A stretch of DNA of 64,000 nt from Deltaproteobacteria bacterium (GTDB lineage Bacteria; Desulfobacterota; Desulfobacteria; Desulfobacterales; Desulfosarcinaceae), in assembly GCA_020444075.1 (NCBI GenBank), contig JAHLLR010000005.1:1-64000 (forward strand), in the 5' to 3' direction. Shown one piece after another: positions 1-64,000 of the stretch; positions within the stretch are counted from its first letter, which is position 1, and each line of letters begins with the position of its first letter. The translations under genes and the position numbers were made by a program. The notes below the pieces were generated by a model. That model was not told the origin of the DNA. It was given only the letters and a program-made list of their open reading frames with translations, and did no database searches.

Positions 1-125
1 TCGCCGGTGTCAGTGTATCCATGAATGAGATGTCCACCAGCAGCAGCCAGGTCAACCTGAGTTCCCAGGAGCTTTCCAAGCTTTCGGAGCATTTGAAACA
101 GATGGTAGACCAGTTTAAGATCTAA
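1..125 (+). CDS. Methyl-accepting chemotaxis protein, C-terminal end (partial)
   Basis: The first 41 codons (frame starting at base 3) are the end of a longer gene and stop with TAA at 123-125. The visible residues are Ser/Gln/Leu-rich amphipathic helix (MSTSSSQVNLSSQELSKLS), the pattern at the end of the cytoplasmic coiled coil of chemoreceptors. The nearby terminator supports a true gene end. Only the tail is seen, so the sensory domain is unknown. Confidence 0.6.
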   Translation, partial: AGVSVSMNEMSTSSSQVNLSSQELSKLSEHLKQMVDQFKI

Positions 126-136
126 ACGACATTACC

Positions 137-176
137 AGCAGCGGGAACATTTCAAGACCGGTTCCCGCTGCTTTTT
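137..176 (+). terminator. Rho-independent terminator after the chemoreceptor
   Basis: A perfect 12-bp inverted repeat (AGCAGCGGGAAC at 137-148, GTTCCCGCTGCT at 161-172) is followed by TTTTT. It lies 11 bp after the stop codon of the upstream gene. Confidence 0.85.
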
Positions 177-213
177 GATTGTCGCTCCGGAACATGAACA
201 TGGAAACACGCCA

Positions 214-1498
214 CGACAGTTCGAACCCAAGCTTCGGGTTACCAATGAGGGACACCGTCGTCTGATTCAGTGGTCCAATGCAATAGCGCAGGACCGGATG
301 GAAAGGTTGAATTTATTGTTTGCGCGGGGCTCGACATCACCGATCAAAAGCCACAGAGAATGCCTTGCGACAAAGTGAATCCCAGTTTGAAGCCGTCTTC
401 AATCAAACTTACCAGTTCACCGGCATCCTTTCACCAGAAGGAACCATCCGAAATGTCAACCAGTCCGCCCTTGATTTTGCCGGTGTCAGAGAGGTGAAAC
501 TGGTTGGCCTGAAATTCTGGGAAACACCTTATTGGCAGCATTCCGAAGCGATCCAAGCCAAAGTGAAGCATGCCGTTGAACAGGCTGCACTCGGAAAATT
601 TGAACGGATGGAAGTCGATCATATCCGTTTTGACGGAGAAATACGTTGCGTGGACTTCTCCATCAAACCGGTTCGGGACGACGCTGGACAGATCTTTATG
701 CTGATAGCGGAAGGTCGTGATATTACCGATCGCAAAAACGCGGAAGAAGTTCTGCGGCTTTCGGAAAAAAATCGAATTCTGGTGGAGAATGCTCACGATG
801 CTATTTTTATTATCCAAGACGACGTTCTCCAATATGCCAATCAGAGCACGGAGACGTTATTGGGGTATGCAGCTGCGGAGCTTTGTAATACGCTATTTAC
901 CGATTATATCCATCCTGATGACCGGGAAATGGTAATCCGATACCATCAGGAGCAGTTCGAGAGCCGAAAAGCCCCCGGTTATCAGAGTTTCCGTATTCTT
1001 GGACGCTCAATGGCAATATTGTGGGTCGAACTGAACGCCATCCGGATCGATTGGAAGGGGCGGCCGGCAACGATGGGTTTTGCCCGGGACATTACCTCCC
1101 AGAAGAAGATGGAATCGCAACTGCTTCATTCCCAGAAAATGGAGGTCATCGGCACTCTGGCCGGAGGTATCGCTCACGACTTCAGCAACACGTTACAGGC
1201 CATCTCGGCTTTGCGAAGCCCAAGACGGTGAAAAGGCGGTTTCTCTATTCCAACAGCTGAACTCGACGGTTGATTTGATCATCCTTGATCTGAATATGCC
1301 CGGCATGGGTGGTTTGCGTTGCCTTCAGGAAATTAAATCGTTAAACCATCAATTCCGGTTCTGATTGCCAGCGGTCACTCTCCGGAAGGTCAACCAAAAG
1401 CGGTTATTGACAAACTGGCACAGGGATTCGTGAGTAAACCCTATTAGCTTAAGGACATGCTGGAAATAGTAAGGGAAACGATTGATCAGAAGGGCTAA
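214..1498 (+). pseudogene. Decayed PAS-PAS-histidine kinase-receiver hybrid
   Basis: Remnant of a hybrid sensor kinase. A first PAS tail is spread over three frames between about 214 and 380: NEGHRRLIQWSNAIAQD (frame 1), then KVEFIVCAGLDITDQK (frame 3), then ATENALRQSE (frame 2). Frame 2 then stays open to 1231 with two PAS domains (DITDRK and DITSQK ends) and an H-box, AGGIAHDFSN. Right after the H-box the sequence jumps into the middle of a receiver domain (CEAQDGEKAV, phospho-Asp region LIILDLNMPGMGG, frame 3). The whole catalytic ATPase domain is therefore deleted. A further frame change near 1350 leads to VLIASGHSP...GFVSKPY, an in-frame TAG and a short tail ending at 1498. Not expected to be functional. 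Confidence 0.85.
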
Positions 1499-1686
1499 CC
1501 TGTTTTTCCTGCCGGCGATTGAAAAAGTGGCAGTCATTGAGGATGAATTCTGAGTATCGAGTTAAATCGATGCAAGATAGATGATTTGGGTCAAGCATCC
1601 CGACCCTGTACTTGAATTTGCAGAATCACCAAATCAAATGAAATGGTCACAGCTCAAACTAAAACCGCCTAAGGGTGCGCCAAGAC

Positions 1687-1726
1687 AAAAAGGGCCGTTC
1701 ACAAGATATTGTGAACGGCCCTTTTT
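1687..1726. terminator. Perfect 18-bp bidirectional terminator hairpin
   Basis: AAAAAGGGCCGTTCACAA (1687-1704) and its exact reverse complement (1709-1726) flank a 4-nt GATA loop. An A-run lies on one side and a T-run on the other, so it can terminate on both strands. It most likely ends minus-strand transcription coming from the Cache gene. Confidence 0.85.
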
Positions 1727-1782
1727 GAATAAAAACTTAGAGTCGGTCAATGAAATTCGAAAGAATCAGACTGAATGGAAAT

Positions 1783-1911
1783 CTAAATGGCTTTAGGCAG
1801 CAGCCGGCGAGCAAGAACCTCCTGCGCGACTATTTCGGCTGCTGTCCAGATTCCGAGACCCTGGCCGACAGCATAACAGCCAACCGAACCCGCGACGCTG
1901 GGGATGGGCCG
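1783..1911 (-). pseudogene. C-terminal scrap of an unidentified protein
   Basis: Minus strand from 1911 to the TAG at 1783-1785 reads as a protein-like tail with GCYAVGQGLGIWTAAE and ending RRLLPKAI. Its start would lie inside the Cache gene next to it. The Gly/Ala-rich helix loosely resembles the end of FAD-dependent oxidoreductases, but this is only a guess. It is probably the residue of a deletion. Confidence 0.3.
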
Positions 1912-1913
1912 GT

Positions 1914-2399
1914 TTAGAAGAATTCACCCGGTGCCATGACATAGAAACCGGCACCAACAAAATAATTGGTGTCCGGCACCCGATAAATGAAGGTGTGCTT
2001 GGGCTTGGTCACATCCTTGCCGGGAACCGTCCAATCGTATTTGACCCAGCCTTTGCCCTTTTTAGCGGCATTGATGAAGTCTACGAACATCGGTTTTCCG
2101 TTCACATCTTTTGTTTCAATCAATCCATTCGATTTCGTCATTTCAGGATGGATTGGATGGGCCAGCATCCGGCAGTCCATATTCATGAGAAAAACGTAAC
2201 TGACACCATCGTTCCAGACGAAACGGTTGTTCTGGCTTGAAATTTCCTTAATGGCTGTATCGATTCCTTTTGATTTCACTAATTCTGCCGCCTCTTTGCA
2301 TTTCAGAATACAATCATCCCGGGTACCGGCTAAAACGGTGGATACCAGACCGAAAATCAAAAAAAGAACTCCCGCTGCCGCAATTGCATTACGTTTCAT
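1914..2399 (-). CDS. Exported single-Cache-domain protein
   Basis: A 161-residue protein with a clear signal peptide (MKRNAIAAAGVLFLIFGL, cleavage expected after VLAG) and one small-molecule-binding Cache domain of the sCache_2 type. The family core is visible: a helical start (CKEAAELVKSKG), the strand pair FVWNDGVSYVFLMNMDCRMLAHP, the KGKGWVKYDW strand and the closing strand TNYFVGAGFYV. There is no transmembrane or output domain, so it is a free periplasmic Cache protein rather than a receptor. Such stand-alone proteins are thought to bind ligands for partner sensors; here that is inference. It is monocistronic and sits among pseudogenes. Confidence 0.85.
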   Translation of the reverse strand: MKRNAIAAAGVLFLIFGLVSTVLAGTRDDCILKCKEAAELVKSKGIDTAIKEISSQNNRFVWNDGVSYVFLMNMDCRMLAHPIHPEMTKSNGLIETKDVNGKPMFVDFINAAKKGKGWVKYDWTVPGKDVTKPKHTFIYRVPDTNYFVGAGFYVMAPGEFF

Positions 2400-2569
2400 G
2401 TTTGCTCCATTGTTTTTTTTGGTGGGTTATTTTGAACGCCCCTTAATCTCGTTTTCATTTGGTTAAGACTAAGAGACTTTTTATCGGCACTTGTGGAAAG
2501 AACTTTAGAAAGAAATGGTTTTTTTTATCGACGACTTCAAAATCCACTGTATCAATAAGAAATAATTAA

Positions 2570-2854
2570 TTGTCGGCTGTCACAACTTGGGTGCCGGGCT
2601 TGAAAAAACTCATGGCCGGGAGAACCGATACATTTATAGAGGCAGAGGAGATTGGGTTACACTACTTATCCAGCGATAAACATTTTAAAGGCGCTAATAT
2701 CCGTATCGCTGGTGTGCTTTTGGAGTCCCCGGTCCATGCTTATCTGCAACCGGAACACGCCAAACTTGCTTTGCAGTTGTCGACCGTGTTGAAAAAAATG
2801 AAGGATTCATTGAGGCCTGCCAACAGAAAGCCATCGAAGCCTCAGGCGGTGTGA
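2570..2854 (+). pseudogene. C-terminal fragment of a family-3 solute-binding protein
   Basis: About 90 codons resemble the last third of periplasmic amino-acid-type binding proteins (SBP_bac_3): LKKLMAGRTDTFIEAE matches the usual L..GRVD.....E helix-strand, VLLESPVHAYLQPEHAKLA the swapped strand, and LSTVLKKMK the final helix. The usual length is about 250 residues, and the signal peptide and first lobe are missing. The only start in frame is a TTG without a ribosome binding site. Interpreted as the remnant of a deleted gene. Confidence 0.6.
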
Positions 2855-3354
2855 GGTAGGGCTGCATAAAGTGGGTTCAATAACCCCTATAACCACGGAG
2901 CCGAACGGCGATTCTGCCTCTATAATCAACCACACCGTGCCCGTTGCCACGGCTGCATCGCCGGGCACCCCGGGCGGTAAACAGTCTCCAAAACGTGCCG
3001 GTTGGAAGTCTTTGTGGAAAATACGAATTCTGGGTTAAAATTATTAACTGTGGCCTGGTGTTCCGTCAACTGCCAGACTTGGTCTTTATTGACAAGGGAA
3101 TTGCTAAATACCTCATCTTTTCGAGGTTCTCACCGTCGCCTTGATAGATTCGACGCTCATACCCATTTCGGCGGTTGACCGATTGAAGAAGCATGGAAGA
3201 TACGAAACAAAATTCATAAGCCCACTTTCGGGTTTCGGTCCGTTTGCGCCGGCAGGAGACATCCTGCAGGCGGTCCGCCGTAAGTGAGCATGCCGCGTGA
3301 GAGCCGTTTCCAGGCGGCAACGGATCAACGGCCCGATCAAAGGAGGACGGCAGC
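2855..3354. other. Gene-free stretch with degraded coding-like sequence
   Basis: No intact gene. Plus-strand frame 3109-3284 reads as plausible protein (VALIDSTLIPISAVDRLKK, then FISPLSGFGPFAPAGDILQ, stop TGA) but has no start and no family that I recognise. The last bases (AAAGGAGG near 3340) are the ribosome binding site of the ligase pseudogene. Confidence 0.4.
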
Positions 3355-4437
3355 ATGAACGAACCCAGCGTGAATTACGATGTCTTGAGCCCGGTTAAAT
3401 TCCTTGATCGCAGCGCGGCGGTCTATCCGGAAAAAACGGCGGTCGTCTACGGCAGGACCCGCCGGACCTATCGGGAATTTCAGGAACGGGTCCACCGGTT
3501 GGCCAATGCGTTGAAACAAAACGGCATCGGCAAAGGGGACAAGGTCGCCTTTATCTGCCCGAACACGCCGCCTCTGCTCGAAGCCCACTATGCCGTGCCC
3601 ATGATCGGCGCAGCCATGGTCAGCATCACCTTCCGCTTGTCCGCCAATGAGGTGGGCTACATCATCGAACACTCGGACGCCAAGGCCGTGTTTGCGGACA
3701 ACGAGTTTGCGCCAACCGTTCAGCCGGTCATCGGCACACTGAATCAGGTGCAATTCTTCGTCAATATCTGCGACACGAGCGCGGAAGCACCGCTTCCCGG
3801 CACCGATTATGAATCGTTCCTGGCGAGCGGCACCGCCGACCCGGTGGAAATTGCCGTCACGGACGAGCGGGAGGTCGCCGCCATCAATTACACCAGCGGC
3901 ACCACCGGCCGTCCCAAGGGGGTCATGTATCATCACCGGGGCGCCTATCTCAACGCTATCGGCGAAATCGTCATGCGCGGCAACAATGTCATGCTTGGTT
4001 ACTACAAGGATCCGGAAGCCACCCGGACCGCCTTTGACGGCGGCTGGTTCCGCAGCGGCGACCTGGCGGTCATGCACCCCGATGGCTATGCGCAGATCAT
4101 GGATCGCAAGAAGGACATCATCATCAGCGGCGGCGAAAACATTTCCACGGTCGAGATCGAAAATGTCATCTTCCAGCACCCGGACGTTCTGAAAGTGGCC
4201 GTTATCCCGGTGCCGGACCCCAAGTAGGGAGAAGTGCCCAAAGCCTTCGTCGTCCCCAAACCCGGCACCACCCCGACGGCGGAGAGCATCATCCAGTTCT
4301 GCAAGGAGCACCTGGCCCGCTTCAAGGCGCCCAAACTAATCGAATTCACCCAACTGCCCAAAACCGCCACCGGGAAAATCCAGAAGTTCAAGCTCCGTGA
4401 AAAAGAGTGGGAAGGCCGCAAGCGCCGGGTCAATTAA
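3355..4437 (+). pseudogene. AMP-forming acyl-CoA ligase with internal deletion and amber codon
   Basis: ATG with an AAAGGAGG site opens a fatty-acyl-CoA synthetase-like ORF. The N-terminal region and the P-loop YTSGTTGRPKG (about residues 180-190) are intact. After HHRGAYLNAIGE the sequence jumps to IVMRGNNVMLGYYKDPE, skipping roughly 150-180 residues of the adenylation core, with the reading frame kept. It continues GDLAVMHPDGY and DRKKDIIISGGENIS, then hits TAG at 4225-4227 where the family has Trp (PDPK-W-GEVPKAFV). The same frame runs on to the catalytic lysine motif TATGKIQKF and stops at 4437. The deletion removes essential parts, so it is almost certainly dead even if the amber codon were read through. 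Confidence 0.85.
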
Positions 4438-4467
4438 GGGGGTGATGAGGATGTCCATTCTAATTTT

Positions 4468-4622
4468 GATGGCCTCGTAAAAAGTCCCCCAGGTGTCATT
4501 CCCGCGGAGGCGGGTGCACGCAGTGAAGCTTTAGCGCTATCTATAACTATTTGAATCTTATGGATCCCCGTCTTCACGGGGATGACAAAAAACCTGAGAT
4601 CTCGACTTTTTATGATTCCATC
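4468..4622. repeat. MITE-like palindromic element with 19-bp terminal repeats
   Basis: The ends are imperfect inverted repeats: GATGGCCTCGTAAAAAGTC (4468-4486) against GACTTTTTATGATTCCATC (4604-4622), 16 of 19 matching. Inside lie GTCATTCCCGCGGAGGCGGG and its partner CCCCGTCTTCACGGGGATGAC. The GTCATTCCCGCG core is typical of dispersed non-coding elements in Desulfobacterota genomes. It carries no gene. Only one copy was found here. Confidence 0.75.
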
Positions 4623-5003
4623 GAAAGTGTTCTACAAAACTAATAAAATAAGAAATTTTATCATGCTGGTTGAGCCGTTAATTTAATGCCAGCCATCCAC
4701 CATACCCATCCTTCGACGATAAGGGATATTAGGTGAAGCCCAAGTAACTTTGAAACTCTCGGAAGAAAATAACACCTCTTCAAGCGTTTTACCTCAAAAC
4801 ACAATCCGAATTTAACCAGAGTGCAATATTCGAAACATCCTTCACTGGATGATTGTTGTTTTTTGCACACCCCCATGAACCTTCCTCGATTCAATGCGGC
4901 ATCTTCTGTGGTCGATAAATTTAAATAACATATAATATTAATGTCTTAAAATATTTCTTTGTACGCTATTCGGTTTTTGGCATCACAGTTGCTCTGACAA
5001 TAA
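4623..5003. other. AT-rich leader upstream of the riboswitch
   Basis: No coding sequence is recognised. The end is very AT-rich and contains TATAAT at 4931-4936, a possible -10 element for the riboswitch transcript, but no good -35 hexamer is at the right distance, so the promoter is not assigned. Confidence 0.35.
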
Positions 5004-5094
5004 GCTCGATAAAGGCAAACCAGTCGAAAGGCTGGGACGCAAAGCCGCTGGCCTAAACCCATTACATCCGGGAATGGCCGAAGGGTTGCCGAGC
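5004..5094 (+). promoter_or_regulatory. GEMM-I (c-di-GMP-I) riboswitch aptamer
   Basis: The sequence contains the diagnostic GEMM-I core. GGCAAACC is followed by a P2 stem CCAGTC/GGCTGG capped by a GAAA tetraloop (5026-5029), then GGGACGCAAAGCC (5034-5046), then GGCCTAAACC, the tetraloop receptor. The outer P1 helix is GCTCG 5004-5008 with CGAGC 5090-5094. The base just before CAAACC (5015) is G. In my alignment to the Vibrio Vc2 aptamer this is the G that contacts c-di-GMP, whereas cGAMP-preferring variants have A. It is located 64 nt upstream of the start of a secreted adhesin-like gene. Confidence 0.92.
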
Positions 5095-5103
5095 GAAGAC
5101 AGC

Positions 5104-5152
5104 ATCTCTCAAGTCCAAAGCTGATCGCAAGGCGAATATAAACTTGGGAGAT
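5104..5152 (+). promoter_or_regulatory. Shine-Dalgarno-sequestering hairpin (riboswitch expression platform)
   Basis: ATCTCTCAAGT (5104-5114) can pair over all 11 bases (one G-U) with ACTTGGGAGAT (5142-5152), which contains the GGGAG ribosome binding site of the TTG-started gene at 5158. A competing helix, GCGA..CAGC (5092-5102) with GCTG.TCGC (5120-5128), overlaps the 3' strand of P1. Ligand-stabilised P1 would block that competitor and favour hiding the ribosome site. The pairings are visible; the sign of control is inference. Confidence 0.6.
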
Positions 5153-5157
5153 GAACC

Positions 5158-7053
5158 TTGAAACTTTTTTCTCGATCTTTTCTAAACGCTTTCCTCGCGT
5201 CAATTGTATTCATTGCAGTCAGTGTTTCCTTTGCTTACAGTGCGAACGTTACGCTACAGTGGGATGCCAACGATCCGGCACCGGAAGGGTACCGGGTTTT
5301 CGCCCGTGAGGGCAGCCAGAGCTACAACTACGATTACCCCATCTGGGAAAACAACCTCACTACCTGCACGCTGACCGGTCTCACCGAAGGGGTCACCTAT
5401 CATTTCGTCGTTCGTGCATTTGATGGCGGCCTGGAAAGTGCGGACTCTGAAGAAGTTTCCTACACTCCCGCCGATGTTGTATCCAACCAGGCCCCCATGG
5501 CGGTTGCCGGACAGAATCAATCCGTCGATGAAGGCACATCGGTAACTCTGGATGGATCCGGTTCCGGGGACACGGATGGTACGATTGTCGGTTATCAATG
5601 GGTGCAGACCGGTGGACCGGGAATCTCCATCAACAACGCTACCAGCGTCCAGGCATCGTTCACCGCACCGGTTGTCGGAATTGATGGCGGCACGTTGACT
5701 TTCAGCCTGACGGTTACCGATGATGACGGAAGCAGCTCAGTTTCAGCCACGACGGTGAGCGTGCTCAAGTCGTCCAGTACCGATGTCGACGGAGATAATG
5801 TACCTGATATTCTGGACCTGTTTCCCAATGATCCTAACGAGTGGGCAGACAACGATAGCGACGGGACGGGTGATAATCAAGATCCGGACGATGATAACGA
5901 CGGGATGACCGATGTCTGGGAACTTGCCTATGGCCTGGATCCGCTCATCAATGATTCCGCACTGGATGCAGATGGTGATGGCTTGACCAATCTGGCTGAG
6001 TTCCAGGCGGATACCAATCCAACGACAGCCCCGGCCAACACGGCTCCCGATGCACCGGTTATCGATGGTGTTACCCAGATTGAGCGTGTTGACCTTACGC
6101 CCGTGCTTGTCTCCGGTGCTTACTTCGACATCGACAATGATGATCACTATCAATCGCAGTGGCAGATCAGTACTGAACCAGATTTTTCGACACTCATTTT
6201 GGATGAAACCAGCGAGATCCGGCTTACGGCCTACACGGTCGGCGAAATGGTCCTCGATGTCGATACTGTATACTACTGGCGGGTAAGGTTTATCGATGCC
6301 CGTAATGGCACATCGGACTGGTCCCAACCCTCAACGTTTACGACAATCGCTGCCGACGTTGCGGGTGATGCGAATATCGATGGTATCCCGGACGCTCAGG
6401 AGGTCGATGGATCGGTGGATGTAAACGAAAACGGGATTCCCGATTCCCTTGAAGACAACATCATGAGTGTCAATACGGTTGAGGGTCAGACTATTGTCGG
6501 TGTCGAAACCGTTTCCGACGATGTCACGCTGGTTTCGATAAAATCGCTTTCCACGGATGCGATCCCTGACAAATCGGTGAAGATGGGATTCGGCCTGATT
6601 GGTTTCAAGCTGTATCTGCAAAATGGGGTTAAAACCGCAACGGTGAAAATTAATTTTTCAACCAGGGTTCCCAAAGACGCCCAGTTGTACAAATACATAA
6701 CCGACAACGGATGGCAAGTCTACGAAAGTGCAGTTTTCGCCAAAAACGGAAAAAGTGTAACCATATTGCTTGAAGATGGTGGGATGGGTGACGAGGATGG
6801 GATTGAAAATGGGGTAATTGTCGATCCGTCTGGAATTGCATCCACTGAATTGCTGGCAACCGATAGCGCCACTTTAACAACAGGGGGAACTTCCACTGGC
6901 GGTGGTGGCGGTGGCGGATGTTTCATCGGAACAGGGATGGACGATAATATATTGAAAGGGATCGGTTCGAATCCGGCGCTGTGGATCGCCATGATCCTTG
7001 TGCTGACCGGCGCCGTTTTTGCCATTGCATCGCATAGCAGCGATAACCGGTAG
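5158..7053 (+). CDS. Exported multi-domain adhesin-like protein with C-terminal Gly-Cys-TM anchor
   Basis: A 631-residue protein starting at TTG (GGGAG 7 nt upstream). Order: signal peptide (1-28); fibronectin-III-like domain (about 29-105, LQWDANDPAPEGYRVF); PKD/REJ-like beta domain (about 110-203); Asp-rich thrombospondin-3/EF-like calcium repeats (about 208-290, with DVDGDNVPD and DADGDGLTN); a second Fn3-like domain (about 297-398); another Asp-rich linker (DANIDGIPD, DVNENGIPD); a domain resembling choice-of-anchor U, ending DGIENGVIVDPSG; then GGGGGGC, one transmembrane helix and a short polar tail. The C-end resembles Cys-containing sorting signals of the MYXO/JDVT/Synergist-CTERM kind. 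Likely a surface attachment protein under riboswitch control. The domain calls are by eye. Confidence 0.8.
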   Translation: MKLFSRSFLNAFLASIVFIAVSVSFAYSANVTLQWDANDPAPEGYRVFAREGSQSYNYDYPIWENNLTTCTLTGLTEGVTYHFVVRAFDGGLESADSEEVSYTPADVVSNQAPMAVAGQNQSVDEGTSVTLDGSGSGDTDGTIVGYQWVQTGGPGISINNATSVQASFTAPVVGIDGGTLTFSLTVTDDDGSSSVSATTVSVLKSSSTDVDGDNVPDILDLFPNDPNEWADNDSDGTGDNQDPDDDNDGMTDVWELAYGLDPLINDSALDADGDGLTNLAEFQADTNPTTAPANTAPDAPVIDGVTQIERVDLTPVLVSGAYFDIDNDDHYQSQWQISTEPDFSTLILDETSEIRLTAYTVGEMVLDVDTVYYWRVRFIDARNGTSDWSQPSTFTTIAADVAGDANIDGIPDAQEVDGSVDVNENGIPDSLEDNIMSVNTVEGQTIVGVETVSDDVTLVSIKSLSTDAIPDKSVKMGFGLIGFKLYLQNGVKTATVKINFSTRVPKDAQLYKYITDNGWQVYESAVFAKNGKSVTILLEDGGMGDEDGIENGVIVDPSGIASTELLATDSATLTTGGTSTGGGGGGGCFIGTGMDDNILKGIGSNPALWIAMILVLTGAVFAIASHSSDNR

Positions 7054-7108
7054 AACCGGATCGTAAATGCAGTCGTCCAAATTTTAAAGTGAATAACCCG
7101 AACTTCAA

Positions 7109-7147
7109 CGATCCCCCCTTGGCCGGCAGGCAGGGGGGATCGATTAT
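7109..7147 (+). terminator. Terminator after the adhesin gene
   Basis: CGATCCCCCC (7109-7118) pairs with GGGGGGATCG (7133-7142), a perfect 10-bp stem, followed by ATTATTTG. It lies 55 bp after the stop codon. Confidence 0.75.
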
Positions 7148-7419
7148 TTGGAAATGCCTATTCGTCTTTCCCGTATGATTGGCTCCGAATGACGGCATAA
7201 TGCATCGCCGAACAATGCTCCCCCGTTACCTCCCCAACTGAATGATGCCAATCTTGTCCTGAACACTGATCCTCATTGTCAAGATGCATGCTGATCAAGG
7301 GCGACGAAACCATGTGCGGCCATCATCCTGCTTAACTACCCTGTTTGCTGCTTCCGGCAACCGACCAACCCGGTCTTAATCGATACGTAAACCTGACTAT
7401 CGGGGTATCTTCGCTGAAA
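7148..7419. other. Intergenic region between convergent adhesin and sat genes
   Basis: Nothing coding is recognised here. It separates the adhesin terminator from the sat terminator. Confidence 0.5.
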
Positions 7420-7453
7420 AAAAACGGGACGCACCAGAGTGCGTCCCGTTTTT
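7420..7453 (-). terminator. Terminator of sat
   Basis: AAAAACGGGACGCAC (7420-7434) and GTGCGTCCCGTTTTT (7439-7453) form a perfect 15-bp stem with loop CAGA. On the minus strand the stem ends in a U-run. It lies 28 bp downstream of the sat stop. Confidence 0.9.
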
Positions 7454-7481
7454 GAGCTTGCTGTCAGCAGAGATCGGCAGA

Positions 7482-8753
7482 TTAGTTGCCGGTGGCTGCC
7501 TTGTGGGTCTTGATCTCCACCTTCTCGGTGAGGCCTTCGTAGTACTGGCGCAGGATGGCGACGACTTCGTCGCGGCCAAAGTGATCGGGCAGTTCGCCGC
7601 CTTCGGAGAGCATCTTGCGCAGCATGGTGCCGGAGAGTAGAACCCGGTCTTCCTTGCCGTGGGGGCAGGTTCTCAGGGAAGCCATGCCGTCGCACTTGAA
7701 GCAGTAGAAGGTCCAGTCGATTTTCAGGGGCTGGCAGAGCAGGCCCTTGCCGCCGGCCGGGGTCGGGATCTTGTCAAAGATGGTCTGGGCTTCGAACATG
7801 CCGTAGAAGTCGCCCACACCGGCATGGTCACGGCCGATAATCATCTTGGAGCAGCCGTAGTTCTGGCGGAAAGCAGCGTGCAGCAGGCCTTCGCGGGGAC
7901 CGGCATAGCGCATATCCAGCGGATAGCCGCCCTGGACCACGTTCTTTTCCACGAAGTAGTTCTTCACCAGGGCATCGATGCATTTGACGCGCACGGATGC
8001 GGGGATATCGCCGGGTTTCAGGTTGCCCACCAGCGAATGGATGTAAACGCCGTCACACACTTCCACGGCGATCTTGCACAGGTATTCGTGGGAGCGGTGC
8101 ATGGGATTGCGCAGCTGCAGGGCAGCCACGTCACTCCAGCCGCGATCGTCGAAGATCTTGCGGGATTCTGCCGGGCGGTGGTAAACGCCTTTGTAGCGGG
8201 TGGGATACTCGCCTTCGCTGAGCACCTTGACCGGGCCGGCCAGGTTGAAGGCTTTCTGGTTCATGACCATCTGGACGCCGGGGTGATCTTCTTTGGCGAT
8301 CTTCCAGAAATCTGCGGGGGTCGGGGTGCCTTCGCCCATGAAGACCTTCTCGCATTCCCATTTCTTGTCGGCCTCGGTAAGCTCGTACTTCTCGGTGACC
8401 TTCATGGTGGCCATGATCTCTTTGCCCTCGGGATCGTACAGGGCAACTTCTTCGCCGACGGCAATGGCATCGGCGTCTTGCTTGGTTACATCCAAGCACA
8501 CCGGGACCGGCCAGAAGGTACCGTCGGAAATCAGGTATTTTTCGCAAACGCCTTTCCAGTCTGCCTTGGTCATGAAGCCGGTCAGGGGGCTGAAGCCGCC
8601 GATGCCGATCATGATCAGGTCGCCCTTGACGCGCGGCGAAATCTCGACCTGCTTGAGGCCGGCGGCTTTTTTCAATTCGGCTTCTTTTTCAGCGCCTTCG
8701 AGCAGACAGACAGTGAGGCCTTTGCCGCCATGGGGGGGAATTAGTTTGGACAT
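7482..8753 (-). CDS. sat: Sulfate adenylyltransferase (ATP sulfurylase)
   Basis: A 423-residue enzyme activating sulfate with ATP to APS, the first cytoplasmic step of dissimilatory sulfate reduction. The N-terminal PUA-like part is followed by the catalytic domain with [12 protein letters not shown] (the QxRNPxHxxH nucleotide motif) and [10 protein letters not shown]. Close to the end is a CxxC...C cluster ([16 protein letters not shown]) seen in prokaryotic Sat proteins. The start ATG at 8751-8753 has a GAAAGGAG site; a longer frame upstream has no such signal. It is monocistronic, with a strong promoter at 8841-8869 and a strong terminator, as expected for a highly expressed core gene. No aprAB or qmo genes lie nearby. 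Confidence 0.97.
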
Positions 8754-8840
8754 GTGTTCGTTCTCCTTTCGATAATGTGATTTTCGCAATCTGTATACAC
8801 AGATGAATAGCCGGGAGGGAATTAAAATACCAAGTTGAGG

Positions 8841-8869
8841 TAATTATGCGGGAACGGTATTTTTGTCAA
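8841..8869 (-). promoter_or_regulatory. Sigma-70 promoter of sat
   Basis: On the minus strand TTGACA (8869-8864) is separated by exactly 17 bp from TAATTA (8846-8841). The leader to the sat ATG is about 80 nt. A perfect -35 with ideal spacing fits a strongly expressed gene. Confidence 0.8.
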
Positions 8870-8947
8870 GACTATTTCGGAGTCAGGCGACCGATCCATG
8901 CAGATATATGGCCCGGCGTCGCAGTATTACGCATAGGGTGGCGGAAA

Positions 8948-9745
8948 TCACAGGATTCCGATGAGCATACGGGTGCCTACCACCAGCAGCAGGACGGCAA
9001 AGACGCGTTTCAGCCGGTCCACGGGAAGGCTGTGGGCCAGGCGAACCCCCAGGGGGGCTGTCAGGACGCTGGTGACCACGATTCCGAAAAGTGCCGGCAG
9101 ATAGATATATCCGATTGAAAAATGGGGCAAATTTTGAACCCCCAGACCATTGACGAGGTAACCCAGGGTGCCGGCAATGGCAATGGGAAAGCCGATGGCT
9201 GCGGAGGTGCCGATGGCGTGGTGAACGGACATGTTGCACCAGATCATGAAAGGCACGGAAAGGGTCCCGCCGCCGATGCCCACCAGGCTGGAAACCATGC
9301 CGATCACGTTGCCGACGCCGAACATGGCCGCATGACCGGGAACCTGACGGGAGGGCTTGGGTTTCTTGCTGGTCAGCATCTGAAGCGCCACGTAGTACAG
9401 AAATACGACGAAGAAGCCTTTGAGAAACCGGGTGGAGAGCTGGGCGGCGATGGTGCTGCCAAGGAAGGTGCCGGTGAAGATACCGATGACAATTTTTCGT
9501 ACCACATCCCAATGGACCGCTCCACGTTTGTGGTGGGCCCGAAAACTGGCCACGGCGGTAAACATGATGCTGGCTAAGGATGTGCCCAGCGCCAGGTGCA
9601 TGATTATGGTATCGGGGATTCCCTGCCGGACAAAACAGAACACCAGCATGGGCACGATGACCAGCCCGCCGCCGATGCCCAGCAAGCCGGCCAGGACACC
9701 GGCCACGGCTCCTACCAGAATGTACATCATTAAAATTGCCGTCAT
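8948..9745 (-). CDS. TauE/SafE family sulfite/sulfonate exporter-like permease
   Basis: A 265-residue inner-membrane protein of about eight helices. Two copies of the family repeat are visible: GVLAGLLGIGGGLVIVPML near the start and MVSSLVGIGGGTLSVPFM near the middle. Family members move organosulfur anions, sulfite or acetate across the membrane; the substrate cannot be read here. The start ATG at 9743-9745 has GAGAGG upstream; the 36 residues before it in the open frame are polar and unlike the family. It is transcribed in the same direction as sat 194 bp away but separated by the sat promoter. A role in sulfur-compound export is plausible by context only. Confidence 0.88.
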   Translation of the reverse strand: MTAILMMYILVGAVAGVLAGLLGIGGGLVIVPMLVFCFVRQGIPDTIIMHLALGTSLASIMFTAVASFRAHHKRGAVHWDVVRKIVIGIFTGTFLGSTIAAQLSTRFLKGFFVVFLYYVALQMLTSKKPKPSRQVPGHAAMFGVGNVIGMVSSLVGIGGGTLSVPFMIWCNMSVHHAIGTSAAIGFPIAIAGTLGYLVNGLGVQNLPHFSIGYIYLPALFGIVVTSVLTAPLGVRLAHSLPVDRLKRVFAVLLLVVGTRMLIGIL

Positions 9746-9885
9746 CTTGGCGCCTCTCGAAGGGATAAAAGCCATGTCCGTTAAATCAGTTGAAGAATCG
9801 ACAGGGTCCGTTATCATGTTTGACCGCGACCCACAAGGAGGATCCCCCTTCATGGCTTCGCACGGGCGGTATAAAGGAGAGTCGT

Positions 9886-9996
9886 ATGAAAATTCACTGG
9901 ATGCAGCAGGTTTCTTTTGAAGGCTTGGGGAGCATTGCCGCCGGCGCGACTATTTTTTTCAATCCACAGGAAACGAATTGCGGCCGGATGAAATGA
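9886..9996 (+). pseudogene. Beheaded type-1 glutamine amidotransferase remnant
   Basis: ATG with a strong AAAGGAGA site encodes MKIHWMQQVSFEGLGSI, very like the first residues of class-I glutamine amidotransferases (MKIHYLQHVPFEGLGSI is the usual form). The frame then jumps to ATIFFNPQE, which looks like the next family strand after a small deletion, and ends with TGA after 36 codons. The Cys-His-Glu catalytic part is absent. Upstream and downstream DNA (9746-10141) has no other gene. Confidence 0.6.
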
Positions 9997-10038
9997 TAAG
10001 TACAGCTTCCATCCCATGGCCCCATGGTCATTATTGCT

Positions 10039-10067
10039 TTGACACCAACACATTACCCTTTTATATG
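10039..10067 (+). promoter_or_regulatory. Sigma-70 promoter upstream of the PilT-like gene
   Basis: TTGACA (10039-10044), 17 bp, TATATG (10062-10067); about 75 nt upstream of the ATG at 10142. Confidence 0.65.
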
Positions 10068-10141
10068 GGTATCCCAAACGGCCGATCGGTATCGGTCCCA
10101 TTTCCTATCACGGTCAATGCGATAACAGGAGAAGATGGATT

Positions 10142-11737
10142 ATGACAGAACATCAACCCTCCCCCAAGGACTTCAACGCCTCGAGAAAGCGGCGAATTGG
10201 CGAACAGCTGATGGAGGACGGCCTCATCAGTGCAGAACAGCTTCAACAGGTGCTTAAACGGCAGGCCCAGGCCGGGGGACAACTGGGTTCGATTCTCATC
10301 GAAATGGGGTTTGTGGCCCTGGACGACCTGCTGGACCTGTTGAGCCGGAAATTCGGCGTTCCGGGGATGAATCTTTACCGGCGAAACATCAAGGAAGAGG
10401 TGCTCCAGTTGCTGCCGGTGGAAAAGATGACCGCCATGCAGGTGCTGCCCGTAGCCATGGAAGCCCAGACGCTGGTGCTGGCCATGGTGAACCCCCAGGA
10501 TTTCGCCACCATCAGTGAACTCGAGTTTTCCCTGGGAAAAAAGGTCCGGCCGGTGGTGATGCCTGCCTTCATGATAGAAAGCGCCATCAGGAGCATTGCT
10601 GCCAATCCCGGGATGGGCCTGCGCGGAGAGGTGCTGTCCGAACTTGTCGAGATGGAAAAAGGGGAAAAGTCTCCCCAGCTCATGCCGTTGCTGCGCTACC
10701 TGAAAAAGACCGGCGCCAACGACATGGTCTTTATGGCCGGGTCACCTCCGTCCATCAAAATTGCCAATACGCTTAAACGGCTGGCCATACCCGCCCTTAC
10801 CCCGGACGACTGTATGAACTACGCCCGGGAAATGCTGTCCGATGAAGGCTGGCAGGCGTTTTCAAACCAGACGGATTATGAATTCTCCGCCACTTATCCG
10901 GGAATCGGACGGTTTCGGGTGGCTTTATACCGCCAACGCAGCTCCATTGCCATTGCCTTGCGGCCCATCATGGACGATGTACCGGAACTGACCAGCCTGA
11001 ATCTGCCGGATTGGATCGTTAACTTTGCGCTGCGTCCCCAGGGACTGATCCTGGTTTCCAGCCCGGCGGGCCATGGAAAGACCACTACCATGGCGGCTCT
11101 GGTGGATATCATCAACACGCGCCGGGGGTGCAATATCGTTACCATGGAAGATCCGGTGGAGTATTTGTACCAGAACAAAAGGAGCAACATCTGCCAGCGT
11201 GAAGTGGGGCGGGATGTGGGATCTTTTGCCCAGGGCATGCGCCACGTGTTGCGCCACACCCCGGATGTCATCGTGGTGGGTGAAATGCGCGACAAGGAAA
11301 CCTTTCGCATCGCCCTTCAGGCGGCCAACTCGGGGCATCTGGTTCTCTCTACCGTCCATTCGGACAATTCCACCTCCATCATCGAGCGTGTCGTCAACAT
11401 GTTCGAGCCTTATGAACAGAACCTCATCCGCATGACCCTGGCCGAGTCGCTGCTGCTTTCCCTCGCCCAGCGGCTGGTTACCCGGAAGGATGGCAAGGGC
11501 CGGATTCTGGCTCTCGAGTACTTTATCAACAGCCACCGCATGAAAGGCTTCATCAGGGACGGGAAAACTCACCAGATCCGCACTCAGATGCAAACGGGCA
11601 GCGATGATTTTTCCAGCATCGACATTTCCCTGGCCAGGCTGGCCAAAAAGGGGCTGATCCATGTGGAGGACGGGTTGAACCAATCGGAAGACGAAATGTT
11701 CTACCGCAGTTTGATTCAGGCGCCGGACAAAAAATAG
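10142..11737 (+). CDS. PilT/PilU-like type IV pilus ATPase with N-terminal MshEN domain
   Basis: A 531-residue cytoplasmic ATPase. Residues about 17-145 form an MshEN/GspE-N domain with two motif halves (RIGEQLMEDGLISAEQL..VLKRQ and QLGSILIEMGFVALDDL), the fold that binds c-di-GMP in MshE. Residues about 165-520 are a retraction-type motor: P-loop SSPAGHGKTTT (about 306-316), Asp box TMEDPVEYLY, Walker B VIVVGEMRD (about 374-382; GEMRD is typical of PilT rather than PilB), and His box STVHSDN. The first P-loop Gly is Ser. PilT proteins normally lack the MshEN domain and are about 350 residues, so this is a fusion architecture. No pilus structural genes are adjacent. Confidence 0.88.
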   Translation: MTEHQPSPKDFNASRKRRIGEQLMEDGLISAEQLQQVLKRQAQAGGQLGSILIEMGFVALDDLLDLLSRKFGVPGMNLYRRNIKEEVLQLLPVEKMTAMQVLPVAMEAQTLVLAMVNPQDFATISELEFSLGKKVRPVVMPAFMIESAIRSIAANPGMGLRGEVLSELVEMEKGEKSPQLMPLLRYLKKTGANDMVFMAGSPPSIKIANTLKRLAIPALTPDDCMNYAREMLSDEGWQAFSNQTDYEFSATYPGIGRFRVALYRQRSSIAIALRPIMDDVPELTSLNLPDWIVNFALRPQGLILVSSPAGHGKTTTMAALVDIINTRRGCNIVTMEDPVEYLYQNKRSNICQREVGRDVGSFAQGMRHVLRHTPDVIVVGEMRDKETFRIALQAANSGHLVLSTVHSDNSTSIIERVVNMFEPYEQNLIRMTLAESLLLSLAQRLVTRKDGKGRILALEYFINSHRMKGFIRDGKTHQIRTQMQTGSDDFSSIDISLARLAKKGLIHVEDGLNQSEDEMFYRSLIQAPDKK

Positions 11738-11741
11738 ACGC

Positions 11742-12575
11742 TCAGGACGGCTGGTTTGTGAAGACAAGCTCGGCAGGCAGGGGAAGCGGGGTTCCGGTGG
11801 GGTATCCCCGCTCCCGTGCCAGATCTTCAAGGTGGCCGATGCGGCGGCGATTTTCCGGGTGCGATGCGAAATAGTGGCCGAAGCGGCCCGGATCGCCGTC
11901 TTTTGGGATTTTGCTGAAAAAGGAGGTGGCGTCCGCCACATGCCCGTAGTGGCAGAACAGCGTTTCCAGAGCAAACTCGTCGGCCTGGGTCTCCTGTTTA
12001 CGTGAAAAGCTCAGTTCGGTGAGTACCATGCCCTGCCCGATCATGTTGTTGATGCTGTTGTCGGCCCCCAGCAACACGGTGGATGCCGTCATCAGCACCA
12101 GTGCCCGCCCCAAGCCCCGAAGGTGGTCCCGGTGGGCGTAATGCCCCAGTTCGTGTGCAAGGACAAAGGCCAGTTCATTTTCCGACGCCATTTCCGCCAG
12201 CAAACCGGTAAACACCACCATGTGGCCTCCGGGCAATGCCGCCGCATTGACGGCATCGGACGCCTTGACATGGACGGTAATGGTATAGGGCAGCGGGGCG
12301 CATCGGTCCTGGAGGCGATCCACCAGGGCCTGGAGGTAGCGGGTGGTGCCGGCGACCGGCTCTGTTTCAACAATCTTCCCGATGAACGCGCCGGCCAGCT
12401 TCTTTTCCAATTCCATGGAGAGCCGGGGGACCATCAGGTCGACCGCCAGGCCGAGGGCCAGGTAAACACCCACCACAATGGTCAGCAGGCCGCCGGCCAG
12501 AATGGCCAACTCTTTGAGTGGATGGGTTGGCGTGACGTTGACGTTGATGCCGGGCTGCCGGGGCGTGAACTTCAC
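11742..12575 (-). CDS. M48-family zinc metalloprotease
   Basis: A 277-residue inner-membrane protein. One N-terminal transmembrane helix (about 21-48) is followed by a peptidase M48 domain with the zinc motif HELGH (141-145) and a downstream Glu-containing segment (QADEFALE). The start is GTG at 12573-12575, immediately after the TAA of the upstream gene, indicating translational coupling. It belongs to an operon with two YbjQ-domain proteins. HtpX/LoiP-like M48 enzymes degrade misfolded membrane or periplasmic proteins; the substrate here is unknown. Confidence 0.9.
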   Translation of the reverse strand: MKFTPRQPGINVNVTPTHPLKELAILAGGLLTIVVGVYLALGLAVDLMVPRLSMELEKKLAGAFIGKIVETEPVAGTTRYLQALVDRLQDRCAPLPYTITVHVKASDAVNAAALPGGHMVVFTGLLAEMASENELAFVLAHELGHYAHRDHLRGLGRALVLMTASTVLLGADNSINNMIGQGMVLTELSFSRKQETQADEFALETLFCHYGHVADATSFFSKIPKDGDPGRFGHYFASHPENRRRIGHLEDLARERGYPTGTPLPLPAELVFTNQPS

Positions 12576-13025
12576 TTACTCCTCCACGGTCAACGCCGTC
12601 CCGTAGGCCATGGCTTCCAGACAGCCGACGTTCTTCCGTCCGGACTGCTTGCCGATGGCCGCCGTTTCGATGCGCACGTTGACAATGACCGTGGCATCTC
12701 CGGCCATCTCTTTCATGCGCAGCAGGGCTTCCCGCCGCGCCCGGTCGAGGAGGCTCTCGTAGGATTTCACATTTCCGCCGAAAATATTGCGCAGGCTGGC
12801 CAGGATTCTCTTGAAATAATCCACAGAAATTACGGCGCTGCCATGGACCAATTGGGCCGACCGGATTTTGTGCTCGGGAATATCAACGGATTTCAGGGTG
12901 ACGGCCGGCAGGTTTATCGTTGTCTTTTCCCGCTCGGCAATAGAGTGATAGTGCCTTTTTTCGGCCCAGGTTCCCACACCGTATCCCAGCGCCAGCAATG
13001 ACAAAAAGACGATCAGGTCGATCAT
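12576..13025 (-). CDS. Membrane-anchored YbjQ-family protein
   Basis: A 149-residue protein. An N-terminal transmembrane segment (about 3-22) is followed by a YbjQ/UPF0145 domain: the first strand, IRSAQLVHGSAVIS, DYFKRILASLRNIFGGNVKSYE, a helix with ARREALLRM, and closing VNVRIETA...AYGTALTVE. The family, once called heavy-metal-binding, forms pentamers of unknown function. It directly abuts the M48 protease gene and lies 10 bp after a second YbjQ gene. Confidence 0.85.
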   Translation of the reverse strand: MIDLIVFLSLLALGYGVGTWAEKRHYHSIAEREKTTINLPAVTLKSVDIPEHKIRSAQLVHGSAVISVDYFKRILASLRNIFGGNVKSYESLLDRARREALLRMKEMAGDATVIVNVRIETAAIGKQSGRKNVGCLEAMAYGTALTVEE

Positions 13026-13035
13026 CGGCAGTCTC

Positions 13036-13731
13036 CTATTCCACCCTGACAGCGGTTCCGTAGGCGTAAAGTTCCGCCGCCCCCTGAGCTACGGAAGAGG
13101 TGGAAAAACGGACGTTGACAATGGCATTGGCGCCCATCAGGCGAGCCTCTTCGATCATTCTGTCCATGGCCTGCTGTCGGGATTCCTGGAGCAGCTGCGT
13201 GTAGCCTTTGAGTTCCCCGCCAACGAGATTTTTAAGGCTGGCCATGAGGTCCCGTCCGATGTGCTTGGCTCTGATCGTGCTGCCGGAAACCAGTCCGAAA
13301 TGCTCCAGCATGGTTTTCCCGGGAACCGTTTCGATGTTCGTTATTATCATTTTCCCTCCATCCGATGTCGTGATATAGTGAACCTTGATAGGCGAAGCGG
13401 GTGGCTGAGCCGGCGGAGCAGGCGATTGCGATTCGTTGGAAGCGTCGGCAACCGATGCCGAATCGCCGGAAGGTGACTCCGGTGCCTGGGTTTCGGCTGC
13501 ACCGTCCTTGCGGATATCGCAGAAGGCGCCAGCGGAGGCAAACACCTGTTTGTACTTTTCGGCTGTGGCCAGGTCCGTGTTCCTGCGGACGGCTACGGGC
13601 GTTCCGATGAACAATTTAGCGATCCCCTGGTCATCGGTCTTGAGGGCGGACTTCAATCGATCCTTGACCATTCCCGCGCTTTTCCCTGGCATGATTCTGC
13701 CTTCGAAGATTACGGTGTATCGGTCACTCAT
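13036..13731 (-). CDS. YbjQ-family protein with an extra N-terminal domain
   Basis: A 231-residue protein. Residues 1-75 form a small alpha/beta domain (YTVIFEGRIMPG, LFIGTPVAVRRN, FASAGAFCDI), followed by a Pro/Ser/Ala-rich linker (about 78-115). Residues about 118-231 are a YbjQ domain (MIITNIETVPGKTM, LKNLVGGELKGYTQLLQESR, MGANAIVNVRF, AYGTAVRVE). No membrane segment or signal is seen. It is first gene of the three-gene operon with the shorter YbjQ and the M48 protease. The N-terminal domain is not identified. Confidence 0.8.
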   Translation of the reverse strand: MSDRYTVIFEGRIMPGKSAGMVKDRLKSALKTDDQGIAKLFIGTPVAVRRNTDLATAEKYKQVFASAGAFCDIRKDGAAETQAPESPSGDSASVADASNESQSPAPPAQPPASPIKVHYITTSDGGKMIITNIETVPGKTMLEHFGLVSGSTIRAKHIGRDLMASLKNLVGGELKGYTQLLQESRQQAMDRMIEEARLMGANAIVNVRFSTSSVAQGAAELYAYGTAVRVE

Positions 13732-13850
13732 GGTGCGCTTTCTCCTTGTCAGGGTGTTGATGGTTAAGAGCCGGTCACATCAGCGAATGGATCTTCATTG
13801 ACATGCATCGAATGGCTTATACGTCATCGATGATTATCGGACAACCCCCG

Positions 13851-14621
13851 ATGAAACATGAGAGAAAAAAACCGATAAAGACCGCTTCGGCCCTCCGGTT
13901 GCTTCTGTGCGCATTGATTCTATGGCTGACAGGGGGGTGCGCGGCAACCTCTTCGCCAACCTTTTCCAGCCCGCCCCAGCCGGTGACCCATGCACCCGCG
14001 CCGGAGGGCTACGGGTGGTGGTTCGTTCGGTTCAGAATGGAGCGCCCGGCTGGGGAAACCCGCTGGGAGAGAGATCTTCTGCTCGCCCACCGGGTCGTCG
14101 CTCCGCTGCTCAGAGCCAATGAAGGGGTTATCGACCTGTGGCGCTTTCACCGCCGTGCAGCGGAAGATAAAACCGGCCACCAGTTCAGCTTCCTCTTTTA
14201 TACCTCCGCGGCTGCGGCTGACCGGATCAATCAGATGGTTTTGAATGATCGCCTGGTAAAGCAAATGCTTTCCGACGGAGTCGTCCGGGAGGTGGTCACC
14301 GATGCCGTTGATCATAACGATCACCCGAATGTGGGGGACACCAGCGACCCCAAATGGTCACCGGTCATGCAGAATACCTGGCCCCATTATATCATGGGGG
14401 TGAGCCGCATGTGGCTGGGAATGGTCGACCAGGTTTCTCAGGAAATCGGTATCGCGGATGACCCCACGTTGGGTCAGCTGCTGGAGCATTACGAACAGGT
14501 CAACAACGAGGTCACCCACATATGGCAACAGGAGGGCTACCATGCCTTACTCCACCACCTGAATGCAATCTTCGGGTATGAGGCCATGGTATACTGGGAA
14601 AAACGATGGAAATCCTTCTAA
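13851..14621 (+). CDS. Lipoprotein of unknown function
   Basis: The ATG at 13851 gives a textbook lipoprotein signal: a basic MKHERKK start, a hydrophobic core and the lipobox LTGGC. A start 16 codons earlier is possible but spoils the signal. The mature part of about 225 residues has WWFVRFRMERPAGETRWERDLLL, FSFLFYTSAAAADRI, and a His/Trp-rich C-terminal half (VTHIWQQEGYHALLHHL). It matches no family that I can name with confidence. The N-terminal half faintly recalls the C-terminal domain of thiopeptide/lantibiotic dehydratases (Trp-Tyr-x-Arg start, acidic-helix, His-Phe-x-Arg strand), which is speculation. Divergent from the M48/YbjQ operon. Confidence 0.7.
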   Translation: MKHERKKPIKTASALRLLLCALILWLTGGCAATSSPTFSSPPQPVTHAPAPEGYGWWFVRFRMERPAGETRWERDLLLAHRVVAPLLRANEGVIDLWRFHRRAAEDKTGHQFSFLFYTSAAAADRINQMVLNDRLVKQMLSDGVVREVVTDAVDHNDHPNVGDTSDPKWSPVMQNTWPHYIMGVSRMWLGMVDQVSQEIGIADDPTLGQLLEHYEQVNNEVTHIWQQEGYHALLHHLNAIFGYEAMVYWEKRWKSF

Positions 14622-14706
14622 ATTGGCTCACCCCTTCGCCGGTTGTTTAGACAGCCTCCCCATGGATGCAACCTAAATGAACCATAAGTTACTGGAGTTA
14701 CCGTTA

Positions 14707-15444
14707 ATGCTGAACCGAATCGTCGCCGGCCTTTTTCTTATTTTTTTGGGACTGACCTCAGCCATTTTTTTCATGGTTGCCCTGGTGATATGGGCGTTGA
14801 CCGTGCTGGTGGACCGCCGGCTGATCATCCTGCACCTGTTCACCTCATGCTGGGCGTCCCTCTATCTCTGGGTTATGCCCGCCTGGTCCGTTCATGTTGA
14901 TGGCCAGCGGCAGGACGCCTGGAAACGTAACTATGTGATTGTTTCCAACCACCAGTCACAACTGGATATTCTGGTGGCCTTCCGTCTGTTCATCCCCTTC
15001 AAGTGGGTATCCAAGGCCGAGGTGTTCAAGCTCCCGTTCATCGGCTGGAACATGTCGCTGAACCGGTACATCAAGCTCAAACGGGGAGACAAGGATGGCA
15101 CGGCGCGAATGTTCGCCGACTGTGAGAAATTGCTGTCTTTGGGCAATTCCATTTTTATTTTCCCCGAAGGCACCCGGTCGAAAACCGGTGAACTGAAGCC
15201 CTTTAAGCCCGGTGCCTTTATCCTTGCCAAGAAGATGGACCTTCCCATCCTGCCGATGGTGATCAGCGGCACCAATGCCGCTCTTCCTAAACACAGCCTC
15301 AATTTTCACGGCAGGCAGCATATGCATATTCGCATGCTGGAGCCGATCCCGGCGGAACAGGTTGGGAGTTTGTCGGTTGAGGATCTGACAGAAAAGGTCC
15401 GGGCCCTGGTGGCCAGTCAACTGGAGGAAATGAGGCCGGCCTGA
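14707..15444 (+). CDS. plsC: 1-acyl-sn-glycerol-3-phosphate acyltransferase
   Basis: A 245-residue membrane enzyme transferring a second acyl chain to lysophosphatidate in phospholipid synthesis. N-terminal hydrophobic helices (about 5-35 and 40-60) precede the acyltransferase motifs: NHQSQLD (81-87; catalytic His-Asp), the LNRYIKLKRGD block, FPEGTRS (152-158) and the final block around LPILPMVISGT. The ATG at 14707 has GGAG 9 nt upstream; an in-frame ATG at 14677 lacks one. It follows the lipoprotein gene and is convergent with cmoB. Confidence 0.93.
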   Translation: MLNRIVAGLFLIFLGLTSAIFFMVALVIWALTVLVDRRLIILHLFTSCWASLYLWVMPAWSVHVDGQRQDAWKRNYVIVSNHQSQLDILVAFRLFIPFKWVSKAEVFKLPFIGWNMSLNRYIKLKRGDKDGTARMFADCEKLLSLGNSIFIFPEGTRSKTGELKPFKPGAFILAKKMDLPILPMVISGTNAALPKHSLNFHGRQHMHIRMLEPIPAEQVGSLSVEDLTEKVRALVASQLEEMRPA

Positions 15445-15458
15445 CCGGCCGGTTGTCC

Positions 15459-16436
15459 CTACCGGCGCCGGGCAGTGGCCAGAAGCATGGCACGAACCGG
15501 GGCGGGGTAGCCCTCCACGGTCTTTTGGGGATCTCCGGGGTCCAGAAAATCCGCCAGGCTTTCCGTATCGATCCAGTCCGTCTTGCGCTGTTCCTGCGAG
15601 GTGGTCCTGGAGATGTCCAGGCACTGGATGTCCTCGAAGCCGGACCGCGTCAGCCAGTGGGTCAGGCAGGCGACTGTCGGGATGAAAAAGATATTGTTCA
15701 TCTTGGCATAGCGCTTTTCCGGAAACAGCGCCATCTCATTATCCCCTTCCATGACCAGTGTTTCCAGCACCAACTGCCCGCCGGGCACCATCCGTCCATG
15801 AATCTGAAGCAGGGTATCCAGGGGCGAACGCCGGTGGTACAAGATGCCCATGCACATCACCATATCGAAACAGCGCTGCATGGCCGGCATCTCTTCCAGT
15901 TTCAAGGGCAGACAGTGAACCTGGGGAAAGGCCAGGTAGCGGGCGAGGGCCAGAAACTGGAAGTAAAAATTCGGGTAAGGCTCGATCCCTAAAATGAGCG
16001 CCGGCTGTTTCACGGCCAGCCGGAACATGTAGTAGCCGCAGCTGGAACCGATATCCAGGATCCGCTTTCCCGCCAGTGAACCCAGGTGCCCGGCCAGCCG
16101 GTTCCATTTGATGGAACTGTTCCATTCGCTGTCTATTCGAATACCGAAAATTTCGAAGGGACCTTTGCGCCAGGGTTTAAGCGCGCACAGGACCTCATGG
16201 AGTGATGTGGTCTGGTTTCCGTCTATGTCGCCGGGTGCGCCGATGCGGATACAGTCCCGGTCCGCGTCGATCGAGGAGGGTTGGACATCCGGCAGCCTTT
16301 CCAGGGCGCGGGCCAGGACCATGCCCTTTTGGTTGCGAAAGAAGATGGATTGGCTGCGTGCTTCGACGCGCTCGGTCAGTTCATGCAGGTACGATCCGAT
16401 TACCGGATCCCGGGCCAGGGCGTCCAGGGGGTTCAT
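15459..16436 (-). CDS. cmoB: tRNA U34 carboxymethyltransferase CmoB
   Basis: A 325-residue enzyme that transfers the carboxymethyl group of carboxy-SAM to 5-hydroxyuridine at tRNA wobble position 34. Family signatures are visible: PWRKGPFEIFGIRIDSEW, RILDIGSSCGYYMFRL (the SAM loop, with GSSCG in place of the usual GCGSG), MGILYHRRSP, LVLETLV, and TVEGYPAPVRA near the C-terminus. The ATG overlaps the TGA of cmoA (ATGA), and this start places WRKGPF at about residue 89 as in E. coli CmoB; an upstream ATG at 16467-16469 would add 11 residues. Translationally coupled to cmoA. Confidence 0.95.
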   Translation of the reverse strand: MNPLDALARDPVIGSYLHELTERVEARSQSIFFRNQKGMVLARALERLPDVQPSSIDADRDCIRIGAPGDIDGNQTTSLHEVLCALKPWRKGPFEIFGIRIDSEWNSSIKWNRLAGHLGSLAGKRILDIGSSCGYYMFRLAVKQPALILGIEPYPNFYFQFLALARYLAFPQVHCLPLKLEEMPAMQRCFDMVMCMGILYHRRSPLDTLLQIHGRMVPGGQLVLETLVMEGDNEMALFPEKRYAKMNNIFFIPTVACLTHWLTRSGFEDIQCLDISRTTSQEQRKTDWIDTESLADFLDPGDPQKTVEGYPAPVRAMLLATARRR

Positions 16437-17158
16437 TTGATGCAAATCCAGGAGCAGAAGTTGAACCATTTCAACCAGACGTCAATGCCCGAATACCCGC
16501 AGCGCCGCAGCCGGTTATGGTGCGTTTCCCCCGTTTCCGGAACCAGGACGTTCTCCAGGGCTTCTCGTTTCTGGCTGATTTCCAGTTCGGAATAGCCATT
16601 TTCCTTTTTGAACCGGTAGTAAAAGTCGACTTGCAGGTCCGATAATCCCTGATCTGCGTGGAGGGTCTTTTCCGAGAAAAGAAGCATCCCTCCGGGCGCC
16701 AGGGCATCGTAGATTTTCTGTAACAGATCATCCCTGTCCGCCGGTGGAAGGAACTGCAGGGTAAAGTTTACGACCACCACGGCTGCCCGGTCGAGGTTAA
16801 CCTGGCGAATATCCTTGGCCATCAGTGTGATGTCCTCCAATCGGCCGGCGGCTTTCAGACGCTTTTGGAAAATGTCCAGCATGGGTTGAGAGCTGTCTAC
16901 GGCTACCATCTCGAACGAACCGGCCGACATCAGCCGGCACAGGGCCATAGCCAGGTTGCCGGTGGAGCATCCCAGGTCGTACACCCGGGTTCCGGGGCGG
17001 CAGCATCGCTGCACCAGCTGAGCCTGCCGGCGGATGATTTCGCCGTACATGGGTACCGATCGATGGATCATGTCGTCAAACACGCTCGCCACCGCCGCGT
17101 TGAATTCAAAGGGGGGCACCGAGGTTATCGGTTTGCTGTAGATGGTATCTCTGTCCAT
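16433..17158 (-). CDS. cmoA: Carboxy-S-adenosyl-L-methionine synthase CmoA
   Basis: A 241-residue enzyme that makes carboxy-SAM from SAM and prephenate for CmoB. It has MDRDTIYSKPI at the start like E. coli CmoA, the FDDMIHRSVPMY block, VYDLGCSTGNLAMAL (SAM loop), VVVNFTLQFL, LLFSEKT and NGYSELEISQKREALENVL. I chose the ATG at 17156-17158, because the seven residues before it would need TTG and are not in the family. Overlaps cmoB by 4 bp. Confidence 0.96.
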   Translation of the reverse strand: MDRDTIYSKPITSVPPFEFNAAVASVFDDMIHRSVPMYGEIIRRQAQLVQRCCRPGTRVYDLGCSTGNLAMALCRLMSAGSFEMVAVDSSQPMLDIFQKRLKAAGRLEDITLMAKDIRQVNLDRAAVVVVNFTLQFLPPADRDDLLQKIYDALAPGGMLLFSEKTLHADQGLSDLQVDFYYRFKKENGYSELEISQKREALENVLVPETGETHHNRLRRCGYSGIDVWLKWFNFCSWICIK

Positions 17159-17229
17159 GGCGTGTTCCAACTCCCGCAAGTATCAAGGTGGAAGCCCACC
17201 AGCCGACAAGATCCCGCCTGACGATGAAA

Positions 17230-17261
17230 ACGCCCCTACCGGGTCAATCCGGAAGGGGCGT
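17230..17261 (-). terminator. Terminator of the uracil/xanthine permease gene
   Basis: ACGCCCCT (17230-17237) pairs with AGGGGCGT (17254-17261), with inner CCGG/CCGG pairs. On the minus strand the stem is followed by TTTTC. It lies 31 bp after the permease stop codon. Confidence 0.75.
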
Positions 17262-17291
17262 GGGGTGAACTTCCATTAAAGAAATTGCGGA

Positions 17292-18611
17292 TCAGCTTTG
17301 TTTCTTGCCCGGCAGTACCAGGTTGAGTACGACCCCCAAAATTCCGGAAAGGCCGATGCCGCCTAAGGTGAATTTGCCGAACGGAAGCACCATGCCGCCG
17401 ATGCCGCAGACCAGGATCAGGGCCACGATCGACAGATTGCGGGGTTCCGTGAGGTCTTCTCCGGCCTTCACCAGGGTGTTGAGGCCGATAACGGTGATGG
17501 CGCCGAAAAGCAGCAGCATGATTCCGCCCATCACCGGTACCGGGATGGTCTGGAGCAGGGCGCCCATCTTGCCGATAAAGGCCAGGGCAATGGCGAAAAT
17601 GGCCGCCCAGGTCATGATGCCGGGGTTATACATCCGGGTCAGGGTCACCGCACCGGTGACTTCGCTGTAAGTGGTGTTGGGCGGCCCTCCTAACAGGGAC
17701 GCAAACGAGGTGGCGATGCCGTCGCCCATCATGGTGCGGTGGATGCCCGGTTCCTTGACGAAATCCTTTCCGGTGACGCTGCCGATGGCCAGGATGTCGC
17801 CGAAATGCTCGATGGCCGGAGCAATGGCCACCGGCACGATGAAAATAATGGCCTGAAGGTTCCACTCCGGCAGCACAAAAGCGGGCACGGCAAACCAGGG
17901 TGCCTCCGTCAGCGGATTGAAGCTGACCAGGGCGGGGTCGGTAAAGTTTTTCAAGGCGCCGGGATCGAAGCCGGCCTGGATGGAGCCGGAAACACCGATA
18001 AGATCAAGACCCAGGGATGCCACGTAGCCGGCCGCGACACCAATGAGAATCGGGACCAGGCGAAACCAGCCCTTTCCCAGCAGTGAGGTGATGATGGTGA
18101 CCAAAAGGGCGATGCCGGCCACAATCATGGCCGTGCTCTGGGGGACCAGCCATGCCGAACCGTCGCCGGTGCGGCCCATGGCCATGTGAACGGCCACCGG
18201 TGCCAGTACCAGCCCGATGACCATGATCACCGGCCCCACCACCACCGGCGGGAGGAGTCTGTGCAGAAAACCGGCACCGAACGCTTTGACGCACAGGCTC
18301 AGCACCACGTAAAGCAGTCCGGCCGCCACCAGGCCGCACATGGTGCCGGGAATGCCCCAGGTATTCACCCCGTAAATGATCGGCGCGATAAACGCAAAAG
18401 ACGATGCCAGAAAAATAGGGACCATTCGCTTGGTGATGAACTGGAAAATCAGGGTGCCCATACCGGCGGTGAACAGGGCGACGTTGGGATCCAGCCCGGT
18501 AAGCAGGGGAACCAGGACCAGGGCGCCGAAGGCGACAAACAGCATCTGGGCGCCCACCAGGCTGTCTTTGGGGCTGAACACGTAATCGGTGGCAGACTTC
18601 TGCGCGGACAT
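17292..18611 (-). CDS. Uracil-xanthine permease (NCS2 family)
   Basis: A 439-residue inner-membrane nucleobase transporter of the NAT/NCS2 family with about 14 helices. The core shows [16 protein letters not shown], an [17 protein letters not shown] segment with the substrate-site Glu, the [16 protein letters not shown] motif (the family NxxT-S-x-x-x-G signature) and [16 protein letters not shown] at 18609-18611 with AAAGGAGG. UraA/PyrP-like by sequence pattern; uracil versus xanthine specificity cannot be read reliably. It stands alone with its own terminator. Confidence 0.92.
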
Positions 18612-18835
18612 AACACCTCCTTTGGGAAATTGGGATACCGTGGGGTAGACGAGAAAGTTGAACCGGTCTATATGCGGAAACCAAAGATGTGTCAAGCACC
18701 GCCACTGACGCCACAATAACTTTTTTTTCTTGCCATAAAGAAAAAAAAACTTTACAAATCCATAAGTTGTGCCGATACCACCGTAAACGGAACGAGAGCG
18801 AATGAAGTCGTGTTCCCTTTGACGGCAAAAAACCT

Positions 18836-19435
18836 ATGCACCCATTGATTCGACCCAATTTGATCCGGAAGCACAGCCTATGGATCGCCGGCTGTCTGAT
18901 TCTGCTGCTGGCGATGCCTGCTGCGGCCGATATCTATATGTATATCGACAGCCAAGGGGTGATGCATTTCACCAATGTCCCCACCTCCAGCGACTACCAG
19001 GTTTATATCAAAGAGCGCCCCAGACGCCAGGGGACCAAGATCGACGTCAACCGGTTCGATCGGTTCATCGACGAGGCCGCCAGTCTTCACGGCGTGGACT
19101 TTCCCCTGCTCAAAGCCGTGATCCGCGCCGAATCGGCCTTTGACCCCAAGGCCGTGTCCAAAAAGGGGGCACTGGGGCTCATGCAGATCATGCCGGAAAA
19201 TCTGGATGCCTTCCGGGTTTACGATCCGTTCGATCCCTGGCAGAACATCATGGGCGGCGCCCGTTACCTAAAGGCGCTGATCCAGCGATTTAACGGGCAG
19301 GTACCGTTGGCCCTGGCCGCATACAATGCCGGCCCCCAGGCGGTGGACACCCACCGTGGCATTCCGCCCATCCCGGAAACCGAGGCGTACGTTAAAAAAG
19401 TGATGAAATTTTTTTATCTGTACAAGCGAGGATGA
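18836..19435 (+). CDS. Lytic transglycosylase (SLT domain) with DUF4124-like N-terminus
   Basis: A 199-residue exported murein-cleaving enzyme. Signal peptide about 1-31, then a short DUF4124-like stretch (IYMYIDSQGVMHFTNVP), then a soluble-lytic-transglycosylase domain about 70-190. Catalytic Glu99 sits in AVIRAESAFDPKAVSKKGALG; LMQIMP, ARYLKALI and ALAAYNAGP are the other family motifs. No strong ribosome binding site is visible before the ATG. Divergent from the permease. Confidence 0.93.
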   Translation: MHPLIRPNLIRKHSLWIAGCLILLLAMPAAADIYMYIDSQGVMHFTNVPTSSDYQVYIKERPRRQGTKIDVNRFDRFIDEAASLHGVDFPLLKAVIRAESAFDPKAVSKKGALGLMQIMPENLDAFRVYDPFDPWQNIMGGARYLKALIQRFNGQVPLALAAYNAGPQAVDTHRGIPPIPETEAYVKKVMKFFYLYKRG

Positions 19436-19481
19436 ACAGGATGCATTCCGGAGTAGACGGCAGCCGCGTCGCCCAACCTGC

Positions 19482-19667
19482 CTATCGCCGCCCCAGATAG
19501 ACCAGCGCCAACCCCGCCACCATCATCACCAGCCCGAACCGACGAAGGGATGCCGGTTCCATTTGCATGATTTTTTCCATCCACCCCTTCATCCGATTCG
19601 GTGCGGCAAAATAGGGAACCCCTTCGATGATCATCACCATGCCGATAACGCAGAGAAAATAATCCAT
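19482..19667 (-). CDS. Small DUF2065 (YjeT-like) membrane protein
   Basis: A 61-residue protein with two hydrophobic helices (about 3-18 and 43-58) around a loop containing EGVPYFAAPNRMKGWMEKI, matching DUF2065: the conserved EG.PYF..P and the RRFGL turn. The function of the family is unknown. It is 75 bp downstream of the NarL-type response regulator on the same strand. Confidence 0.85.
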   Translation of the reverse strand: MDYFLCVIGMVMIIEGVPYFAAPNRMKGWMEKIMQMEPASLRRFGLVMMVAGLALVYLGRR

Positions 19668-19742
19668 TTTAATCCAATTTTCCGATTGGTGGCGGGATAT
19701 CCGGAAGCCGATCCGATGGTAACGGCGGTATTGCCCGGAGGG

Positions 19743-20423
19743 TCACGGTGATGACGCGCCGGTGGAATTCTTGCCGGTTTTCGCCCAGTGAACGGCGTAG
19801 CGCACCAGTTCGTTGGCATGCTTCAGGTTGAATTTCTCTTTAATCCGTTCCCGGTAGGTGCCGATGGTTTTGATGCTCAGGTGCAGTTTGGAGGCAATTT
19901 CGCGGGTGGAGAATCCTTTTCCAATCATTCGGAACACCTCCAGCTCCCGATCCGTGAGCCGGTCCATGGGAAACCGGCCGCCCCCGGCAGGGCGATCGGT
20001 CAGGTTGAATAGGATCCGATCCTTGACCGTTTCGTTCAGATAAATTTTGCCTGCCAGAACCTGGCGGATGGCGGTGACCACCGATTCCATGGCCTCCTGC
20101 TTCATGATATACCCCCTCGCGCCGGCGTGCAGGGCCCGTTCGGCGTAGAGGAACTGGTCGTGCATGGAGAGGATCAGGACCGGGATGTTTTTGTTGCGGC
20201 GGTTGACTTCTTTGGTCAGGTCGATGCCGTCGCTGTTCTCCAGGGTAATGTCGGCGATGATCAGGTCCGGGTTCAACCGTTCGATGGCCTTCCACGCGCC
20301 GGAAACATCGGTGGCGTCGCCACACACGATCATGTCCGGCTCCTGATTGATCAGTTCGCTCAATCCCCATCTGAAAATAGGGTGGTCCTCGACGATAAGA
20401 ATCTTTTTCTTGGTCTCTGTCAT
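19743..20423 (-). CDS. NarL/LuxR-type response regulator
   Basis: A 226-residue DNA-binding regulator. The receiver domain (about 8-125) has the acidic pair in IVEDHP, the phospho-Asp in LIIADITL, the switch Ser in ILSMHD, and Lys in YIMKQEA. The C-terminal HTH (about 155-215) shows LTDRELEVFRMIGKGFSTREIASKLHLS, then KTIGTYRERI. Its ATG overlaps the end of the sensor kinase gene by 4 bp, so the two form a coupled two-component pair. The targets are unknown. Confidence 0.93.
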   Translation of the reverse strand: MTETKKKILIVEDHPIFRWGLSELINQEPDMIVCGDATDVSGAWKAIERLNPDLIIADITLENSDGIDLTKEVNRRNKNIPVLILSMHDQFLYAERALHAGARGYIMKQEAMESVVTAIRQVLAGKIYLNETVKDRILFNLTDRPAGGGRFPMDRLTDRELEVFRMIGKGFSTREIASKLHLSIKTIGTYRERIKEKFNLKHANELVRYAVHWAKTGKNSTGASSP

Positions 20424-22633
20424 GGGTCAACGGGGGCCGCTGGATTGCCGCCGAGGGAAACCTGCACCACGGTTCCGCCATCTTCGGGGCTGTGGATGTC
20501 CAGTGCGGCGTGGATCATATTGGCACGAAAACCCATGATGCGCAAGCCCATGCCATAGGTTTCCACGTCTGCCGGAATGCCGCGGCCGTCGTCCTTTACT
20601 GACAATTGGAGGCGGTCTTTTCTGCCGTCCAGCGTGATGGTGATCATCGTGGCCTGCCCGTGGCGGACCGCGTTGTGAACGGCCTCTTGAACGATATGAA
20701 ACAGATGGGTGGCCACTATCGGGTCGCGGATGAGCACGGGTGCCTGGCAGAGGAAACGACAGGCCACGCCGAACACCGATTCGGTATTGGCGGCCAATTC
20801 CCGCAGGGAAGACTCCAGACCGCGGTCGACCAGGAATACCGGGCACAAACCTCGGGCCATCCGCCGGGTTTTGGTAATGGCATCCTTGACCAATCCGGTG
20901 ATTTTTTCCGCAAGCACCGCCTCTTCCGGTGCTTTTTCAGAAAGTCTGCGCACCAGGACCTTGCCCAGGCCTTCGACGCCGATCAGGTGAGGACACAGGT
21001 CGTCGTGGAGGTCCTGGCCGATTTTCTGCCGCTCACGATCGCCGATATCCATCACCTGTTTTTCCAGCCGTTTGAGATCGGACACATCGCGGTGGATGAT
21101 GACGCTGCCCACCTGGCGTCCCGTCGGATCCCGGTAGACGGCCCCGCGTATGCTTACGTCCAGAATCTGCCCGCTTTTGGTCAGGCGCCGGGTTTCCACG
21201 CTGGACAATGGCTTTCCCGATGTAATGGTGTTCAGCCCTTTGCGGGTCTCTTCCCAGTTTTCCCCCGGGACGAAATGGTCCAGCTTTCTGCCCATGCACG
21301 CGTCGGCGGTCCAGCCAAACACGTCCGTAAAGGCCGGGTTCAGGTAGGTGACCCGTCCCTCCATATCGTAAACCACCATGGGGTCGGGCATGGCTTCAAT
21401 CACCGAGCGATAGCGGTTTTCACTGAACCGCAGGGCCACTTCCGCCTCCTTGCGCTCCTGAACTTCCGCCTCCAGGTTCCTGCTGTAATCCTCCAACCGA
21501 TCCATAAAGCAGTTGAAATACCCGGCCAGGCGCCCTACCTCATTTTCAGAATGCCGATCCAGTCTTACGGACAGGTCCCCTCTGGTCCCCTGCTCCAGGC
21601 GGTTGACCAGTTCGGCCAGCGGAGTGGTAATGGAGGCGCTGATCAGCGCGGTGATGGGCAGCACCAGCAGAATGCATCCCAACACGGAAAGGATGAATAT
21701 ATTGCGTACATGGTCCAGCGGGGCGTAAAATTCGTCCAGATAACTGGAGGAGGCCACGATCCACTCGTATTCGGGCAGGGTGTTGAAAAGGACGAGCTTT
21801 TCGCGCATGCGCGGTTCCCCCGGATTCTTCCAGGAGTAGACGATCTTTCCGCTTTTTTCTTTCAGCATGGTGTCCAGGGGGTGATTGGGGAACTCCCTGG
21901 CCGCAATTACATTGACGCCCTGCAGGCTCGGGTGAATGATCACGTTGCCTTTGCTGTCGGTAACAAAGGCATATCCGCTCCGGCTGAAATGCAGGGAGAG
22001 AATGCTGTCCCTGAAATCGTCGATGTTCACCAGGGTGCGAAACTCCTTGCGGTAGGAGGAAACGGCAATGATCCAGTCCCAGGGTTCAAAATAGGCCATG
22101 TACATGGCTTTGGGGCGGGCATCGGTCTCGCCGGGATTCTTCCAGTCGTATTCGATATAGCCTTGCCGCTTCTCGCGCATCTGCCGGACAAAGTCGTAGC
22201 GGTTGATGTCCTGGCCGAGCCATTCAGCTTCAGGATGGACCACCATGACCCCGCCGCTGGATACGCAGGCAATGTAGCCGGTAGTCCCGATGCGCTGACT
22301 CAACAGGAGGGATTCAGCCAGCCGTCTGGCCTGTATTTCGGTGAGTTCATGTGTCTGGACCAGCGAATACAGGTGAGTTACCATCTCGAGGTTTTTTTCC
22401 GCCACGGCCCGCAGGTGGTTTTTAATGGATACCGAGACTGACGTCCGTACCAGGTTCAACATGGCATCGGTGGAATTTTTCAGCTCGCTTTCAATGTTGC
22501 TTTCTATGGTGTTGCGCACGATGGCGTAAATCACCATGGAACCGATGGCGATAATTACGCAAAAGGTGACCAGGTAGCTGAAGAGCAACTGGTAGCGGAT
22601 CTGAATGTTTTCGAGAAAGCGGACGGACATCAT
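20420..22633 (-). CDS. Double-Cache, HAMP, PAS sensor histidine kinase (HisKA_3)
   Basis: A 737-residue membrane sensor. Transmembrane helix about 17-38; periplasmic region about 40-310 with two Cache repeats, each with a matching strand block (GYIEYDWKNPGE...YMAYFEPWDWIIAVSSY and KIVYSWKNPGE...LVLFNTLPEYEWIVASSSY); second helix about 313-336; HAMP; PAS about 415-530 (YRSVIEAMPDPMVVYD); a HisKA_3 dimerisation helix with the phospho-His in RQKIGQDLHDDLCPHL; a HATPase_c domain with EAVHNAVRHG, DDGRGIP and YGMGLRIMGFRA. Phosphorylates the NarL-type regulator encoded just downstream. The ligand may be a small organic acid, as for many double-Cache sensors. Confidence 0.93.
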   Translation of the reverse strand: MMSVRFLENIQIRYQLLFSYLVTFCVIIAIGSMVIYAIVRNTIESNIESELKNSTDAMLNLVRTSVSVSIKNHLRAVAEKNLEMVTHLYSLVQTHELTEIQARRLAESLLLSQRIGTTGYIACVSSGGVMVVHPEAEWLGQDINRYDFVRQMREKRQGYIEYDWKNPGETDARPKAMYMAYFEPWDWIIAVSSYRKEFRTLVNIDDFRDSILSLHFSRSGYAFVTDSKGNVIIHPSLQGVNVIAAREFPNHPLDTMLKEKSGKIVYSWKNPGEPRMREKLVLFNTLPEYEWIVASSSYLDEFYAPLDHVRNIFILSVLGCILLVLPITALISASITTPLAELVNRLEQGTRGDLSVRLDRHSENEVGRLAGYFNCFMDRLEDYSRNLEAEVQERKEAEVALRFSENRYRSVIEAMPDPMVVYDMEGRVTYLNPAFTDVFGWTADACMGRKLDHFVPGENWEETRKGLNTITSGKPLSSVETRRLTKSGQILDVSIRGAVYRDPTGRQVGSVIIHRDVSDLKRLEKQVMDIGDRERQKIGQDLHDDLCPHLIGVEGLGKVLVRRLSEKAPEEAVLAEKITGLVKDAITKTRRMARGLCPVFLVDRGLESSLRELAANTESVFGVACRFLCQAPVLIRDPIVATHLFHIVQEAVHNAVRHGQATMITITLDGRKDRLQLSVKDDGRGIPADVETYGMGLRIMGFRANMIHAALDIHSPEDGGTVVQVSLGGNPAAPVDP

Positions 22634-23013
22634 GATCCCTGCCTTTCATCGGAATCGTCGGTTCATCGGAGGCCTGCCCGCCGAAATAGGAGACTCCCGG
22701 CCCGGAACGCAGGGCATCGATGTTAATCATACTGCCTTCTCAACGAGATGCCCGGCGGATATCGGCGTCGCTTCTGCCGGGAGAGAGGCAAGGCTCCGGT
22801 CATAGTACATCCTCCAGCAAAATATCAACCGCCTCCGGGCACAATTCCGTGAAAAACGTCTTCCGTTATGGTAAGAAGGATGTTCAGTCAACCTGCAATG
22901 CCATTTGGCCATCACCGATCAGTATTCCCTAACCCGTTAACCATCGGCGACCGTATTGGACTACCCGTTCACCGGCCATAATTTCCCAAGCCGATGGCCA
23001 TAAGGAGGCAACG
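22634..23013. other. Divergent intergenic region, kinase gene and pldA
   Basis: No gene is recognised on either strand. It should contain the promoters of both flanking genes; the only clear signal is AAGGAGG just before the pldA ATG. Confidence 0.5.
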
Positions 23014-24198
23014 ATGAAAAGACATGTCTGGTGCGCGGTCATATTGCTGACGATTCTGATGGCCACCATCGTGCGGGCAGCTGATCCGGCCATGGTGCTG
23101 GCACCGCCGCAAGGTCCGGTTCAGGGTGGGGATACGGTGGTTGTTGACCTTTATCTGCACAACAACACTGACGCGGCCATCACCCGAGAACTGCCGCGAT
23201 CATTGCCCTGTCGAATCGCTACCGGCCAGTCAACGGTCAGCGTCAATGCCGATCTGGCAGGTCCGGAAGCCGATTCCCGGTTGAGTATCCCCGGCCGGGG
23301 TTTTGCCAAACGGCAGTATTCCGTCACCCTTCCCGTCTATGCCACGGGGGCGGTGCGCATCATTCTCGAGACGATAGACACGAACCCGATCATCATCCAG
23401 GTTGAAAAAGCGCCCTCCGAGGCGTGGGAGGGCCAACAGGTGCCTCTGGATGAAGGACCCACCATGCTTCAATCCTTTCTTGAGGACCTGTCCGTTCATG
23501 AGCCCATGTATTTTCTGCTGGGCGTGGATCCGGGGCTGGACCAGAGTAAATTCCAGTTCAGCTTCAAGTACCGTCTCTTCAATCCCGAAGGGTACCTGGC
23601 GGAAAAAGCCCCCTGGGTGACCGGTTTTCACCTGGGGTATACCCAGCGATCGGTCTGGGACCTGAAAGGCGACTCCAAACCCTTTGAAGACACCAGCTAC
23701 ATGCCGGAAGCCTTCTATCTGCTGCCCAAGATCGACCTGAACCTTGCGCGCATCTCCGCTTTCGGCATCCAGGGCGGCTTCCAGCACGAATCCAACGGCA
23801 AGGGCGGCACCGACTCCCGCAGCACCAACTACCTTTATGTGAAGCCCATCATGGGGGTTCACCTGGCCGGCCCGTTCCATATGAAAATCGCCCCCAAAAT
23901 TTATACCTATGTGGAAAACGAAGATGAAAACAACGGGGATCTGGCGGACTATCGGGGGTATGTCGACCTGGGAGTCGGCATCATGGACCCGGAAGGGATC
24001 GCCTTGAACTCTCACCTGTGGTGGGCCAGAAAAGGGGCATCGGTGCAACTGGACCTGACCTATCCCATGACCCGGCTGCTGGGCAAAAGCCTAAATTTCT
24101 ACCTGCAGGCCCAATACTTCAGCGGTTACGCTGAAACCCTGATCCACTATAACGAACGCCATGATGCCTTCCGACTGGGGTTTTCCATTGTCCGTTGA
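23014..24198 (+). CDS. pldA: Outer-membrane phospholipase A
   Basis: A 394-residue outer-membrane beta-barrel lipase. Signal peptide about 1-22 (cleavage after VRA), an N-terminal periplasmic Ig-like segment about 25-130 (QGGDTVVVDLYLHNN), then the OMPLA barrel. The catalytic motif GFQHESNGK carries His258 and Ser260, and SRSTN a little further on supplies the third residue Asn. Typical OMPLA signatures are present: FQFSFKYRLF, YTQRSVWDLKGDSKPFEDTSYMPEAFY, VKPIMGVHLAG and the terminal strand ending FSIVR. E. coli PldA is about 290 residues, so the N-terminal domain is an addition also seen in other delta-type bacteria. AAGGAGG precedes the ATG. Confidence 0.92.
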   Translation: MKRHVWCAVILLTILMATIVRAADPAMVLAPPQGPVQGGDTVVVDLYLHNNTDAAITRELPRSLPCRIATGQSTVSVNADLAGPEADSRLSIPGRGFAKRQYSVTLPVYATGAVRIILETIDTNPIIIQVEKAPSEAWEGQQVPLDEGPTMLQSFLEDLSVHEPMYFLLGVDPGLDQSKFQFSFKYRLFNPEGYLAEKAPWVTGFHLGYTQRSVWDLKGDSKPFEDTSYMPEAFYLLPKIDLNLARISAFGIQGGFQHESNGKGGTDSRSTNYLYVKPIMGVHLAGPFHMKIAPKIYTYVENEDENNGDLADYRGYVDLGVGIMDPEGIALNSHLWWARKGASVQLDLTYPMTRLLGKSLNFYLQAQYFSGYAETLIHYNERHDAFRLGFSIVR

Positions 24199-24298
24199 AG
24201 CTGTTTCCGGGTAAAATCAGCATCCGGTCGACAATCAATGAATTCAGGAAACGATGATTAAAAATTTCCTCAATTCGTAATTCCCATTGGATTATTGG

Positions 24299-26365
24299 AT
24301 GAATATCAGCTGCCCCAACTGCCGATCCACCTTCTCCTTCAACCCCGATGGAGCCGGCCCTGAACGTGCCGAGGTTCGATGCCCGGCCTGCGGTCATGCC
24401 TACCTGTTGGCCATTTCAGCTCTGGCGGAAGAAGGGCCGCCTGAATGGGACCCCGGGGAAGAGGAGGTGCCTGAACCGTGGGTTGAGGACGGGGACAACA
24501 GGCCGCCGGACCGGTTAATACCGCAAAGGGAATCCAGTCCCGAATCCATCCTCAACCGGGTGTTCGGCTACCCCTCCTTTCGGGAGAATCAGAAAGCGAT
24601 CATCGACACCCTGCTTGCCGGCCGCGACGTTTTCGCCCTCATGCCCACGGGCAGCGGCAAGTCCCTTTGTTTCCAGATTCCCGCCATCATCCGGTCCGGA
24701 ATCGGCGTGGTGGTCTCTCCGTTGATCGCCCTGATGCAGGACCAGGTGACGGATCTGCGCCAATATGGGGTCCGGGCGCATTTTCTCAATTCCAGCCTTT
24801 CCGCCGAAGAGGCCGCCCGGGTGGAAGCCATCGCCACCGGCGGCGATTGCGACCTGCTCTATGTGGCCCCTGAACGTCTGCTCTCCGATCGGTTCCGGCG
24901 ACTGCTGACCACCATGAACCTGGCATTGTTCGCCATCGACGAGGCGCATTGTGTTTCCCAGTGGGGGCACGATTTCAGGCCCGAATACCTGCAGATCGCC
25001 GATGTCACCCGACGGTTCCCGGGAGTGCCGAGAATTGCCCTGACCGCCACTGCCGATCCGACCACCCGACGGGAGATCGTGGACAAGCTTTGCCTGGCCG
25101 ATGCGGTCCGGTTTGTGGCCAGTTTCGACCGACCCAACATCTTCTACCGCGTCCAGATCAAGCAGAACGACAAACAACAGCTGCTCGCGGTCCTGCGGGA
25201 GCAGCACGACGGGCACGCGGGGATCGTATATGTACGAACCCGCAAGCGGGCCGACACCATCGCCCGGTGGCTCGTGGAAAAAGGTGTTTCGGCTTTGCCC
25301 TACCATGCCGGACTGGATGCGGAGGAACGCCGTCGGAATCAGCAGCGGTTTTTAATGGAGGACGGGCTGGTGATGGTGGCCACCGTCGCCTTTGGCATGG
25401 GGATCGACAAGCCGGATATACGCGTCGTGGCTCACCTGGACCTGCCGTCGAGCATGGAGGCCTACTACCAGGAGACGGGACGGGCCGGCCGTGACGGCCA
25501 GCCGGCCGAAGCGTGGCTGTTCTATTCACTGGCCGATGTGGTGGCCATGCGCAGCCTTCAGAGTCTCTCCAATGGAAACGAGGCTTTCAAATCAGTCCAG
25601 CAGCGTAAGCTCGGCGCTTTTCTGGGTTTTTGCGAAAGCCCGGAATGCCGGCGGAAAGGGCTTCTGGCCTATTTCGGCGAGCCATACGCTCCCCCGTGCC
25701 ACTGCTGCGACAACTGCACCGAGCCGGTAGATACCTGGGACGGCACCATCGCCGCCCAGAAGGCCATGTCCTGCGTGTACCGCACCGGCCAGCGCTTCGG
25801 TGCGGTCTACCTCATCGATGTGCTGACGGGTCGCACCACCGAGCGGATGGAACGGTTCGGCCACCATCGCATTAAAACCTTCGGCGCGGGGCGGGAACTG
25901 GAACCGAATCAGTGGTACTCGGTGTATCGTCAATTGCTGGCCGCGGGCTATCTGGATACGGATCTGGCCGCCAGAAGCGGGCTTCGCCTGAACGAAAACA
26001 GCTGGAGAATTCTCCGGGACGGCCAGACGGTCTTATTCCGAAAAGACCCTGTTCCGGTAAGGCCGGCGTCCCGTAAACAAAAGTCGGCGAAGATCTCCAT
26101 CCAATTTGAAGATGCGGATTCCATTGCGTTGTGGGAAGCGCTGCGGCAGTTGCGGCTAGACCTTTCAAAGGCGCTGAACGTTCCGCCCTATGTCATCTTT
26201 CACGACAAAACCTTGAAAGCGATGGTTGCCCGCCGCCCCGTCACCCGGGACGGCCTGCTCGGGATTTCAGGTATCGGCCAAAGCAAAATGGAACGGTTCG
26301 GCGATGATTTTTTACAGGTCATCGCCCAGTCGGTGGCAGGTGCAGTCTTACCGGCAGACGATTGA
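24299..26365 (+). CDS. recQ: RecQ-family ATP-dependent DNA helicase with N-terminal zinc ribbon
   Basis: A 688-residue 3'-5' helicase for DNA repair. Residues 1-40 are an MJ0042-type zinc ribbon (C5xxC8 and C28xxC31). The RecQ core follows: motif 0 FGYPSFRENQ, Walker A PTGSGKS (about 116-122), DEAHCVSQWGHDFRPEY (about 214-230), TATAD, SFDRPNIFYRV, the motif around TVAFGMGIDKPDIR and the QETGRAGRDG arginine motif. A RecQ zinc-binding region with CESPECRRK and CHCCDNC and a C-terminal HRDC domain (about 605-680) complete it. I start at ATG 24299; a TTG four codons earlier is possible. Neither has a good ribosome site. The N-terminal ribbon is an addition to the usual RecQ layout. Confidence 0.95.
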   Translation: MNISCPNCRSTFSFNPDGAGPERAEVRCPACGHAYLLAISALAEEGPPEWDPGEEEVPEPWVEDGDNRPPDRLIPQRESSPESILNRVFGYPSFRENQKAIIDTLLAGRDVFALMPTGSGKSLCFQIPAIIRSGIGVVVSPLIALMQDQVTDLRQYGVRAHFLNSSLSAEEAARVEAIATGGDCDLLYVAPERLLSDRFRRLLTTMNLALFAIDEAHCVSQWGHDFRPEYLQIADVTRRFPGVPRIALTATADPTTRREIVDKLCLADAVRFVASFDRPNIFYRVQIKQNDKQQLLAVLREQHDGHAGIVYVRTRKRADTIARWLVEKGVSALPYHAGLDAEERRRNQQRFLMEDGLVMVATVAFGMGIDKPDIRVVAHLDLPSSMEAYYQETGRAGRDGQPAEAWLFYSLADVVAMRSLQSLSNGNEAFKSVQQRKLGAFLGFCESPECRRKGLLAYFGEPYAPPCHCCDNCTEPVDTWDGTIAAQKAMSCVYRTGQRFGAVYLIDVLTGRTTERMERFGHHRIKTFGAGRELEPNQWYSVYRQLLAAGYLDTDLAARSGLRLNENSWRILRDGQTVLFRKDPVPVRPASRKQKSAKISIQFEDADSIALWEALRQLRLDLSKALNVPPYVIFHDKTLKAMVARRPVTRDGLLGISGIGQSKMERFGDDFLQVIAQSVAGAVLPADD

Positions 26366-26379
26366 CGGGGGCCCGCCAG

Positions 26380-27000
26380 TCAGAGCTCGATCAGGATCTC
26401 CGGTTCGAGCCGCCCCATCAGCAGCGGCAGGTGCCCGGTGGACGAGAAATCTTTGGGCATGTAGGCGTTGACCGCGCGGTCAGGGGGCAGCAGTCCCATC
26501 TTCAGGTAGCTGTCGGCCACCAGTTCGCTGCAGAAAAACGTGTCCAGCCGGGACGGTATATTGAACAGCCGGCCTTCGACCACCTCGACAATCATGTTCC
26601 ACTCGCTGGGGTTGGGAAGGCCGTGATCCTGGGTGAACATTTTCGTCAATCGACGGATCATGGCGTCGGTGCGCGTCAAATCAAGCTTGCGGTAGGCGAA
26701 TCGGGCGGGCACATAGGGTTTCAGATCACGCCCGTACTGTTTCATCCGCTGGTACAGATCGACCACTTTCGGCCCTTGCAGGTGATCGTGAAAGATTTCA
26801 TCGGCCAGGTTCGTCAGCGTGGTGGATTCCCAGAAAAGCGGTTGTTCCTCCCCCGGCAGTTTCACCACCATACCCAGATGAGACCAGGGGCTGCGTTCGA
26901 GTTTTTCGATGAGTTCGCTCTCTTCATAGCGGCCGCTGAAAAGGACCAGATCGCCGGTTCTCATTTCCGGTGCCAGTTCGGAAAACGGCTTCGTCTCCAT
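26380..27000 (-). CDS. YiiX-type NlpC/P60-like (permuted papain fold) hydrolase
   Basis: A 206-residue protein of the YiiX/YebB group. The circularly permuted catalytic residues are visible: His in SPWSHLGMVVKL, an acidic FWEST strand, and the Cys in DTFFCSELVADSYLKMGLL. The opening MRTGDLVLFSGR matches the family. These proteins are predicted amidases or thioesterases acting on peptides or lipids. No signal peptide is present, so it is probably cytoplasmic. It lies 15 bp downstream of the diguanylate cyclase gene on the same strand and is convergent with recQ. Confidence 0.82.
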   Translation of the reverse strand: METKPFSELAPEMRTGDLVLFSGRYEESELIEKLERSPWSHLGMVVKLPGEEQPLFWESTTLTNLADEIFHDHLQGPKVVDLYQRMKQYGRDLKPYVPARFAYRKLDLTRTDAMIRRLTKMFTQDHGLPNPSEWNMIVEVVEGRLFNIPSRLDTFFCSELVADSYLKMGLLPPDRAVNAYMPKDFSSTGHLPLLMGRLEPEILIEL

Positions 27001-27014
27001 TGGGCTTTTGCTCC

Positions 27015-28121
27015 CTAAGCTTCAATTCGGTTTCGACCCGATGCCTTGGCGCGATAGAGCAACCGGTCCGCCATTTCCACCAGGGCGTTGGCGCCTTCGC
27101 CGTCTCTCTGCACAATCCCGCAACTGATGGTCACCGATGGCACCTGATCATCGAGGCCGTTAAGGTTTTTCTGCAGGCGCTCAATAATCCGACGGGCGTT
27201 TTTTACGCTGCAATCGGGAAAGATTATCAAAAACTCATCGCCGCCATAGCGGCCGGTGATATCCATTTCCCGCACAGACCGCCGGATGGTGTCGGCAACG
27301 CCTTTCACGATGATGTCGCCGGTCTGGTGGCCATAGGTGTCATTGACGCATTTGAAGTGGTCGATATCAATCAGCGCGATGGACAGATCCTGCCGGTTGC
27401 CGTCTGCAAAAGAGAGGGCGTTGTCCAGGTGTCCGTGAATAGCCTGGTGATTGAAAAGTCCGGTCAGTCCGTCTCGCTGGGCCTTGTCGAAAAGTTCTTT
27501 GTTTTTCTGCCCGATGATGATCTTGTCCTTGTAGATTTCCAGCCGGTACTGGTAAATCATCCTGGAGATCAGCCAGGCGATCACATTCAATATTGCGCCA
27601 TTGATGACATGCCAGGTCACAATCCGGGGATTGTCCTGGACCATCGGGACGACAGCAATGAAAATCAGATAAAACAGGCAATAGATCACCATGGCATGAC
27701 GCGGGGGCATCTGGACCACCGCAGCGATGCCGAACAGGACGAGGACATAAACGGTGATATCTCCCGTGATCATTTGGGCCACCGCGGTGTTGGCTACGGC
27801 CCAGGACAGGGCGAGCACAATAATGGCATAAATGATTTTCAGGTTCCGGGAATATTTCGAAGGGTCATTGCCGATTCGGATGTGATTGAACTGACAGATG
27901 GAAAAGATGCTGAGAAACACCGCCACGAGCTTTAGCGCCATGGCGGCAATCATGACCGAAGTCCGTTCATATAAGAGGAATTCGAAGATGAAAATGATTG
28001 CTTCCACCACCATGACCGTGGTGAAAATCGGTCTCATCCGCTGGCAGTTTTCGATCAGGATGGCATGGAGAAATTCTGGATTGTGCTGAAAATTGTTTGT
28101 TCTGCGGTCAAATGGGGGCAT
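27015..28121 (-). CDS. Membrane diguanylate cyclase (GGDEF)
   Basis: A 368-residue c-di-GMP synthase. Residues about 20-195 contain about six transmembrane helices with no known periplasmic sensor; a short coiled linker leads to the GGDEF domain (about 205-365) with the active site RYGGDEFLIIF. The inhibitory I-site RxxD (REMD) lies five residues upstream, so product feedback is likely. ATG at 28119-28121; the extra 12 codons upstream would need TTG. No EAL domain. It could feed the riboswitch at 5 kb or the MshEN ATPase at 10 kb, but that is only a theme link. Confidence 0.93.
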   Translation of the reverse strand: MPPFDRRTNNFQHNPEFLHAILIENCQRMRPIFTTVMVVEAIIFIFEFLLYERTSVMIAAMALKLVAVFLSIFSICQFNHIRIGNDPSKYSRNLKIIYAIIVLALSWAVANTAVAQMITGDITVYVLVLFGIAAVVQMPPRHAMVIYCLFYLIFIAVVPMVQDNPRIVTWHVINGAILNVIAWLISRMIYQYRLEIYKDKIIIGQKNKELFDKAQRDGLTGLFNHQAIHGHLDNALSFADGNRQDLSIALIDIDHFKCVNDTYGHQTGDIIVKGVADTIRRSVREMDITGRYGGDEFLIIFPDCSVKNARRIIERLQKNLNGLDDQVPSVTISCGIVQRDGEGANALVEMADRLLYRAKASGRNRIEA

Positions 28122-28222
28122 GGGCCGATCTCGCGTCTCAGAGCTATTCCAGGGCAAAAGGAGTTCAGCGTCTTTCGATATGGGGGTGTTGATCGAAGGC
28201 CGCTGAACCGGGCCGGCCCCAT

Positions 28223-28269
28223 AAAAAAGCCGAACCGGCGGGGTGGTCGGGCTTCCGCCGGGCCGGCTT
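28223..28269 (-). terminator. Terminator of tatA
   Basis: AAGCCGAACCGGCGG (28227-28241) pairs with CCGCCGGGCCGGCTT (28255-28269) apart from a small internal mismatch; on the minus strand it ends in TTTTTT. It lies 34 bp after the tatA stop. Confidence 0.85.
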
Positions 28270-28302
28270 GAACGGCATATCCGTCCTTTCAGAGATCAGT
28301 GG

Positions 28303-28485
28303 CTAAGCCTTTTTATCCTCTTCCAACTTCTCCGGTGTCTCATTTTCGGCTTCCTTGGAGGCATTTTTGAAATTGCGGATGGCCTTGCCCATGCCGCCTC
28401 CGATTTCCGGCAGTTTGCCTACACCGAAAATGATAAGAATGATAACCAGGATAATGATTAATTCCGGCATTCCGATTCCAAACAT
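28303..28485 (-). CDS. tatA: Sec-independent translocase subunit TatA/TatE
   Basis: A 60-residue membrane protein of the twin-arginine export system. It has the short N-terminal helix ([27 protein letters not shown]), the conserved FG.GKLPE hinge, an amphipathic helix ([10 protein letters not shown]) and an acidic tail. ATG at 28483-28485 with AGGAGG. No tatB or tatC nearby, so it must work with products made elsewhere. Confidence 0.95.
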
Positions 28486-28563
28486 ATGTTCCTCCTGTGG
28501 TAAACCGCGTTCAAACGTAATTATCCCGGTCCGGCCTGCCGCTGCGCTGGGGACTGTGCCCAC

Positions 28564-28962
28564 TCAGGTCTGGTTCGGTTTCAATTCGTCGAGGAGCCGC
28601 TCAAACTCTTTTGACTTCAAATAGCTGTCAACGGCGCCCTGATGTTCGATCCATGAGGACCATAACTTCATCCAGGCGTCGTTGTGCCAGTAAAAGTCTT
28701 CGTTTGGCTTGCCTTTGAGCGTTTCGATGTACTCGACGTACTCTTCTGAACAGCTGTCGCAAAAATTATAGGGGACCCTGAACTCCGGTACTTGCGGATT
28801 GTTTTCCGAGGTGATCTGGACCCCGCACTTCTCGCATTTGGAAACACAGTGCGTGCACCGGAAAATTTTCCTGACGGCCAAAAGCTTTCTTTTTCGGATG
28901 ATGGCGTCTTGTTTTTCCCGGGTGCATTTAAGTTTTTCGTCAAGGGAGATGAGGTTTCCCAT
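28564..28962 (-). CDS. Zinc-ribbon protein of unknown function
   Basis: A 132-residue soluble protein. A basic N-terminal helix (KLKCTREKQDAIIRKRKL) is followed by three CxxC pairs (CTHC, CEKC, CDSC), which probably bind one or two zinc or iron ions, and then an aromatic-rich helical tail (FYWHNDAWMKLWSSWIEHQ). I start at ATG 28960-28962; an ATG 18 codons earlier is possible. It precedes tatA by 78 bp on the same strand. I recognise no named family. Confidence 0.7.
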   Translation of the reverse strand: MGNLISLDEKLKCTREKQDAIIRKRKLLAVRKIFRCTHCVSKCEKCGVQITSENNPQVPEFRVPYNFCDSCSEEYVEYIETLKGKPNEDFYWHNDAWMKLWSSWIEHQGAVDSYLKSKEFERLLDELKPNQT

Positions 28963-29262
28963 GGCCTGCCCGCCGTGACCGCATGAAGTGTCCAAGGTAA
29001 GGACTGACAATATCATTGTGTCCCATGGGTGTCAATCCGCGCCTCATGAAAAGGTGATGATGAAAATGGATCTAATGCCTGGGAAACCCTTGATACCCTA
29101 TTGCTCCCGTATTTGGCGAATTTGCCTTCAAACGCCAGGATGGCCGGAAGTGGTGGGAAAATACGGATATGGATGCTCGACGGGACTTTCAGACCCTCCT
29201 TGTTAAACCGAGGCCGCCATGGTAAAAAGCGGAGTATCTCAAAGCCAGTGAAAGGATCACCG
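28963..29262. other. Intergenic region between divergent zinc-ribbon and MetE-like genes
   Basis: No gene recognised. A protein-like plus-strand frame near 29107-29212 (FGEFAFKRQDGRKWWEN) has no start codon and no known family. Confidence 0.4.
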
Positions 29263-30333
29263 ATGCCTCAACCGTTGAAACCCGACTGCCTGCCTCTGCT
29301 TATCGGCAGTCTTCCCCTGGACGACCATCTGGCGGCCTCCCGCCTGATCATGGACTACACGCCAGCCATTCCGCTTTGGGTCCAGCTGCCGGTTTTCCGG
29401 GAAGAGGGCATGGTGCCGCAATTTCTGCCGGGAATGCCGGGCGTGGTCAGCAAGGGCGGCAAAACCTTTATCGATACCGCCGCCGAATCCTTCGACGACG
29501 AGCTGCTCTCATTTTTCGAGGATTACATGGCGACCACTGAGGATCCGGACCGGCTGCCCGCTTCCCGTTTCGCCTTGAGCGAGACGACCGGCAAGGGCGT
29601 GGCGGCCCTGTTGGACACATTGGGGCGGATAGAGACTCCTCCCGTGGCGGTCAAGGGACAGGTGACCGGTCCCGTTACCTTCTGCACAGGCGTCAAGGAC
29701 CAGGATGGCCGGGCGATTTTCTACAATGAAACCCTGCGCGATGCGGCGGTCAAGCGTTTGGCCCTCAACGCCCGCTGGCAGATCCGCACCCTGTCCGGAC
29801 CGGGATGCCCGGTGATCATCTTTATCGATGAGCCGGCCCTGGCCGGATTTGGTTCCTCGGAATTGATCAGCATTTCGAAGGAAGAGATCCTCGGCTGTCT
29901 CCAGGAGGTGGTGGATGCCATCCACGCCGATGGCGGGCTGGCCGGCATCCATGTGTGCGCCAATACAGACTGGTCACTGGTGCTGGAATCCGGTGCGGAT
30001 ATCGTCAATTTCGACGCCTACGCCTATTTCGATCGATTCATCCTATACGGTTCCCAGATCAGGGACTATCTGGCCTCCGGCCGGTTTCTCGCCTGGGGCA
30101 TCGTTCCCACATTGAAAACCGAAGAGATCGAACGGGAGACCGTCGACACGCTGCATGCCGGCTGGCAGGAGCGACTCCGCCAGGTCGAAGCCCTGGGCAT
30201 CGCCCCGGCCGCCATCCGATCCCAGTCCTTTATCACCCCCAGTTGCGGCGTCGGATCCCTGAGTCCGGACCTGGCCATGCGCGTACTGGCGCTGACCCGG
30301 GATCTTTCGGCCGCCATTCGCGCTTCGATTTAA
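29263..30333 (+). CDS. MetE-like (cobalamin-independent methionine synthase C-terminal type) protein
   Basis: A 356-residue TIM-barrel protein of the UROD/MetE-like superfamily. It lacks the N-terminal half of full MetE (about 750 residues) and resembles the short 'core' MetE forms. Candidate zinc ligands are the Cys in GIHVCANTDWS and the Cys of TPSCGVGSLSP, the usual positions of HxC and the last Cys; the His of HxC is retained. Other family pieces: AVKGQVTGPVTF, IIFIDEPALAGFG. ATG at 29263 with AAAGGA. Core MetE proteins transfer a methyl group from methylcobalamin or a corrinoid protein; the methyl donor here is unknown. Upstream of moxR by 32 bp. Confidence 0.75.
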   Translation: MPQPLKPDCLPLLIGSLPLDDHLAASRLIMDYTPAIPLWVQLPVFREEGMVPQFLPGMPGVVSKGGKTFIDTAAESFDDELLSFFEDYMATTEDPDRLPASRFALSETTGKGVAALLDTLGRIETPPVAVKGQVTGPVTFCTGVKDQDGRAIFYNETLRDAAVKRLALNARWQIRTLSGPGCPVIIFIDEPALAGFGSSELISISKEEILGCLQEVVDAIHADGGLAGIHVCANTDWSLVLESGADIVNFDAYAYFDRFILYGSQIRDYLASGRFLAWGIVPTLKTEEIERETVDTLHAGWQERLRQVEALGIAPAAIRSQSFITPSCGVGSLSPDLAMRVLALTRDLSAAIRASI

Positions 30334-30365
30334 TTGATTTTCCATACTCATTGAAAGAGGTGTTC

Positions 30366-31220
30366 ATGACCACTCAACCGTCAGATGCGTCCTTTGCCGG
30401 GGCGACCCGATACGTGCTGGATGAAGAACTGGCCCAGATTGTCAATATCTCCATGGCCCTGGAAATGCCCCTGCTGCTCAAGGGCGAGCCCGGAACGGGA
30501 AAGACCATGCTGGCCCACGCCATTGCCGAGAGCCTCAACATGCCGTTGATCGTTCTCAACGTCAAATCCAGCATGAAACTGGTGGAGGCGTTGTACCAGT
30601 ACGACACCCTGACGCGATTGAACGACAGCCGTTTCGGCGACAGCCGGCGGGATGTCAGCAACATCGAAGAGTATATCAAGATGGGCAAGATCGGTCAGGC
30701 CTTCGTGGCCGACAAGCGGACGGTGCTGCTCATCGACGAAATCGATAAGGCGGACACCGATTTCCAGGACGACATGCTGGACGTTCTGGACCAGATGGAG
30801 TTCGATATCATCGAGATCGACAAAACCATGTCGGCCCGTCACCGGCCGGTGATCATCATCACCTCCAACGCCAAAAAAGACCTTTCCGATCCCTTTCTGG
30901 GCCGCTGCAACTTCCACCACATCGCCTTCCCGGACCCCAAGATGATGCGTAAAATCATCGGCGTGCATTTTCCGGACATCCACGATGATCTGGTGGACAA
31001 CGCCATTGCCGCTTTTTACCACATGCGGGAGTTGGAAGCCGTGGAGAAACGACCGGCCACCCGGGAGCTGATCAACTGGATCCGCGCCCTGAACGCCGAT
31101 CCCGATTTCAAGCCAAAACGGCTGGCCAAGGGCGACGTGCCCTTTCTGGGCGTATTGTTCAAAAAAAGCGGCGATTATGAACGGGCCAGCGCCTTCGTCA
31201 ACCGCCGGAAGATGTTCTGA
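30366..31220 (+). CDS. MoxR-family AAA+ ATPase
   Basis: A 284-residue chaperone-like ATPase. Walker A GEPGTGKTML (about 39-48), Walker B TVLLIDEIDKAD, sensor-1 VIIITSNAKKDLSDPFLGRC with the arginine finger region, and a C-terminal lid with RPATRELINWIRAL. MoxR proteins work with VWA partners to insert metals or assemble enzymes, and the next gene encodes such a partner 2 bp downstream. GAAAGAGG precedes the ATG. The client is unknown; no CO dehydrogenase or nitrate-type enzyme lies beside it. Confidence 0.92.
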   Translation: MTTQPSDASFAGATRYVLDEELAQIVNISMALEMPLLLKGEPGTGKTMLAHAIAESLNMPLIVLNVKSSMKLVEALYQYDTLTRLNDSRFGDSRRDVSNIEEYIKMGKIGQAFVADKRTVLLIDEIDKADTDFQDDMLDVLDQMEFDIIEIDKTMSARHRPVIIITSNAKKDLSDPFLGRCNFHHIAFPDPKMMRKIIGVHFPDIHDDLVDNAIAAFYHMRELEAVEKRPATRELINWIRALNADPDFKPKRLAKGDVPFLGVLFKKSGDYERASAFVNRRKMF

Positions 31221-31222
31221 TT

Positions 31223-32413
31223 ATGTTCCTGGCCTTCTTTTACAAGCTGAAGGAGATGGGGGTGCCGGTCAGTCCCACGGCCTTTTTGACCCTGCACCGG
31301 GCGCTGGCCGGCCGCCTCATTTCCAGCCTCGACGAATTCTATACCGCCTCGCGGACCATCCTGGTGAAGAGCGAACGGTATTTCGATCTTTTCGATCAGG
31401 TGTTTGCCCACCATTTTGAAGGGACCGAACTGCCCGACGTGGAGGGGCTGGAGATCGACCAAATGGCCCGGGCCCTGCTGGAGCAGTGGCTAAAGGACCC
31501 CAAAGCCATGGCCGACGCCCTGGGCATGGATGAAGACCAGGTCAACCGGATGACGCCGGAAGAACTGATCGACTATTTCAAAAAGCGTCTCCAGGATCAG
31601 GACGGACGCCACGACGGCGGCAGCAAGTGGATCGGCACCGGCGGTACGTCCCCGGTGGGGCATTCCGGCACCCACCCTGGAGGAATGCGCGTGGGGGGCG
31701 TGTCGCGCAACAAGTCCGCCGTCAAGGTGGCCCTGGAGCGCCGCTACAAGGACTATTCCCTTTCCGGCCCCCTGACGCAGGCCATGGTCGGAGAAGCGCT
31801 CAAGCGTCTGCGAAACATGGTGCCCACCGGCCCCAGGGACCAAGTGAATATCGACGAGAGCATCTACCGCACCATGAAAAACGGCGGGGAGATTGAAATC
31901 GCCTTCGACCGGCGCATGAAGGACCGGCTGAAGGTGGTCCTGGCCATCGACAACGGCGGGTGGTCCATGGACCCATACGTATCCGTGGTCCAGACCCTGT
32001 TCGACTACGCCCGGGCTCAGTTCAAAGAGGTCAAGACCTTCTTCTTTCACAACACCATCTACGACACCATCTGGCAGGATGCGGCCCGCTACCGCAAACC
32101 CATTCGGATGGCCGAACTGGTCCGCATGGACCCGGAAACCCGGCTCATCGTGGTAGGAGACGCCAGCATGGCACCCTATGAACTGATGTCACGGGACGGC
32201 TCCATTTATGTACAGGACCGCAGCGGCCAACCCAGCATCGAGTGCCTGCGCATGCTGGTGCACACCTTTCCCCACAGCGTCTGGCTCAACCCGGTGTCCG
32301 CCGCCATGTGGGATTTCACCCGCACCATCATCATGATCCGGCAGATCTTTCCCATGTTCGAATTGTCCATCGACGGTTTGGAAAAGGCCGTGCAGCACCT
32401 TATGGCGAAATAG
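31223..32413 (+). CDS. VWA-domain protein of the CoxE type, MoxR partner
   Basis: A 396-residue protein. The N-terminal helical part (about 1-115) includes SPTAFLTLHRAL, followed by a Gly/His-rich linker (GGSKWIGTGGTSPVGHSGTHPGG) and a VWA domain from about 225. The metal site reads DNGGWSM where the canonical motif is DxSxS, a variant common in CoxE-like proteins; FFFHNTIYD and VVGDASM supply the other metal-site loops. Coupled to the MoxR gene 2 bp upstream. Together they probably form an enzyme-maturation machine. Confidence 0.9.
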   Translation: MFLAFFYKLKEMGVPVSPTAFLTLHRALAGRLISSLDEFYTASRTILVKSERYFDLFDQVFAHHFEGTELPDVEGLEIDQMARALLEQWLKDPKAMADALGMDEDQVNRMTPEELIDYFKKRLQDQDGRHDGGSKWIGTGGTSPVGHSGTHPGGMRVGGVSRNKSAVKVALERRYKDYSLSGPLTQAMVGEALKRLRNMVPTGPRDQVNIDESIYRTMKNGGEIEIAFDRRMKDRLKVVLAIDNGGWSMDPYVSVVQTLFDYARAQFKEVKTFFFHNTIYDTIWQDAARYRKPIRMAELVRMDPETRLIVVGDASMAPYELMSRDGSIYVQDRSGQPSIECLRMLVHTFPHSVWLNPVSAAMWDFTRTIIMIRQIFPMFELSIDGLEKAVQHLMAK

Positions 32414-32505
32414 TCAGCACCCTTGCGGAGATGGAATCCGGCCGCCGGGTTCCGAGCCGCCACCTGCCATTGCTGAAGGGGTGCCCAGATGGACACGGAA
32501 AAGCG

Positions 32506-33291
32506 TCAGATTGTTGAAGGATCGATGCGAAACAGGGAACAGGTGTTGAACCAGACCTGTTCCGCCAGGGCCTCCGGATCTTCCTCGCGAACCTCGGCTA
32601 CTTTCAGCAGGACCTCACGAACGAACGCCGGCTCGTTGCGCCGAAACTGGTTTCGCTGGGGGGTGGGCGTCAGATAGGGCGCATCGGTTTCGATCAGCAG
32701 CCGATTGGCCGGAATGGATGGAACCATTTGTCTCAGGAGCGCTCCCCGTTGGCTGACCGTGACGATCCCCGTGACCCCGATATAAAACCCCATTTCCAGG
32801 TACCGGGCCAGCTCCGCCTCCGTTCCGCTGAAACAGTGGATTACGGCGGGTCGGCAGGTGCGGGCCTTGAGGATTTCCAGCAGGCGCCCCTGGCTGTCCC
32901 GCTCATGGAAGATCAACGGCAGGTCCAGCGTTTCGGCGACTTCCAACTGGCGGATCAGCCACCGTTCCTGGTCCTTTCGGGAAGAGTGCATCCGGTTGAA
33001 GTCCAGTCCCGTTTCTCCCCAGGCGACCACCTTCGGGTCGGAAGCCAGGGTCATCAGATGGGCCAGGGTCTCTTCCGTGCAGGACCGGGCATCGTGGGGA
33101 TGAACCCCCACCGATGCAAAAAGATTGGAATGCCCCTTGGCCAGCGCCACCGCCCGGTCCGAGGTGTTCCGGTCAGTGCCGACAACCAGCATTCGATAAA
33201 CCTCGGCTGCGGCGGCACGATGCAGCACGTCCTTAAAATCCGATTCAAATGATGGATCGTCCAAGTGGCAGTGACTGTCAAAAATGTTCAT
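32506..33291 (-). CDS. tatD: TatD-family metal-dependent deoxyribonuclease
   Basis: A 261-residue TIM-barrel nuclease. All metal ligands are visible: SHCHLD (HxH), GETGLDF (Glu), LPLIFHERDS (His), AVIHCFSG (His) and LLIETDAPYL (Asp). TatD enzymes have 3'-5' DNase activity and roles in DNA repair and quality control. ATG at 33289-33291. Monocistronic, convergent with the VWA gene. Confidence 0.95.
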   Translation of the reverse strand: MNIFDSHCHLDDPSFESDFKDVLHRAAAAEVYRMLVVGTDRNTSDRAVALAKGHSNLFASVGVHPHDARSCTEETLAHLMTLASDPKVVAWGETGLDFNRMHSSRKDQERWLIRQLEVAETLDLPLIFHERDSQGRLLEILKARTCRPAVIHCFSGTEAELARYLEMGFYIGVTGIVTVSQRGALLRQMVPSIPANRLLIETDAPYLTPTPQRNQFRRNEPAFVREVLLKVAEVREEDPEALAEQVWFNTCSLFRIDPSTI

Positions 33292-33380
33292 CGCATTTTC
33301 CCAAATTCGTCAACAATCAAAATATATATAGATGGTTATATAAATACCGGACAAATATTCGGTGCCCCCGTGTTTTGAGC

Positions 33381-33408
33381 TTGATTTCATAACGCGGGCG
33401 TGTATATT
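33381..33408 (+). promoter_or_regulatory. Putative sigma-70 promoter of nfnAB
   Basis: TTGATT (33381-33386), 16 bp, TATATT (33403-33408). The leader would be about 75 nt. Confidence 0.5.
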
Positions 33409-33487
33409 AGCCAAGTTCAAGCCATTAATAAAGGATATGTTTTGCGGCAAGATGGCTGCAACGAAAACAGAGACGTGGAGGACGAAC

Positions 33488-34324
33488 ATGTTCAAGATTG
33501 TAAAACGGGAGGAGATGGCCGAAGGGACCGTGATTTTAAATGAGATCGAAGCTCCTTTGATTGCGCGGAAAGCGAAACCGGGACAATTTGTGATTTTGAA
33601 GGCCAATGAAGACGGGGAGCGCATTCCGTTGACCATGGCCGATACGGATCCGGACAAAGGCACCATCACCATCATCTATATGGTCGTGGGTAAATCGACA
33701 GCTCTGTTCAAGACCCTCCAGGTGGGAGATGCCTTTCAGGACGTCATCGGACCGCTGGGCAAGCCCACCCATCTGGAAAAACTGGGCAAGGTGGTATGCG
33801 TGGGCGGCGGTACCGGCGTGGCCGTTCTACACCCCATCACCCGCGCCCTGAAAAAGATCGGCAACGATGTCACCTGCATTATCGGTGCGCGGACCAAAGA
33901 TCTGCTGATTCTCGAATCGCAGATGAAGTCGGCGTCCCACGACCTGCGGGTCTGCACCGACGACGGGACATACGGGCACCACGGTTTTGTGACCGACGTC
34001 CTCAAGGAACAACTGGAGGGCGGAGACGTCAAACTGGTGGTAGGCATTGGGCCGGTTCCCATGATGCGGGCCGTGGCCAACCTCACTCGACCTTTTGATG
34101 TCAAAACCATGGTGAGCCTGAATCCCATCATGATCGACGGTACCGGCATGTGTGGGGGCTGCCGCGTATCCGTGGGCGGTGAAACCAAATTTGCCTGCGT
34201 GGATGGTCCGGAATTCGATGGCCACCTGGTCAATTTCGATGAGTTGATGCTGCGCCTGCAGGCTTATTGCGAGGAAGAGAAGGCCTGCTACGAGGATTTC
34301 TGCACCCTTCGGGATGCTACCTGA
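33488..34324 (+). CDS. nfnA: NADH-dependent ferredoxin:NADP+ oxidoreductase, small subunit (NfnA/SudB-type)
   Basis: A 278-residue flavoprotein subunit. An FAD-binding ferredoxin reductase-like domain (about 1-95, KPGQFVILKANEDGERIPLT) and an NAD-binding domain (CVGGGTGVAVLHPI, then VVGIGPVPMMRAV) precede a C-terminal [2Fe-2S] cysteine cluster (GTGMCGGCRVSVGG, FACVDGPEFDG). With NfnB it couples ferredoxin and NADH oxidation to NADP+ reduction by electron bifurcation. The ATG at 33488 has GGAGG and matches the family start; the frame continues upstream without signal. Sulfide dehydrogenase is the older name for the same pair. Confidence 0.94.
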   Translation: MFKIVKREEMAEGTVILNEIEAPLIARKAKPGQFVILKANEDGERIPLTMADTDPDKGTITIIYMVVGKSTALFKTLQVGDAFQDVIGPLGKPTHLEKLGKVVCVGGGTGVAVLHPITRALKKIGNDVTCIIGARTKDLLILESQMKSASHDLRVCTDDGTYGHHGFVTDVLKEQLEGGDVKLVVGIGPVPMMRAVANLTRPFDVKTMVSLNPIMIDGTGMCGGCRVSVGGETKFACVDGPEFDGHLVNFDELMLRLQAYCEEEKACYEDFCTLRDAT

Positions 34325-34434
34325 GCTGCGATCCGAATAAAATGGGATATTAATCCATATTGAGAAAGTTAACCTTGGGGTGAAAGACCGGTGAGCCGAG
34401 CAGCGCCCGGCAATTGTTGAGACGGAGGAAAAAA

Positions 34435-35847
34435 ATGAAGGAAACAGCGGGTAAGAAAGAGAAGGCATCCCGTGTGGCGATGCCCGAGCAAAAACCAGAA
34501 ATCAGAAGGCGGAATTTCGAAGAGGTTCCTTTAGGATATACCGTGGCCATGGCCCAGGAAGAGGCGGCCCGATGCCTCCAGTGCAAAAAGCCGGGTTGTG
34601 TGGAAGGATGTCCGGTGAGTGTAGACATCCCCGGATTTATCAACCTGATCACCCAGGGCGATTTCACCGGTGCCATCCGGCACGTCTGGACCAAAAATGC
34701 GCTTCCCGCCGTATGCGGCCGGGTGTGTCCCCAGGAGATCCAGTGTGAGGGAAAGTGCATCGTGGGTAAAAAGGGCGAACCCGTAGCCATCGGTAACCTG
34801 GAGCGGTTCGTGGCCGACTGGGAGCGGGAAAACGGCACCGGCGCCCTGCCTCCCCAAGCGCCCTCCACCGGTAAAAAAGTGGCCGTGGTGGGGTCCGGTC
34901 CCTCCGGCCTGACCGTGGCCGGCGACCTGATTCAAAAAGGATACGACGTTACCGTTTTAGAGGCCTTTCACAAACCGGGGGGCGTGCTGGTCTACGGTAT
35001 TCCCGAATTCCGTCTGCCCAAAGCCATTGTCGCCCAGGAGATCAATTTTCTGGAACGTCAGGGCGCCAAGGTGGAAGTGAATGCCGTGGTGGGGCGTACC
35101 GTCAGCCTGGACGAACTGTTTGAAGATGGCTTCGAAGCCGTTTATTTGGGCGTGGGTGCGGGTCTTCCCCGATTCATGAACCTTCCCGGCGAGAATCTGA
35201 TCGGCATCCTGTCGGCCAATGAATACCTCACCCGGGCCAATCTCATGAAAGCCTACCGTTATCCGGACGTGGACACCCCGATTCCAAAAGGCAAAAATGT
35301 GGTGGTCCTGGGTGCCGGCAATGTCGCTATGGACTCGGCCCGAACCGCCATGCGTCTGGGAGCGGACAGCGTAAAGATCGTCTATCGCCGATCCAGGGAT
35401 GAAATGCCCGCCAGAGCCGCCGAGATCCACCATGCCGAGGAAGAAGGCATTGAATTCTTTCTGCTCACCAACCCAACCCAGTTCAAGGGCGACCAAAAAG
35501 GTCGGCTCACCGGCATGGAATGTCTTAAAATGGAGCTTGGTGAACCCGACGATTCCGGCCGCCGTCGCCCCATTGCCATCCAGGGTTCGGAATTTCACAT
35601 GGACACCGACCTGGTCATCGTGGCAGTGGGATCCGGAGCCAACCCCCTACTGACCCAGTCCACACCAGACATGCAATTGAACAAGTGGGGCTACATTATT
35701 GCCGATCCGGAAACGGGAAAAACCACCAAGAAGGGTGTTTGGGCGGGCGGCGACATCGTTACCGGCGCAGCTACGGTTATTCTGGCCATGGGAGCCGGCC
35801 GTAAAGCCGCCGACTCCATCCACCAGTACCTGACCTGGGGGTGGTAA
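34435..35847 (+). CDS. nfnB: NADH-dependent ferredoxin:NADP+ oxidoreductase, large subunit (NfnB/GltD-like)
   Basis: A 470-residue subunit related to the small subunit of glutamate synthase. The N-terminal 4Fe-4S domain shows CLQCKKPGCVEGCPVSVDIP and CGRVCPQEIQCEGKC, ligating the two clusters. Two Rossmann folds follow: VAVVGSGPSGLTVAGDL (FAD) and VVVLGAGNVAMDSARTAMRLG (NADPH), then GVWAGGDIVTGAATVILAMGAGR. ATG at 34435 with GGAGG. Second gene of the nfnAB operon, 110 bp after nfnA. It supplies NADPH in sulfate reducers. Confidence 0.95.
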   Translation: MKETAGKKEKASRVAMPEQKPEIRRRNFEEVPLGYTVAMAQEEAARCLQCKKPGCVEGCPVSVDIPGFINLITQGDFTGAIRHVWTKNALPAVCGRVCPQEIQCEGKCIVGKKGEPVAIGNLERFVADWERENGTGALPPQAPSTGKKVAVVGSGPSGLTVAGDLIQKGYDVTVLEAFHKPGGVLVYGIPEFRLPKAIVAQEINFLERQGAKVEVNAVVGRTVSLDELFEDGFEAVYLGVGAGLPRFMNLPGENLIGILSANEYLTRANLMKAYRYPDVDTPIPKGKNVVVLGAGNVAMDSARTAMRLGADSVKIVYRRSRDEMPARAAEIHHAEEEGIEFFLLTNPTQFKGDQKGRLTGMECLKMELGEPDDSGRRRPIAIQGSEFHMDTDLVIVAVGSGANPLLTQSTPDMQLNKWGYIIADPETGKTTKKGVWAGGDIVTGAATVILAMGAGRKAADSIHQYLTWGW

Positions 35848-35870
35848 CCCCTTGGTCCTTGATTGACCTT

Positions 35871-35908
35871 AAAGCCGGGCGGGGATTTGAATCCCGTCCG
35901 GCTTTCTT
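35871..35908 (+). terminator. Terminator of nfnAB
   Basis: AAAGCCGGGCGGGGA (35871-35885) and TCCCGTCCGGCTTT (35892-35905) form a stem with a small mismatch; TTCTTC follows. Confidence 0.75.
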
Positions 35909-35937
35909 CTATGACGGCATAAAACAGGTCAGACAAA

Positions 35938-36810
35938 ATGGCGGCCCTTTTTTCAGACACCGCGTTGATCCTGTGGCTGCAGCAGTTCAGCCCGACGCTC
36001 GACCTGCCGTTTAAATTCATCACCTTCCTTGGCAACGAGTCATTTTTTCTCCTGTTCCTTCCCCTTATCTACTGGTGCATCCATCGGCGTATCGGTGCCG
36101 GGCTGGCCATTCTTTTTCTTATTTCCGCATCGGTAAACGCCATTGCCAAAGCCGCCTTCGGCATGCCACGACCTTTTATGGTTGACTCATCAGTATTGCA
36201 GCTGGCAGCGGCCGGCGGCAACGGATTTCCCAGTGGCCATACCCAAGGGGCCATGGTGGTCTGGAGCTACCTGGCCATCCGATTCCAGAAAACCTGGCTG
36301 TGGTGGCTGGCCGGTGCATTGATCCTTCTAATCCCGCTTTCACGGCTCTATCTCGGCGTCCATTTCCCCGTTGACCTGGCCGGAGGCTACCTTATCGGCA
36401 GTCTGCTGGTATTTACCTTTTTCAAGGCAGAGGGTCCTGTCGCCGAGATGATCGGAAAGCATTCACCGGCGGCATCGATCTTTGTTTTTTATGCAGCTGC
36501 GATTGTGGCCGCTCTTTGGGTGATGGACCAAGGCCCATACGTGGTCAGTACGGTTGCCGCATTGATAGGAACCATCCTGGGGCTTTTTCTGGAGAGCCGA
36601 TGGATCAGGTTTCAAATCAGTTCCAATCCCGTAAAACTTGCAGCACGATACCTCACGGGCGTCGGCGGCCTGTTGGTAATCTATATCGGTTTGAAGACAG
36701 GATTTGCCGGGATGGAGCCCTCGTGGCTGTTTCGATTCGTCCGCTATGGCATGGTGGGATTGTGGATTGCTGCCGGTGCGCCGCTGGTGTTTAATCGGAT
36801 CATTAAATGA
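35938..36810 (+). CDS. PAP2-superfamily membrane phosphatase
   Basis: A 290-residue inner-membrane lipid phosphatase-like protein with about seven helices. The three catalytic motifs are KAAFGMPRPF (KxxxxxxRP), PSGHTQ (PSGH) and SRLYLGVHFPVDLAGG (SRxxxxxHxxxD). Typical substrates are phosphatidate, undecaprenyl diphosphate or phosphatidylglycerophosphate; which one cannot be told. It starts at ATG 35938. Followed by its own hairpin. Confidence 0.93.
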   Translation: MAALFSDTALILWLQQFSPTLDLPFKFITFLGNESFFLLFLPLIYWCIHRRIGAGLAILFLISASVNAIAKAAFGMPRPFMVDSSVLQLAAAGGNGFPSGHTQGAMVVWSYLAIRFQKTWLWWLAGALILLIPLSRLYLGVHFPVDLAGGYLIGSLLVFTFFKAEGPVAEMIGKHSPAASIFVFYAAAIVAALWVMDQGPYVVSTVAALIGTILGLFLESRWIRFQISSNPVKLAARYLTGVGGLLVIYIGLKTGFAGMEPSWLFRFVRYGMVGLWIAAGAPLVFNRIIK

Positions 36811-36811
36811 A

Positions 36812-36845
36812 AAAAGGCCGATCCAATGACTTGAATCGGCTTTTG
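36812..36845 (+). terminator. Terminator after the PAP2 gene
   Basis: GCCGAT (36817-36822) pairs with ATCGGC (36835-36840), extended by a G-U pair and A-run/T-run pairing; TTTT follows the stem. Confidence 0.65.
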
Positions 36846-36879
36846 CTTCTTTGAGGTTGCTGAGTTTGCGTTGCTGCTA

Positions 36880-37206
36880 TCAGGTGAACAGGTCAACCGC
36901 CTTTTGCATTGCCTGATTGGAAATGGAGGCGTTGGTTTGCGACAACTGCTCGGCAGCGTGCTGGGACAACTGATCGGCTTCTTTCTCGGAAAGTGCGTTT
37001 GTTTCCGGTCCCGGGCTGCTTGCCTGGGTGCCGGTCAATTCGGAAACGGCTTTTTTAGACGCGTCGGACAGGCTGATCCGATAATCCGGGCTTTCTTCGG
37101 TCAAGGACGCCTGCCGGCCCGGTGCTTCTTCCTTCTCCCGCTTGAGTTCACTTACTTTTTGCGCGGTTTCCAATCCCTGGACCTGATTGTTGGTATTGAT
37201 TTCCAT
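36880..37206 (-). CDS. Small hypothetical protein, Gln/Ser-rich
   Basis: A 108-residue soluble protein, ATG with AAAAGGAG. It is polar and mostly helical, with NNQVQGLETAQKVSELKRE near the start, ISLSDASKKAVSEL in the middle and a closing amphipathic helix (ISNQAMQKAVDLF). No membrane segment, signal or cysteine. The motif pattern recalls small motility or anti-sigma proteins (FlgM-like or YjfB-like), but I cannot assign a family. Convergent with the PAP2 gene. Confidence 0.6.
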   Translation of the reverse strand: MEINTNNQVQGLETAQKVSELKREKEEAPGRQASLTEESPDYRISLSDASKKAVSELTGTQASSPGPETNALSEKEADQLSQHAAEQLSQTNASISNQAMQKAVDLFT

Positions 37207-37369
37207 GATGCTTCTCCTTTTTGCTCATGCCCGATGGTATAGCATGCGTTTATTTTCCGGGCGGTTCCCTTGGGTCGACGAGCGCCCGCCGGCACGGCCG
37301 GAAGGTTCGCAAAAGACCCGTTACGGTTATCGGCATCTGGAAAAGATAACTTTAGCTTTTTTTTCTGAA

Positions 37370-38149
37370 TTATTTTTTCCGGAGCAGGCGTCCAATGGTT
37401 TCCGGCTGGACCGGAAGGGGCACGCCTTTCCCTCCGGACGTGGCGGCTGCCAGCGCAGCGTCCAGTGCTTCCCGGCATAAAAAGGCATCTATCAGCGCAT
37501 AACCGTCGGAGGGATGCATCGTAACATCCGCTTTTTCAAACCGACTGACCCACTCCTGCAGCTGATGATCCATCCCGGTAATCATAGGCCTCAGTTGGTT
37601 CACGCAGGCGTGCCGGTCCAGCACCGCCAACGCATAAAAGGTCTCGGCTGGTGTCTTCTCTGTGAAAACATCAGCAACCCGTCCATGGGAAATCGCCACC
37701 TTGAGGGCTCGGTCAGCACATTTCACAGAAAGCTTGTGCGTTTCCCGACTCAGTGATTCGGGAAACGCCCCCAAGGCTTCGATCTGCATCTTGGTGCGAC
37801 CGGAAATGTTCAAAGCAAAGGGCTTTTCAAGTTCAGTCAGCGATCGCCGCTCTGCTTTTTTCCGATCCGGCGCCATCCCCAGGCCGGTGAGAAACTGATC
37901 CGGCGGGTAGGCTGTCATGGCATTTTCCACCCATCCCAGGCGATCGCCGGTTTTCACGGTGACCGGTATCCGCTTTTTCATGCCGGTGCCCTTTGATGGC
38001 ACCGGTGATAGCACCGGCGGTATGGCTTCAGGCGACGTCGGCGTGGGCGGTTTCCGGTCGGGAGCGACGACTGCCTGCCGGATGCATCCGTGGCCCCCGA
38101 CCATCAAAAAGATAATGATTATTACGATTGTAACGAAATTGTGTACCAC
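37370..38149 (-). CDS. LPP20-like lipoprotein
   Basis: A 259-residue lipoprotein starting at GTG (38147-38149). Signal with a run of hydrophobic residues and lipobox GGHGC, then a Pro-rich linker, then an LPP20-like domain (AYPPDQFLTGLGMAPDRKKAERRSL..., then LNISGRTKMQ, and ALKVAISHGRV...FYALAVLDR). LPP20-type lipoproteins localise to the outer membrane and often have envelope-related roles. The C-terminal about 80 residues are helical. It is monocistronic. Confidence 0.72.
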   Translation of the reverse strand: MVHNFVTIVIIIIFLMVGGHGCIRQAVVAPDRKPPTPTSPEAIPPVLSPVPSKGTGMKKRIPVTVKTGDRLGWVENAMTAYPPDQFLTGLGMAPDRKKAERRSLTELEKPFALNISGRTKMQIEALGAFPESLSRETHKLSVKCADRALKVAISHGRVADVFTEKTPAETFYALAVLDRHACVNQLRPMITGMDHQLQEWVSRFEKADVTMHPSDGYALIDAFLCREALDAALAAATSGGKGVPLPVQPETIGRLLRKK

Positions 38150-38402
38150 ACGTTTTCCAATGCTGTTTTAAAAAATATCGGAAGCTTTGCCGGCATTGTT
38201 TTTTAATATCTATAGCCTCAGTCGGCGCGATGTGCAATTTAAAAACCGAACCGCTAGGTAGTGGTCAGCAAGGCACCACAGATGACATTCGTTCCGGTTG
38301 ACAATACCCAACCACGCCTTAATTTAGTCGCTGATGCGTGGTGCCCGGCATTAAATGAACCCTCGGGTTGAATCGTCTAACCAACACTATGGAGGCCTGT
38401 AG

Positions 38403-39080
38403 ATGGCTTTTGAAACCAAAGAAGAAGTTTTTGAAAAAATTTTGGGTATGGAAAAGCCTGCCTGCCCTCACTGCAATGCGAAGATGAGCATCTGGGAGGT
38501 GCCGTCCATCAACGTCGGCGACGGTTTGGGCTGGGGAACCCCCTACCTGTTCATGTGCTTTAACGACGAGTGCCCCCTTTACACCCAGGGATGGGACAAC
38601 ATGATGGACAATTATGCCCACCACGCCTCCTACCGCTGCATGAATTATCCCGGTACCGAGCAGTTCGAACTGATGCCCGTTTTCAGCCCGGTCGGGGCAA
38701 CCGGTCAGGTGATCGATGATCAGGTGCTCGCCGAGGAAGAGATCCTGAAACAAAACATCAAAAAAGGATTTTCGATTCTGGCGGACTGTTACGTGAACCA
38801 GGACGGTGTAAGTATCCTGAGGCTGCTCATGGATTCGGCTGAACCGGTGCGGGTTCGTCTGAAGGCGGCGGAAATGATCGGCGATATCGGCGAACTGGAG
38901 GCCATCGAACCTATCCGCAATTTAAGATTCGGCAACCAGCGCCTTCAGGAACAGGTGGATGCCGCCGTGAAAAAAATCCACGAACGGTTTTACAGTCGCG
39001 AATGCCCCTTTTGTGCAGAAATTATCAAAAAGCGCGCCAAGGTCTGCAAACACTGTGGCAAAGAGGTGGCCGGCCTGTAA
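38403..39080 (+). CDS. Zinc-ribbon and HEAT-repeat protein
   Basis: A 225-residue soluble protein. The N-terminal part carries CPHC and CFNDEC pairs, likely a zinc-binding unit (about 20-60) with many aromatic residues (GWDNMMDNYAHHASYRC). The centre has a HEAT-like repeat (EPVRVRLKAAEMIGDIGELEAIEPIRNL). The C-terminus is a double zinc ribbon (CPFCAEIIKKRAKVCKHCGKEV). ATG preceded by GGAGG. Looks like an adaptor or scaffold; the function is not known. Confidence 0.72.
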   Translation: MAFETKEEVFEKILGMEKPACPHCNAKMSIWEVPSINVGDGLGWGTPYLFMCFNDECPLYTQGWDNMMDNYAHHASYRCMNYPGTEQFELMPVFSPVGATGQVIDDQVLAEEEILKQNIKKGFSILADCYVNQDGVSILRLLMDSAEPVRVRLKAAEMIGDIGELEAIEPIRNLRFGNQRLQEQVDAAVKKIHERFYSRECPFCAEIIKKRAKVCKHCGKEVAGL

Positions 39081-39212
39081 CGACCCTCCGATGCGCCGTT
39101 TCCAATGCCTTTCAGGGAAACGGCGCGGTCTTGCCTTTCCCCACTTGCCCCGCTACAATCATTCCATCCGGCCATTTGAAAATCTGAAACGGCTTCCCGA
39201 CTGTGAGGCACG

Positions 39213-39773
39213 GTGGAAAACGACACTCATCTGGCACCACTGCTGTCCGCCATTGAGCGGATTAAAGCGGATCTGATAGATTACCACCCCAAAGCGCTGC
39301 TGTTGTTCGGCTCGCTGGCCCGATGCCTGGTCGGCGAACCGGGGGACCATCTCCCCAACGACGTGGACCTGCTGGTGGTCACGAACAACACCCCTTTTCT
39401 GGTCATGAAAACGGACTACGGGTGTGCGGTGGAGCTTCACAGCTTCCCGGTGAACCGGATTGTGGATATTGCCAGGAGCCTGCGTTATGACAGCCGTCCG
39501 GTTGCCCTTTCCAAGCTTTACAGCCGGGTGCTGGCGAAAGAGCACGCCATTGATGTGATCGCCGCCGCCATGATGCTGGGCCCCGCTTACGGGGATTTCG
39601 GCATCGAGCAGATTGAGATCAACGGTATCACCGATACCCGTGATTATTCAATAAAACGGGTATTGATGGGTGAAGCATGGTGGCGGCATCTCTGCCGCTA
39701 TGCGTGTGAACGACGCGGCCCGTTGATGCGATTTACCGACAAGATCGTGCGCAATTATGATTTTGAAGGGTGA
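39213..39773 (+). CDS. Nucleotidyltransferase-fold protein
   Basis: A 186-residue protein starting at GTG with GAGGC upstream. The pol-beta-type motif is visible: LLFGSLARCLVGEPGDHLPNDVDLLVV gives GS followed by DxD, as in minimal nucleotidyltransferases (MNT). The second half is helical and includes ALSKLYSRVLAKE and VLMGEAWWRHLCRYACE. MNT proteins often pair with HEPN partners in toxin-antitoxin modules, but no HEPN gene is adjacent. Convergent with the restriction-like gene at 39787. Confidence 0.75.
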   Translation: MENDTHLAPLLSAIERIKADLIDYHPKALLLFGSLARCLVGEPGDHLPNDVDLLVVTNNTPFLVMKTDYGCAVELHSFPVNRIVDIARSLRYDSRPVALSKLYSRVLAKEHAIDVIAAAMMLGPAYGDFGIEQIEINGITDTRDYSIKRVLMGEAWWRHLCRYACERRGPLMRFTDKIVRNYDFEG

Positions 39774-39786
39774 CCGAGAGCTTATC

Positions 39787-40326
39787 TCAGCTGTCTCGTC
39801 TTCGTACATTTACGTTCATGGAATCATAAGACCGGAATACCAGCCGTTCTCTGGCCAGCCGGTCGGGCGCTACCGGAGGCAGCGGGTCCGCCTGCGCAAG
39901 GTCGACGGCCTCGCTTCTGGTGGGGATGGCTGCAAGCCCGTCACCTATTTTCTTTCCGGTTGCCCCATCCAGTACGATTGCGCCGGATCCATCGGACACC
40001 ACCGCCAGCGGCAGCGGAGACGTAGCATAAAGCCGTGCGGCCGATACGATTTCCCGCTCTCTCGACCCCATTGAACCGGCGGCACATTTCACGGCGATCA
40101 GCGGTCTGCTCCCGATTTGAACGACCAGGTCCACCACCGATCGATATTCCTCGCCATCGATCTCCACATCAATCGGGGCATCCACGATCACCTCTTCACG
40201 CCGGTAGCCGTTTATCTCTATCAGGTATCGTTCCACCCGCTGGCGGTTGGCTTCGGCCCCCATATTGGCAACTGGCTGCCCGGTAATAAAATCGACGATG
40301 ATGTCCGGATTGGTGTCTTCTTTCAC
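39787..40326 (-). CDS. HSDR_N-like PD-(D/E)XK-fold protein, catalytic Glu replaced
   Basis: A 179-residue protein related to the N-terminal nuclease domain of type I restriction enzyme R subunits (HSDR_N_2): VERYLIEINGYRREEVIVDAP, then SVVDLVVQIGSRPLIAVKCAAG, then REIVSAARLYATSPLPLAVVSDG. The Asp of VVDLVV is kept, but where the nuclease motif should be ExK the sequence is AVK, so catalysis is doubtful. I start at GTG 40324-40326 (GGAG 6 nt upstream) rather than the TTG four codons earlier. No modification or specificity genes are nearby. Confidence 0.72.
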   Translation of the reverse strand: MKEDTNPDIIVDFITGQPVANMGAEANRQRVERYLIEINGYRREEVIVDAPIDVEIDGEEYRSVVDLVVQIGSRPLIAVKCAAGSMGSREREIVSAARLYATSPLPLAVVSDGSGAIVLDGATGKKIGDGLAAIPTRSEAVDLAQADPLPPVAPDRLARERLVFRSYDSMNVNVRRRDS

Positions 40327-40390
40327 AGGTAGCTCCAAAAGGAATTGAATCGTTGAATCTGTTGGTGCATTTCACAATCCCCTGCTGTTG

Positions 40391-41251
40391 TCAAACCGCC
40401 GCGCGCCGAACCATGGCTACAAGGGTAGTCAACAAAATGACGGCACCTCCGGCAAGGGTATGGACCGACGGTATCTCATGCAGCAGAAAAAAGGCAAAGA
40501 CAATCCCATACACGGGTTCGAGGCAAGCAATTACGGATGCCAACTGGGCACGGATAAAAATCAGCCCGCGAATGAACAGGGCGTGGGAGAGGGCCGTGCA
40601 GAAAACACCCAACAGCGCCAGCATTCCCCATTGACCGGCATCGATGTGCATATTGGCCCAACCCATCATCGGCAGCAGCAGCAGGGCGGCAAAGCCATTC
40701 TGGTAAAAGGCGATGAGCACCGGCGGATATTCCCGAACCCATTTCCGGTTTAACAGGGAGAGGATGGCAAAGGTGAATCCGGAGATGGTTCCCCAAAGGA
40801 CACCGGAATAAACTTTTCCGCCGAAAGGTGACGGATAAACCATGATGACCACCCCTAGCATGACCAGCAAGGCCGTGAGCAAATCTATTATCCGGCGCTT
40901 TTCATTAAACCACCAGGGTTCGATACAGGTGATGAACACCGGAAAGGTGGAAAAAGCCAGCAGGCCCACAGCCACGCTGGAAACCTGGATGGCATGAAAA
41001 AAAGTGACCCAATGAACCGCCAGGATCAGTCCCAGCAGGGCAAACAACCCCATGGTTTTCGCATTTTTGGGCGGGTTGTTTTGTTTGGTCAGCAACAGAA
41101 CGACACCTAAAGCGATCGTGGCGAAGCCGGTACGGCCCAGAACAATGCACCACGCGGGCATCGCCAGAAATTTGCCGAACAGTCCCGCAAGACCGAAAAG
41201 CAATACGGCTACATGGATATCAACCAGTCCGGAGGTATGAATCTTGTTCAA
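40391..41251 (-). CDS. EamA/DMT-family transporter
   Basis: A 286-residue inner-membrane protein with about ten helices and the two EamA repeats (VDIHVAVLLFGLAGLFGK to VIMVYPSPFGG, and VLWGTISGFTFAIL to the end). The repeat ends carry LEPVYGIVFAFFLLHEIPS, a classical family signature. The open frame extends far upstream, but the family begins near SGLVDIHV. The best start I see is TTG at 41249-41251 with AAAAGG about 7 nt upstream. The upstream frame lies over a degraded protease fragment on the other strand. The substrate is unknown. Confidence 0.82.
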   Translation of the reverse strand: MNKIHTSGLVDIHVAVLLFGLAGLFGKFLAMPAWCIVLGRTGFATIALGVVLLLTKQNNPPKNAKTMGLFALLGLILAVHWVTFFHAIQVSSVAVGLLAFSTFPVFITCIEPWWFNEKRRIIDLLTALLVMLGVVIMVYPSPFGGKVYSGVLWGTISGFTFAILSLLNRKWVREYPPVLIAFYQNGFAALLLLPMMGWANMHIDAGQWGMLALLGVFCTALSHALFIRGLIFIRAQLASVIACLEPVYGIVFAFFLLHEIPSVHTLAGGAVILLTTLVAMVRRAAV

Positions 41252-41884
41252 TTTCAGCCTTTTTTGAAAAGAAGGGGCAGATCCGTTTTCTACACTGACC
41301 CGCGCGGGTTGATCAATGGTTTTATGTTTTTCTTGAATTATGACGGCCAAAGGGCGGGTCATCGGCATCAACACCTTCAAGAAGCTCACCCATAAGTTCG
41401 AAGGCCTGGGGTTTGCCATCTTTATCTCTATCAACGTGGCATTGGATGCATTTGATGCCCTGTGACCCTCATGTATTAAACTTTCGCCGGCGGTTCGAAC
41501 CGTCCCTGGGCGCCATGCCTGACGGTCCGGCCAAACCAGTTGACAATAAAACGAAAACCGTAGTATGCAGGACCTACATTTCATTTCATATCTAATGGTT
41601 AGACGATATTCCGAAAACGTGACAACCCCGATTGTCCACTGGATTTAAACGCTGAGCGGAGCGACATGGCACAGAAAAAAGGTTAAGACAGAGATCGGAA
41701 TGAACATCGGGGAAAGCCTTTTCCACCTGAGGACGGCACTCCCTGGAGATCTGAGCAGTGGTTTAACAAACTGGCTGACCATGCCGGGAGACACCCTTTC
41801 GGTTCAGCCGGCGAACTCCTTTTTCATCGACACGGGTCAATCGTTGAATTGACCCTGTTTCTCAACAGGGAGGCCAGACCGCCC
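41252..41884. other. Long gene-poor region with a protease scrap
   Basis: It contains the serine-protease tail at 41340-41465. A 50-codon frame at 41700-41852 (MNIGESLFHLRTALPGDLSS at its start) has only a weak ribosome site and no family; I do not call it. The remainder shows nothing. Confidence 0.45.
41340..41465 (+). pseudogene. C-terminal scrap of a trypsin-like (DegP-type) protease
   Basis: The plus strand reads GRVIGINTFKKLTHKFEGLG, FAIFISINVALDAF, stop TGA. The GKVIGINT...GLGFAIP pattern is the end of the S1C protease domain. The catalytic His-Asp-Ser part is missing. It lies antisense to the 5' extension of the DMT transporter frame. Confidence 0.55.
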
Positions 41885-43450
41885 ATGAGCACACCCTGCA
41901 GCCGTTTGATGATCATTCTCGCCCTGTGGTCCGTCGCCCTTTTGATCTCCCTGGCTGTCCATGCGCCGACGTTGTCCGCGTCCGAACCGCAGGATACATC
42001 TGCCGACCATCACCCAAGCGATGCCTCACCGGCGCAACCATCGCCGACCGAACCGAACACGGAAGAGGGACACGGCGCGACAGACCAGGGGCGCCATCAT
42101 GGCCATGAGGACCTGGGCCCTGTTCTGCCGTTGTGGAGCTGCATCCCCTTCGCCTGCATGCTGCTTTCCATCGCCTTGTTCCCCCTTCTGGCGCCGGAGT
42201 TCTGGCACCACCACTTCGGCAAGGTGTCCGCCTTCTGGGCAGCGGCCATGGCTGTTCCGTTCCTTTTCGTCTACAAGGGTACCGCCCTGTATGAAATCAT
42301 CCATATTATCCTGGCGGACTATGTGCCCTTCATCATTCTGCTGTGGGCCCTGTATACCGTTTCCGGCGGCATTCTTCTAAAGGGTTCGCTTCGGGGAACG
42401 CCGGTGATCAATGTGATCATCCTGACATTGGGCACCCTTTTGGCCTCCTGGATGGGTACCACGGGAGCCGCGATGCTCCTGATCCGGCCCTTTTTGCGGG
42501 CCAACAATTACCGCAAAAACCGAACCTTCATGGTGGTTTTTTTCATTTTTCTGGTGGCCAACATCGGCGGGTCGCTGACACCGCTGGGAGATCCGCCCCT
42601 GTTTCTGGGGTTTTTGCATGGGGTTTCCTTTTTCTGGACATTCAAAATCATACCCCATATGGCAACCGTCGCCGGATTGCTGCTGGTGATCTATTTTTTT
42701 CTGGATCTATACTACTTCCGTAAAGAAACCGGGCGCGTCCCGGCGGACGAAGCCGAAAAGACACCGCTGAAACTGGTTGGGGTCCACAATTTCATCTTTC
42801 TGGCCGGCATCATCGGCGCCGTGCTGATGAGCGGGATGGTTGACTGGGGGCAGGTCAATGTGCTGGGCGTTCACCGGGGGATCCAGGACTGGGTAAGGGA
42901 CGGCCTGCTGATCGTCATGGGCCTGCTCTCCATGGCCACGACCGCCCTCGAAATCCGGGAAGACAACGACTTCACCTGGTTTCCCATCATCGAGGTGGCC
43001 TACCTGTTCGTGGGCATTTTTATCACCATGATTCCCTGTCTATTGATTTTGAAGGCCGGCGCCAGCGGCCAACTGGCCTTCCTGATCACGGCGGTGAAGA
43101 AGCCGGTGCACTACTTCTGGGTCACCGGTGCCCTGTCCGGCTTTCTGGACAACGCTCCCACTTATCTGACTTTTTTCAACACGGCACTGGGCAGTCACTA
43201 CCCGGGAATGGCCGAGGCCCAGGCGGTCCCGCTGTTGATGACGGACAAGGCCCTGTACCTGGAGGCCATCGCCGCCGGGGCCGTTTTTTTCGGTTCCTGC
43301 AGTTATATCGGCAATGCCCCGAACTTCATGGTCCGCTCCATTTCCGAGGAGGCCGGTACGCCCATGCCCAGTTTCTTCGGGTATATTCTGAAATATACGG
43401 TGGTATTTCTGCTTCCGTCATTTGCGGTGGTAAGCCTTATCTTCTTTTAG
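41885..43450 (+). CDS. Sodium:proton antiporter-like membrane protein (NhaD/citrate-transporter type)
   Basis: A 521-residue protein of the ion-transporter superfamily. Signal-like helix about 10-30, then a His/Pro-rich periplasmic stretch of about 50 residues with many His (HHPSDASP... then HGATDQGRHHGHE), then about 12 helices. Family blocks: LASWMGTTGAAMLLIRPFL, FLVANIGGSLTPLGDPPLFLGFL (the NhaD-type GDP motif), SGFLDNAPTYLTFF and GSCSYIGNAPNFMVRSI. I start at ATG 41885; a longer frame needs TTG. The His-rich segment may bind metal ions or protons. It heads a block of stress and sensor genes (Usp 16 bp downstream). Confidence 0.85.
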   Translation: MSTPCSRLMIILALWSVALLISLAVHAPTLSASEPQDTSADHHPSDASPAQPSPTEPNTEEGHGATDQGRHHGHEDLGPVLPLWSCIPFACMLLSIALFPLLAPEFWHHHFGKVSAFWAAAMAVPFLFVYKGTALYEIIHIILADYVPFIILLWALYTVSGGILLKGSLRGTPVINVIILTLGTLLASWMGTTGAAMLLIRPFLRANNYRKNRTFMVVFFIFLVANIGGSLTPLGDPPLFLGFLHGVSFFWTFKIIPHMATVAGLLLVIYFFLDLYYFRKETGRVPADEAEKTPLKLVGVHNFIFLAGIIGAVLMSGMVDWGQVNVLGVHRGIQDWVRDGLLIVMGLLSMATTALEIREDNDFTWFPIIEVAYLFVGIFITMIPCLLILKAGASGQLAFLITAVKKPVHYFWVTGALSGFLDNAPTYLTFFNTALGSHYPGMAEAQAVPLLMTDKALYLEAIAAGAVFFGSCSYIGNAPNFMVRSISEEAGTPMPSFFGYILKYTVVFLLPSFAVVSLIFF

Positions 43451-43466
43451 GAACGGGAGACCGACA

Positions 43467-44354
43467 ATGACTTTCGAAACCCTGCTTTTTCATACGCGTT
43501 TCCGCGAATTGGCCTTCAACTCGTTAAAGGGCCTTCTCGAATTGAAGGCGGCCGGACTCAAAAAAGTGGTTCTGGCCCACGTGATTCCGCGGGAAGATGT
43601 GGCCTTCGTTCCCTATGGCGGCACGTTGAAAGAAGACGAGAAACGCATTCGCGAAGAGGCCCGCATAAAGTTCGACGACTGGATCCAGACCATCGGCGAC
43701 CCGCAACTGGAATTTGTCCAGCGGATCGAAGTGGGGGCCCCCAATGCCGTGATCCTGGACATGGCCAAAGAGGAGAAGGCCGACCTGATCGTCGTGGGAC
43801 GCAAGAAGCGCACGGCGCTGGAAATGGTGTACGTGGGAACCCACGTCCTTGACATCCTGCGCCGGAGCACTATTCCGGTGCTCATGAGCAAGTACATGGT
43901 GAAGTATGAATGGCAGGGAGAGTCCCTGATGCGCACCAACGAACAGATCTGGAAACGGCCGCTGCTGGCCTCGGACTGGTCGGAACCCTCCCGGCGTGCC
44001 CTCGACGCAACGCTGGCATTAAAAGGGCTGATGGAAAAACTCATCGTCACCCATGTACTGGGTGCCCGACGAATCAAGAATCTGGAGCCGCCGGCGGTCA
44101 AACGTCTTGAAGAAGAAAGTGTGAAACGGCTCCAGGCCTATTGCCGGGAGGTCGACGATGCCGGCATCCCGAGTGAATATCATCTGGCGATGGGCCGTAC
44201 GGTGGAAGAAATCATAAAGATTTCCAGAGATTTCGGTGCCACCATGATCGTTATGGGGCGAACCGGAAAAGACTGGTTCCGGGAGTACTGGCTGGGGGGC
44301 GTTTCCCACCAGATCGCCGAGCTGAGCGAACTGCCGGTGCTGCTGATTCCATAG
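43467..44354 (+). CDS. Tandem universal stress protein
   Basis: A 295-residue cytoplasmic protein with two UspA domains. Domain 1 (about 1-150) ends with ADLIVVGRKKRTALEMVYVGTHVLDILRRSTIPVLM; domain 2 (about 160-295) has ATMIVMGRTGKDWFREYWLGGVSHQI. The GxxG-x9-G(S/T) ATP motif is altered in both (GRKKRTALEMVYVG.. and GRTGKDWF...GGVS), so ATP binding is uncertain. It follows the antiporter gene with a GGGAG site. A second paralogous tandem Usp lies beyond the giant kinase. Confidence 0.88.
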   Translation: MTFETLLFHTRFRELAFNSLKGLLELKAAGLKKVVLAHVIPREDVAFVPYGGTLKEDEKRIREEARIKFDDWIQTIGDPQLEFVQRIEVGAPNAVILDMAKEEKADLIVVGRKKRTALEMVYVGTHVLDILRRSTIPVLMSKYMVKYEWQGESLMRTNEQIWKRPLLASDWSEPSRRALDATLALKGLMEKLIVTHVLGARRIKNLEPPAVKRLEEESVKRLQAYCREVDDAGIPSEYHLAMGRTVEEIIKISRDFGATMIVMGRTGKDWFREYWLGGVSHQIAELSELPVLLIP

Positions 44355-44536
44355 GCGCCAATTTCAAAATGACCCATTTCGGTCAATATCGGCGTTGGGC
44401 TCACATTTCAATCCTCGACATACGGGATGTATGCCTCCGGTTGAAATGGTCGCCCGCCTTGGTTTTGACCAAACGGCAACATTTTTGAAACAGGCTCTTC
44501 AGACAAACCAATAATAGTGTTACGGCTAAAGGTTCC

Positions 44537-47500
44537 ATGATCCGTCAAATCGAAAATGCCAAAATCGCCATTGTCGGGGGGGGCAGGTTCTGCGACAAAC
44601 TGCTCAGACACCTGTTCGGCGACCATTTCAAAGATAGGCATCCAAAAGTCCTGGGCGTCGCCGATCTCAACGACCAGGCGGTGGGCATCACCTATGCCCG
44701 CTCGCTGGGGATCTATACCTGCAGGGATTTCCGCGAAATTTGCCGTCTGGAAGGGTTGGAAACCATCATCGAGGTCACCTGGGACCTTGACCTGGCCCGT
44801 ACCATCTCGCGCCTCAAACCGGCCGATGTGGAACTGATCGACCACCAGGATTCGCGGTTCCTCTGGGACCTGCTGCAGCTGGAAACCATCCGCCAGGAAG
44901 CTCTGAATGAACTGACCACCGAAACGATCACCGTCGAAACGGTCAAGGACCGGATCCATCAATGCTTCCGTAAAACCGCCGACATCGTGATGCAGCGCAA
45001 CCGCCGGTTCAAGCAGATCGAAACCGAACTCTACGAAAAGGAAAAGTCCCTGTCCCAGATTATTCAAGGCAGCACCATCCCCACCTTTGTTATCAACCGT
45101 GACCACGTGGTCACCCACTGGAACCACGCGCTGGAGGTACTCACCGGCCACGGCGCTGACACGATGGTGGGGACCCGCAATCACTGGAAGCCCTTCCGCA
45201 AGCAGGAACGGCCGATCATGGCCGACGTGATTCTCGATCAGTTGGAAACGGGTGAAATTGACCATTACTACGGATCCAAATGGAGACCCTCCACGCTGGT
45301 GGAAGGAGGCTTCGAGGCGGAAGAATACTTCGAGCACCTGGGAGACGGCGGCCTTTGGCTCTTTTTTACCGCCGCCCCCATCAAGGCGTCGGACGGCACG
45401 ATCATCGGCGCCATCGAGACCCTCTGGGACAATACCGAAAACCAGCGGGCCGAGGTTGAACGTCGCAAATACACCCGCCGCATCGAAGAGAGCGAGCGAA
45501 CCCTGTCCCAGATCATTCAGGGCAGCACCATCCCCACCTTCGTACTGAACCGTGATCATGTGATTACCCATTGGAACCAAGCCCTTGAAAAACTGACCGG
45601 CTATCCCGCCGCCAGAATGGTCGGTACCCGCCACCAATGGGAGCCCTTCTATGAAAGTGAGCGGCCCTGCATGGCCGACGTGATCATGGAGCAGCACGGC
45701 GAACAGGACCTGCGCGAGCTATACGGCGAACAATGGCGAAAATCCATTCTCATTGAAGACGCCTACGAGGCTGAAGTCTTTTTCCCCAAGCTGGGAAAAG
45801 CCGGCCGATGGTGCTGGTTTACCGCCACTCCCCTAAAGACATCCGACGGCACCGTGGTGGGAGCCATCGAGACCTTCTGGGACACCACGGAAAACAAACG
45901 GACGGAAACGGAGAGCCGCCGCCACGTCAAGGAACTGGAGGAAAAGGAACAGGCCCTGTCCCAGATCATTCAGGGCAGTACCACGCCTACCTTCGTCATC
46001 AACCGGAACCACATTGTGACCCACTGGAACCGGGCTCTGGAAAAGCTCACCGGTTTTGCCGCCAATGAAATCGTGGGTACCAACCATCACTGGAAACCGT
46101 TCCGCAAAAAAGCGCGTCCCATTATGGCCGACGTGATTCTCGATCAGTTGGAAACCGGTGAAATCAGCCAGTACTACGGGGCAAAATGGCGACCGTCGGC
46201 GTTGGTGGAAGGGGCTTATGAAGCCGAAGAGTTTTTTGAGCATTTGGGCGAAAACGGCCGATGGCTCATCTTTACCGCCGCCCCGATCAAGGCCTCGGAC
46301 GGTACCCTGATGGGGGCCATCGAAACCTTGTGGGATACCACGGAGAAAAAGCGGATCGAGGCCGAGCGCCGTCGGGATATCATCCGCATCGAAGAAAGCG
46401 AAAACCGGCTCACTCAGATCATTCAGGGTAGCACCATTCCCACATTTGTACTGAACCGGGACCATGTCGTCACGCATTGGAACCACGCCCTGGAACGGTT
46501 ATGCGGCTATTCATCCACGAAGATGGTGGGCACCCGTCACCAGTGGGTCCCCTTCTGGGACAAAGAACGGTCCACCATGGCCGATGTCATTCTGGATCGA
46601 CGCAGCGAACGGGAAATTTGGGAGCTCTACGGCGGCAAGTGGAAAAAATCAGAGTTGATCGACGGTGCCTACGAGGCGGAGGTTTTTTTTCCTAAACTGG
46701 GCCAAGGGGGCAAGTGGCTCTTTTTCACTGCCGCTCCGATCAAGGCCACCGACGGAAGCGTCATCGGCGCTATCGAAACCTTCTGGGATACCACGGAAAA
46801 AAAAGAGTCCGAGGCCCAGCGGATCCGTTACACGCGCGAGGTCGAAGAGAGCCGCCGGACGCTCACCCAGATCATTCAAGGCAGCACTATCCCCACCTTT
46901 GTCCTCAATGAGGAGCATGTGGTCACTTACTGGAATCGGGCCCTTGAGCAGTTGACCGGCTACCCGGCCGCCCAGATGGTGGGCACCAACCGCCAGTGGG
47001 TGCCCTTCTGGGACAGCGAGCGGCCGGCCATGGCCGATGTCATCCTGGACCAGAAGAGCGACCAGGAGATCTGGGACCTGTATGGCGGCAAGTGGAAAAA
47101 ATCGGAGTTGATCGACGGTGCCTACGAGGCGGAGGTGTTTTTCCCTAAACTGGGCAATGGCGGCAAGTGGTGCTGGTTCACCGCGGCGCCGATCAAGGCC
47201 GCCGACGGCAGTGTTATCGGTGCTATTGAAACCCTGTGGGACAACACTGAAAAAAAACGGGCCGAAGCCGACCGGCGACAATACACCCGAAAGCTGGAGG
47301 AGAACCAGCGCGCCCTCTCTCAAATCATTCAAGGCAGCACCATCCCCACCTTCGTTTTAAACCGGGACCATACCATTACCCACTGGAACCAGGCCCTGGA
47401 AAAGCTTACCGGCCACCCCTCATCGGAGATGGTGGGCACCACCCGCCAGTGGGCGCCTTTCTGGGACAGCGAGCGCCCGGCCATGGCCGATGTCATCCTG

Positions 47501-49321
47501 GACCAGAAGAGCGACCAGGAGATTTGGGACCTGTATGGCGGCAAGTGGCAGAAATCCGCCCTGATCGACGGTGGCTACGAGGCTGAGGTTTTTTTCCCCA
47601 GATTGGGTAAAGGCGGCCGATGGTGCTGGTTTACCGCTGCTCCGATCAAGGCCGCCGACGGCACCGTGGTGGGAGCTATCGAAACCCTGTGGGACACCAC
47701 CGCGGCAAAACAGGCCGAAGAGGAGCAGCGCCGGCGCAACCGGGAACTGTCCACGTTGTACTCCATCTACACGGCCCTCAACGCGCCGCTGCCCCTGCAA
47801 GAGCGCATTGAAGCGGCCGTGCTGGAAATCCGCGATTTTATGAAAGCGGAAAGCGTGTGCCTTTATATGTCCGAAGGCGGGGGCCGGTTCGACCTGCGTT
47901 ATTTCAACACCTGCTATGCGGACCCGGGGTATGGCCAGGCCGGCCCGGATTCCCAAACGGAGATTATGGACAAGGTCTCCCGCACCGACAAACCCATCGT
48001 CTACAACGCCGGGGATCATCAAAGCCGCTTTTCCAATGAAACCGCGACGACGAGCGCCACCTTCGCCTACATCCCGATCAGCGCCAAGGATAGCAAGGGC
48101 CTTGGCGTCATGCGCATCGAACGGGAAACCGAACGGTTTTCATCGGAGGAACTGCACCTGCTGGACCTGATGGGCAACCGCATCGGGGCTACCATTGAAA
48201 ACGCCCTGTTGCAGGAGGAGATCATCCGCAAATCCAATTTTCAGGCTAAACTGATTAAAAGCGCCAATGACGGCATCATCGCGACGGACGATAAGTGGCA
48301 AACCGTGATTTTCAACCCGGCGGCCGAGCGGATTTTTGGTTATTCCGCCGACGATATTATCTCCATGAAAGATGCCAGGGATTTTCTGCCCCAATGGGTG
48401 CAGGAGACCCTTACCCGAACCGGTTTGGGCAAGGATGCCAACGAAACCTCGCCCTGGGCGGAAAACGATATCCGCGCCAGCACCGGCGAGCCCATTCCGG
48501 TGCGATTTTCAGGCACCGTCCTGCGGGAAAAGAAAAAAATGATGGGAACCGTGGCCTTCTTCCAGGATCTGCGCGAAATCAAGCAGTTGGAGCGGGACCT
48601 GGTGAACAGCGAACGGCTGGCTGCCGTCGGACAGACCGTTGCCGGCATGGCCCACTGCATCAAGAACATCCTCCATGGGTTTAAAGGCGGCAGCTATTTG
48701 ATGGATGTCGGTCTGGAGCGGGACAACACCGAAAAATTGAGAAGCGGCTGGGAGATGATCCAGCGCAACATCACCCGCACCTCAGACCTGGTGATGGACC
48801 TGCTCTCCTACTCCAAGGAACGGGAGCCCGAATATGAATCCTGCAATCCCAATGAAATTGCCGAGGACGTATGTGAACTGCTCGATGGAGTGGCCCGGGA
48901 TCACGACGTCACCATGGTCAAACAGCTGTCCGGCCGGATGATACCGGTGGTCATGGATCCGCGCACCGTGCACCGCTGTTTGATGAACCTGGTGACAAAT
49001 GCCATCGATGCATGTATCTTTGATCCTGATATCGATAAGGAACATCAGGTCACGGTCACCACCGAAAGGGAGGAGAACGGGACCATCCGCTTCGACGTAA
49101 AGGACAACGGGTGTGGCATGTCAGAAGAAGTCCGGTCGAAGCTCTTCTCCTCCTTTTTCAGCACCAAGGGGGTGAAAGGGACCGGGCTCGGTTTGCTGGT
49201 GACGGCCAAACTGGTGGAAGAACACAAGGGAACCATCGACGTTGCATCCACCGAGGGGGAAGGAACCACCTTCAGCATACGATTTCCGGCCCGGGAACCG
49301 GATGCCGTCAGCATGAACTGA
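44537..49321 (+). CDS. Giant soluble histidine kinase: Rossmann domain, six repeat PAS modules, GAF, PAS, HisKA, HATPase
   Basis: A 1594-residue kinase without membrane helices. Residues about 1-130 are a Rossmann-type nucleotide-binding fold (KIAIVGGGRFCDKLLRHLFG, then VLGVADLNDQAVGITYARSLG) like homoserine-dehydrogenase/NAD domains. Residues about 171-1077 are six PAS modules, each 151 residues, with the repeated SQIIQGSTIPTFVLNRDHVV. GAF about 1065-1230; PAS 7 about 1235-1355 (IKSANDGIIATDD); HisKA with phospho-His in GMAHCIKNILHG (about 1370); HATPase with NLVTNAIDAC, DNGCGMSEEV and KGTGLGLLVT. A stand-alone receiver follows 158 bp later. AAAGG precedes the ATG. The ligand is unknown; redox or NAD(P)H state is a reasonable guess from the first domain. 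Confidence 0.9.
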   Translation: MIRQIENAKIAIVGGGRFCDKLLRHLFGDHFKDRHPKVLGVADLNDQAVGITYARSLGIYTCRDFREICRLEGLETIIEVTWDLDLARTISRLKPADVELIDHQDSRFLWDLLQLETIRQEALNELTTETITVETVKDRIHQCFRKTADIVMQRNRRFKQIETELYEKEKSLSQIIQGSTIPTFVINRDHVVTHWNHALEVLTGHGADTMVGTRNHWKPFRKQERPIMADVILDQLETGEIDHYYGSKWRPSTLVEGGFEAEEYFEHLGDGGLWLFFTAAPIKASDGTIIGAIETLWDNTENQRAEVERRKYTRRIEESERTLSQIIQGSTIPTFVLNRDHVITHWNQALEKLTGYPAARMVGTRHQWEPFYESERPCMADVIMEQHGEQDLRELYGEQWRKSILIEDAYEAEVFFPKLGKAGRWCWFTATPLKTSDGTVVGAIETFWDTTENKRTETESRRHVKELEEKEQALSQIIQGSTTPTFVINRNHIVTHWNRALEKLTGFAANEIVGTNHHWKPFRKKARPIMADVILDQLETGEISQYYGAKWRPSALVEGAYEAEEFFEHLGENGRWLIFTAAPIKASDGTLMGAIETLWDTTEKKRIEAERRRDIIRIEESENRLTQIIQGSTIPTFVLNRDHVVTHWNHALERLCGYSSTKMVGTRHQWVPFWDKERSTMADVILDRRSEREIWELYGGKWKKSELIDGAYEAEVFFPKLGQGGKWLFFTAAPIKATDGSVIGAIETFWDTTEKKESEAQRIRYTREVEESRRTLTQIIQGSTIPTFVLNEEHVVTYWNRALEQLTGYPAAQMVGTNRQWVPFWDSERPAMADVILDQKSDQEIWDLYGGKWKKSELIDGAYEAEVFFPKLGNGGKWCWFTAAPIKAADGSVIGAIETLWDNTEKKRAEADRRQYTRKLEENQRALSQIIQGSTIPTFVLNRDHTITHWNQALEKLTGHPSSEMVGTTRQWAPFWDSERPAMADVILDQKSDQEIWDLYGGKWQKSALIDGGYEAEVFFPRLGKGGRWCWFTAAPIKAADGTVVGAIETLWDTTAAKQAEEEQRRRNRELSTLYSIYTALNAPLPLQERIEAAVLEIRDFMKAESVCLYMSEGGGRFDLRYFNTCYADPGYGQAGPDSQTEIMDKVSRTDKPIVYNAGDHQSRFSNETATTSATFAYIPISAKDSKGLGVMRIERETERFSSEELHLLDLMGNRIGATIENALLQEEIIRKSNFQAKLIKSANDGIIATDDKWQTVIFNPAAERIFGYSADDIISMKDARDFLPQWVQETLTRTGLGKDANETSPWAENDIRASTGEPIPVRFSGTVLREKKKMMGTVAFFQDLREIKQLERDLVNSERLAAVGQTVAGMAHCIKNILHGFKGGSYLMDVGLERDNTEKLRSGWEMIQRNITRTSDLVMDLLSYSKEREPEYESCNPNEIAEDVCELLDGVARDHDVTMVKQLSGRMIPVVMDPRTVHRCLMNLVTNAIDACIFDPDIDKEHQVTVTTEREENGTIRFDVKDNGCGMSEEVRSKLFSSFFSTKGVKGTGLGLLVTAKLVEEHKGTIDVASTEGEGTTFSIRFPAREPDAVSMN
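45050..47767 (+). repeat. Six tandem 453-bp coding repeats (PAS modules)
   Basis: The codon for the first Gln of SQIIQGST occurs at 45056, 45509, 45962, 46415, 46868 and 47321: exactly 453 bp (151 codons) apart each time. Two sequence types alternate: modules 1 and 3 carry HWKPFRK...YYG.KWRPS...EEYFEHLG, modules 2, 4, 5 and 6 carry QW.PFWD/Y...LYG..W.KS...EVFFPKLG. Modules 5 and 6 are almost identical DNA over 47010-47095 and 47463-47548. Confidence 0.92.
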
Positions 49322-49479
49322 AACAGGCGCTAAGATGATGAATGTGGACTGCGTTATCGGTCGTCGAAGGGTTTCCTTCCGGCCTCCGATTTCCCGCCTT
49401 GCCAATTAAATATTTTAAAGCCTATAAAAGTACGTTTTCAATTTGAGATATCGGCGTTAACCTTCAAGGAGGCCTCGAG

Positions 49480-49872
49480 ATGAGCAAAAAAGTATTGATT
49501 GTGGACGATGATCCGGATGTAAGGCTGTTTAACACCACTGTTGTGGAAGAGAGCGGCTACATTCCCATCGAAGCAGCCAACGGAGAAGAAGGACTCAAGA
49601 TCATTAAAAAGGATCGGCCGGATCTGGTGGTTCTGGACGTGCTGATGCCCAAACAGAGCGGTATCCGTCTCTATCGTGAATTGAAGACCGACAAGGATCT
49701 GGTAGGCATTCCCGTGATTATCCTCTCCGGGGTGGCCAAGCGCACCTTTTTGCGCTCCCAGAAGGCACTCACGGAATTCGGGGACAAGCCGGTGCCCGAA
49801 CCGGAAAACTATATGGAAAAGCCCGTCGAACCCGATGAGCTTGCCCGGGAGATTAAAAAATTTTTAGGGTAG
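49480..49872 (+). CDS. Stand-alone response regulator receiver
   Basis: A 130-residue single-domain receiver: acidic DDDPDVR, phospho-Asp in DLVVLDVLMPKQSG, Ser in PVIILSGVAKR, Lys in NYMEKPVEPDEL. A strong AAGGAGG site. It is probably the phosphoacceptor of the upstream kinase and may signal on to the Usp or kinase-like proteins. There is an insertion between beta-4 and the Lys (SQKALTEFGDKPVPEPE) not usual in CheY. Confidence 0.92.
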   Translation: MSKKVLIVDDDPDVRLFNTTVVEESGYIPIEAANGEEGLKIIKKDRPDLVVLDVLMPKQSGIRLYRELKTDKDLVGIPVIILSGVAKRTFLRSQKALTEFGDKPVPEPENYMEKPVEPDELAREIKKFLG

Positions 49873-49927
49873 CATTCCGGCCATTGGGACCCGGTATGAC
49901 CATCAAGGCTGGCAAGGATGAGATAAA

Positions 49928-50806
49928 ATGGAGATAAAAAAACTGTTGTTTGTCACCCGTTTTGACAACCTCCGGTTCGATGCGTTGCAGTCCCTGATGG
50001 ACCTTAAGAAAGCCGCCCTGAGCCACGTGGTGTTCCTGAATGTCATCGAGCGGGACAAGGTGGCCATGCGACGGGGCAAGGGCTACGAGAAAGGCGCGGA
50101 AATCCGGCTTCGGGAAAAGGCCAACATCCGGTTTATCGACTGGGCGGAAACGCTTTTCGAACAGGGCATGGAGGTGGGGGTTTATATCGTCGTCGGCAGT
50201 TTTGCCGGCCAGGTGATCCAGGCGGCCGAGAAGGAATCCGTGGACCTGATCGTCCTGAGTCCGGAGCGGAAGGGGCGCCTTGAACAGCTCTATTCCGGGT
50301 CCGACATCACCGAAATCGTTCACCGCTCCGCAACCCCCGTGCTGGTTTATAAATATCTCTCCCAGAAGGGACCATTGGCGGAAAATCCGTTTGAAAAGCC
50401 GTTGTTGGCCACTAACTGGTCTGAGGCCAGCCAGCGGGCCATCGACTATCTTAAATCCCTCAAAGCGGTGATCCGCGAAGTAGACGTGGTCCATGTGGCC
50501 AGCGAAAAAGACCTGAAGGAAACATCTGCCATGGGCATCCAGAAAACCCGCAAGGAAAACCGCAAAAAACTGGATGCCCTGTGCGATGACCTGGAAGATT
50601 ACGGTATCACGGCAAAGCCCCATGTCTATATCGGCGATCCGGTTTCGGAAATCGACAAAGGTGCCAGGGAGTGCCAGTCTTCCATGATTATTGCCGGTTC
50701 CCCGCGTAAAAGCCTGTGGAAGGACCGGTGGGGAACAAGCATCGGCAAAGGACTGGCGGAGCAGTCCATTTTCCCGGTCCTGCTCATTCCTCCCAAAGAG
50801 GGGTAG
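49928..50806 (+). CDS. Second tandem universal stress protein
   Basis: A 292-residue cytoplasmic protein with two UspA domains. KKLLFVTRFDNLRFDALQSLMDLKKA matches the start of the paralogue at 43467. Domain ends are VDLIVLSPERKGRLEQLYSG and SSMIIAGSPRKSLWKDRWGTSIG; canonical ATP-binding Gly motifs are again changed. AAGGATG site. Lies between the receiver and the cytidylate-kinase-like gene. Confidence 0.85.
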   Translation: MEIKKLLFVTRFDNLRFDALQSLMDLKKAALSHVVFLNVIERDKVAMRRGKGYEKGAEIRLREKANIRFIDWAETLFEQGMEVGVYIVVGSFAGQVIQAAEKESVDLIVLSPERKGRLEQLYSGSDITEIVHRSATPVLVYKYLSQKGPLAENPFEKPLLATNWSEASQRAIDYLKSLKAVIREVDVVHVASEKDLKETSAMGIQKTRKENRKKLDALCDDLEDYGITAKPHVYIGDPVSEIDKGARECQSSMIIAGSPRKSLWKDRWGTSIGKGLAEQSIFPVLLIPPKEG

Positions 50807-50864
50807 CGGCCGGCAAGCACCGTGGAAATCGATCCTAACCAGCAACGAGAGTGAGGAGGCACCA

Positions 50865-51497
50865 ATGGCGGTCATCACCATTTCGAGGCAGTTCGGCGCA
50901 GGCGGCATTACTCTTGGCAAAATGATTGCCGATTCTCTGGGCTACACCTTTGCCGACAGCGACATTCTTCAGCGTGTGGCCAAGGAGGCCAATGTCTCCA
51001 CCCACTGGGTTGAATCCTTTGAAAAAGAGGCCGGCAGCAAGCTGTCCCGCATGATTTCCAGCATGATTTCAAAGCGCTGGTTGGATCGGGTGCTGGCAGA
51101 CGAACGTGGCTATCTGGACGAACAGATCTATCTGGACTACCTGGTGCTCATTATTGCCCAGTTCGCCGATGAAGGCAATGTGGTGATCCTGGGACGGGGA
51201 AGCCAATACATTCTCAACGACCACCCCGATGCCTTCCACATTCTGCTGGTGAATGAATTTGAAAGCCGGGTCCAATTTATTATGAAACGCTATGAAATGG
51301 CGCGCAATAAAGCCGAACGGCTGGTGGTCAACGAAGATCGTCGACGGGTGAGCCTCTATAAACGGCTGGGCAAGAGTGATTATGAAAATCCCCAATTATA
51401 CCACCTGGTGCTGAACATGGGGCGGCTGGATCTTGAAACGGCCCGGGACATGGTCTGTACCCTGGTGGAACACAAGGTGGAATTGAACCCTGCGTGA
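50865..51497 (+). CDS. Cytidylate-kinase-like family protein
   Basis: A 210-residue P-loop protein of the cytidylate_kin2 family. The start MAVITISRQFGAGGITLGKMIADSLGYTFADSDIL aligns with the family P-loop, with SRQFGAGG in place of GxxGxGKS; GNVVILGRGSQYIL and the LID-like VNEDRRRVSLYKRLGKSDYENP follow. The true Cmk makes CDP from CMP, but this family's substrate is unknown. ATG with GAGGAGG, 59 bp after the Usp gene. Last gene of the stress/sensor block, followed by a terminator. Confidence 0.82.
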   Translation: MAVITISRQFGAGGITLGKMIADSLGYTFADSDILQRVAKEANVSTHWVESFEKEAGSKLSRMISSMISKRWLDRVLADERGYLDEQIYLDYLVLIIAQFADEGNVVILGRGSQYILNDHPDAFHILLVNEFESRVQFIMKRYEMARNKAERLVVNEDRRRVSLYKRLGKSDYENPQLYHLVLNMGRLDLETARDMVCTLVEHKVELNPA

Positions 51498-51573
51498 AAG
51501 ATCCCGCTGGCTGTTGTTACGGTGCCGGCGCATGGTAACTATCTTTCGGCGTTCAGGATCATTTCCGTTACCG

Positions 51574-51603
51574 AGCAAAGCCGGTATCCGGCTTTGCTTT
51601 TAA
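51574..51603 (+). terminator. Terminator closing the stress/sensor block
   Basis: AGCAAAGCCGG (51574-51584), loop TAT, CCGGCTTTGCT (51588-51598), then TTTTAA. A perfect 11-bp stem. Confidence 0.85.
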
Positions 51604-51757
51604 CTTTATAAGACGACGTCATTATTGACATTTCCAAACCATTGCTCTATTGCTGACCTGCCCCATGGCACCTATCCGCTTTTCATCGGAATGCCGGTCG
51701 CGACAAAGAAGCCGGCTTTAACGACAGCGGATGGTCAACCGGAAAAAGGAGTGAACC

Positions 51758-52603
51758 ATCCATATTTTTCGAACCATCAGCCAGATGCGCGGCTTTTCAT
51801 CCGACCTGCGCCGATCGGGAAAGACCATCGCCTTTGTGCCGACCATGGGGTTCCTCCACCCGGGCCACCTATCCCTCATGGAAAAAGGCAAAAGCCTGGC
51901 AGATCATGTGGTGGTGAGCATTTTTATAAACCCCACCCAGTTCGGTCCCAACGAAGATCTGTCCGCCTATCCCAAAGATGAAACGCGGGACCTGGAAATG
52001 ACCCGAAAAGCCGGGGTCGACGCGGTTTTCCTACCCGATGCGAATCAGATATATCCCGAAGGCTTTCAGACGGTTGTATCCTTGAAATTCCTTCCCGGAC
52101 ACCTCTGCGGCCTTTCCCGCCCGGGCCACTTCGACGGCGTCGCCACGGTAGTCACCAAATTGCTGGGCATTGTCAGACCCCATAAGGCCATATTTGGCGA
52201 AAAAGACTATCAGCAGCTGGCGATCATTCGGCAGATGGTCAAGGATCTGGAGATGGGCATCGATATCGTCGGTGCACCCATTGTCCGGGAAGCTGACGGC
52301 CTTGCCATGAGTTCCAGAAATATGTACCTAACGAGCAGCCAGCGACAGTCCGCCACCTGTCTATACCAGGCTCTGCTGGCATCCCGACAGTTGGTGCAGG
52401 ATGGAGAGACCTCTGCCGCTGCCATCACCCGGTCCGCTGCTGCAAGAATCACCATGGTTCCGGAGACAACGATCGATTACATCACCATCTGTGATCCTCA
52501 GACCCTGGACGATGTGCCGGTTGTCAACGGCCCGGTGCTTATGGCCATGGCGGTAAAGGTGGGAAAAACGCGGCTTATCGACAACCTGATGCTTACCCCG
52601 TGA
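51758..52603 (+). CDS. panC: Pantothenate synthetase (pantoate-beta-alanine ligase)
   Basis: A 281-residue enzyme joining pantoate and beta-alanine in coenzyme A synthesis. Motifs: [15 protein letters not shown] (the HxGH nucleotidyl site), [51 protein letters not shown]. The first ATG in frame (51785) would remove the usual first strand. Upstream in the same frame lies IHIFRTISQ, matching the family start (M.I.RTI.EM), with AAGGAG exactly 6 nt before an ATC codon at 51758. I therefore place the start at ATC (or ATT at 51764), a non-standard initiation codon. The conservative start is 51785 (272 residues). Confidence 0.85.
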
Positions 52604-52643
52604 TCCACGGCGGGTTTTTCATTTTGAAAAAAGGAGATCATGC

Positions 52644-53810
52644 ATGACCAACAAATTTCTATTCACCTCCGAATCGGTTACCGAAGGCCATCCGGACAAA
52701 GTGGCCGATGCCATTTCCGACTCCATATTGGATGCCATCATGGCCCAGGACAAAGGCTGCCGTGTGGCCTGCGAAACCCTGGTCACCACCGGCCTGGCTT
52801 TCATTGCCGGCGAGATCACCACCGAATGCTACGTGGATATGCCCCAGATCGTCAGGGACACCATCAAGGATATCGGCTACCACTCCTCCCAGATGGGATT
52901 CGACTGGCGCACCTGCTCGGTGATCACCAGCATCGACCACCAGAGCCCGGACATCGCCCAGGGCGTCAACCGGGGTGAAGGGCGGCATTTGGAACAGGGG
53001 GCCGGCGATCAGGGGCTGATGTTCGGCTTCGCCTCGGACGAGACGCCGGAACTGATGCCCATGCCGATCATGTACGCCCACAAGTTGACCCGGCGACTGG
53101 CCCAGGTGCGGAAAAACGGGGCCCTGGATTTTCTGAGGCCGGACGGCAAATCCCAGGTCACCATCGAGTATCACGACGGCCAGCCCAAGCGGGTGGATAC
53201 CATCGTGGTTTCCAGCCAGCACAAACCGGACGTCACCCATGAAGACCTGCGCGAGGCCATCATCGAAGAGGTGATCAAAAAAGTTATCCCCGCCGGGATG
53301 ATCGACGGGGACACCCGCTATTTCATCAATCCCACCGGACGGTTCGTGGTGGGCGGCCCCATGGGCGACTGCGGGCTGACGGGTCGCAAGATCATCGTGG
53401 ATACCTACGGTGGCCAGGGCAGCCATGGCGGCGGCTGCTTTTCCGGCAAGGACCCGTCCAAGGTGGACCGCAGCGCCTCTTATATGGGGCGGCACGTGGC
53501 CAAGAACATCGTGGCCGCCGGTCTGGCTAAAAAATGCGAAGTTCAGATTGCCTATGCCATCGGCGTGGCCGAACCGGTATCGGTGATGATCGACCTCATG
53601 CACACGGGAAAGGTGCCCAAGGAACGGGTGGAGGAGATCGTCAAAGAAGTTTTCGACCTGAGACCCGCGGCCATCATCGAGTACCTGGATCTGCTGCGGC
53701 CCATCTATCGCAAAACCGCTGCCTACGGCCACTTCGGAAGAACCGAACCGGAATTTTCCTGGGAGCAGACCAACAAGGCGGAGATTATCCGTGAAAAGGC
53801 CGGGTTGTAA
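52644..53810 (+). CDS. metK: S-adenosylmethionine synthetase
   Basis: A 388-residue enzyme making SAM from methionine and ATP. N-terminal [20 protein letters not shown], the hexapeptide-type [12 protein letters not shown], and the P-loop-like [22 protein letters not shown] are intact. AAAAGGAG before the ATG. It lies 40 bp after panC and 75 bp before ahcY, so panC-metK-ahcY may form one transcript with the SAM cycle pair. No SAM riboswitch is visible upstream. Confidence 0.97.
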
Positions 53811-53847
53811 TCAGCGTCAGGACGATTATTTTAGTATTAAAAACAAA

Positions 53848-53864
53848 GGGGGCCAATGGCCCCC
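53848..53864 (+). terminator. Small GC hairpin between metK and ahcY
   Basis: GGGGGCC (53848-53854), AAT, GGCCCCC (53858-53864). No T-run follows. It sits 8-9 nt upstream of the ahcY GGAGG site, so it could shape mRNA stability or translation between the two genes rather than terminate. Confidence 0.45.
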
Positions 53865-53885
53865 GTCATTTATGGAGGAACACCG

Positions 53886-55340
53886 ATGACACTTGCCCAA
53901 AACGTGGTGGCGATTGATCGTCCACCCGCCTACGACCCGTCACTGCCCTATAAAATTGCCGACCTGGCCCTGGCCGACTTCGGTGACAAGGAGATGCAGC
54001 TGGCGGAAAACGAAATGCCCGGGCTCATGGCCGTTCGCGGAAAATACGGCCCGCAGCAGCCCCTCAAGGGGTTGAAGGTCACCGGCAGCCTGCACATGAC
54101 CATCCAGACCGCCATGCTCATCGATACCCTGAAGATCCTCGGCGCCGATATCCGCTGGGCGTCCTGCAACATCTTTTCCACCCAGGATCATGCGGCTGCG
54201 GCTATCGCCCGCAAGGGGGCGGCCGCCGTTTTCGCCTGGAAAGGGGAAAACCTGGAGGAGTACTGGTGGTGCACCGAGCAGGCGCTGGTATGGCCGGACG
54301 GCAGCGGACCGGACCTGATCGTGGACGACGGCGGCGACGCCACCATGTTCGTCCACCAGGGGGTGGCGGTGGAAAAGGACCCGTCGCTGCTGGAAAAAGC
54401 ATACGATTCCGAGGATATGCGGTTGTTGATGGCCCGTTTGAAAACCAGCGTCGAGAAGGACCCCGGATTCTGGACCCGGATCGCCGCATCGGTCAAGGGG
54501 GTTTCCGAAGAGACCACCACCGGTGTCCATCGCCTTTATCAGCTGGCCCAGAGCGGCGGCCTGCTGTTTCCCGCCTTCAACGTCAATGATTCGGTCACCA
54601 AGTCCAAGTTCGACAACTTATACGGTTGCCGTGAATCCCTGGCCGACGGCATCAAGCGGGCCACGGACATCATGATGGCCGGAAAGGTGGTGGTGGTCTG
54701 CGGCTACGGGGACGTGGGCAAGGGCTGCGCCCATTCCATGCGCGGATACGGGGCCCGCGTGCTGGTGACGGAGGTCGATCCCATCTGCGCCCTGCAGGCG
54801 GCCATGGAAGGCTTCGAAGTGACCACCATGGATGACGCCGCACCTCTGGGCGACATCTTCGTGACCGCCACCGGCTGCTACCAGGTGATCACGGGGGTCC
54901 ACATGGAGCGGATGAAAAACGAGGCCATCGTCTGCAATATCGGCCACTTCGACAACGAGATCGAAATGGGTTACCTGGAAAAAAATACCGATTGTAAAAA
55001 AACATCCATCAAACCCCAGGTGGACAAGTGGACCCTCAAGTCCGGCCGGTCCATCATCATCCTGGCCGAAGGACGGCTGGTGAACCTGGGATGCGCCACC
55101 GGCCACCCCAGCTTCGTCATGAGCAACAGTTTCACCAACCAGTGTCTCGCCCAGATCGAGCTGGCCTCGGGAGGGTATGATAAGAAGGTCTACACGCTGC
55201 CGAAGAAGCTGGACGAAGAGGTGGCCCGGCTCCACCTGGCCCGGCTGGGGGTGAAGCTGACCACGCTCACCCCGGTTCAGGCCGACTATCTGGGTGTCTC
55301 CGTAGAAGGTCCCTTCAAGCCGGATCACTATCGCTACTGA
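53886..55340 (+). CDS. ahcY: S-adenosylhomocysteine hydrolase (adenosylhomocysteinase)
   Basis: A 484-residue NAD-dependent enzyme splitting SAH to adenosine and homocysteine. N-terminal [29 protein letters not shown], then [18 protein letters not shown] fold [36 protein letters not shown], and C-terminal KPDHYRY, the conserved Lys-Tyr end contacting NAD. ATG at 53886 with TGGAGGA; 30 extra bases upstream are not in the family. Pairs with metK in the methylation cycle. Confidence 0.97.
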
Positions 55341-55347
55341 TAATCCG

Positions 55348-55376
55348 CGGGGCAGGGGAAGAAAACCCCTGCCCCG
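55348..55376 (+). terminator. Strong GC-rich hairpin after ahcY
   Basis: CGGGGCAGGGG (55348-55358) and CCCCTGCCCCG (55366-55376) form a perfect 11-bp stem without a U-run. Probably stabilises or ends the ahcY transcript. Confidence 0.55.
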
Positions 55377-55416
55377 TCAGCTCAGCTATGCCCATGCGAT
55401 TTCCGACCCCCTTCAG

Positions 55417-55788
55417 TTAATTCCGAACGGTCGATCGCATCCCTTCCAGCAGATCAAAACCGCGATCCACGGCACTGGCTTCATCGGGGGTGGCCGCTAT
55501 TCCTCGGGCTTTTTCCAGCGTCTCAAAGCCACCATCGAGGTTCCCCCGATGCCCCTGAACCAGGGCAAGGCCCACATAGGCCGGGGCGTAGCCATCATCC
55601 AGGCTTTTGGCCCGAATAAATTCGGCATTGGCTGCATCGATTTTGCCGCGGGTTAACAGGAGGTTCCCATTTTTCACGTGCTGTGCCGGTGTATCCAACC
55701 CCGGCCGCAGGAAAATCGTGTCCGGCCCGCAGGCCACGAGAAGAACCCAAAAAAGAACCAACCAGGCAAGATTGTTGCGTCGGGCCAT
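55417..55788 (-). CDS. Short TPR-like lipoprotein
   Basis: A 123-residue lipoprotein: basic start MARRNN, hydrophobic core, lipobox LLVAC. About two TPR-like helix pairs (NGNLLLTRGKIDAANAEFIRAK and YAPAYVGLALVQGHRGNLDG). GAGGAGAT before the ATG. Downstream of the LPP20-like gene by 52 bp on the same strand, and opposite the Mla-type operon. It may be an outer-membrane partner in that system, which is a guess. Confidence 0.72.
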   Translation of the reverse strand: MARRNNLAWLVLFWVLLVACGPDTIFLRPGLDTPAQHVKNGNLLLTRGKIDAANAEFIRAKSLDDGYAPAYVGLALVQGHRGNLDGGFETLEKARGIAATPDEASAVDRGFDLLEGMRSTVRN

Positions 55789-55840
55789 GATATCTCCTCA
55801 TTTGCCAATCAGCGGCATTTCATGGATAGGTTTTCTCTGA

Positions 55841-56737
55841 TCACGGAGCGGCCTCCGGATCGATCACGATGCTCACCCGGCAGGCTTTCAGGAAATTCAG
55901 GTGAACCACCGAACTTCGCAAACGTGCCCCATCGGCGCTGGAGACGACAAGGTCCGTCGCTCCCGTGGACCGGGTTCTGATGGCCTTGACAACCAGGGGA
56001 TGGTCGCCCACCCGTTTATCGCGGCGGGCCGCAGCCAAGGTCGTGGCAAAGCCGCTCATGCCGCGAGATACGGCAAATTCGCGGCTTACAAAGGCCGGTC
56101 CATACACCACATCTCCCGATTCATCGACGACCACCGGCACCAGGGACGGTCTGGCACCAATGCCGGTGGCATCCAGGATCAGCCCCGTGTGAGGACTGCC
56201 GTCGCTACCGGTTGCCGGCATAGAGGGCTTATCCGCATCCGGTTCCGTGGCAGTCATGGTGACCACCGAGTCCACCTGGCGAATTTCTTCGGGCAGCACG
56301 AACTGGCTGAAACCGCCGGTCAGATTCATGGTCAACTCAATTTCCACGGTGCCGTCGGAGAGATACTCCTGGTGGGAAAGGGAAGCATTTCGGGCAAGTG
56401 TTCTCAAGCCATCACGAAAGTCGGTGCTTTGGGCCATTCGGTCCGCCACCCGTGAAACGGCATTGATCGGAATGGCGCTTGCGGTTCCCATCAGGTTGGC
56501 TTGAGCCATCCGCCGGGCGGAATCGATGATGTCCGATGGTGAATCGGGCGATTCGCCATCATCAAGGGTAGCGGGGGCAGCGACACCACGCGCCCGGACG
56601 GTTCCGGCGCTCCAGTCGATGCACCCCGTATCCAGCACCTGAATCAAGGTGTCGTCGGCCACACTGGGCCCGGCCAGGGGTAACACGAGCAGCAAGGAGA
56701 GCGACAGAAGATGAAGAAAAGTAAATTTTGCTTTCAA
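55841..56737 (-). CDS. Exported LPP20-like protein
   Basis: A 298-residue protein with a signal peptide (MKAKFTFLHLLSLSLLLVLP) starting at TTG 56735-56737. The mature part opens with GCIDWSAGTVRARGVAAP and a helix of the type ARRMAQANLMGTA, features of LPP20-like outer-membrane proteins, then IEIELTMNL-type strands and a C-terminal part with a PLVVKAIRTRSTGATDLVVS core. Divergent from mlaE with 121 bp between them, so they share a control region. Confidence 0.6.
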   Translation of the reverse strand: MKAKFTFLHLLSLSLLLVLPLAGPSVADDTLIQVLDTGCIDWSAGTVRARGVAAPATLDDGESPDSPSDIIDSARRMAQANLMGTASAIPINAVSRVADRMAQSTDFRDGLRTLARNASLSHQEYLSDGTVEIELTMNLTGGFSQFVLPEEIRQVDSVVTMTATEPDADKPSMPATGSDGSPHTGLILDATGIGARPSLVPVVVDESGDVVYGPAFVSREFAVSRGMSGFATTLAAARRDKRVGDHPLVVKAIRTRSTGATDLVVSSADGARLRSSVVHLNFLKACRVSIVIDPEAAP

Positions 56738-56858
56738 TTCTTGATAGTTAACCCTATGCTATTGACCCACACGGACTATATATTGTAAGAATTCGGATAA
56801 GTCAACTAATGACACCTCTGCCGGGATTTCCATCCGGGGAAAGAGGAGTTGAGGCCAA

Positions 56859-57635
56859 ATGGAAAATTTTGTCGGCGCCTTGGGCAGAAAAACCATCCGC
56901 TCCGTCAACCGCCTGATGGACCTGTTCGCGCTGACCTACCGGCTGACGGCCATCGTTGTGCCGTTGCCCCGCACCGGTCGAGCCCTGATCAAGCGGGTGA
57001 TCGTGGAACAAGTCCACTTTACGGCCGTTCAGGCCCTTCCCGTGATTATTCCCGTAGCCCTGATCACCGGCAGCATGCTGATCGTTCAGTTTTCCCAGTT
57101 GTCCGGTCAAGTGGACTTGGGAAAATTGGTGGTGTTGCTGGTGTTGCGGGAGATTGGCCCACTGGCTACCGCCATCATCGTGATCCTGCGTTCCGCTACT
57201 GCAGTCACCATCGAAATGTCCTACATGCGTGTCCTCCATGAGATCGACGCATTGGAGATGGCCGGTATCGATCCCCTTCACACCGTCTGCCTGCCCCGCC
57301 TGGTGGGGATTACTTCCGCCATCGTCAGCCTGATCCTGGTGTTCGATCTCATGGCGATCATCGGCGGCTATGCCATCGTCAAGGGCACCACCATGCTGCC
57401 TGTGGAAGGATTTTTCCAGCAGATCGCCAAAGGGGTTGTGGGGGCCGACATTGCCGTTGGAATATTAAAGGGTATTTTTTTCGGGATTACCATCACGGTG
57501 ACCTGCCTTTACCACGGACTGGCCCGGAAAAGCCAGATCACCCAGGTGCCGGTGGCTACCTCCCGAGCGGCCGTGGACTGTTTTTTCTACTGTCTGGTAA
57601 TCAATATTTTTATTTCGTTTCTTTTTTATGTGTAA
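56859..57635 (+). CDS. mlaE: MlaE-family ABC permease
   Basis: A 258-residue inner-membrane permease of the MCE/Mla lipid transport system. Five to six helices; family blocks are VIIPVALITGSMLIVQ, LREIGPLATAIIVILRSATAVTIEMSYMRV, EIDALEMAGIDPLHTVCLPRLVGI and GILKGIFFGITITVTCLYHGL. First gene of a compact mlaE-F-D operon; its TAA directly abuts the ATG of the next gene. It should bridge MCE protein and ATPase. Confidence 0.92.
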   Translation: MENFVGALGRKTIRSVNRLMDLFALTYRLTAIVVPLPRTGRALIKRVIVEQVHFTAVQALPVIIPVALITGSMLIVQFSQLSGQVDLGKLVVLLVLREIGPLATAIIVILRSATAVTIEMSYMRVLHEIDALEMAGIDPLHTVCLPRLVGITSAIVSLILVFDLMAIIGGYAIVKGTTMLPVEGFFQQIAKGVVGADIAVGILKGIFFGITITVTCLYHGLARKSQITQVPVATSRAAVDCFFYCLVINIFISFLFYV

Positions 57636-58319
57636 ATGGAATCGACAGCGATACCGATCATTGACATCACCGACCTGGCGCTGGGTCCGCCCGGTATGCC
57701 CGGGCGTGGCGGCTCACTCCGGTTGACCGTTGTCCGCGGTGACGTGATCGCCATCATTGCCGATCCGCCTGTAGACGGCAGGTACCTGCTGCGCATCCTG
57801 GCTACCCTGGAGCAGCCGGAACGGGGGGAATACCGTTTCAATGGGAAAATTATTGACCTGATGGATTATCGACGGTGTCTTGCGGTCAAGCGCCAGATTG
57901 GTTACGTGGCTCCGGACGCAGGCATGATCAGCAACCGGACCCTTCGGGAAAACCTCCTTTTAACCAGGTTTTACTCCGAAAACGATTTGACCATCGATAT
58001 TGATGAAACGGTGGATTCCCTATGCAGGGAGGCGGGCTTGCTTCAGATGCTCAACCGGCGGCCGTCGGTATTGAGCGACAGTGAATTGCTCAAGGCCATC
58101 ACCATCCGGGAAATGGGCAAGGCGCCGGCGGTGATGCTGATTGACCGACCGGAAAATTTCATCAAAATTGATGAAAATGACAGGATTTTTAGCCATCTTA
58201 AAAATATGGTAGAATTCGGAACAGCGGTGGTTTTTGTTTCCCACAACCGCAAAATGACCGGTCTTGCGAACCGGCAGCTGATACTGACTGACGGAGAGAT
58301 CCGGACAAGATCTGTCTAA
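57636..58319 (+). CDS. MlaF-like ABC ATPase homologue with lost catalytic motifs
   Basis: A 227-residue protein in the position of the MlaF ATPase. The overall fold is recognisable: IGYVAPDAGMISNRTLRENLLL corresponds to the Q-loop region of MlaF, and FVSHNRKM is the H-loop. But Walker A (GxxGxGKST) reads ADPPVDGRYLL with no P-loop Lys; the ABC signature (LSGG.) is LSDSELLKA; Walker B LLDEP is LIDRPEN. So it should not hydrolyse ATP. It starts immediately after mlaE and is coupled to it. Likely a structural subunit or a recent loss; another ATPase elsewhere may power MlaE. Confidence 0.85.
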   Translation: MESTAIPIIDITDLALGPPGMPGRGGSLRLTVVRGDVIAIIADPPVDGRYLLRILATLEQPERGEYRFNGKIIDLMDYRRCLAVKRQIGYVAPDAGMISNRTLRENLLLTRFYSENDLTIDIDETVDSLCREAGLLQMLNRRPSVLSDSELLKAITIREMGKAPAVMLIDRPENFIKIDENDRIFSHLKNMVEFGTAVVFVSHNRKMTGLANRQLILTDGEIRTRSV

Positions 58320-58358
58320 CGATCCGGTAATAGCCAACAGCTGACAGGTGACGATCTG

Positions 58359-59399
58359 ATGGAAACCAGTTATTCAAAGGCAGAAAAGAGCGTCGGCCTC
58401 TTTGTCGTCGGCATCACGGTATTATTGCTGACCACCGTGGTGATTCTTGGTCGGGGAAAGGACTGGTTTGCCGAAGAGGTGACTTTTTACACCAGCTTCA
58501 AGGAGAGCTATAACCTCCAGGTCAATGCGGCAGTGAAGCTTTTCAAAGCCGATATCGGCAAGGTGAAACGGATTTCGCTGGGAGAGGACAATGTCAATGT
58601 CCAGTTGGCCATTTTATCCAAGTACGCTTCGCGCATCCGGCAGGACTCGGTGGCCGTGGTGGACAGCCCCACGCTCATCGGCTCGGAATACATCTCCATC
58701 GTTCCCGGTGCCCCCGACGCCCCGAAAATTCCCGTTGGCGGTATGATTCCGTCCATTGAAAAGAAATCCATTTCGGATATTCTCAAGGAGTTCGAAGTGG
58801 AAAAGACGGCGATGCTGGCAGTGCGGACGATCCAGGAACTGGCCGACCTGATGGTCCTCATGAAAGACCCGCAGGGGCCTTTGCTGACCACTTTGGCCAA
58901 CATCGAAAAAACCTCCACGCATCTGGAACAGATCACCGGCGGTATCAGGCAGGGACAGGGCTCGCTGGGGGCTGTCGTGGCTTCCCGGGAACTGGTTGAC
59001 GGGGTTCTGTTAAACCTGGAAAAGGTGAACGGCCTGCTGGATGATATGCGGGCCACCTCTACCCGGGGGCCGGTCATCATGGACCAGGTCAGCGACAATC
59101 TGGCCACGATTAAGACGGCCGGGGCCGGGGTGGTGGAAAATGTTCAGGCCCTGAAAGGCATCCTTGAAGAAACCCGGAAATCATTACAAACCATCCAGCT
59201 CATTTTGAAAAACCTGAAACAGGGCAGCCAGGACGTCCCCCGGGTAACGGCAACCGCCCGGGAAGGCATCCGCGAAATCCGCGAAGGGGTGGAGAACATC
59301 GACCGGGTGGTGCAGAGCCTGCAGCGCAATATCATCATTCGCTCCAATCTGCCCGACAAACCCCTGTCGATAGACACCGACGCCGGAATCCGGCCTTGA
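58359..59399 (+). CDS. MlaD/MCE-domain lipid-binding protein
   Basis: A 346-residue inner-membrane protein. N-terminal anchor helix (about 12-30), then the MCE domain (about 35-125: FYTSFKESYNLQVNAAVKLFKADIGKVKRI... VDSPTLIGSEYISI), then a long helical stretch (about 150-315) with heptad patterns (NLEKVNGLLDDMRATST, IREIREGVENIDRVVQSLQ), as in longer MCE proteins that form tunnels. Lies 39 bp after the MlaF-like gene. Carries lipid between membranes. Confidence 0.92.
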   Translation: METSYSKAEKSVGLFVVGITVLLLTTVVILGRGKDWFAEEVTFYTSFKESYNLQVNAAVKLFKADIGKVKRISLGEDNVNVQLAILSKYASRIRQDSVAVVDSPTLIGSEYISIVPGAPDAPKIPVGGMIPSIEKKSISDILKEFEVEKTAMLAVRTIQELADLMVLMKDPQGPLLTTLANIEKTSTHLEQITGGIRQGQGSLGAVVASRELVDGVLLNLEKVNGLLDDMRATSTRGPVIMDQVSDNLATIKTAGAGVVENVQALKGILEETRKSLQTIQLILKNLKQGSQDVPRVTATAREGIREIREGVENIDRVVQSLQRNIIIRSNLPDKPLSIDTDAGIRP

Positions 59400-59418
59400 G
59401 TCGCCGTTCCGAAATCTC

Positions 59419-60321
59419 CTATAAATGGTCTAAGAGACCGTTGATCTTCTGGTTTGCGGTCATCCCGGCTTGCCACGCGGTGGGGATGGCCGCCATGCCA
59501 TGGGCGGCGCCCAGAACCATGCCCGCCATCATTCCCCGTGCCGACGAATCCCCGCCGGCCATCACATTTTCCACCATGGCCGTCTTGAAATCGTCGGCAT
59601 AGCGGGAAATGAGGTGAACCGCTCCGGGCAGACCGGCCTCCACGCTGCACATTTGACCAAATTCGGCGATGGTTTCCCGGGTATCCCGGTTGCGGCTCTC
59701 CAGACCCATGGTAACCAACGACGCGATGGGGCTGTCGGAAAAGTGTGTTTTCAAGGCAGCTTCCATGGCTTCCCGGGGGGGGTGCCCACCGAGCACGGCC
59801 AAAACGGATCGCGCAAAAAATTCAGCGCTTAAAATTACCCGGTCATTGTTGTGGGTGACGGCGGTCTGTTCCCGGGCAGCGCGGACCAATTGTTCCCGGT
59901 TGTCATGATAGACGGGGACCAGCGCCGCTAACCGTGAGGCTCCGGCCAGGTCGTCTGAATGGGAAGCGCTATCAGTCAGGCCTTTACCGGCATCCATATT
60001 TTCCAAGGTGGCTTTGGTGGCCTTGTCGAAATAGCCGTCGTAATCGGCAAAAAAAGCGCGCCACCTTTCAGCAAACCGGTGGGCATCAAATCCGCCGCCG
60101 CTGATCACCGATTCCAGCAGCACCAGCATCTGGTCTCCATAATGGGTGAAATCGCCGGCTTTCTTGCCCTTGTGGTAGGAGGTCAGCGGATCGTGATATT
60201 GCTCCACCCGACCGAATTTTTTTTCGATCACACCGGTGTTGTACACCCAATGTACGCCCAGGGACAGTGCATCGGCCACAAACGCCCCAAGGACCGCCGC
60301 TTTTATTCGATTTTCAATCAT
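59419..60321 (-). CDS. ADP-ribosylglycohydrolase-family protein
   Basis: A 300-residue protein of the ADP-ribosyl-glycohydrolase (DraG-like) fold. It opens with AAVLGAFVADALSLGVHWVY, the family start; Mg-binding parts include DFTHYGDQML and, near the C-terminus, GGDSSARGMMAGMVLGAAHG, which keeps one Asp and a Ser where canonical GGDTDT has further metal ligands. ATG with AGGAGGA; 25 codons upstream are not in the family. May remove ADP-ribose or a related group; the changed metal motif adds doubt. Convergent with the mla operon. Confidence 0.85.
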   Translation of the reverse strand: MIENRIKAAVLGAFVADALSLGVHWVYNTGVIEKKFGRVEQYHDPLTSYHKGKKAGDFTHYGDQMLVLLESVISGGGFDAHRFAERWRAFFADYDGYFDKATKATLENMDAGKGLTDSASHSDDLAGASRLAALVPVYHDNREQLVRAAREQTAVTHNNDRVILSAEFFARSVLAVLGGHPPREAMEAALKTHFSDSPIASLVTMGLESRNRDTRETIAEFGQMCSVEAGLPGAVHLISRYADDFKTAMVENVMAGGDSSARGMMAGMVLGAAHGMAAIPTAWQAGMTANQKINGLLDHL

Positions 60322-60552
60322 TCGTTCCTCCTCCTGTCGATATTTATCTTCGTTTCTTATACACCATACCATAAACCACGCATCCCTGGTTTTCAAATCG
60401 CAAGTTCAGGAATTCAGCCGGCGGCGGTCAGGGCCAAGGCACCCCGGGAAAGGGAAATCGACTAAAGTTTTGCGGCTGCCGCACGATATATAAGGGGCGG
60501 GCCGATTGACTGCAAACCATCGATATATCGGTAAAACCGAATTAGGATAGCG

Positions 60553-61782
60553 ATGCCTTATATTTCCATTGATCAGCTTAAACCGGGAATGGTCCTGGCG
60601 ACCGACGTGACGGATACCAACGGCCGCCTGCTGCTTTCCGAGGGGCAATCCATCGCTCATAAGCACGTCGGTATCTTTAAAATGTGGGGTGTCCCGGAAG
60701 TGCAGGTGCAAGACGCCGGGAAGGGAGGGGCCGGGGAAAACCATGCCATAGATCCGGAGGTCACACGGCAGGTGGCGGAGATGCTCAAACCCGCTTTTTC
60801 AGACAACGACCTCACTCACCCGGCCGTCGCCGAAATTTTCCGCCAGGCGGTGATATACCGCAGCAGGCATGCCGCCAGCCTTCACCGCCAGGGGCGAATG
60901 GAACCGGTCAAAAGACCGTCTTCACCCATAACCGGCTTGGACCTGCGCAAGAAAATACGAAGCCGTGACATCAAGCTGCCGGAAAGTCCTTCCCTGATAT
61001 TCAAACTTAACGACACGATCGCCGATCCATTCTCATCGGCCGATGACATTGCCCAGGTGATCAGTAAAAGCCCCGGCCTGTCCGCTCTGCTCCTGAGGAT
61101 CGTCAACAGTGCTTTCTATGGCTTTCCCTCCCGGATCGACAGCGTCACCCGGGCTGTAACCATCATCGGATCCAAGGAGATCTCGGCCCTGGCCGTGGGC
61201 ATTACCACCATGGAAATCTTCAGGGATATACCCAAAGCGGTGTTCGACATGCAGGCGTTCACCCACCACAGCCTGGCCTGCGGGGTGCTGGCCCGAATCC
61301 TGGCGGCGGGGGGAAATATTCGAAATACCGAGCAGCTTTTCGTTTCCGGGCTGCTCCACGACATCGGCAGAATGGTGATTTTCAAATATTTCCCCCAGCA
61401 GGCCGGATTGATGCTGACCGGTGCGAATGATGACAAGGTCTCTCTTTATGACATGGAAAAGATCGTCATGGGGTTTCGGCACACCGACATTGCCGCCGAT
61501 CTTTTCGAAAAATGGAAGTTCCCCGTGGCCTTGAGCCAGAACGTGGTTTATCATCACCGGCCGATGGCGGCACAGGATCCGGCAAAAGCCGCGATCATCC
61601 ATCTCTCGGACATGATAGCCCATAGCCTGGGTGAAGGAAAAAGCGGCGAATGGCGGGTGCCGGGCCTGGATGTGGCGGCCTGGGACAAGCTTAGGCTCTC
61701 CTCCCAGACCCTCTCCACGGTGATCCCCCAGGCGATTCACCACCTGGGCTTTCTCATGACGGTTTTCCAGAGCGGTGCATAA
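60553..61782 (+). CDS. HDOD-domain signalling protein
   Basis: A 409-residue cytoplasmic protein. N-terminal strand-rich part (YISIDQLKPGMVLATDVTDTNGRLLL), as in HD-GYP partners, then an HDOD domain (about 145-350) with LPESPSLIFKLNDTI, SPGLSALLLRIVNSAFYGFP and LLHDIGRMVIF; the HD pair is present but full HD-GYP metal ligands are not. HDOD proteins act in signalling without known catalysis. It ends 1 bp before the ATG of the hybrid kinase, suggesting a shared mRNA. Confidence 0.92.
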   Translation: MPYISIDQLKPGMVLATDVTDTNGRLLLSEGQSIAHKHVGIFKMWGVPEVQVQDAGKGGAGENHAIDPEVTRQVAEMLKPAFSDNDLTHPAVAEIFRQAVIYRSRHAASLHRQGRMEPVKRPSSPITGLDLRKKIRSRDIKLPESPSLIFKLNDTIADPFSSADDIAQVISKSPGLSALLLRIVNSAFYGFPSRIDSVTRAVTIIGSKEISALAVGITTMEIFRDIPKAVFDMQAFTHHSLACGVLARILAAGGNIRNTEQLFVSGLLHDIGRMVIFKYFPQQAGLMLTGANDDKVSLYDMEKIVMGFRHTDIAADLFEKWKFPVALSQNVVYHHRPMAAQDPAKAAIIHLSDMIAHSLGEGKSGEWRVPGLDVAAWDKLRLSSQTLSTVIPQAIHHLGFLMTVFQSGA

Positions 61783-61783
61783 A

Positions 61784-64000
61784 ATGGCATTGGAAAGCAA
61801 CATCGACCTCTTGAACGCCCGGATTGTCCATCTTGAGGACAGCCGGCGCTATATCCAAAATTCTCTGGAGATGGTTCTTTCTCTTGAAGATTTCTACACG
61901 GAGATCGGCGGAGACCAATACAGCCTCGATACCTTGTTGCCGGAAGCCAAGCGGCGCATCGATGCGATCTTCCCTTTCGAGGTGCTGGCCTTTTATATGG
62001 TCGACGAATCCGATTTTTCGTTTCAGCCGGCCTTTCGGCATCCGGACCATCTGGCCGGCATGATCCAGCAGGAAGTGGCCTTCATGATCGATAAGGGCTA
62101 TTTTGCCTGGGCCATCCGCGAGCGCCGAGGCGTGGTCATCTCTTCGAAAGACCACGACCGTCAGTATCTGCTCCATGTGATTGCCAATCACAATCAGGTC
62201 AAGGGTATGTTCGGCGGCCTTTTGCCAAGCGGCCACACCTCCCTGCCGGATACCGCCATGACCCTGTTGTCCATCATCATGCTGCATGTGGCCAATGCAA
62301 CAGAGAGCATGGCCTATACCAGCCTGCTGAAAAATCAGAGCCTGCTGCTGGAGAGGCAGGTGGCTGAGCGGACCAAAGCCCTGACCCGGTCCCAGCGAGA
62401 GTTGGAGCAGGCCATGACGCGGGCCAACATCCTGGCCGAGGAGGCCCAGGCCGCCAGCCTGGCCAAGGGCGATTTTCTGGCCAAAATGAGCCACGAGTTG
62501 AGAACCCCGCTCAACGGCATCCTCGGCATGACCGAGGTGGCCCTGTCTACCCGTTTGGACGAAAATCAGCGCCGGATCATCGAAATCATCGGCCGCGAAT
62601 CCTTTTCACTGCTTCGGCAAATCAACGATGTGCTGGATTTTTCCAAAATCGAATCCGGCAAGCTGGAGCTGGAACAGATCGACTTTGATCTTCGCACACT
62701 GATGGAAGAGATCGGGGAAAGTTTTGTTTTTCAGACCTCCGAAAAAGGGGTCGAGCTCAACATCTTTATCGATCCATGGGTTCCCACCGAACTGGTGGGA
62801 GATCCGGTGCGGCTGCGCCAGATCCTGCTCAACCTCGCGGGAAATGCAGTTAAATTCACCCACGAGGGCGAAATCCTCATTGAGGCCAGGCTGGATCAGC
62901 CGGCTGGGGAACGGGTGTCCATCCGCTTTTCCATCATCGACACCGGGATCGGCATCGACCCGGAAAAGGTGGACCGGGTTTTCTCCAGCTTCACCCAGGC
63001 CGACGACTCCACCACACGACAATACGGCGGTACCGGGCTGGGTACCACCATCAGCAAGCAGCTGGTCGAGCTGATGGGGGGGGATATCGGGGTCGACAGC
63101 CGGCCCGGCAAAGGCAGTACCTTCTGGTTTACGGCGGGCTTCGGTATGCGGTCGGCCCGACTGCCGTCGCCGGCCGAGGATAGTCCCCGGGAAATCAAGG
63201 GAATGGTTCTGGTTGTGGACAACAGCGCCACCACATGCCGGATTTTGTCTGCCTACCTGAGTCAACTGGGCAGGTCCGCGGTGACGGCCACCGATGGTGA
63301 AACGGCGCTCGCCCTGCTGGGCGAACGGGCCGATCAGACACCGGCAATCGATGTCATTATCACCGATGCCCGCATGCCGGGTATGAATGGCGTTGCACTC
63401 AAAGACCATATCCGGCGAATGCCTCCTTATGCAAAGACCCCCATCATCGTTACCACGAGCCTGAAAGAGATGGTTGGGGGCAGGGATTATGTCGCTCTCG
63501 GCTTTGACGGTTCTTTTTCCAAACCGGTCAAGATCGGCGAGCTGCAGGCAGTTCTTGACCGGGTGATGAGCTGCGCCACTGCAGACCAAGGGAACCCAGC
63601 GGCGCCGTCGACGCAGGCTGTTGTCGATCGAAAAGGCCGCCGCGCACCAGCACGAAGCGGCCACATCCTGGTCGCTGACGACTATCTGACCAATCAGCAG
63701 GTTGCTTTCATGCACCTGACGGCGGCGGGCTATTCCGTGGATGTGGCGGATAACGGACAGCAGGCCATGGAAGCCTTCGACCGCACCCGATACGATCTGA
63801 TTCTTATGGACATTCAGATGCCTATCCTTAACGGTTTTGACGCCACCGGGAAGATCCGGGCGCTCGAGGCCGCCCAGGGTCGCAAACGGCGAACCCCTAT
63901 CATTGCCCTGACCGCCAATGCCATGAAAGGGGATGAGAAAAAATGTCTGGACGCCGGCATGGATGGCTACCTGATCAAACCGGTTCACCGCCACCAACTG
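61784..64000 (+). CDS. Hybrid sensor histidine kinase with two receiver domains (partial, runs off the window)
   Basis: The frame stays open for 739 codons to the window end. An N-terminal GAF-like sensor (about 25-185: [24 protein letters not shown]) and a coiled coil (about 190-225) lead to HisKA with [14 protein letters not shown] (His about 237), and a HATPase with [16 protein letters not shown] and [10 protein letters not shown] (the usual GLGL is GLGT). The first receiver (about 475-590) has VVDNSA and [13 protein letters not shown]; the second (about 625 on) has [26 protein letters not shown] and [13 protein letters not shown]. An HPt domain may follow beyond the window. Two bp after the HDOD gene. 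Confidence 0.92.

Follow-up and report, generated by a model that had tools for sequence, protein, structure and literature searches.

A conserved, apparently undescribed signalling unit that repeatedly adjoins ion-transporter genes in Desulfobacterota

In two-component systems of the KdpD/KdpE type, a universal stress protein (Usp) domain lies within the kinase and the regulator carries a DNA-binding output; TeaABC is a TRAP transporter, and its partner TeaD consists of a single Usp domain. Both provide precedents for Usp function: according to the accessible part of PMC5549992, where the original work is cited, UspC acts on the KdpD/KdpE cascade of Escherichia coli under salt stress, and TeaD is thought to regulate TeaABC in Halomonas. 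In Desulfococcus multivorans and Desulfovibrio vulgaris, according to an excerpt of PMC5109826, a cluster of kinase, regulator and Usp genes adjoins the Hmc/Tmc redox complexes. The six-gene block described here resembles each of these systems in part. Like KdpD/KdpE with UspC as outlined in that part of PMC5549992, it brings together a two-component cascade, Usp proteins and an ion transporter, but its Usps are separate tandem proteins, its transporter is of the CitMHS_2 or Mrp type, its receiver has no DNA-binding domain, and its kinase has a Rossmann input. A KdpD/KdpE-type system is ruled out, as the kinase contains no Usp domain and the receiver no output domain (Pfam). The likeness to TeaD–TeaABC, a Usp thought to control a transporter (same part of PMC5549992), does not extend to the kinases, which that system lacks. 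As in the Hmc/Tmc cluster, two-component proteins (histidine kinases and response regulators) and Usp accompany a membrane complex involved in energy conservation, and the receiver of the block comes closest, among curated models, to the DVU0259 type (NF045717), though at 92.3 bits it falls below the cut-off of 160 and outside that family; the partner in the Hmc/Tmc cluster, however, is a cytochrome complex (PMC5109826, excerpt). A literature search, with most subscription papers out of reach, found no description of the block: queries on DVU0258/0259, on Usp with Mrp and a kinase in sulfate reducers and on cytidylate kinase-like proteins with Usp returned nothing, those on Usp with NhaD in Desulfo- organisms nothing relevant, and those on TeaD/Usp precedents only; the accessible part of PMC9408914, consulted for NhaD/CitMHS in sulfate-reducing bacteria, does not describe it.

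An ORF check of the window (the whole stretch of 64,000 nucleotides analysed) confirmed the positions of all six genes, which lie on the plus strand with gaps of 16, 182, 158, 55 and 58 nt from 5' to 3'. The upstream neighbour (40391–41584) is on the opposite strand, and the last gene is followed by an intrinsic-terminator-like hairpin (51573–51599, plus strand) that has a T-rich tail and a stem of 12 pairs, the longest among the 21 sites listed (shuffled sequence averages 14.7 sites). The block thus has the layout given in the preliminary description, six same-strand genes with short gaps and a terminator after the last. Further 3' lie genes for PanC, MAT and AHCY. Conservation of the neighbourhood in Desulfobacterota had been set beforehand as the test of the block, and the genes do adjoin in many relatives. 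The window itself is Desulfosarcina-like, and the block also occurs in the cultured species D. widdelii and D. alkanivorans. A scan with patterns derived from the second Usp protein (USP2) yielded 166 loci, of which the best 80 were named; their genes were called with a simple ORF script. Within 400 nt, the nearest profile-labelled gene 5' of USP2 is the lone receiver in 75/80 named loci (best 80 of 166), and the nearest one 3' is the Cytidylate_kin2 gene in 47 of these 80. In 43 named loci, the sequence reaches 8.5 kb or more beyond USP2 on its 5' side; the lone receiver was found in 41 of them, an HKB-type kinase domain in 40 and the CitMHS_2 transporter (NHA) in 35; a count for the HKA kinase (35) was set aside because fused kinases cross-match (HKA scores of 92–112 in fused genes). 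Downstream, where 67 loci extend for 2 kb or more, Cytidylate_kin2 was scored in 38, the Mrp Na+/H+ antiporter operon (MnhE) in 22 and both in 1. Neither was scored in 8, of which two (L098, L103) have Cytidylate_kin2 in an extended ORF and two (L148, L161) have Mrp genes further away. Conservation across loci rules out the block as a product of chance or a single-genome artefact. Vertical descent without a common function would fit the fact that all loci come from a single phylum, many from a single order, and that control genes occur near the module in some of them (PanC/MAT/AHCY 5' of USP2 on the other strand in 5/43 and on the same strand in 0/43; MAT 3' of USP2 in 11/67). These flanking genes are nevertheless conserved in far fewer loci than the module, whose transporter partners vary, whose kinases are fused in several clades and whose first Usp gene (USP1) is variably present, which makes shared ancestry alone a very improbable account. 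The block is conserved and, as a signalling unit, apparently undescribed; it repeatedly adjoins ion-transporter genes.

The first gene (41885–43450, plus strand; ATG start at 41885, a longer form from TTG 41849 being possible) encodes a CitMHS_2 (PF16980) membrane protein, a putative cation/proton antiporter with a His-rich N-terminal stretch. It matches PF16980 with 589.8 bits (gathering cut-off 25.7) and PF03600 CitMHS with 35.8 bits (cut-off 31.9); no second PF16980 gene was found in the genome. A curated-model search ruled out NhaD identity: the NhaD Na+/H+ antiporter model TIGR00775 matched neither this protein nor any of 17 homologues at E≤5, the three NhaD matches in the genome being all on other contigs. 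A profile of the transporter, from an alignment of 17 of the 34 transporter references, matched a relative's NhaD-like protein only weakly and over a short stretch, centred on a GGxxxPxGD motif present in both; searches of PDB sequences returned nothing (single sequence, E≤0.01; profile, E≤1). The AlphaFold2 model (pLDDT 72.8) matches ArsB best, followed by sulfate, phosphate and dicarboxylate carriers (NaS1, Pho90, a bacterial dicarboxylate/sodium symporter), the seven best Foldseek matches having TM scores of 0.33–0.47 on a model of this pLDDT; we take all seven to belong to the ion-transporter (IT) superfamily with its ArsB/INDY/NaS1-type fold. There is no NhaD match, and ArsB and anion carriers are among the structural relatives; we therefore infer antiport from context. 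If, instead, the protein were a Na+-coupled symporter or efflux carrier for citrate or another carboxylate, the module would handle that substrate rather than Na+/H+ balance. Such a role agrees with the Pfam label of PF16980 (putative citrate transport), with the PF03600 score and with these fold matches, but we consider it quite unlikely, since the signalling genes found here adjoin Mrp-type Na+/H+ antiporter genes in other loci. The module pairs with two unrelated transporters, CitMHS_2 and Mrp, and in six loci (L143, L144, L147, L153, L164 and L166) it lies between their genes. Because the signalling genes adjoin one, the other or both, the transporter is more likely a controlled target than the sensor. 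Its His-rich stretch is real (seven His in the 70 residues preceding the first membrane segment), and 19 of 26 transporter proteins counted have at least five His there; its sequence, however, cannot be aligned from one relative to another, and four loci (L064, L071, L072, L081) have a short or almost His-free version.

The third gene (44537–49321, plus strand) encodes a predicted sensor histidine kinase of 1594 residues, with seven PAS stretches, GAF, HisKA and HATPase domains (Pfam). More specifically, residues 171 to about 1080 form six similar PAS repeats (45047–47776; Pfam and homologues), residues 1087–1221 a GAF domain (47795–48199), and the C-terminal part an HKB-type HisKA–HATPase_c module with the H-box AHCIKN (48629–49294). 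The single giant kinase initially described holds for the window's clade and some others; most relatives have two genes, an HKA sensor kinase (Rossmann-PAS-GAF-kinase) and HKB (receiver-PAS-kinase). In the window's clade, HKA and HKB form one gene, which lacks the first of the two kinase domains as well as the receiver; the fused proteins of L090, L091, L093, L094 and L096 have 1594–1599 residues and six PAS repeats each. A separate HKA or receiver-HKB kinase lies beside the fused gene in 0/9 fused loci checked. Fused kinases are not monophyletic (one-clade support in 0% of 200 bootstrap trees) in a tree of 71 HKB rows, seven of them neither clearly fused nor split, which is unrooted and hence compatible with fusion or fission. 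The lack of separate kinases at fused loci and the fused forms in several clades argue that HKA and HKB act in one pathway, and the scattered fusions amount to a natural experiment in phosphorelay shortening. Histidine kinases usually have an acidic residue after the phospho-accepting His. The HKA H-box reads AHE in 47/48 sequences, and no E or D follows the His in any of the 66 HKB sequences with an H-box found (of 71); the window protein therefore has the domains of a histidine kinase but not this residue, and we call it a kinase by prediction.

Residues 1–170 of the kinase (44537–45046) are predicted, by alignment and an AlphaFold2 model (pLDDT 92.5, pTM 0.84), to form a Rossmann domain with a GGGxxC loop; the model superimposes on the dehydrogenase 1nvm with a Z score of 10.6 and an rmsd of 1.9 over 98 residues. 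No Pfam family matches the window's domain, and 17 of the 32 domains found in the window and L039–L088, all included in the alignment, match PF01408 (Gfo/Idh/MocA NAD-binding) at E≤1 (best 9.4e-05). The glycine-rich, Cys-containing loop is conserved, with Cys replacing the third glycine in 30/32. The fold is held in common with the NAD-binding domains of Gfo/Idh/MocA proteins and acylating acetaldehyde dehydrogenase, but the kinase version has no visible dehydrogenase catalytic part and is found attached to PAS, kinase or sigma-54 modules. Since it is absent in 9/43 loci and the HKAs of f3 loci lack it, this input is not obligatory. The same domain occurs on other kinases, which precede NtrC-type regulators (L256, L257, L260), and on a sigma-54 activator adjoining a receiver of the module's family (L262). 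These occurrences, together with a sigma-54 activator inside the Mrp operon of L078, are what one would expect if the two-component part acted through a distant regulator, such as a sigma-54 activator, to control how the antiporter genes are transcribed, Usp and Cytidylate_kin2 being separate stress effectors of the same regulon. We hold this to be unlikely, because Pfam finds no DNA-binding domain in any of the window's six proteins and USP2 and the receiver are conserved as tightly as the kinase.

The receiver (49480–49872, plus strand) contains Response_reg only, confirming that it is a lone receiver without an output domain. Residues D9, D10, D53, S83 and K114 are present, D53 and K114 being found in 79/79 aligned receivers. 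The kinase is flanked on both sides, as first described, by related stress proteins, USP1 (43467–44354, 16 nt 3' of the transporter) and USP2 (49928–50806), both on the plus strand and each with two PF00582 stretches above cut-off. USP2 is the module's most characteristic part, and its alignment covers 27 of the 40 references listed; an NIRFIDWA motif occurs in 80/81 USP2 proteins, a figure biased by the locus scan, which used USP2 patterns including this motif. USP1 is present in some loci and absent from others, the remaining module staying intact. The NHA–USP1 pair has a median gap of 15 nt (12 named loci) and also occurs as a pair by itself in other members of the phylum, where a tandem Usp lies directly 3' in 13/29 other best PF16980 loci; distant PF16980 loci are mostly without an adjoining Usp. 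The ATP-binding Usp subtype is marked by the motif G-2x-G-9x-G(S/T). Its strict form is found in neither half of USP1 (0/14), where G replaces S/T in the C-terminal half in 14/14, and, in USP2, in 0/81 N-terminal and 19/81 C-terminal halves. From their sequences, these ATP motifs are degenerate, and the proteins fall outside the ATP-binding subtype.

We propose, with a probability of about 0.5, that the block is a conserved signalling/transport module tuning cation (probably Na+)/proton exchange to redox or energy state. The sensor kinase would sense a dinucleotide or redox state through its Rossmann domain, supplemented by PAS and GAF domains. Where the kinases are encoded by two genes, it would phosphorylate the receiver of the second kinase, which would then act on the lone receiver, a DivK-like protein. 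The Desulfosarcina relay would be a shortened one, with the sensor half and the second kinase fused in one protein. The lone receiver and the tandem Usp proteins, as scaffold or adaptor, could act on the antiporter, be it CitMHS_2, the Mrp complex or both. Of the stress-signalling circuit proposed earlier, a redox or energy input gains support from the Rossmann fold at the N-terminal end of the kinase. A stronger version, in which this N-terminus founds a sensory Rossmann family that reads NAD(H)/NADP(H) or thiol redox and drives the phosphorelay through tandem Usp adaptors directly gating Na+/H+ antiporters, so that Na+/H+ exchange tracks redox balance in sulfate reducers, is possible but doubtful. 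Should the domain bind NAD(H), it would link redox directly to ion homeostasis in organisms living near the thermodynamic limit. Usp proteins are very common and seldom have a defined partner; here, across dozens of genomes, tandem Usps go with a defined receiver, kinase and ion transporter, so that the role of Usp can be tested directly.

The last gene, encoding a Cytidylate_kin2 (PF13189) protein (50865–51497, plus strand), is an optional accessory of the module. As it was scored downstream of USP2 in 38 of 67 loci, and Mrp MnhE in 22, one locus having both, the nucleotide output suggested for the circuit does not apply generally. The protein scores 163.9 bits against PF13189 (gathering score 28), has relatives of solved structure (3hdt, 3fdi) and, with 37.4 bits against a cut-off of 102.1, falls outside the (d)CMP kinase family TIGR02173. 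Its start is most likely ATG 50865, homologues having an MxVxT start in common; the TTG start at 50691 given by the ORF tool runs into USP2. The P-loop motif was located in 49 of 53 sequences, a set that includes paralogues near the module; all 49 have Gly or Ala at one position, which, judged by eye, is presumably the Walker-A lysine site of kinases.

The six genes of the block (41885–51497, + strand) all run in one direction, in the order NHA (a CitMHS_2 transporter, PF16980), USP1, a histidine kinase of 1594 residues, RR (a lone receiver), USP2 and CK (a Cytidylate_kin2 protein, PF13189), with a terminator-like hairpin 3′ of the last gene (51573–51599), which confirms the arrangement given in the preliminary description; the gene 5′ of the block lies on the opposite strand. 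An MxVxT start is common to the homologues of CK, and the ATG at 50865 is therefore its most likely start codon, in preference to the TTG given in the ORF list. USP1 and USP2 are paralogues (36% identity). The window's assembly comprises 5.6 Mb in 173 contigs, and the named organisms closest to it at this locus belong to Desulfosarcina (loci L089–L091), with a USP2 identity of 93%. After the hairpin, in the same direction as the block, lie genes (51785–55340) that we take, from their sequences, to be PanC, MAT (S-adenosylmethionine synthetase) and AHCY, ordinary metabolic genes.

That these genes form a system, as first proposed, is borne out by the conservation of their order and content across relatives. 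Of 117 genomes of the class, 51 match USP2 with E values no higher than 1e-8, and in 43 of the 51 (window's genome counted) the match reaches at least 280 bits. Counting against conservation, 66 genomes have no match at this threshold, a congeneric 2.6-Mb assembly (G079) among them. The 50 loci fetched after this search, several of which are cut by contig ends, contain USP2 (43), RR (42), an HKB-type kinase (receiver–PAS–kinase; 38), NHA (34), CK (22) and MnhE, our marker of Mrp Na+/H+ antiporter operons (16). A co-oriented group of NHA, kinase and USP2 is present in 29 of the 50, contig ends truncating several others. We scanned 84,980 species genomes and kept the best 80 of the 166 relatives obtained; their titles are nearly all Desulfobacterales, their families or Deltaproteobacteria. 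Among these best 80 of 166, the nearest labelled gene 5′ of USP2 is RR in 75 loci, and the nearest on the 3′ side is CK in 47, another receiver in 14 and another Usp in six; this set overlaps with the 50 loci (L098 and L039, for instance, are on contigs of equal length, 96309), so that the counts are not additive. Where at least 8.5 kb of upstream sequence is present (43 loci), RR is found in 41, an HKB-type kinase in 40, NHA in 35, the Rossmann domain in 34 and USP1 in 11. As a control, we looked upstream for PanC, MAT and AHCY in these 43 loci: none has one of them on the strand of the module, and five have one on the opposite strand (L103, L105, L118, L121, L129); on the downstream side, MAT is present in 11 and PanC in five of the 67 loci whose downstream sequence reaches 2 kb or more. 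These 67 loci carry CK alone (37), MnhE alone (21), both (1) or neither (8): CK, a member of the block in the window, is thus optional (38/67).

The giant kinase is indeed one gene in the window, but this is the fused form of the window's clade and a few others, most relatives having two genes, HKA and HKB. HKA consists of a Rossmann domain, one or more PAS domains, a GAF domain (absent in some), a further PAS, HisKA and HATPase, and HKB (about 510 residues) of a receiver, a PAS and an HATPase domain. The H-box of HKA is a canonical AHE in 47 of 48 sequences; that of HKB reads AH[G/C/Y/S]xKN, with no E or D, in all 66 sequences where the pattern was found (71 examined). The window kinase joins the HKA front to the HKB kinase in a single chain, without the HKA kinase domain and the HKB receiver. 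The same arrangement occurs in L090, L091, L093, L094, L096, L108, L116, L119 and L122, nine loci where the search for a separate HKA or receiver-HKB gene was negative, as well as in L072 and in three kinases 3′ of CK (L099, L112, L126). A tree of the 71 HKB domains requires five changes between the fused and split states, and the fused HKB rows are monophyletic in 0% of 200 bootstrap trees. Judging from these sequences, a dedicated relay would be expected to leave such a trace, namely several fusions that each removed just the two parts predicted to pass phosphate from HKA to HKB. In L092 and L095, the fused kinase gene is split into two ORFs (666 + 931 and 941 + 715 residues), which may reflect sequencing error or real fission.

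Residues 1–170 of the window kinase have no Pfam match. This domain matches GFO_IDH_MocA at E up to 1 in 17 of 32 members, and its profile touches acetaldehyde dehydrogenases of the PDB (E 0.006–0.02). An AlphaFold2 model built from the 32 sequences (pLDDT 92.5, pTM 0.84) resembles the Rossmann domains of dehydrogenases in Foldseek and VIA-align comparisons (98 residues of 1nvm superpose with Z 10.6 and rmsd 1.9). G(G/A)(G/N/S)xxC is the consensus of the loop, whose Cys is present in 30 of 32 members, and the Asp ending the second strand is invariant; the predicted fold and this loop suggest that the domain may bind a ligand. Its profile is positive at E up to 1e-6 in 66 of the 117 genomes, and 32 of the 37 places with E <1e-40 share a contig with a USP2 match (five do not). 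The weaker matches examined are PAS kinases of about 480–630 residues followed by NtrC-type sigma-54 regulators (L256, 3758–6669; L257, 4098–6933; L260, 1987–5291), and in L262 (842–3103) the domain sits on a sigma-54 activator adjoining a receiver of the RR family. Because of these occurrences on NtrC-linked PAS kinases and on a sigma-54 activator, it looks like a portable sensory domain without a Pfam name.

In RR, D53 and K114 are invariant among the 79 sequences aligned, and D9, D10 and S/T83 are almost so. The ATP-binding motif is mostly lost in USP1 and USP2, which would fit a scaffold or adaptor role. The solved relatives of CK (3hdt, 3fdi) are titled only 'putative kinase' and 'uncharacterized protein', and its score against the (d)CMP kinase model is far below the cut-off. 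Its P-loop has Gly or Ala, at what is presumably the kinase lysine position, in all 49 sequences where the motif was found (53 examined). The window's genome has 11 PF13189 and 44 Usp-domain matches, many paralogues for one genome.

In many loci, an Mrp-type Na+/H+ antiporter operon (Pfam names MnhE, MnhB, MrpF, PhaG, Oxidored_q2 subunit and Proton_antipo_M) lies 3′ of USP2, with an extra receiver in between in L057 and a third Usp in L078, L133 and L137; in L143, L144, L147, L153, L164 and L166, the signalling genes have the CitMHS_2 transporter on one side and Mrp on the other. A single set of signalling genes is therefore associated with two transporters that are not related to each other, one belonging to a known family of cation/proton antiporters, and it is chiefly this association that speaks for ion homeostasis being the target. 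The initial idea of a signalling circuit holds, but its output is more likely directed at a transporter than at nucleotides. In the most likely mechanism, the kinase would read redox or energy state through its Rossmann, PAS and GAF domains, phosphotransfer would carry the signal to RR (in a single step where the kinase is fused, in two where it is split), and RR and the tandem Usp proteins would act on the antiporter. A rather unlikely alternative is that the kinase/receiver part controls transcription through a distant regulator. The main reading has precedents in the pairing of UspC with KdpD/KdpE and of TeaD with TeaABC, both cited in PMC5549992, and in the kinase, regulator and Usp cluster of Desulfococcus multivorans, which, according to PMC5109826, adjoins Hmc/Tmc genes and is said there to resemble D. 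vulgaris. No description of the module was found in the literature searched.

The structure model of NHA (pLDDT 72.8) resembles ArsB, NaS1, Pho90 and a dicarboxylate/sodium symporter, and comparison with the NhaD model rejected its assignment as NhaD; it is thus the gene context that suggests cation/proton antiport by NHA. That NHA is an anion carrier seems rather unlikely to us. PF16980 is represented by one gene in the window's genome. Elsewhere in the phylum, NHA–Usp pairs occur without an adjoining HKA/HKB pair (L173–L175, L177–L181, L183–L185); a tandem Usp directly follows the PF16980 gene in 13 of the 29 other best PF16980 loci, and the Rossmann kinase takes that position in one more. 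Among ten lower-scoring full-length loci, one has a Usp neighbour (L234), and the profiles used labelled none in the other nine (L235–L243). In L243 (3018–5203), from another genome, a distant PF16980 transporter has a PF13189 gene immediately adjacent on the same strand, no kinases or Usp being labelled beside the pair. The only MNHE (Mrp) locus of the window's genome (L228–L229, contig C31) is without a kinase module in the stretch examined; a tandem Usp gene (52220–53122) lies about 2 kb from it.

An ATP synthase Fo locus is present on another contig of the window's genome (L233, C98, 2455–4831, − strand), and similar ones lie near the module in L044, L105, L113, L121, L122, L138 and L154. 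It encodes a 324-residue c subunit with four ATP_synt_C hairpins (Pfam, L044 copy) beside a normal 82-residue one. By eye, the long subunit has the ES carboxylate in hairpins 1 and 4; half of its ion sites seem lost, because hairpins 2 and 3 carry QT, not ES. The short subunit has a GEG...SEST pattern, which we take to be of the Na+ type. A PF13189 gene also lies near the Fo locus in L233.
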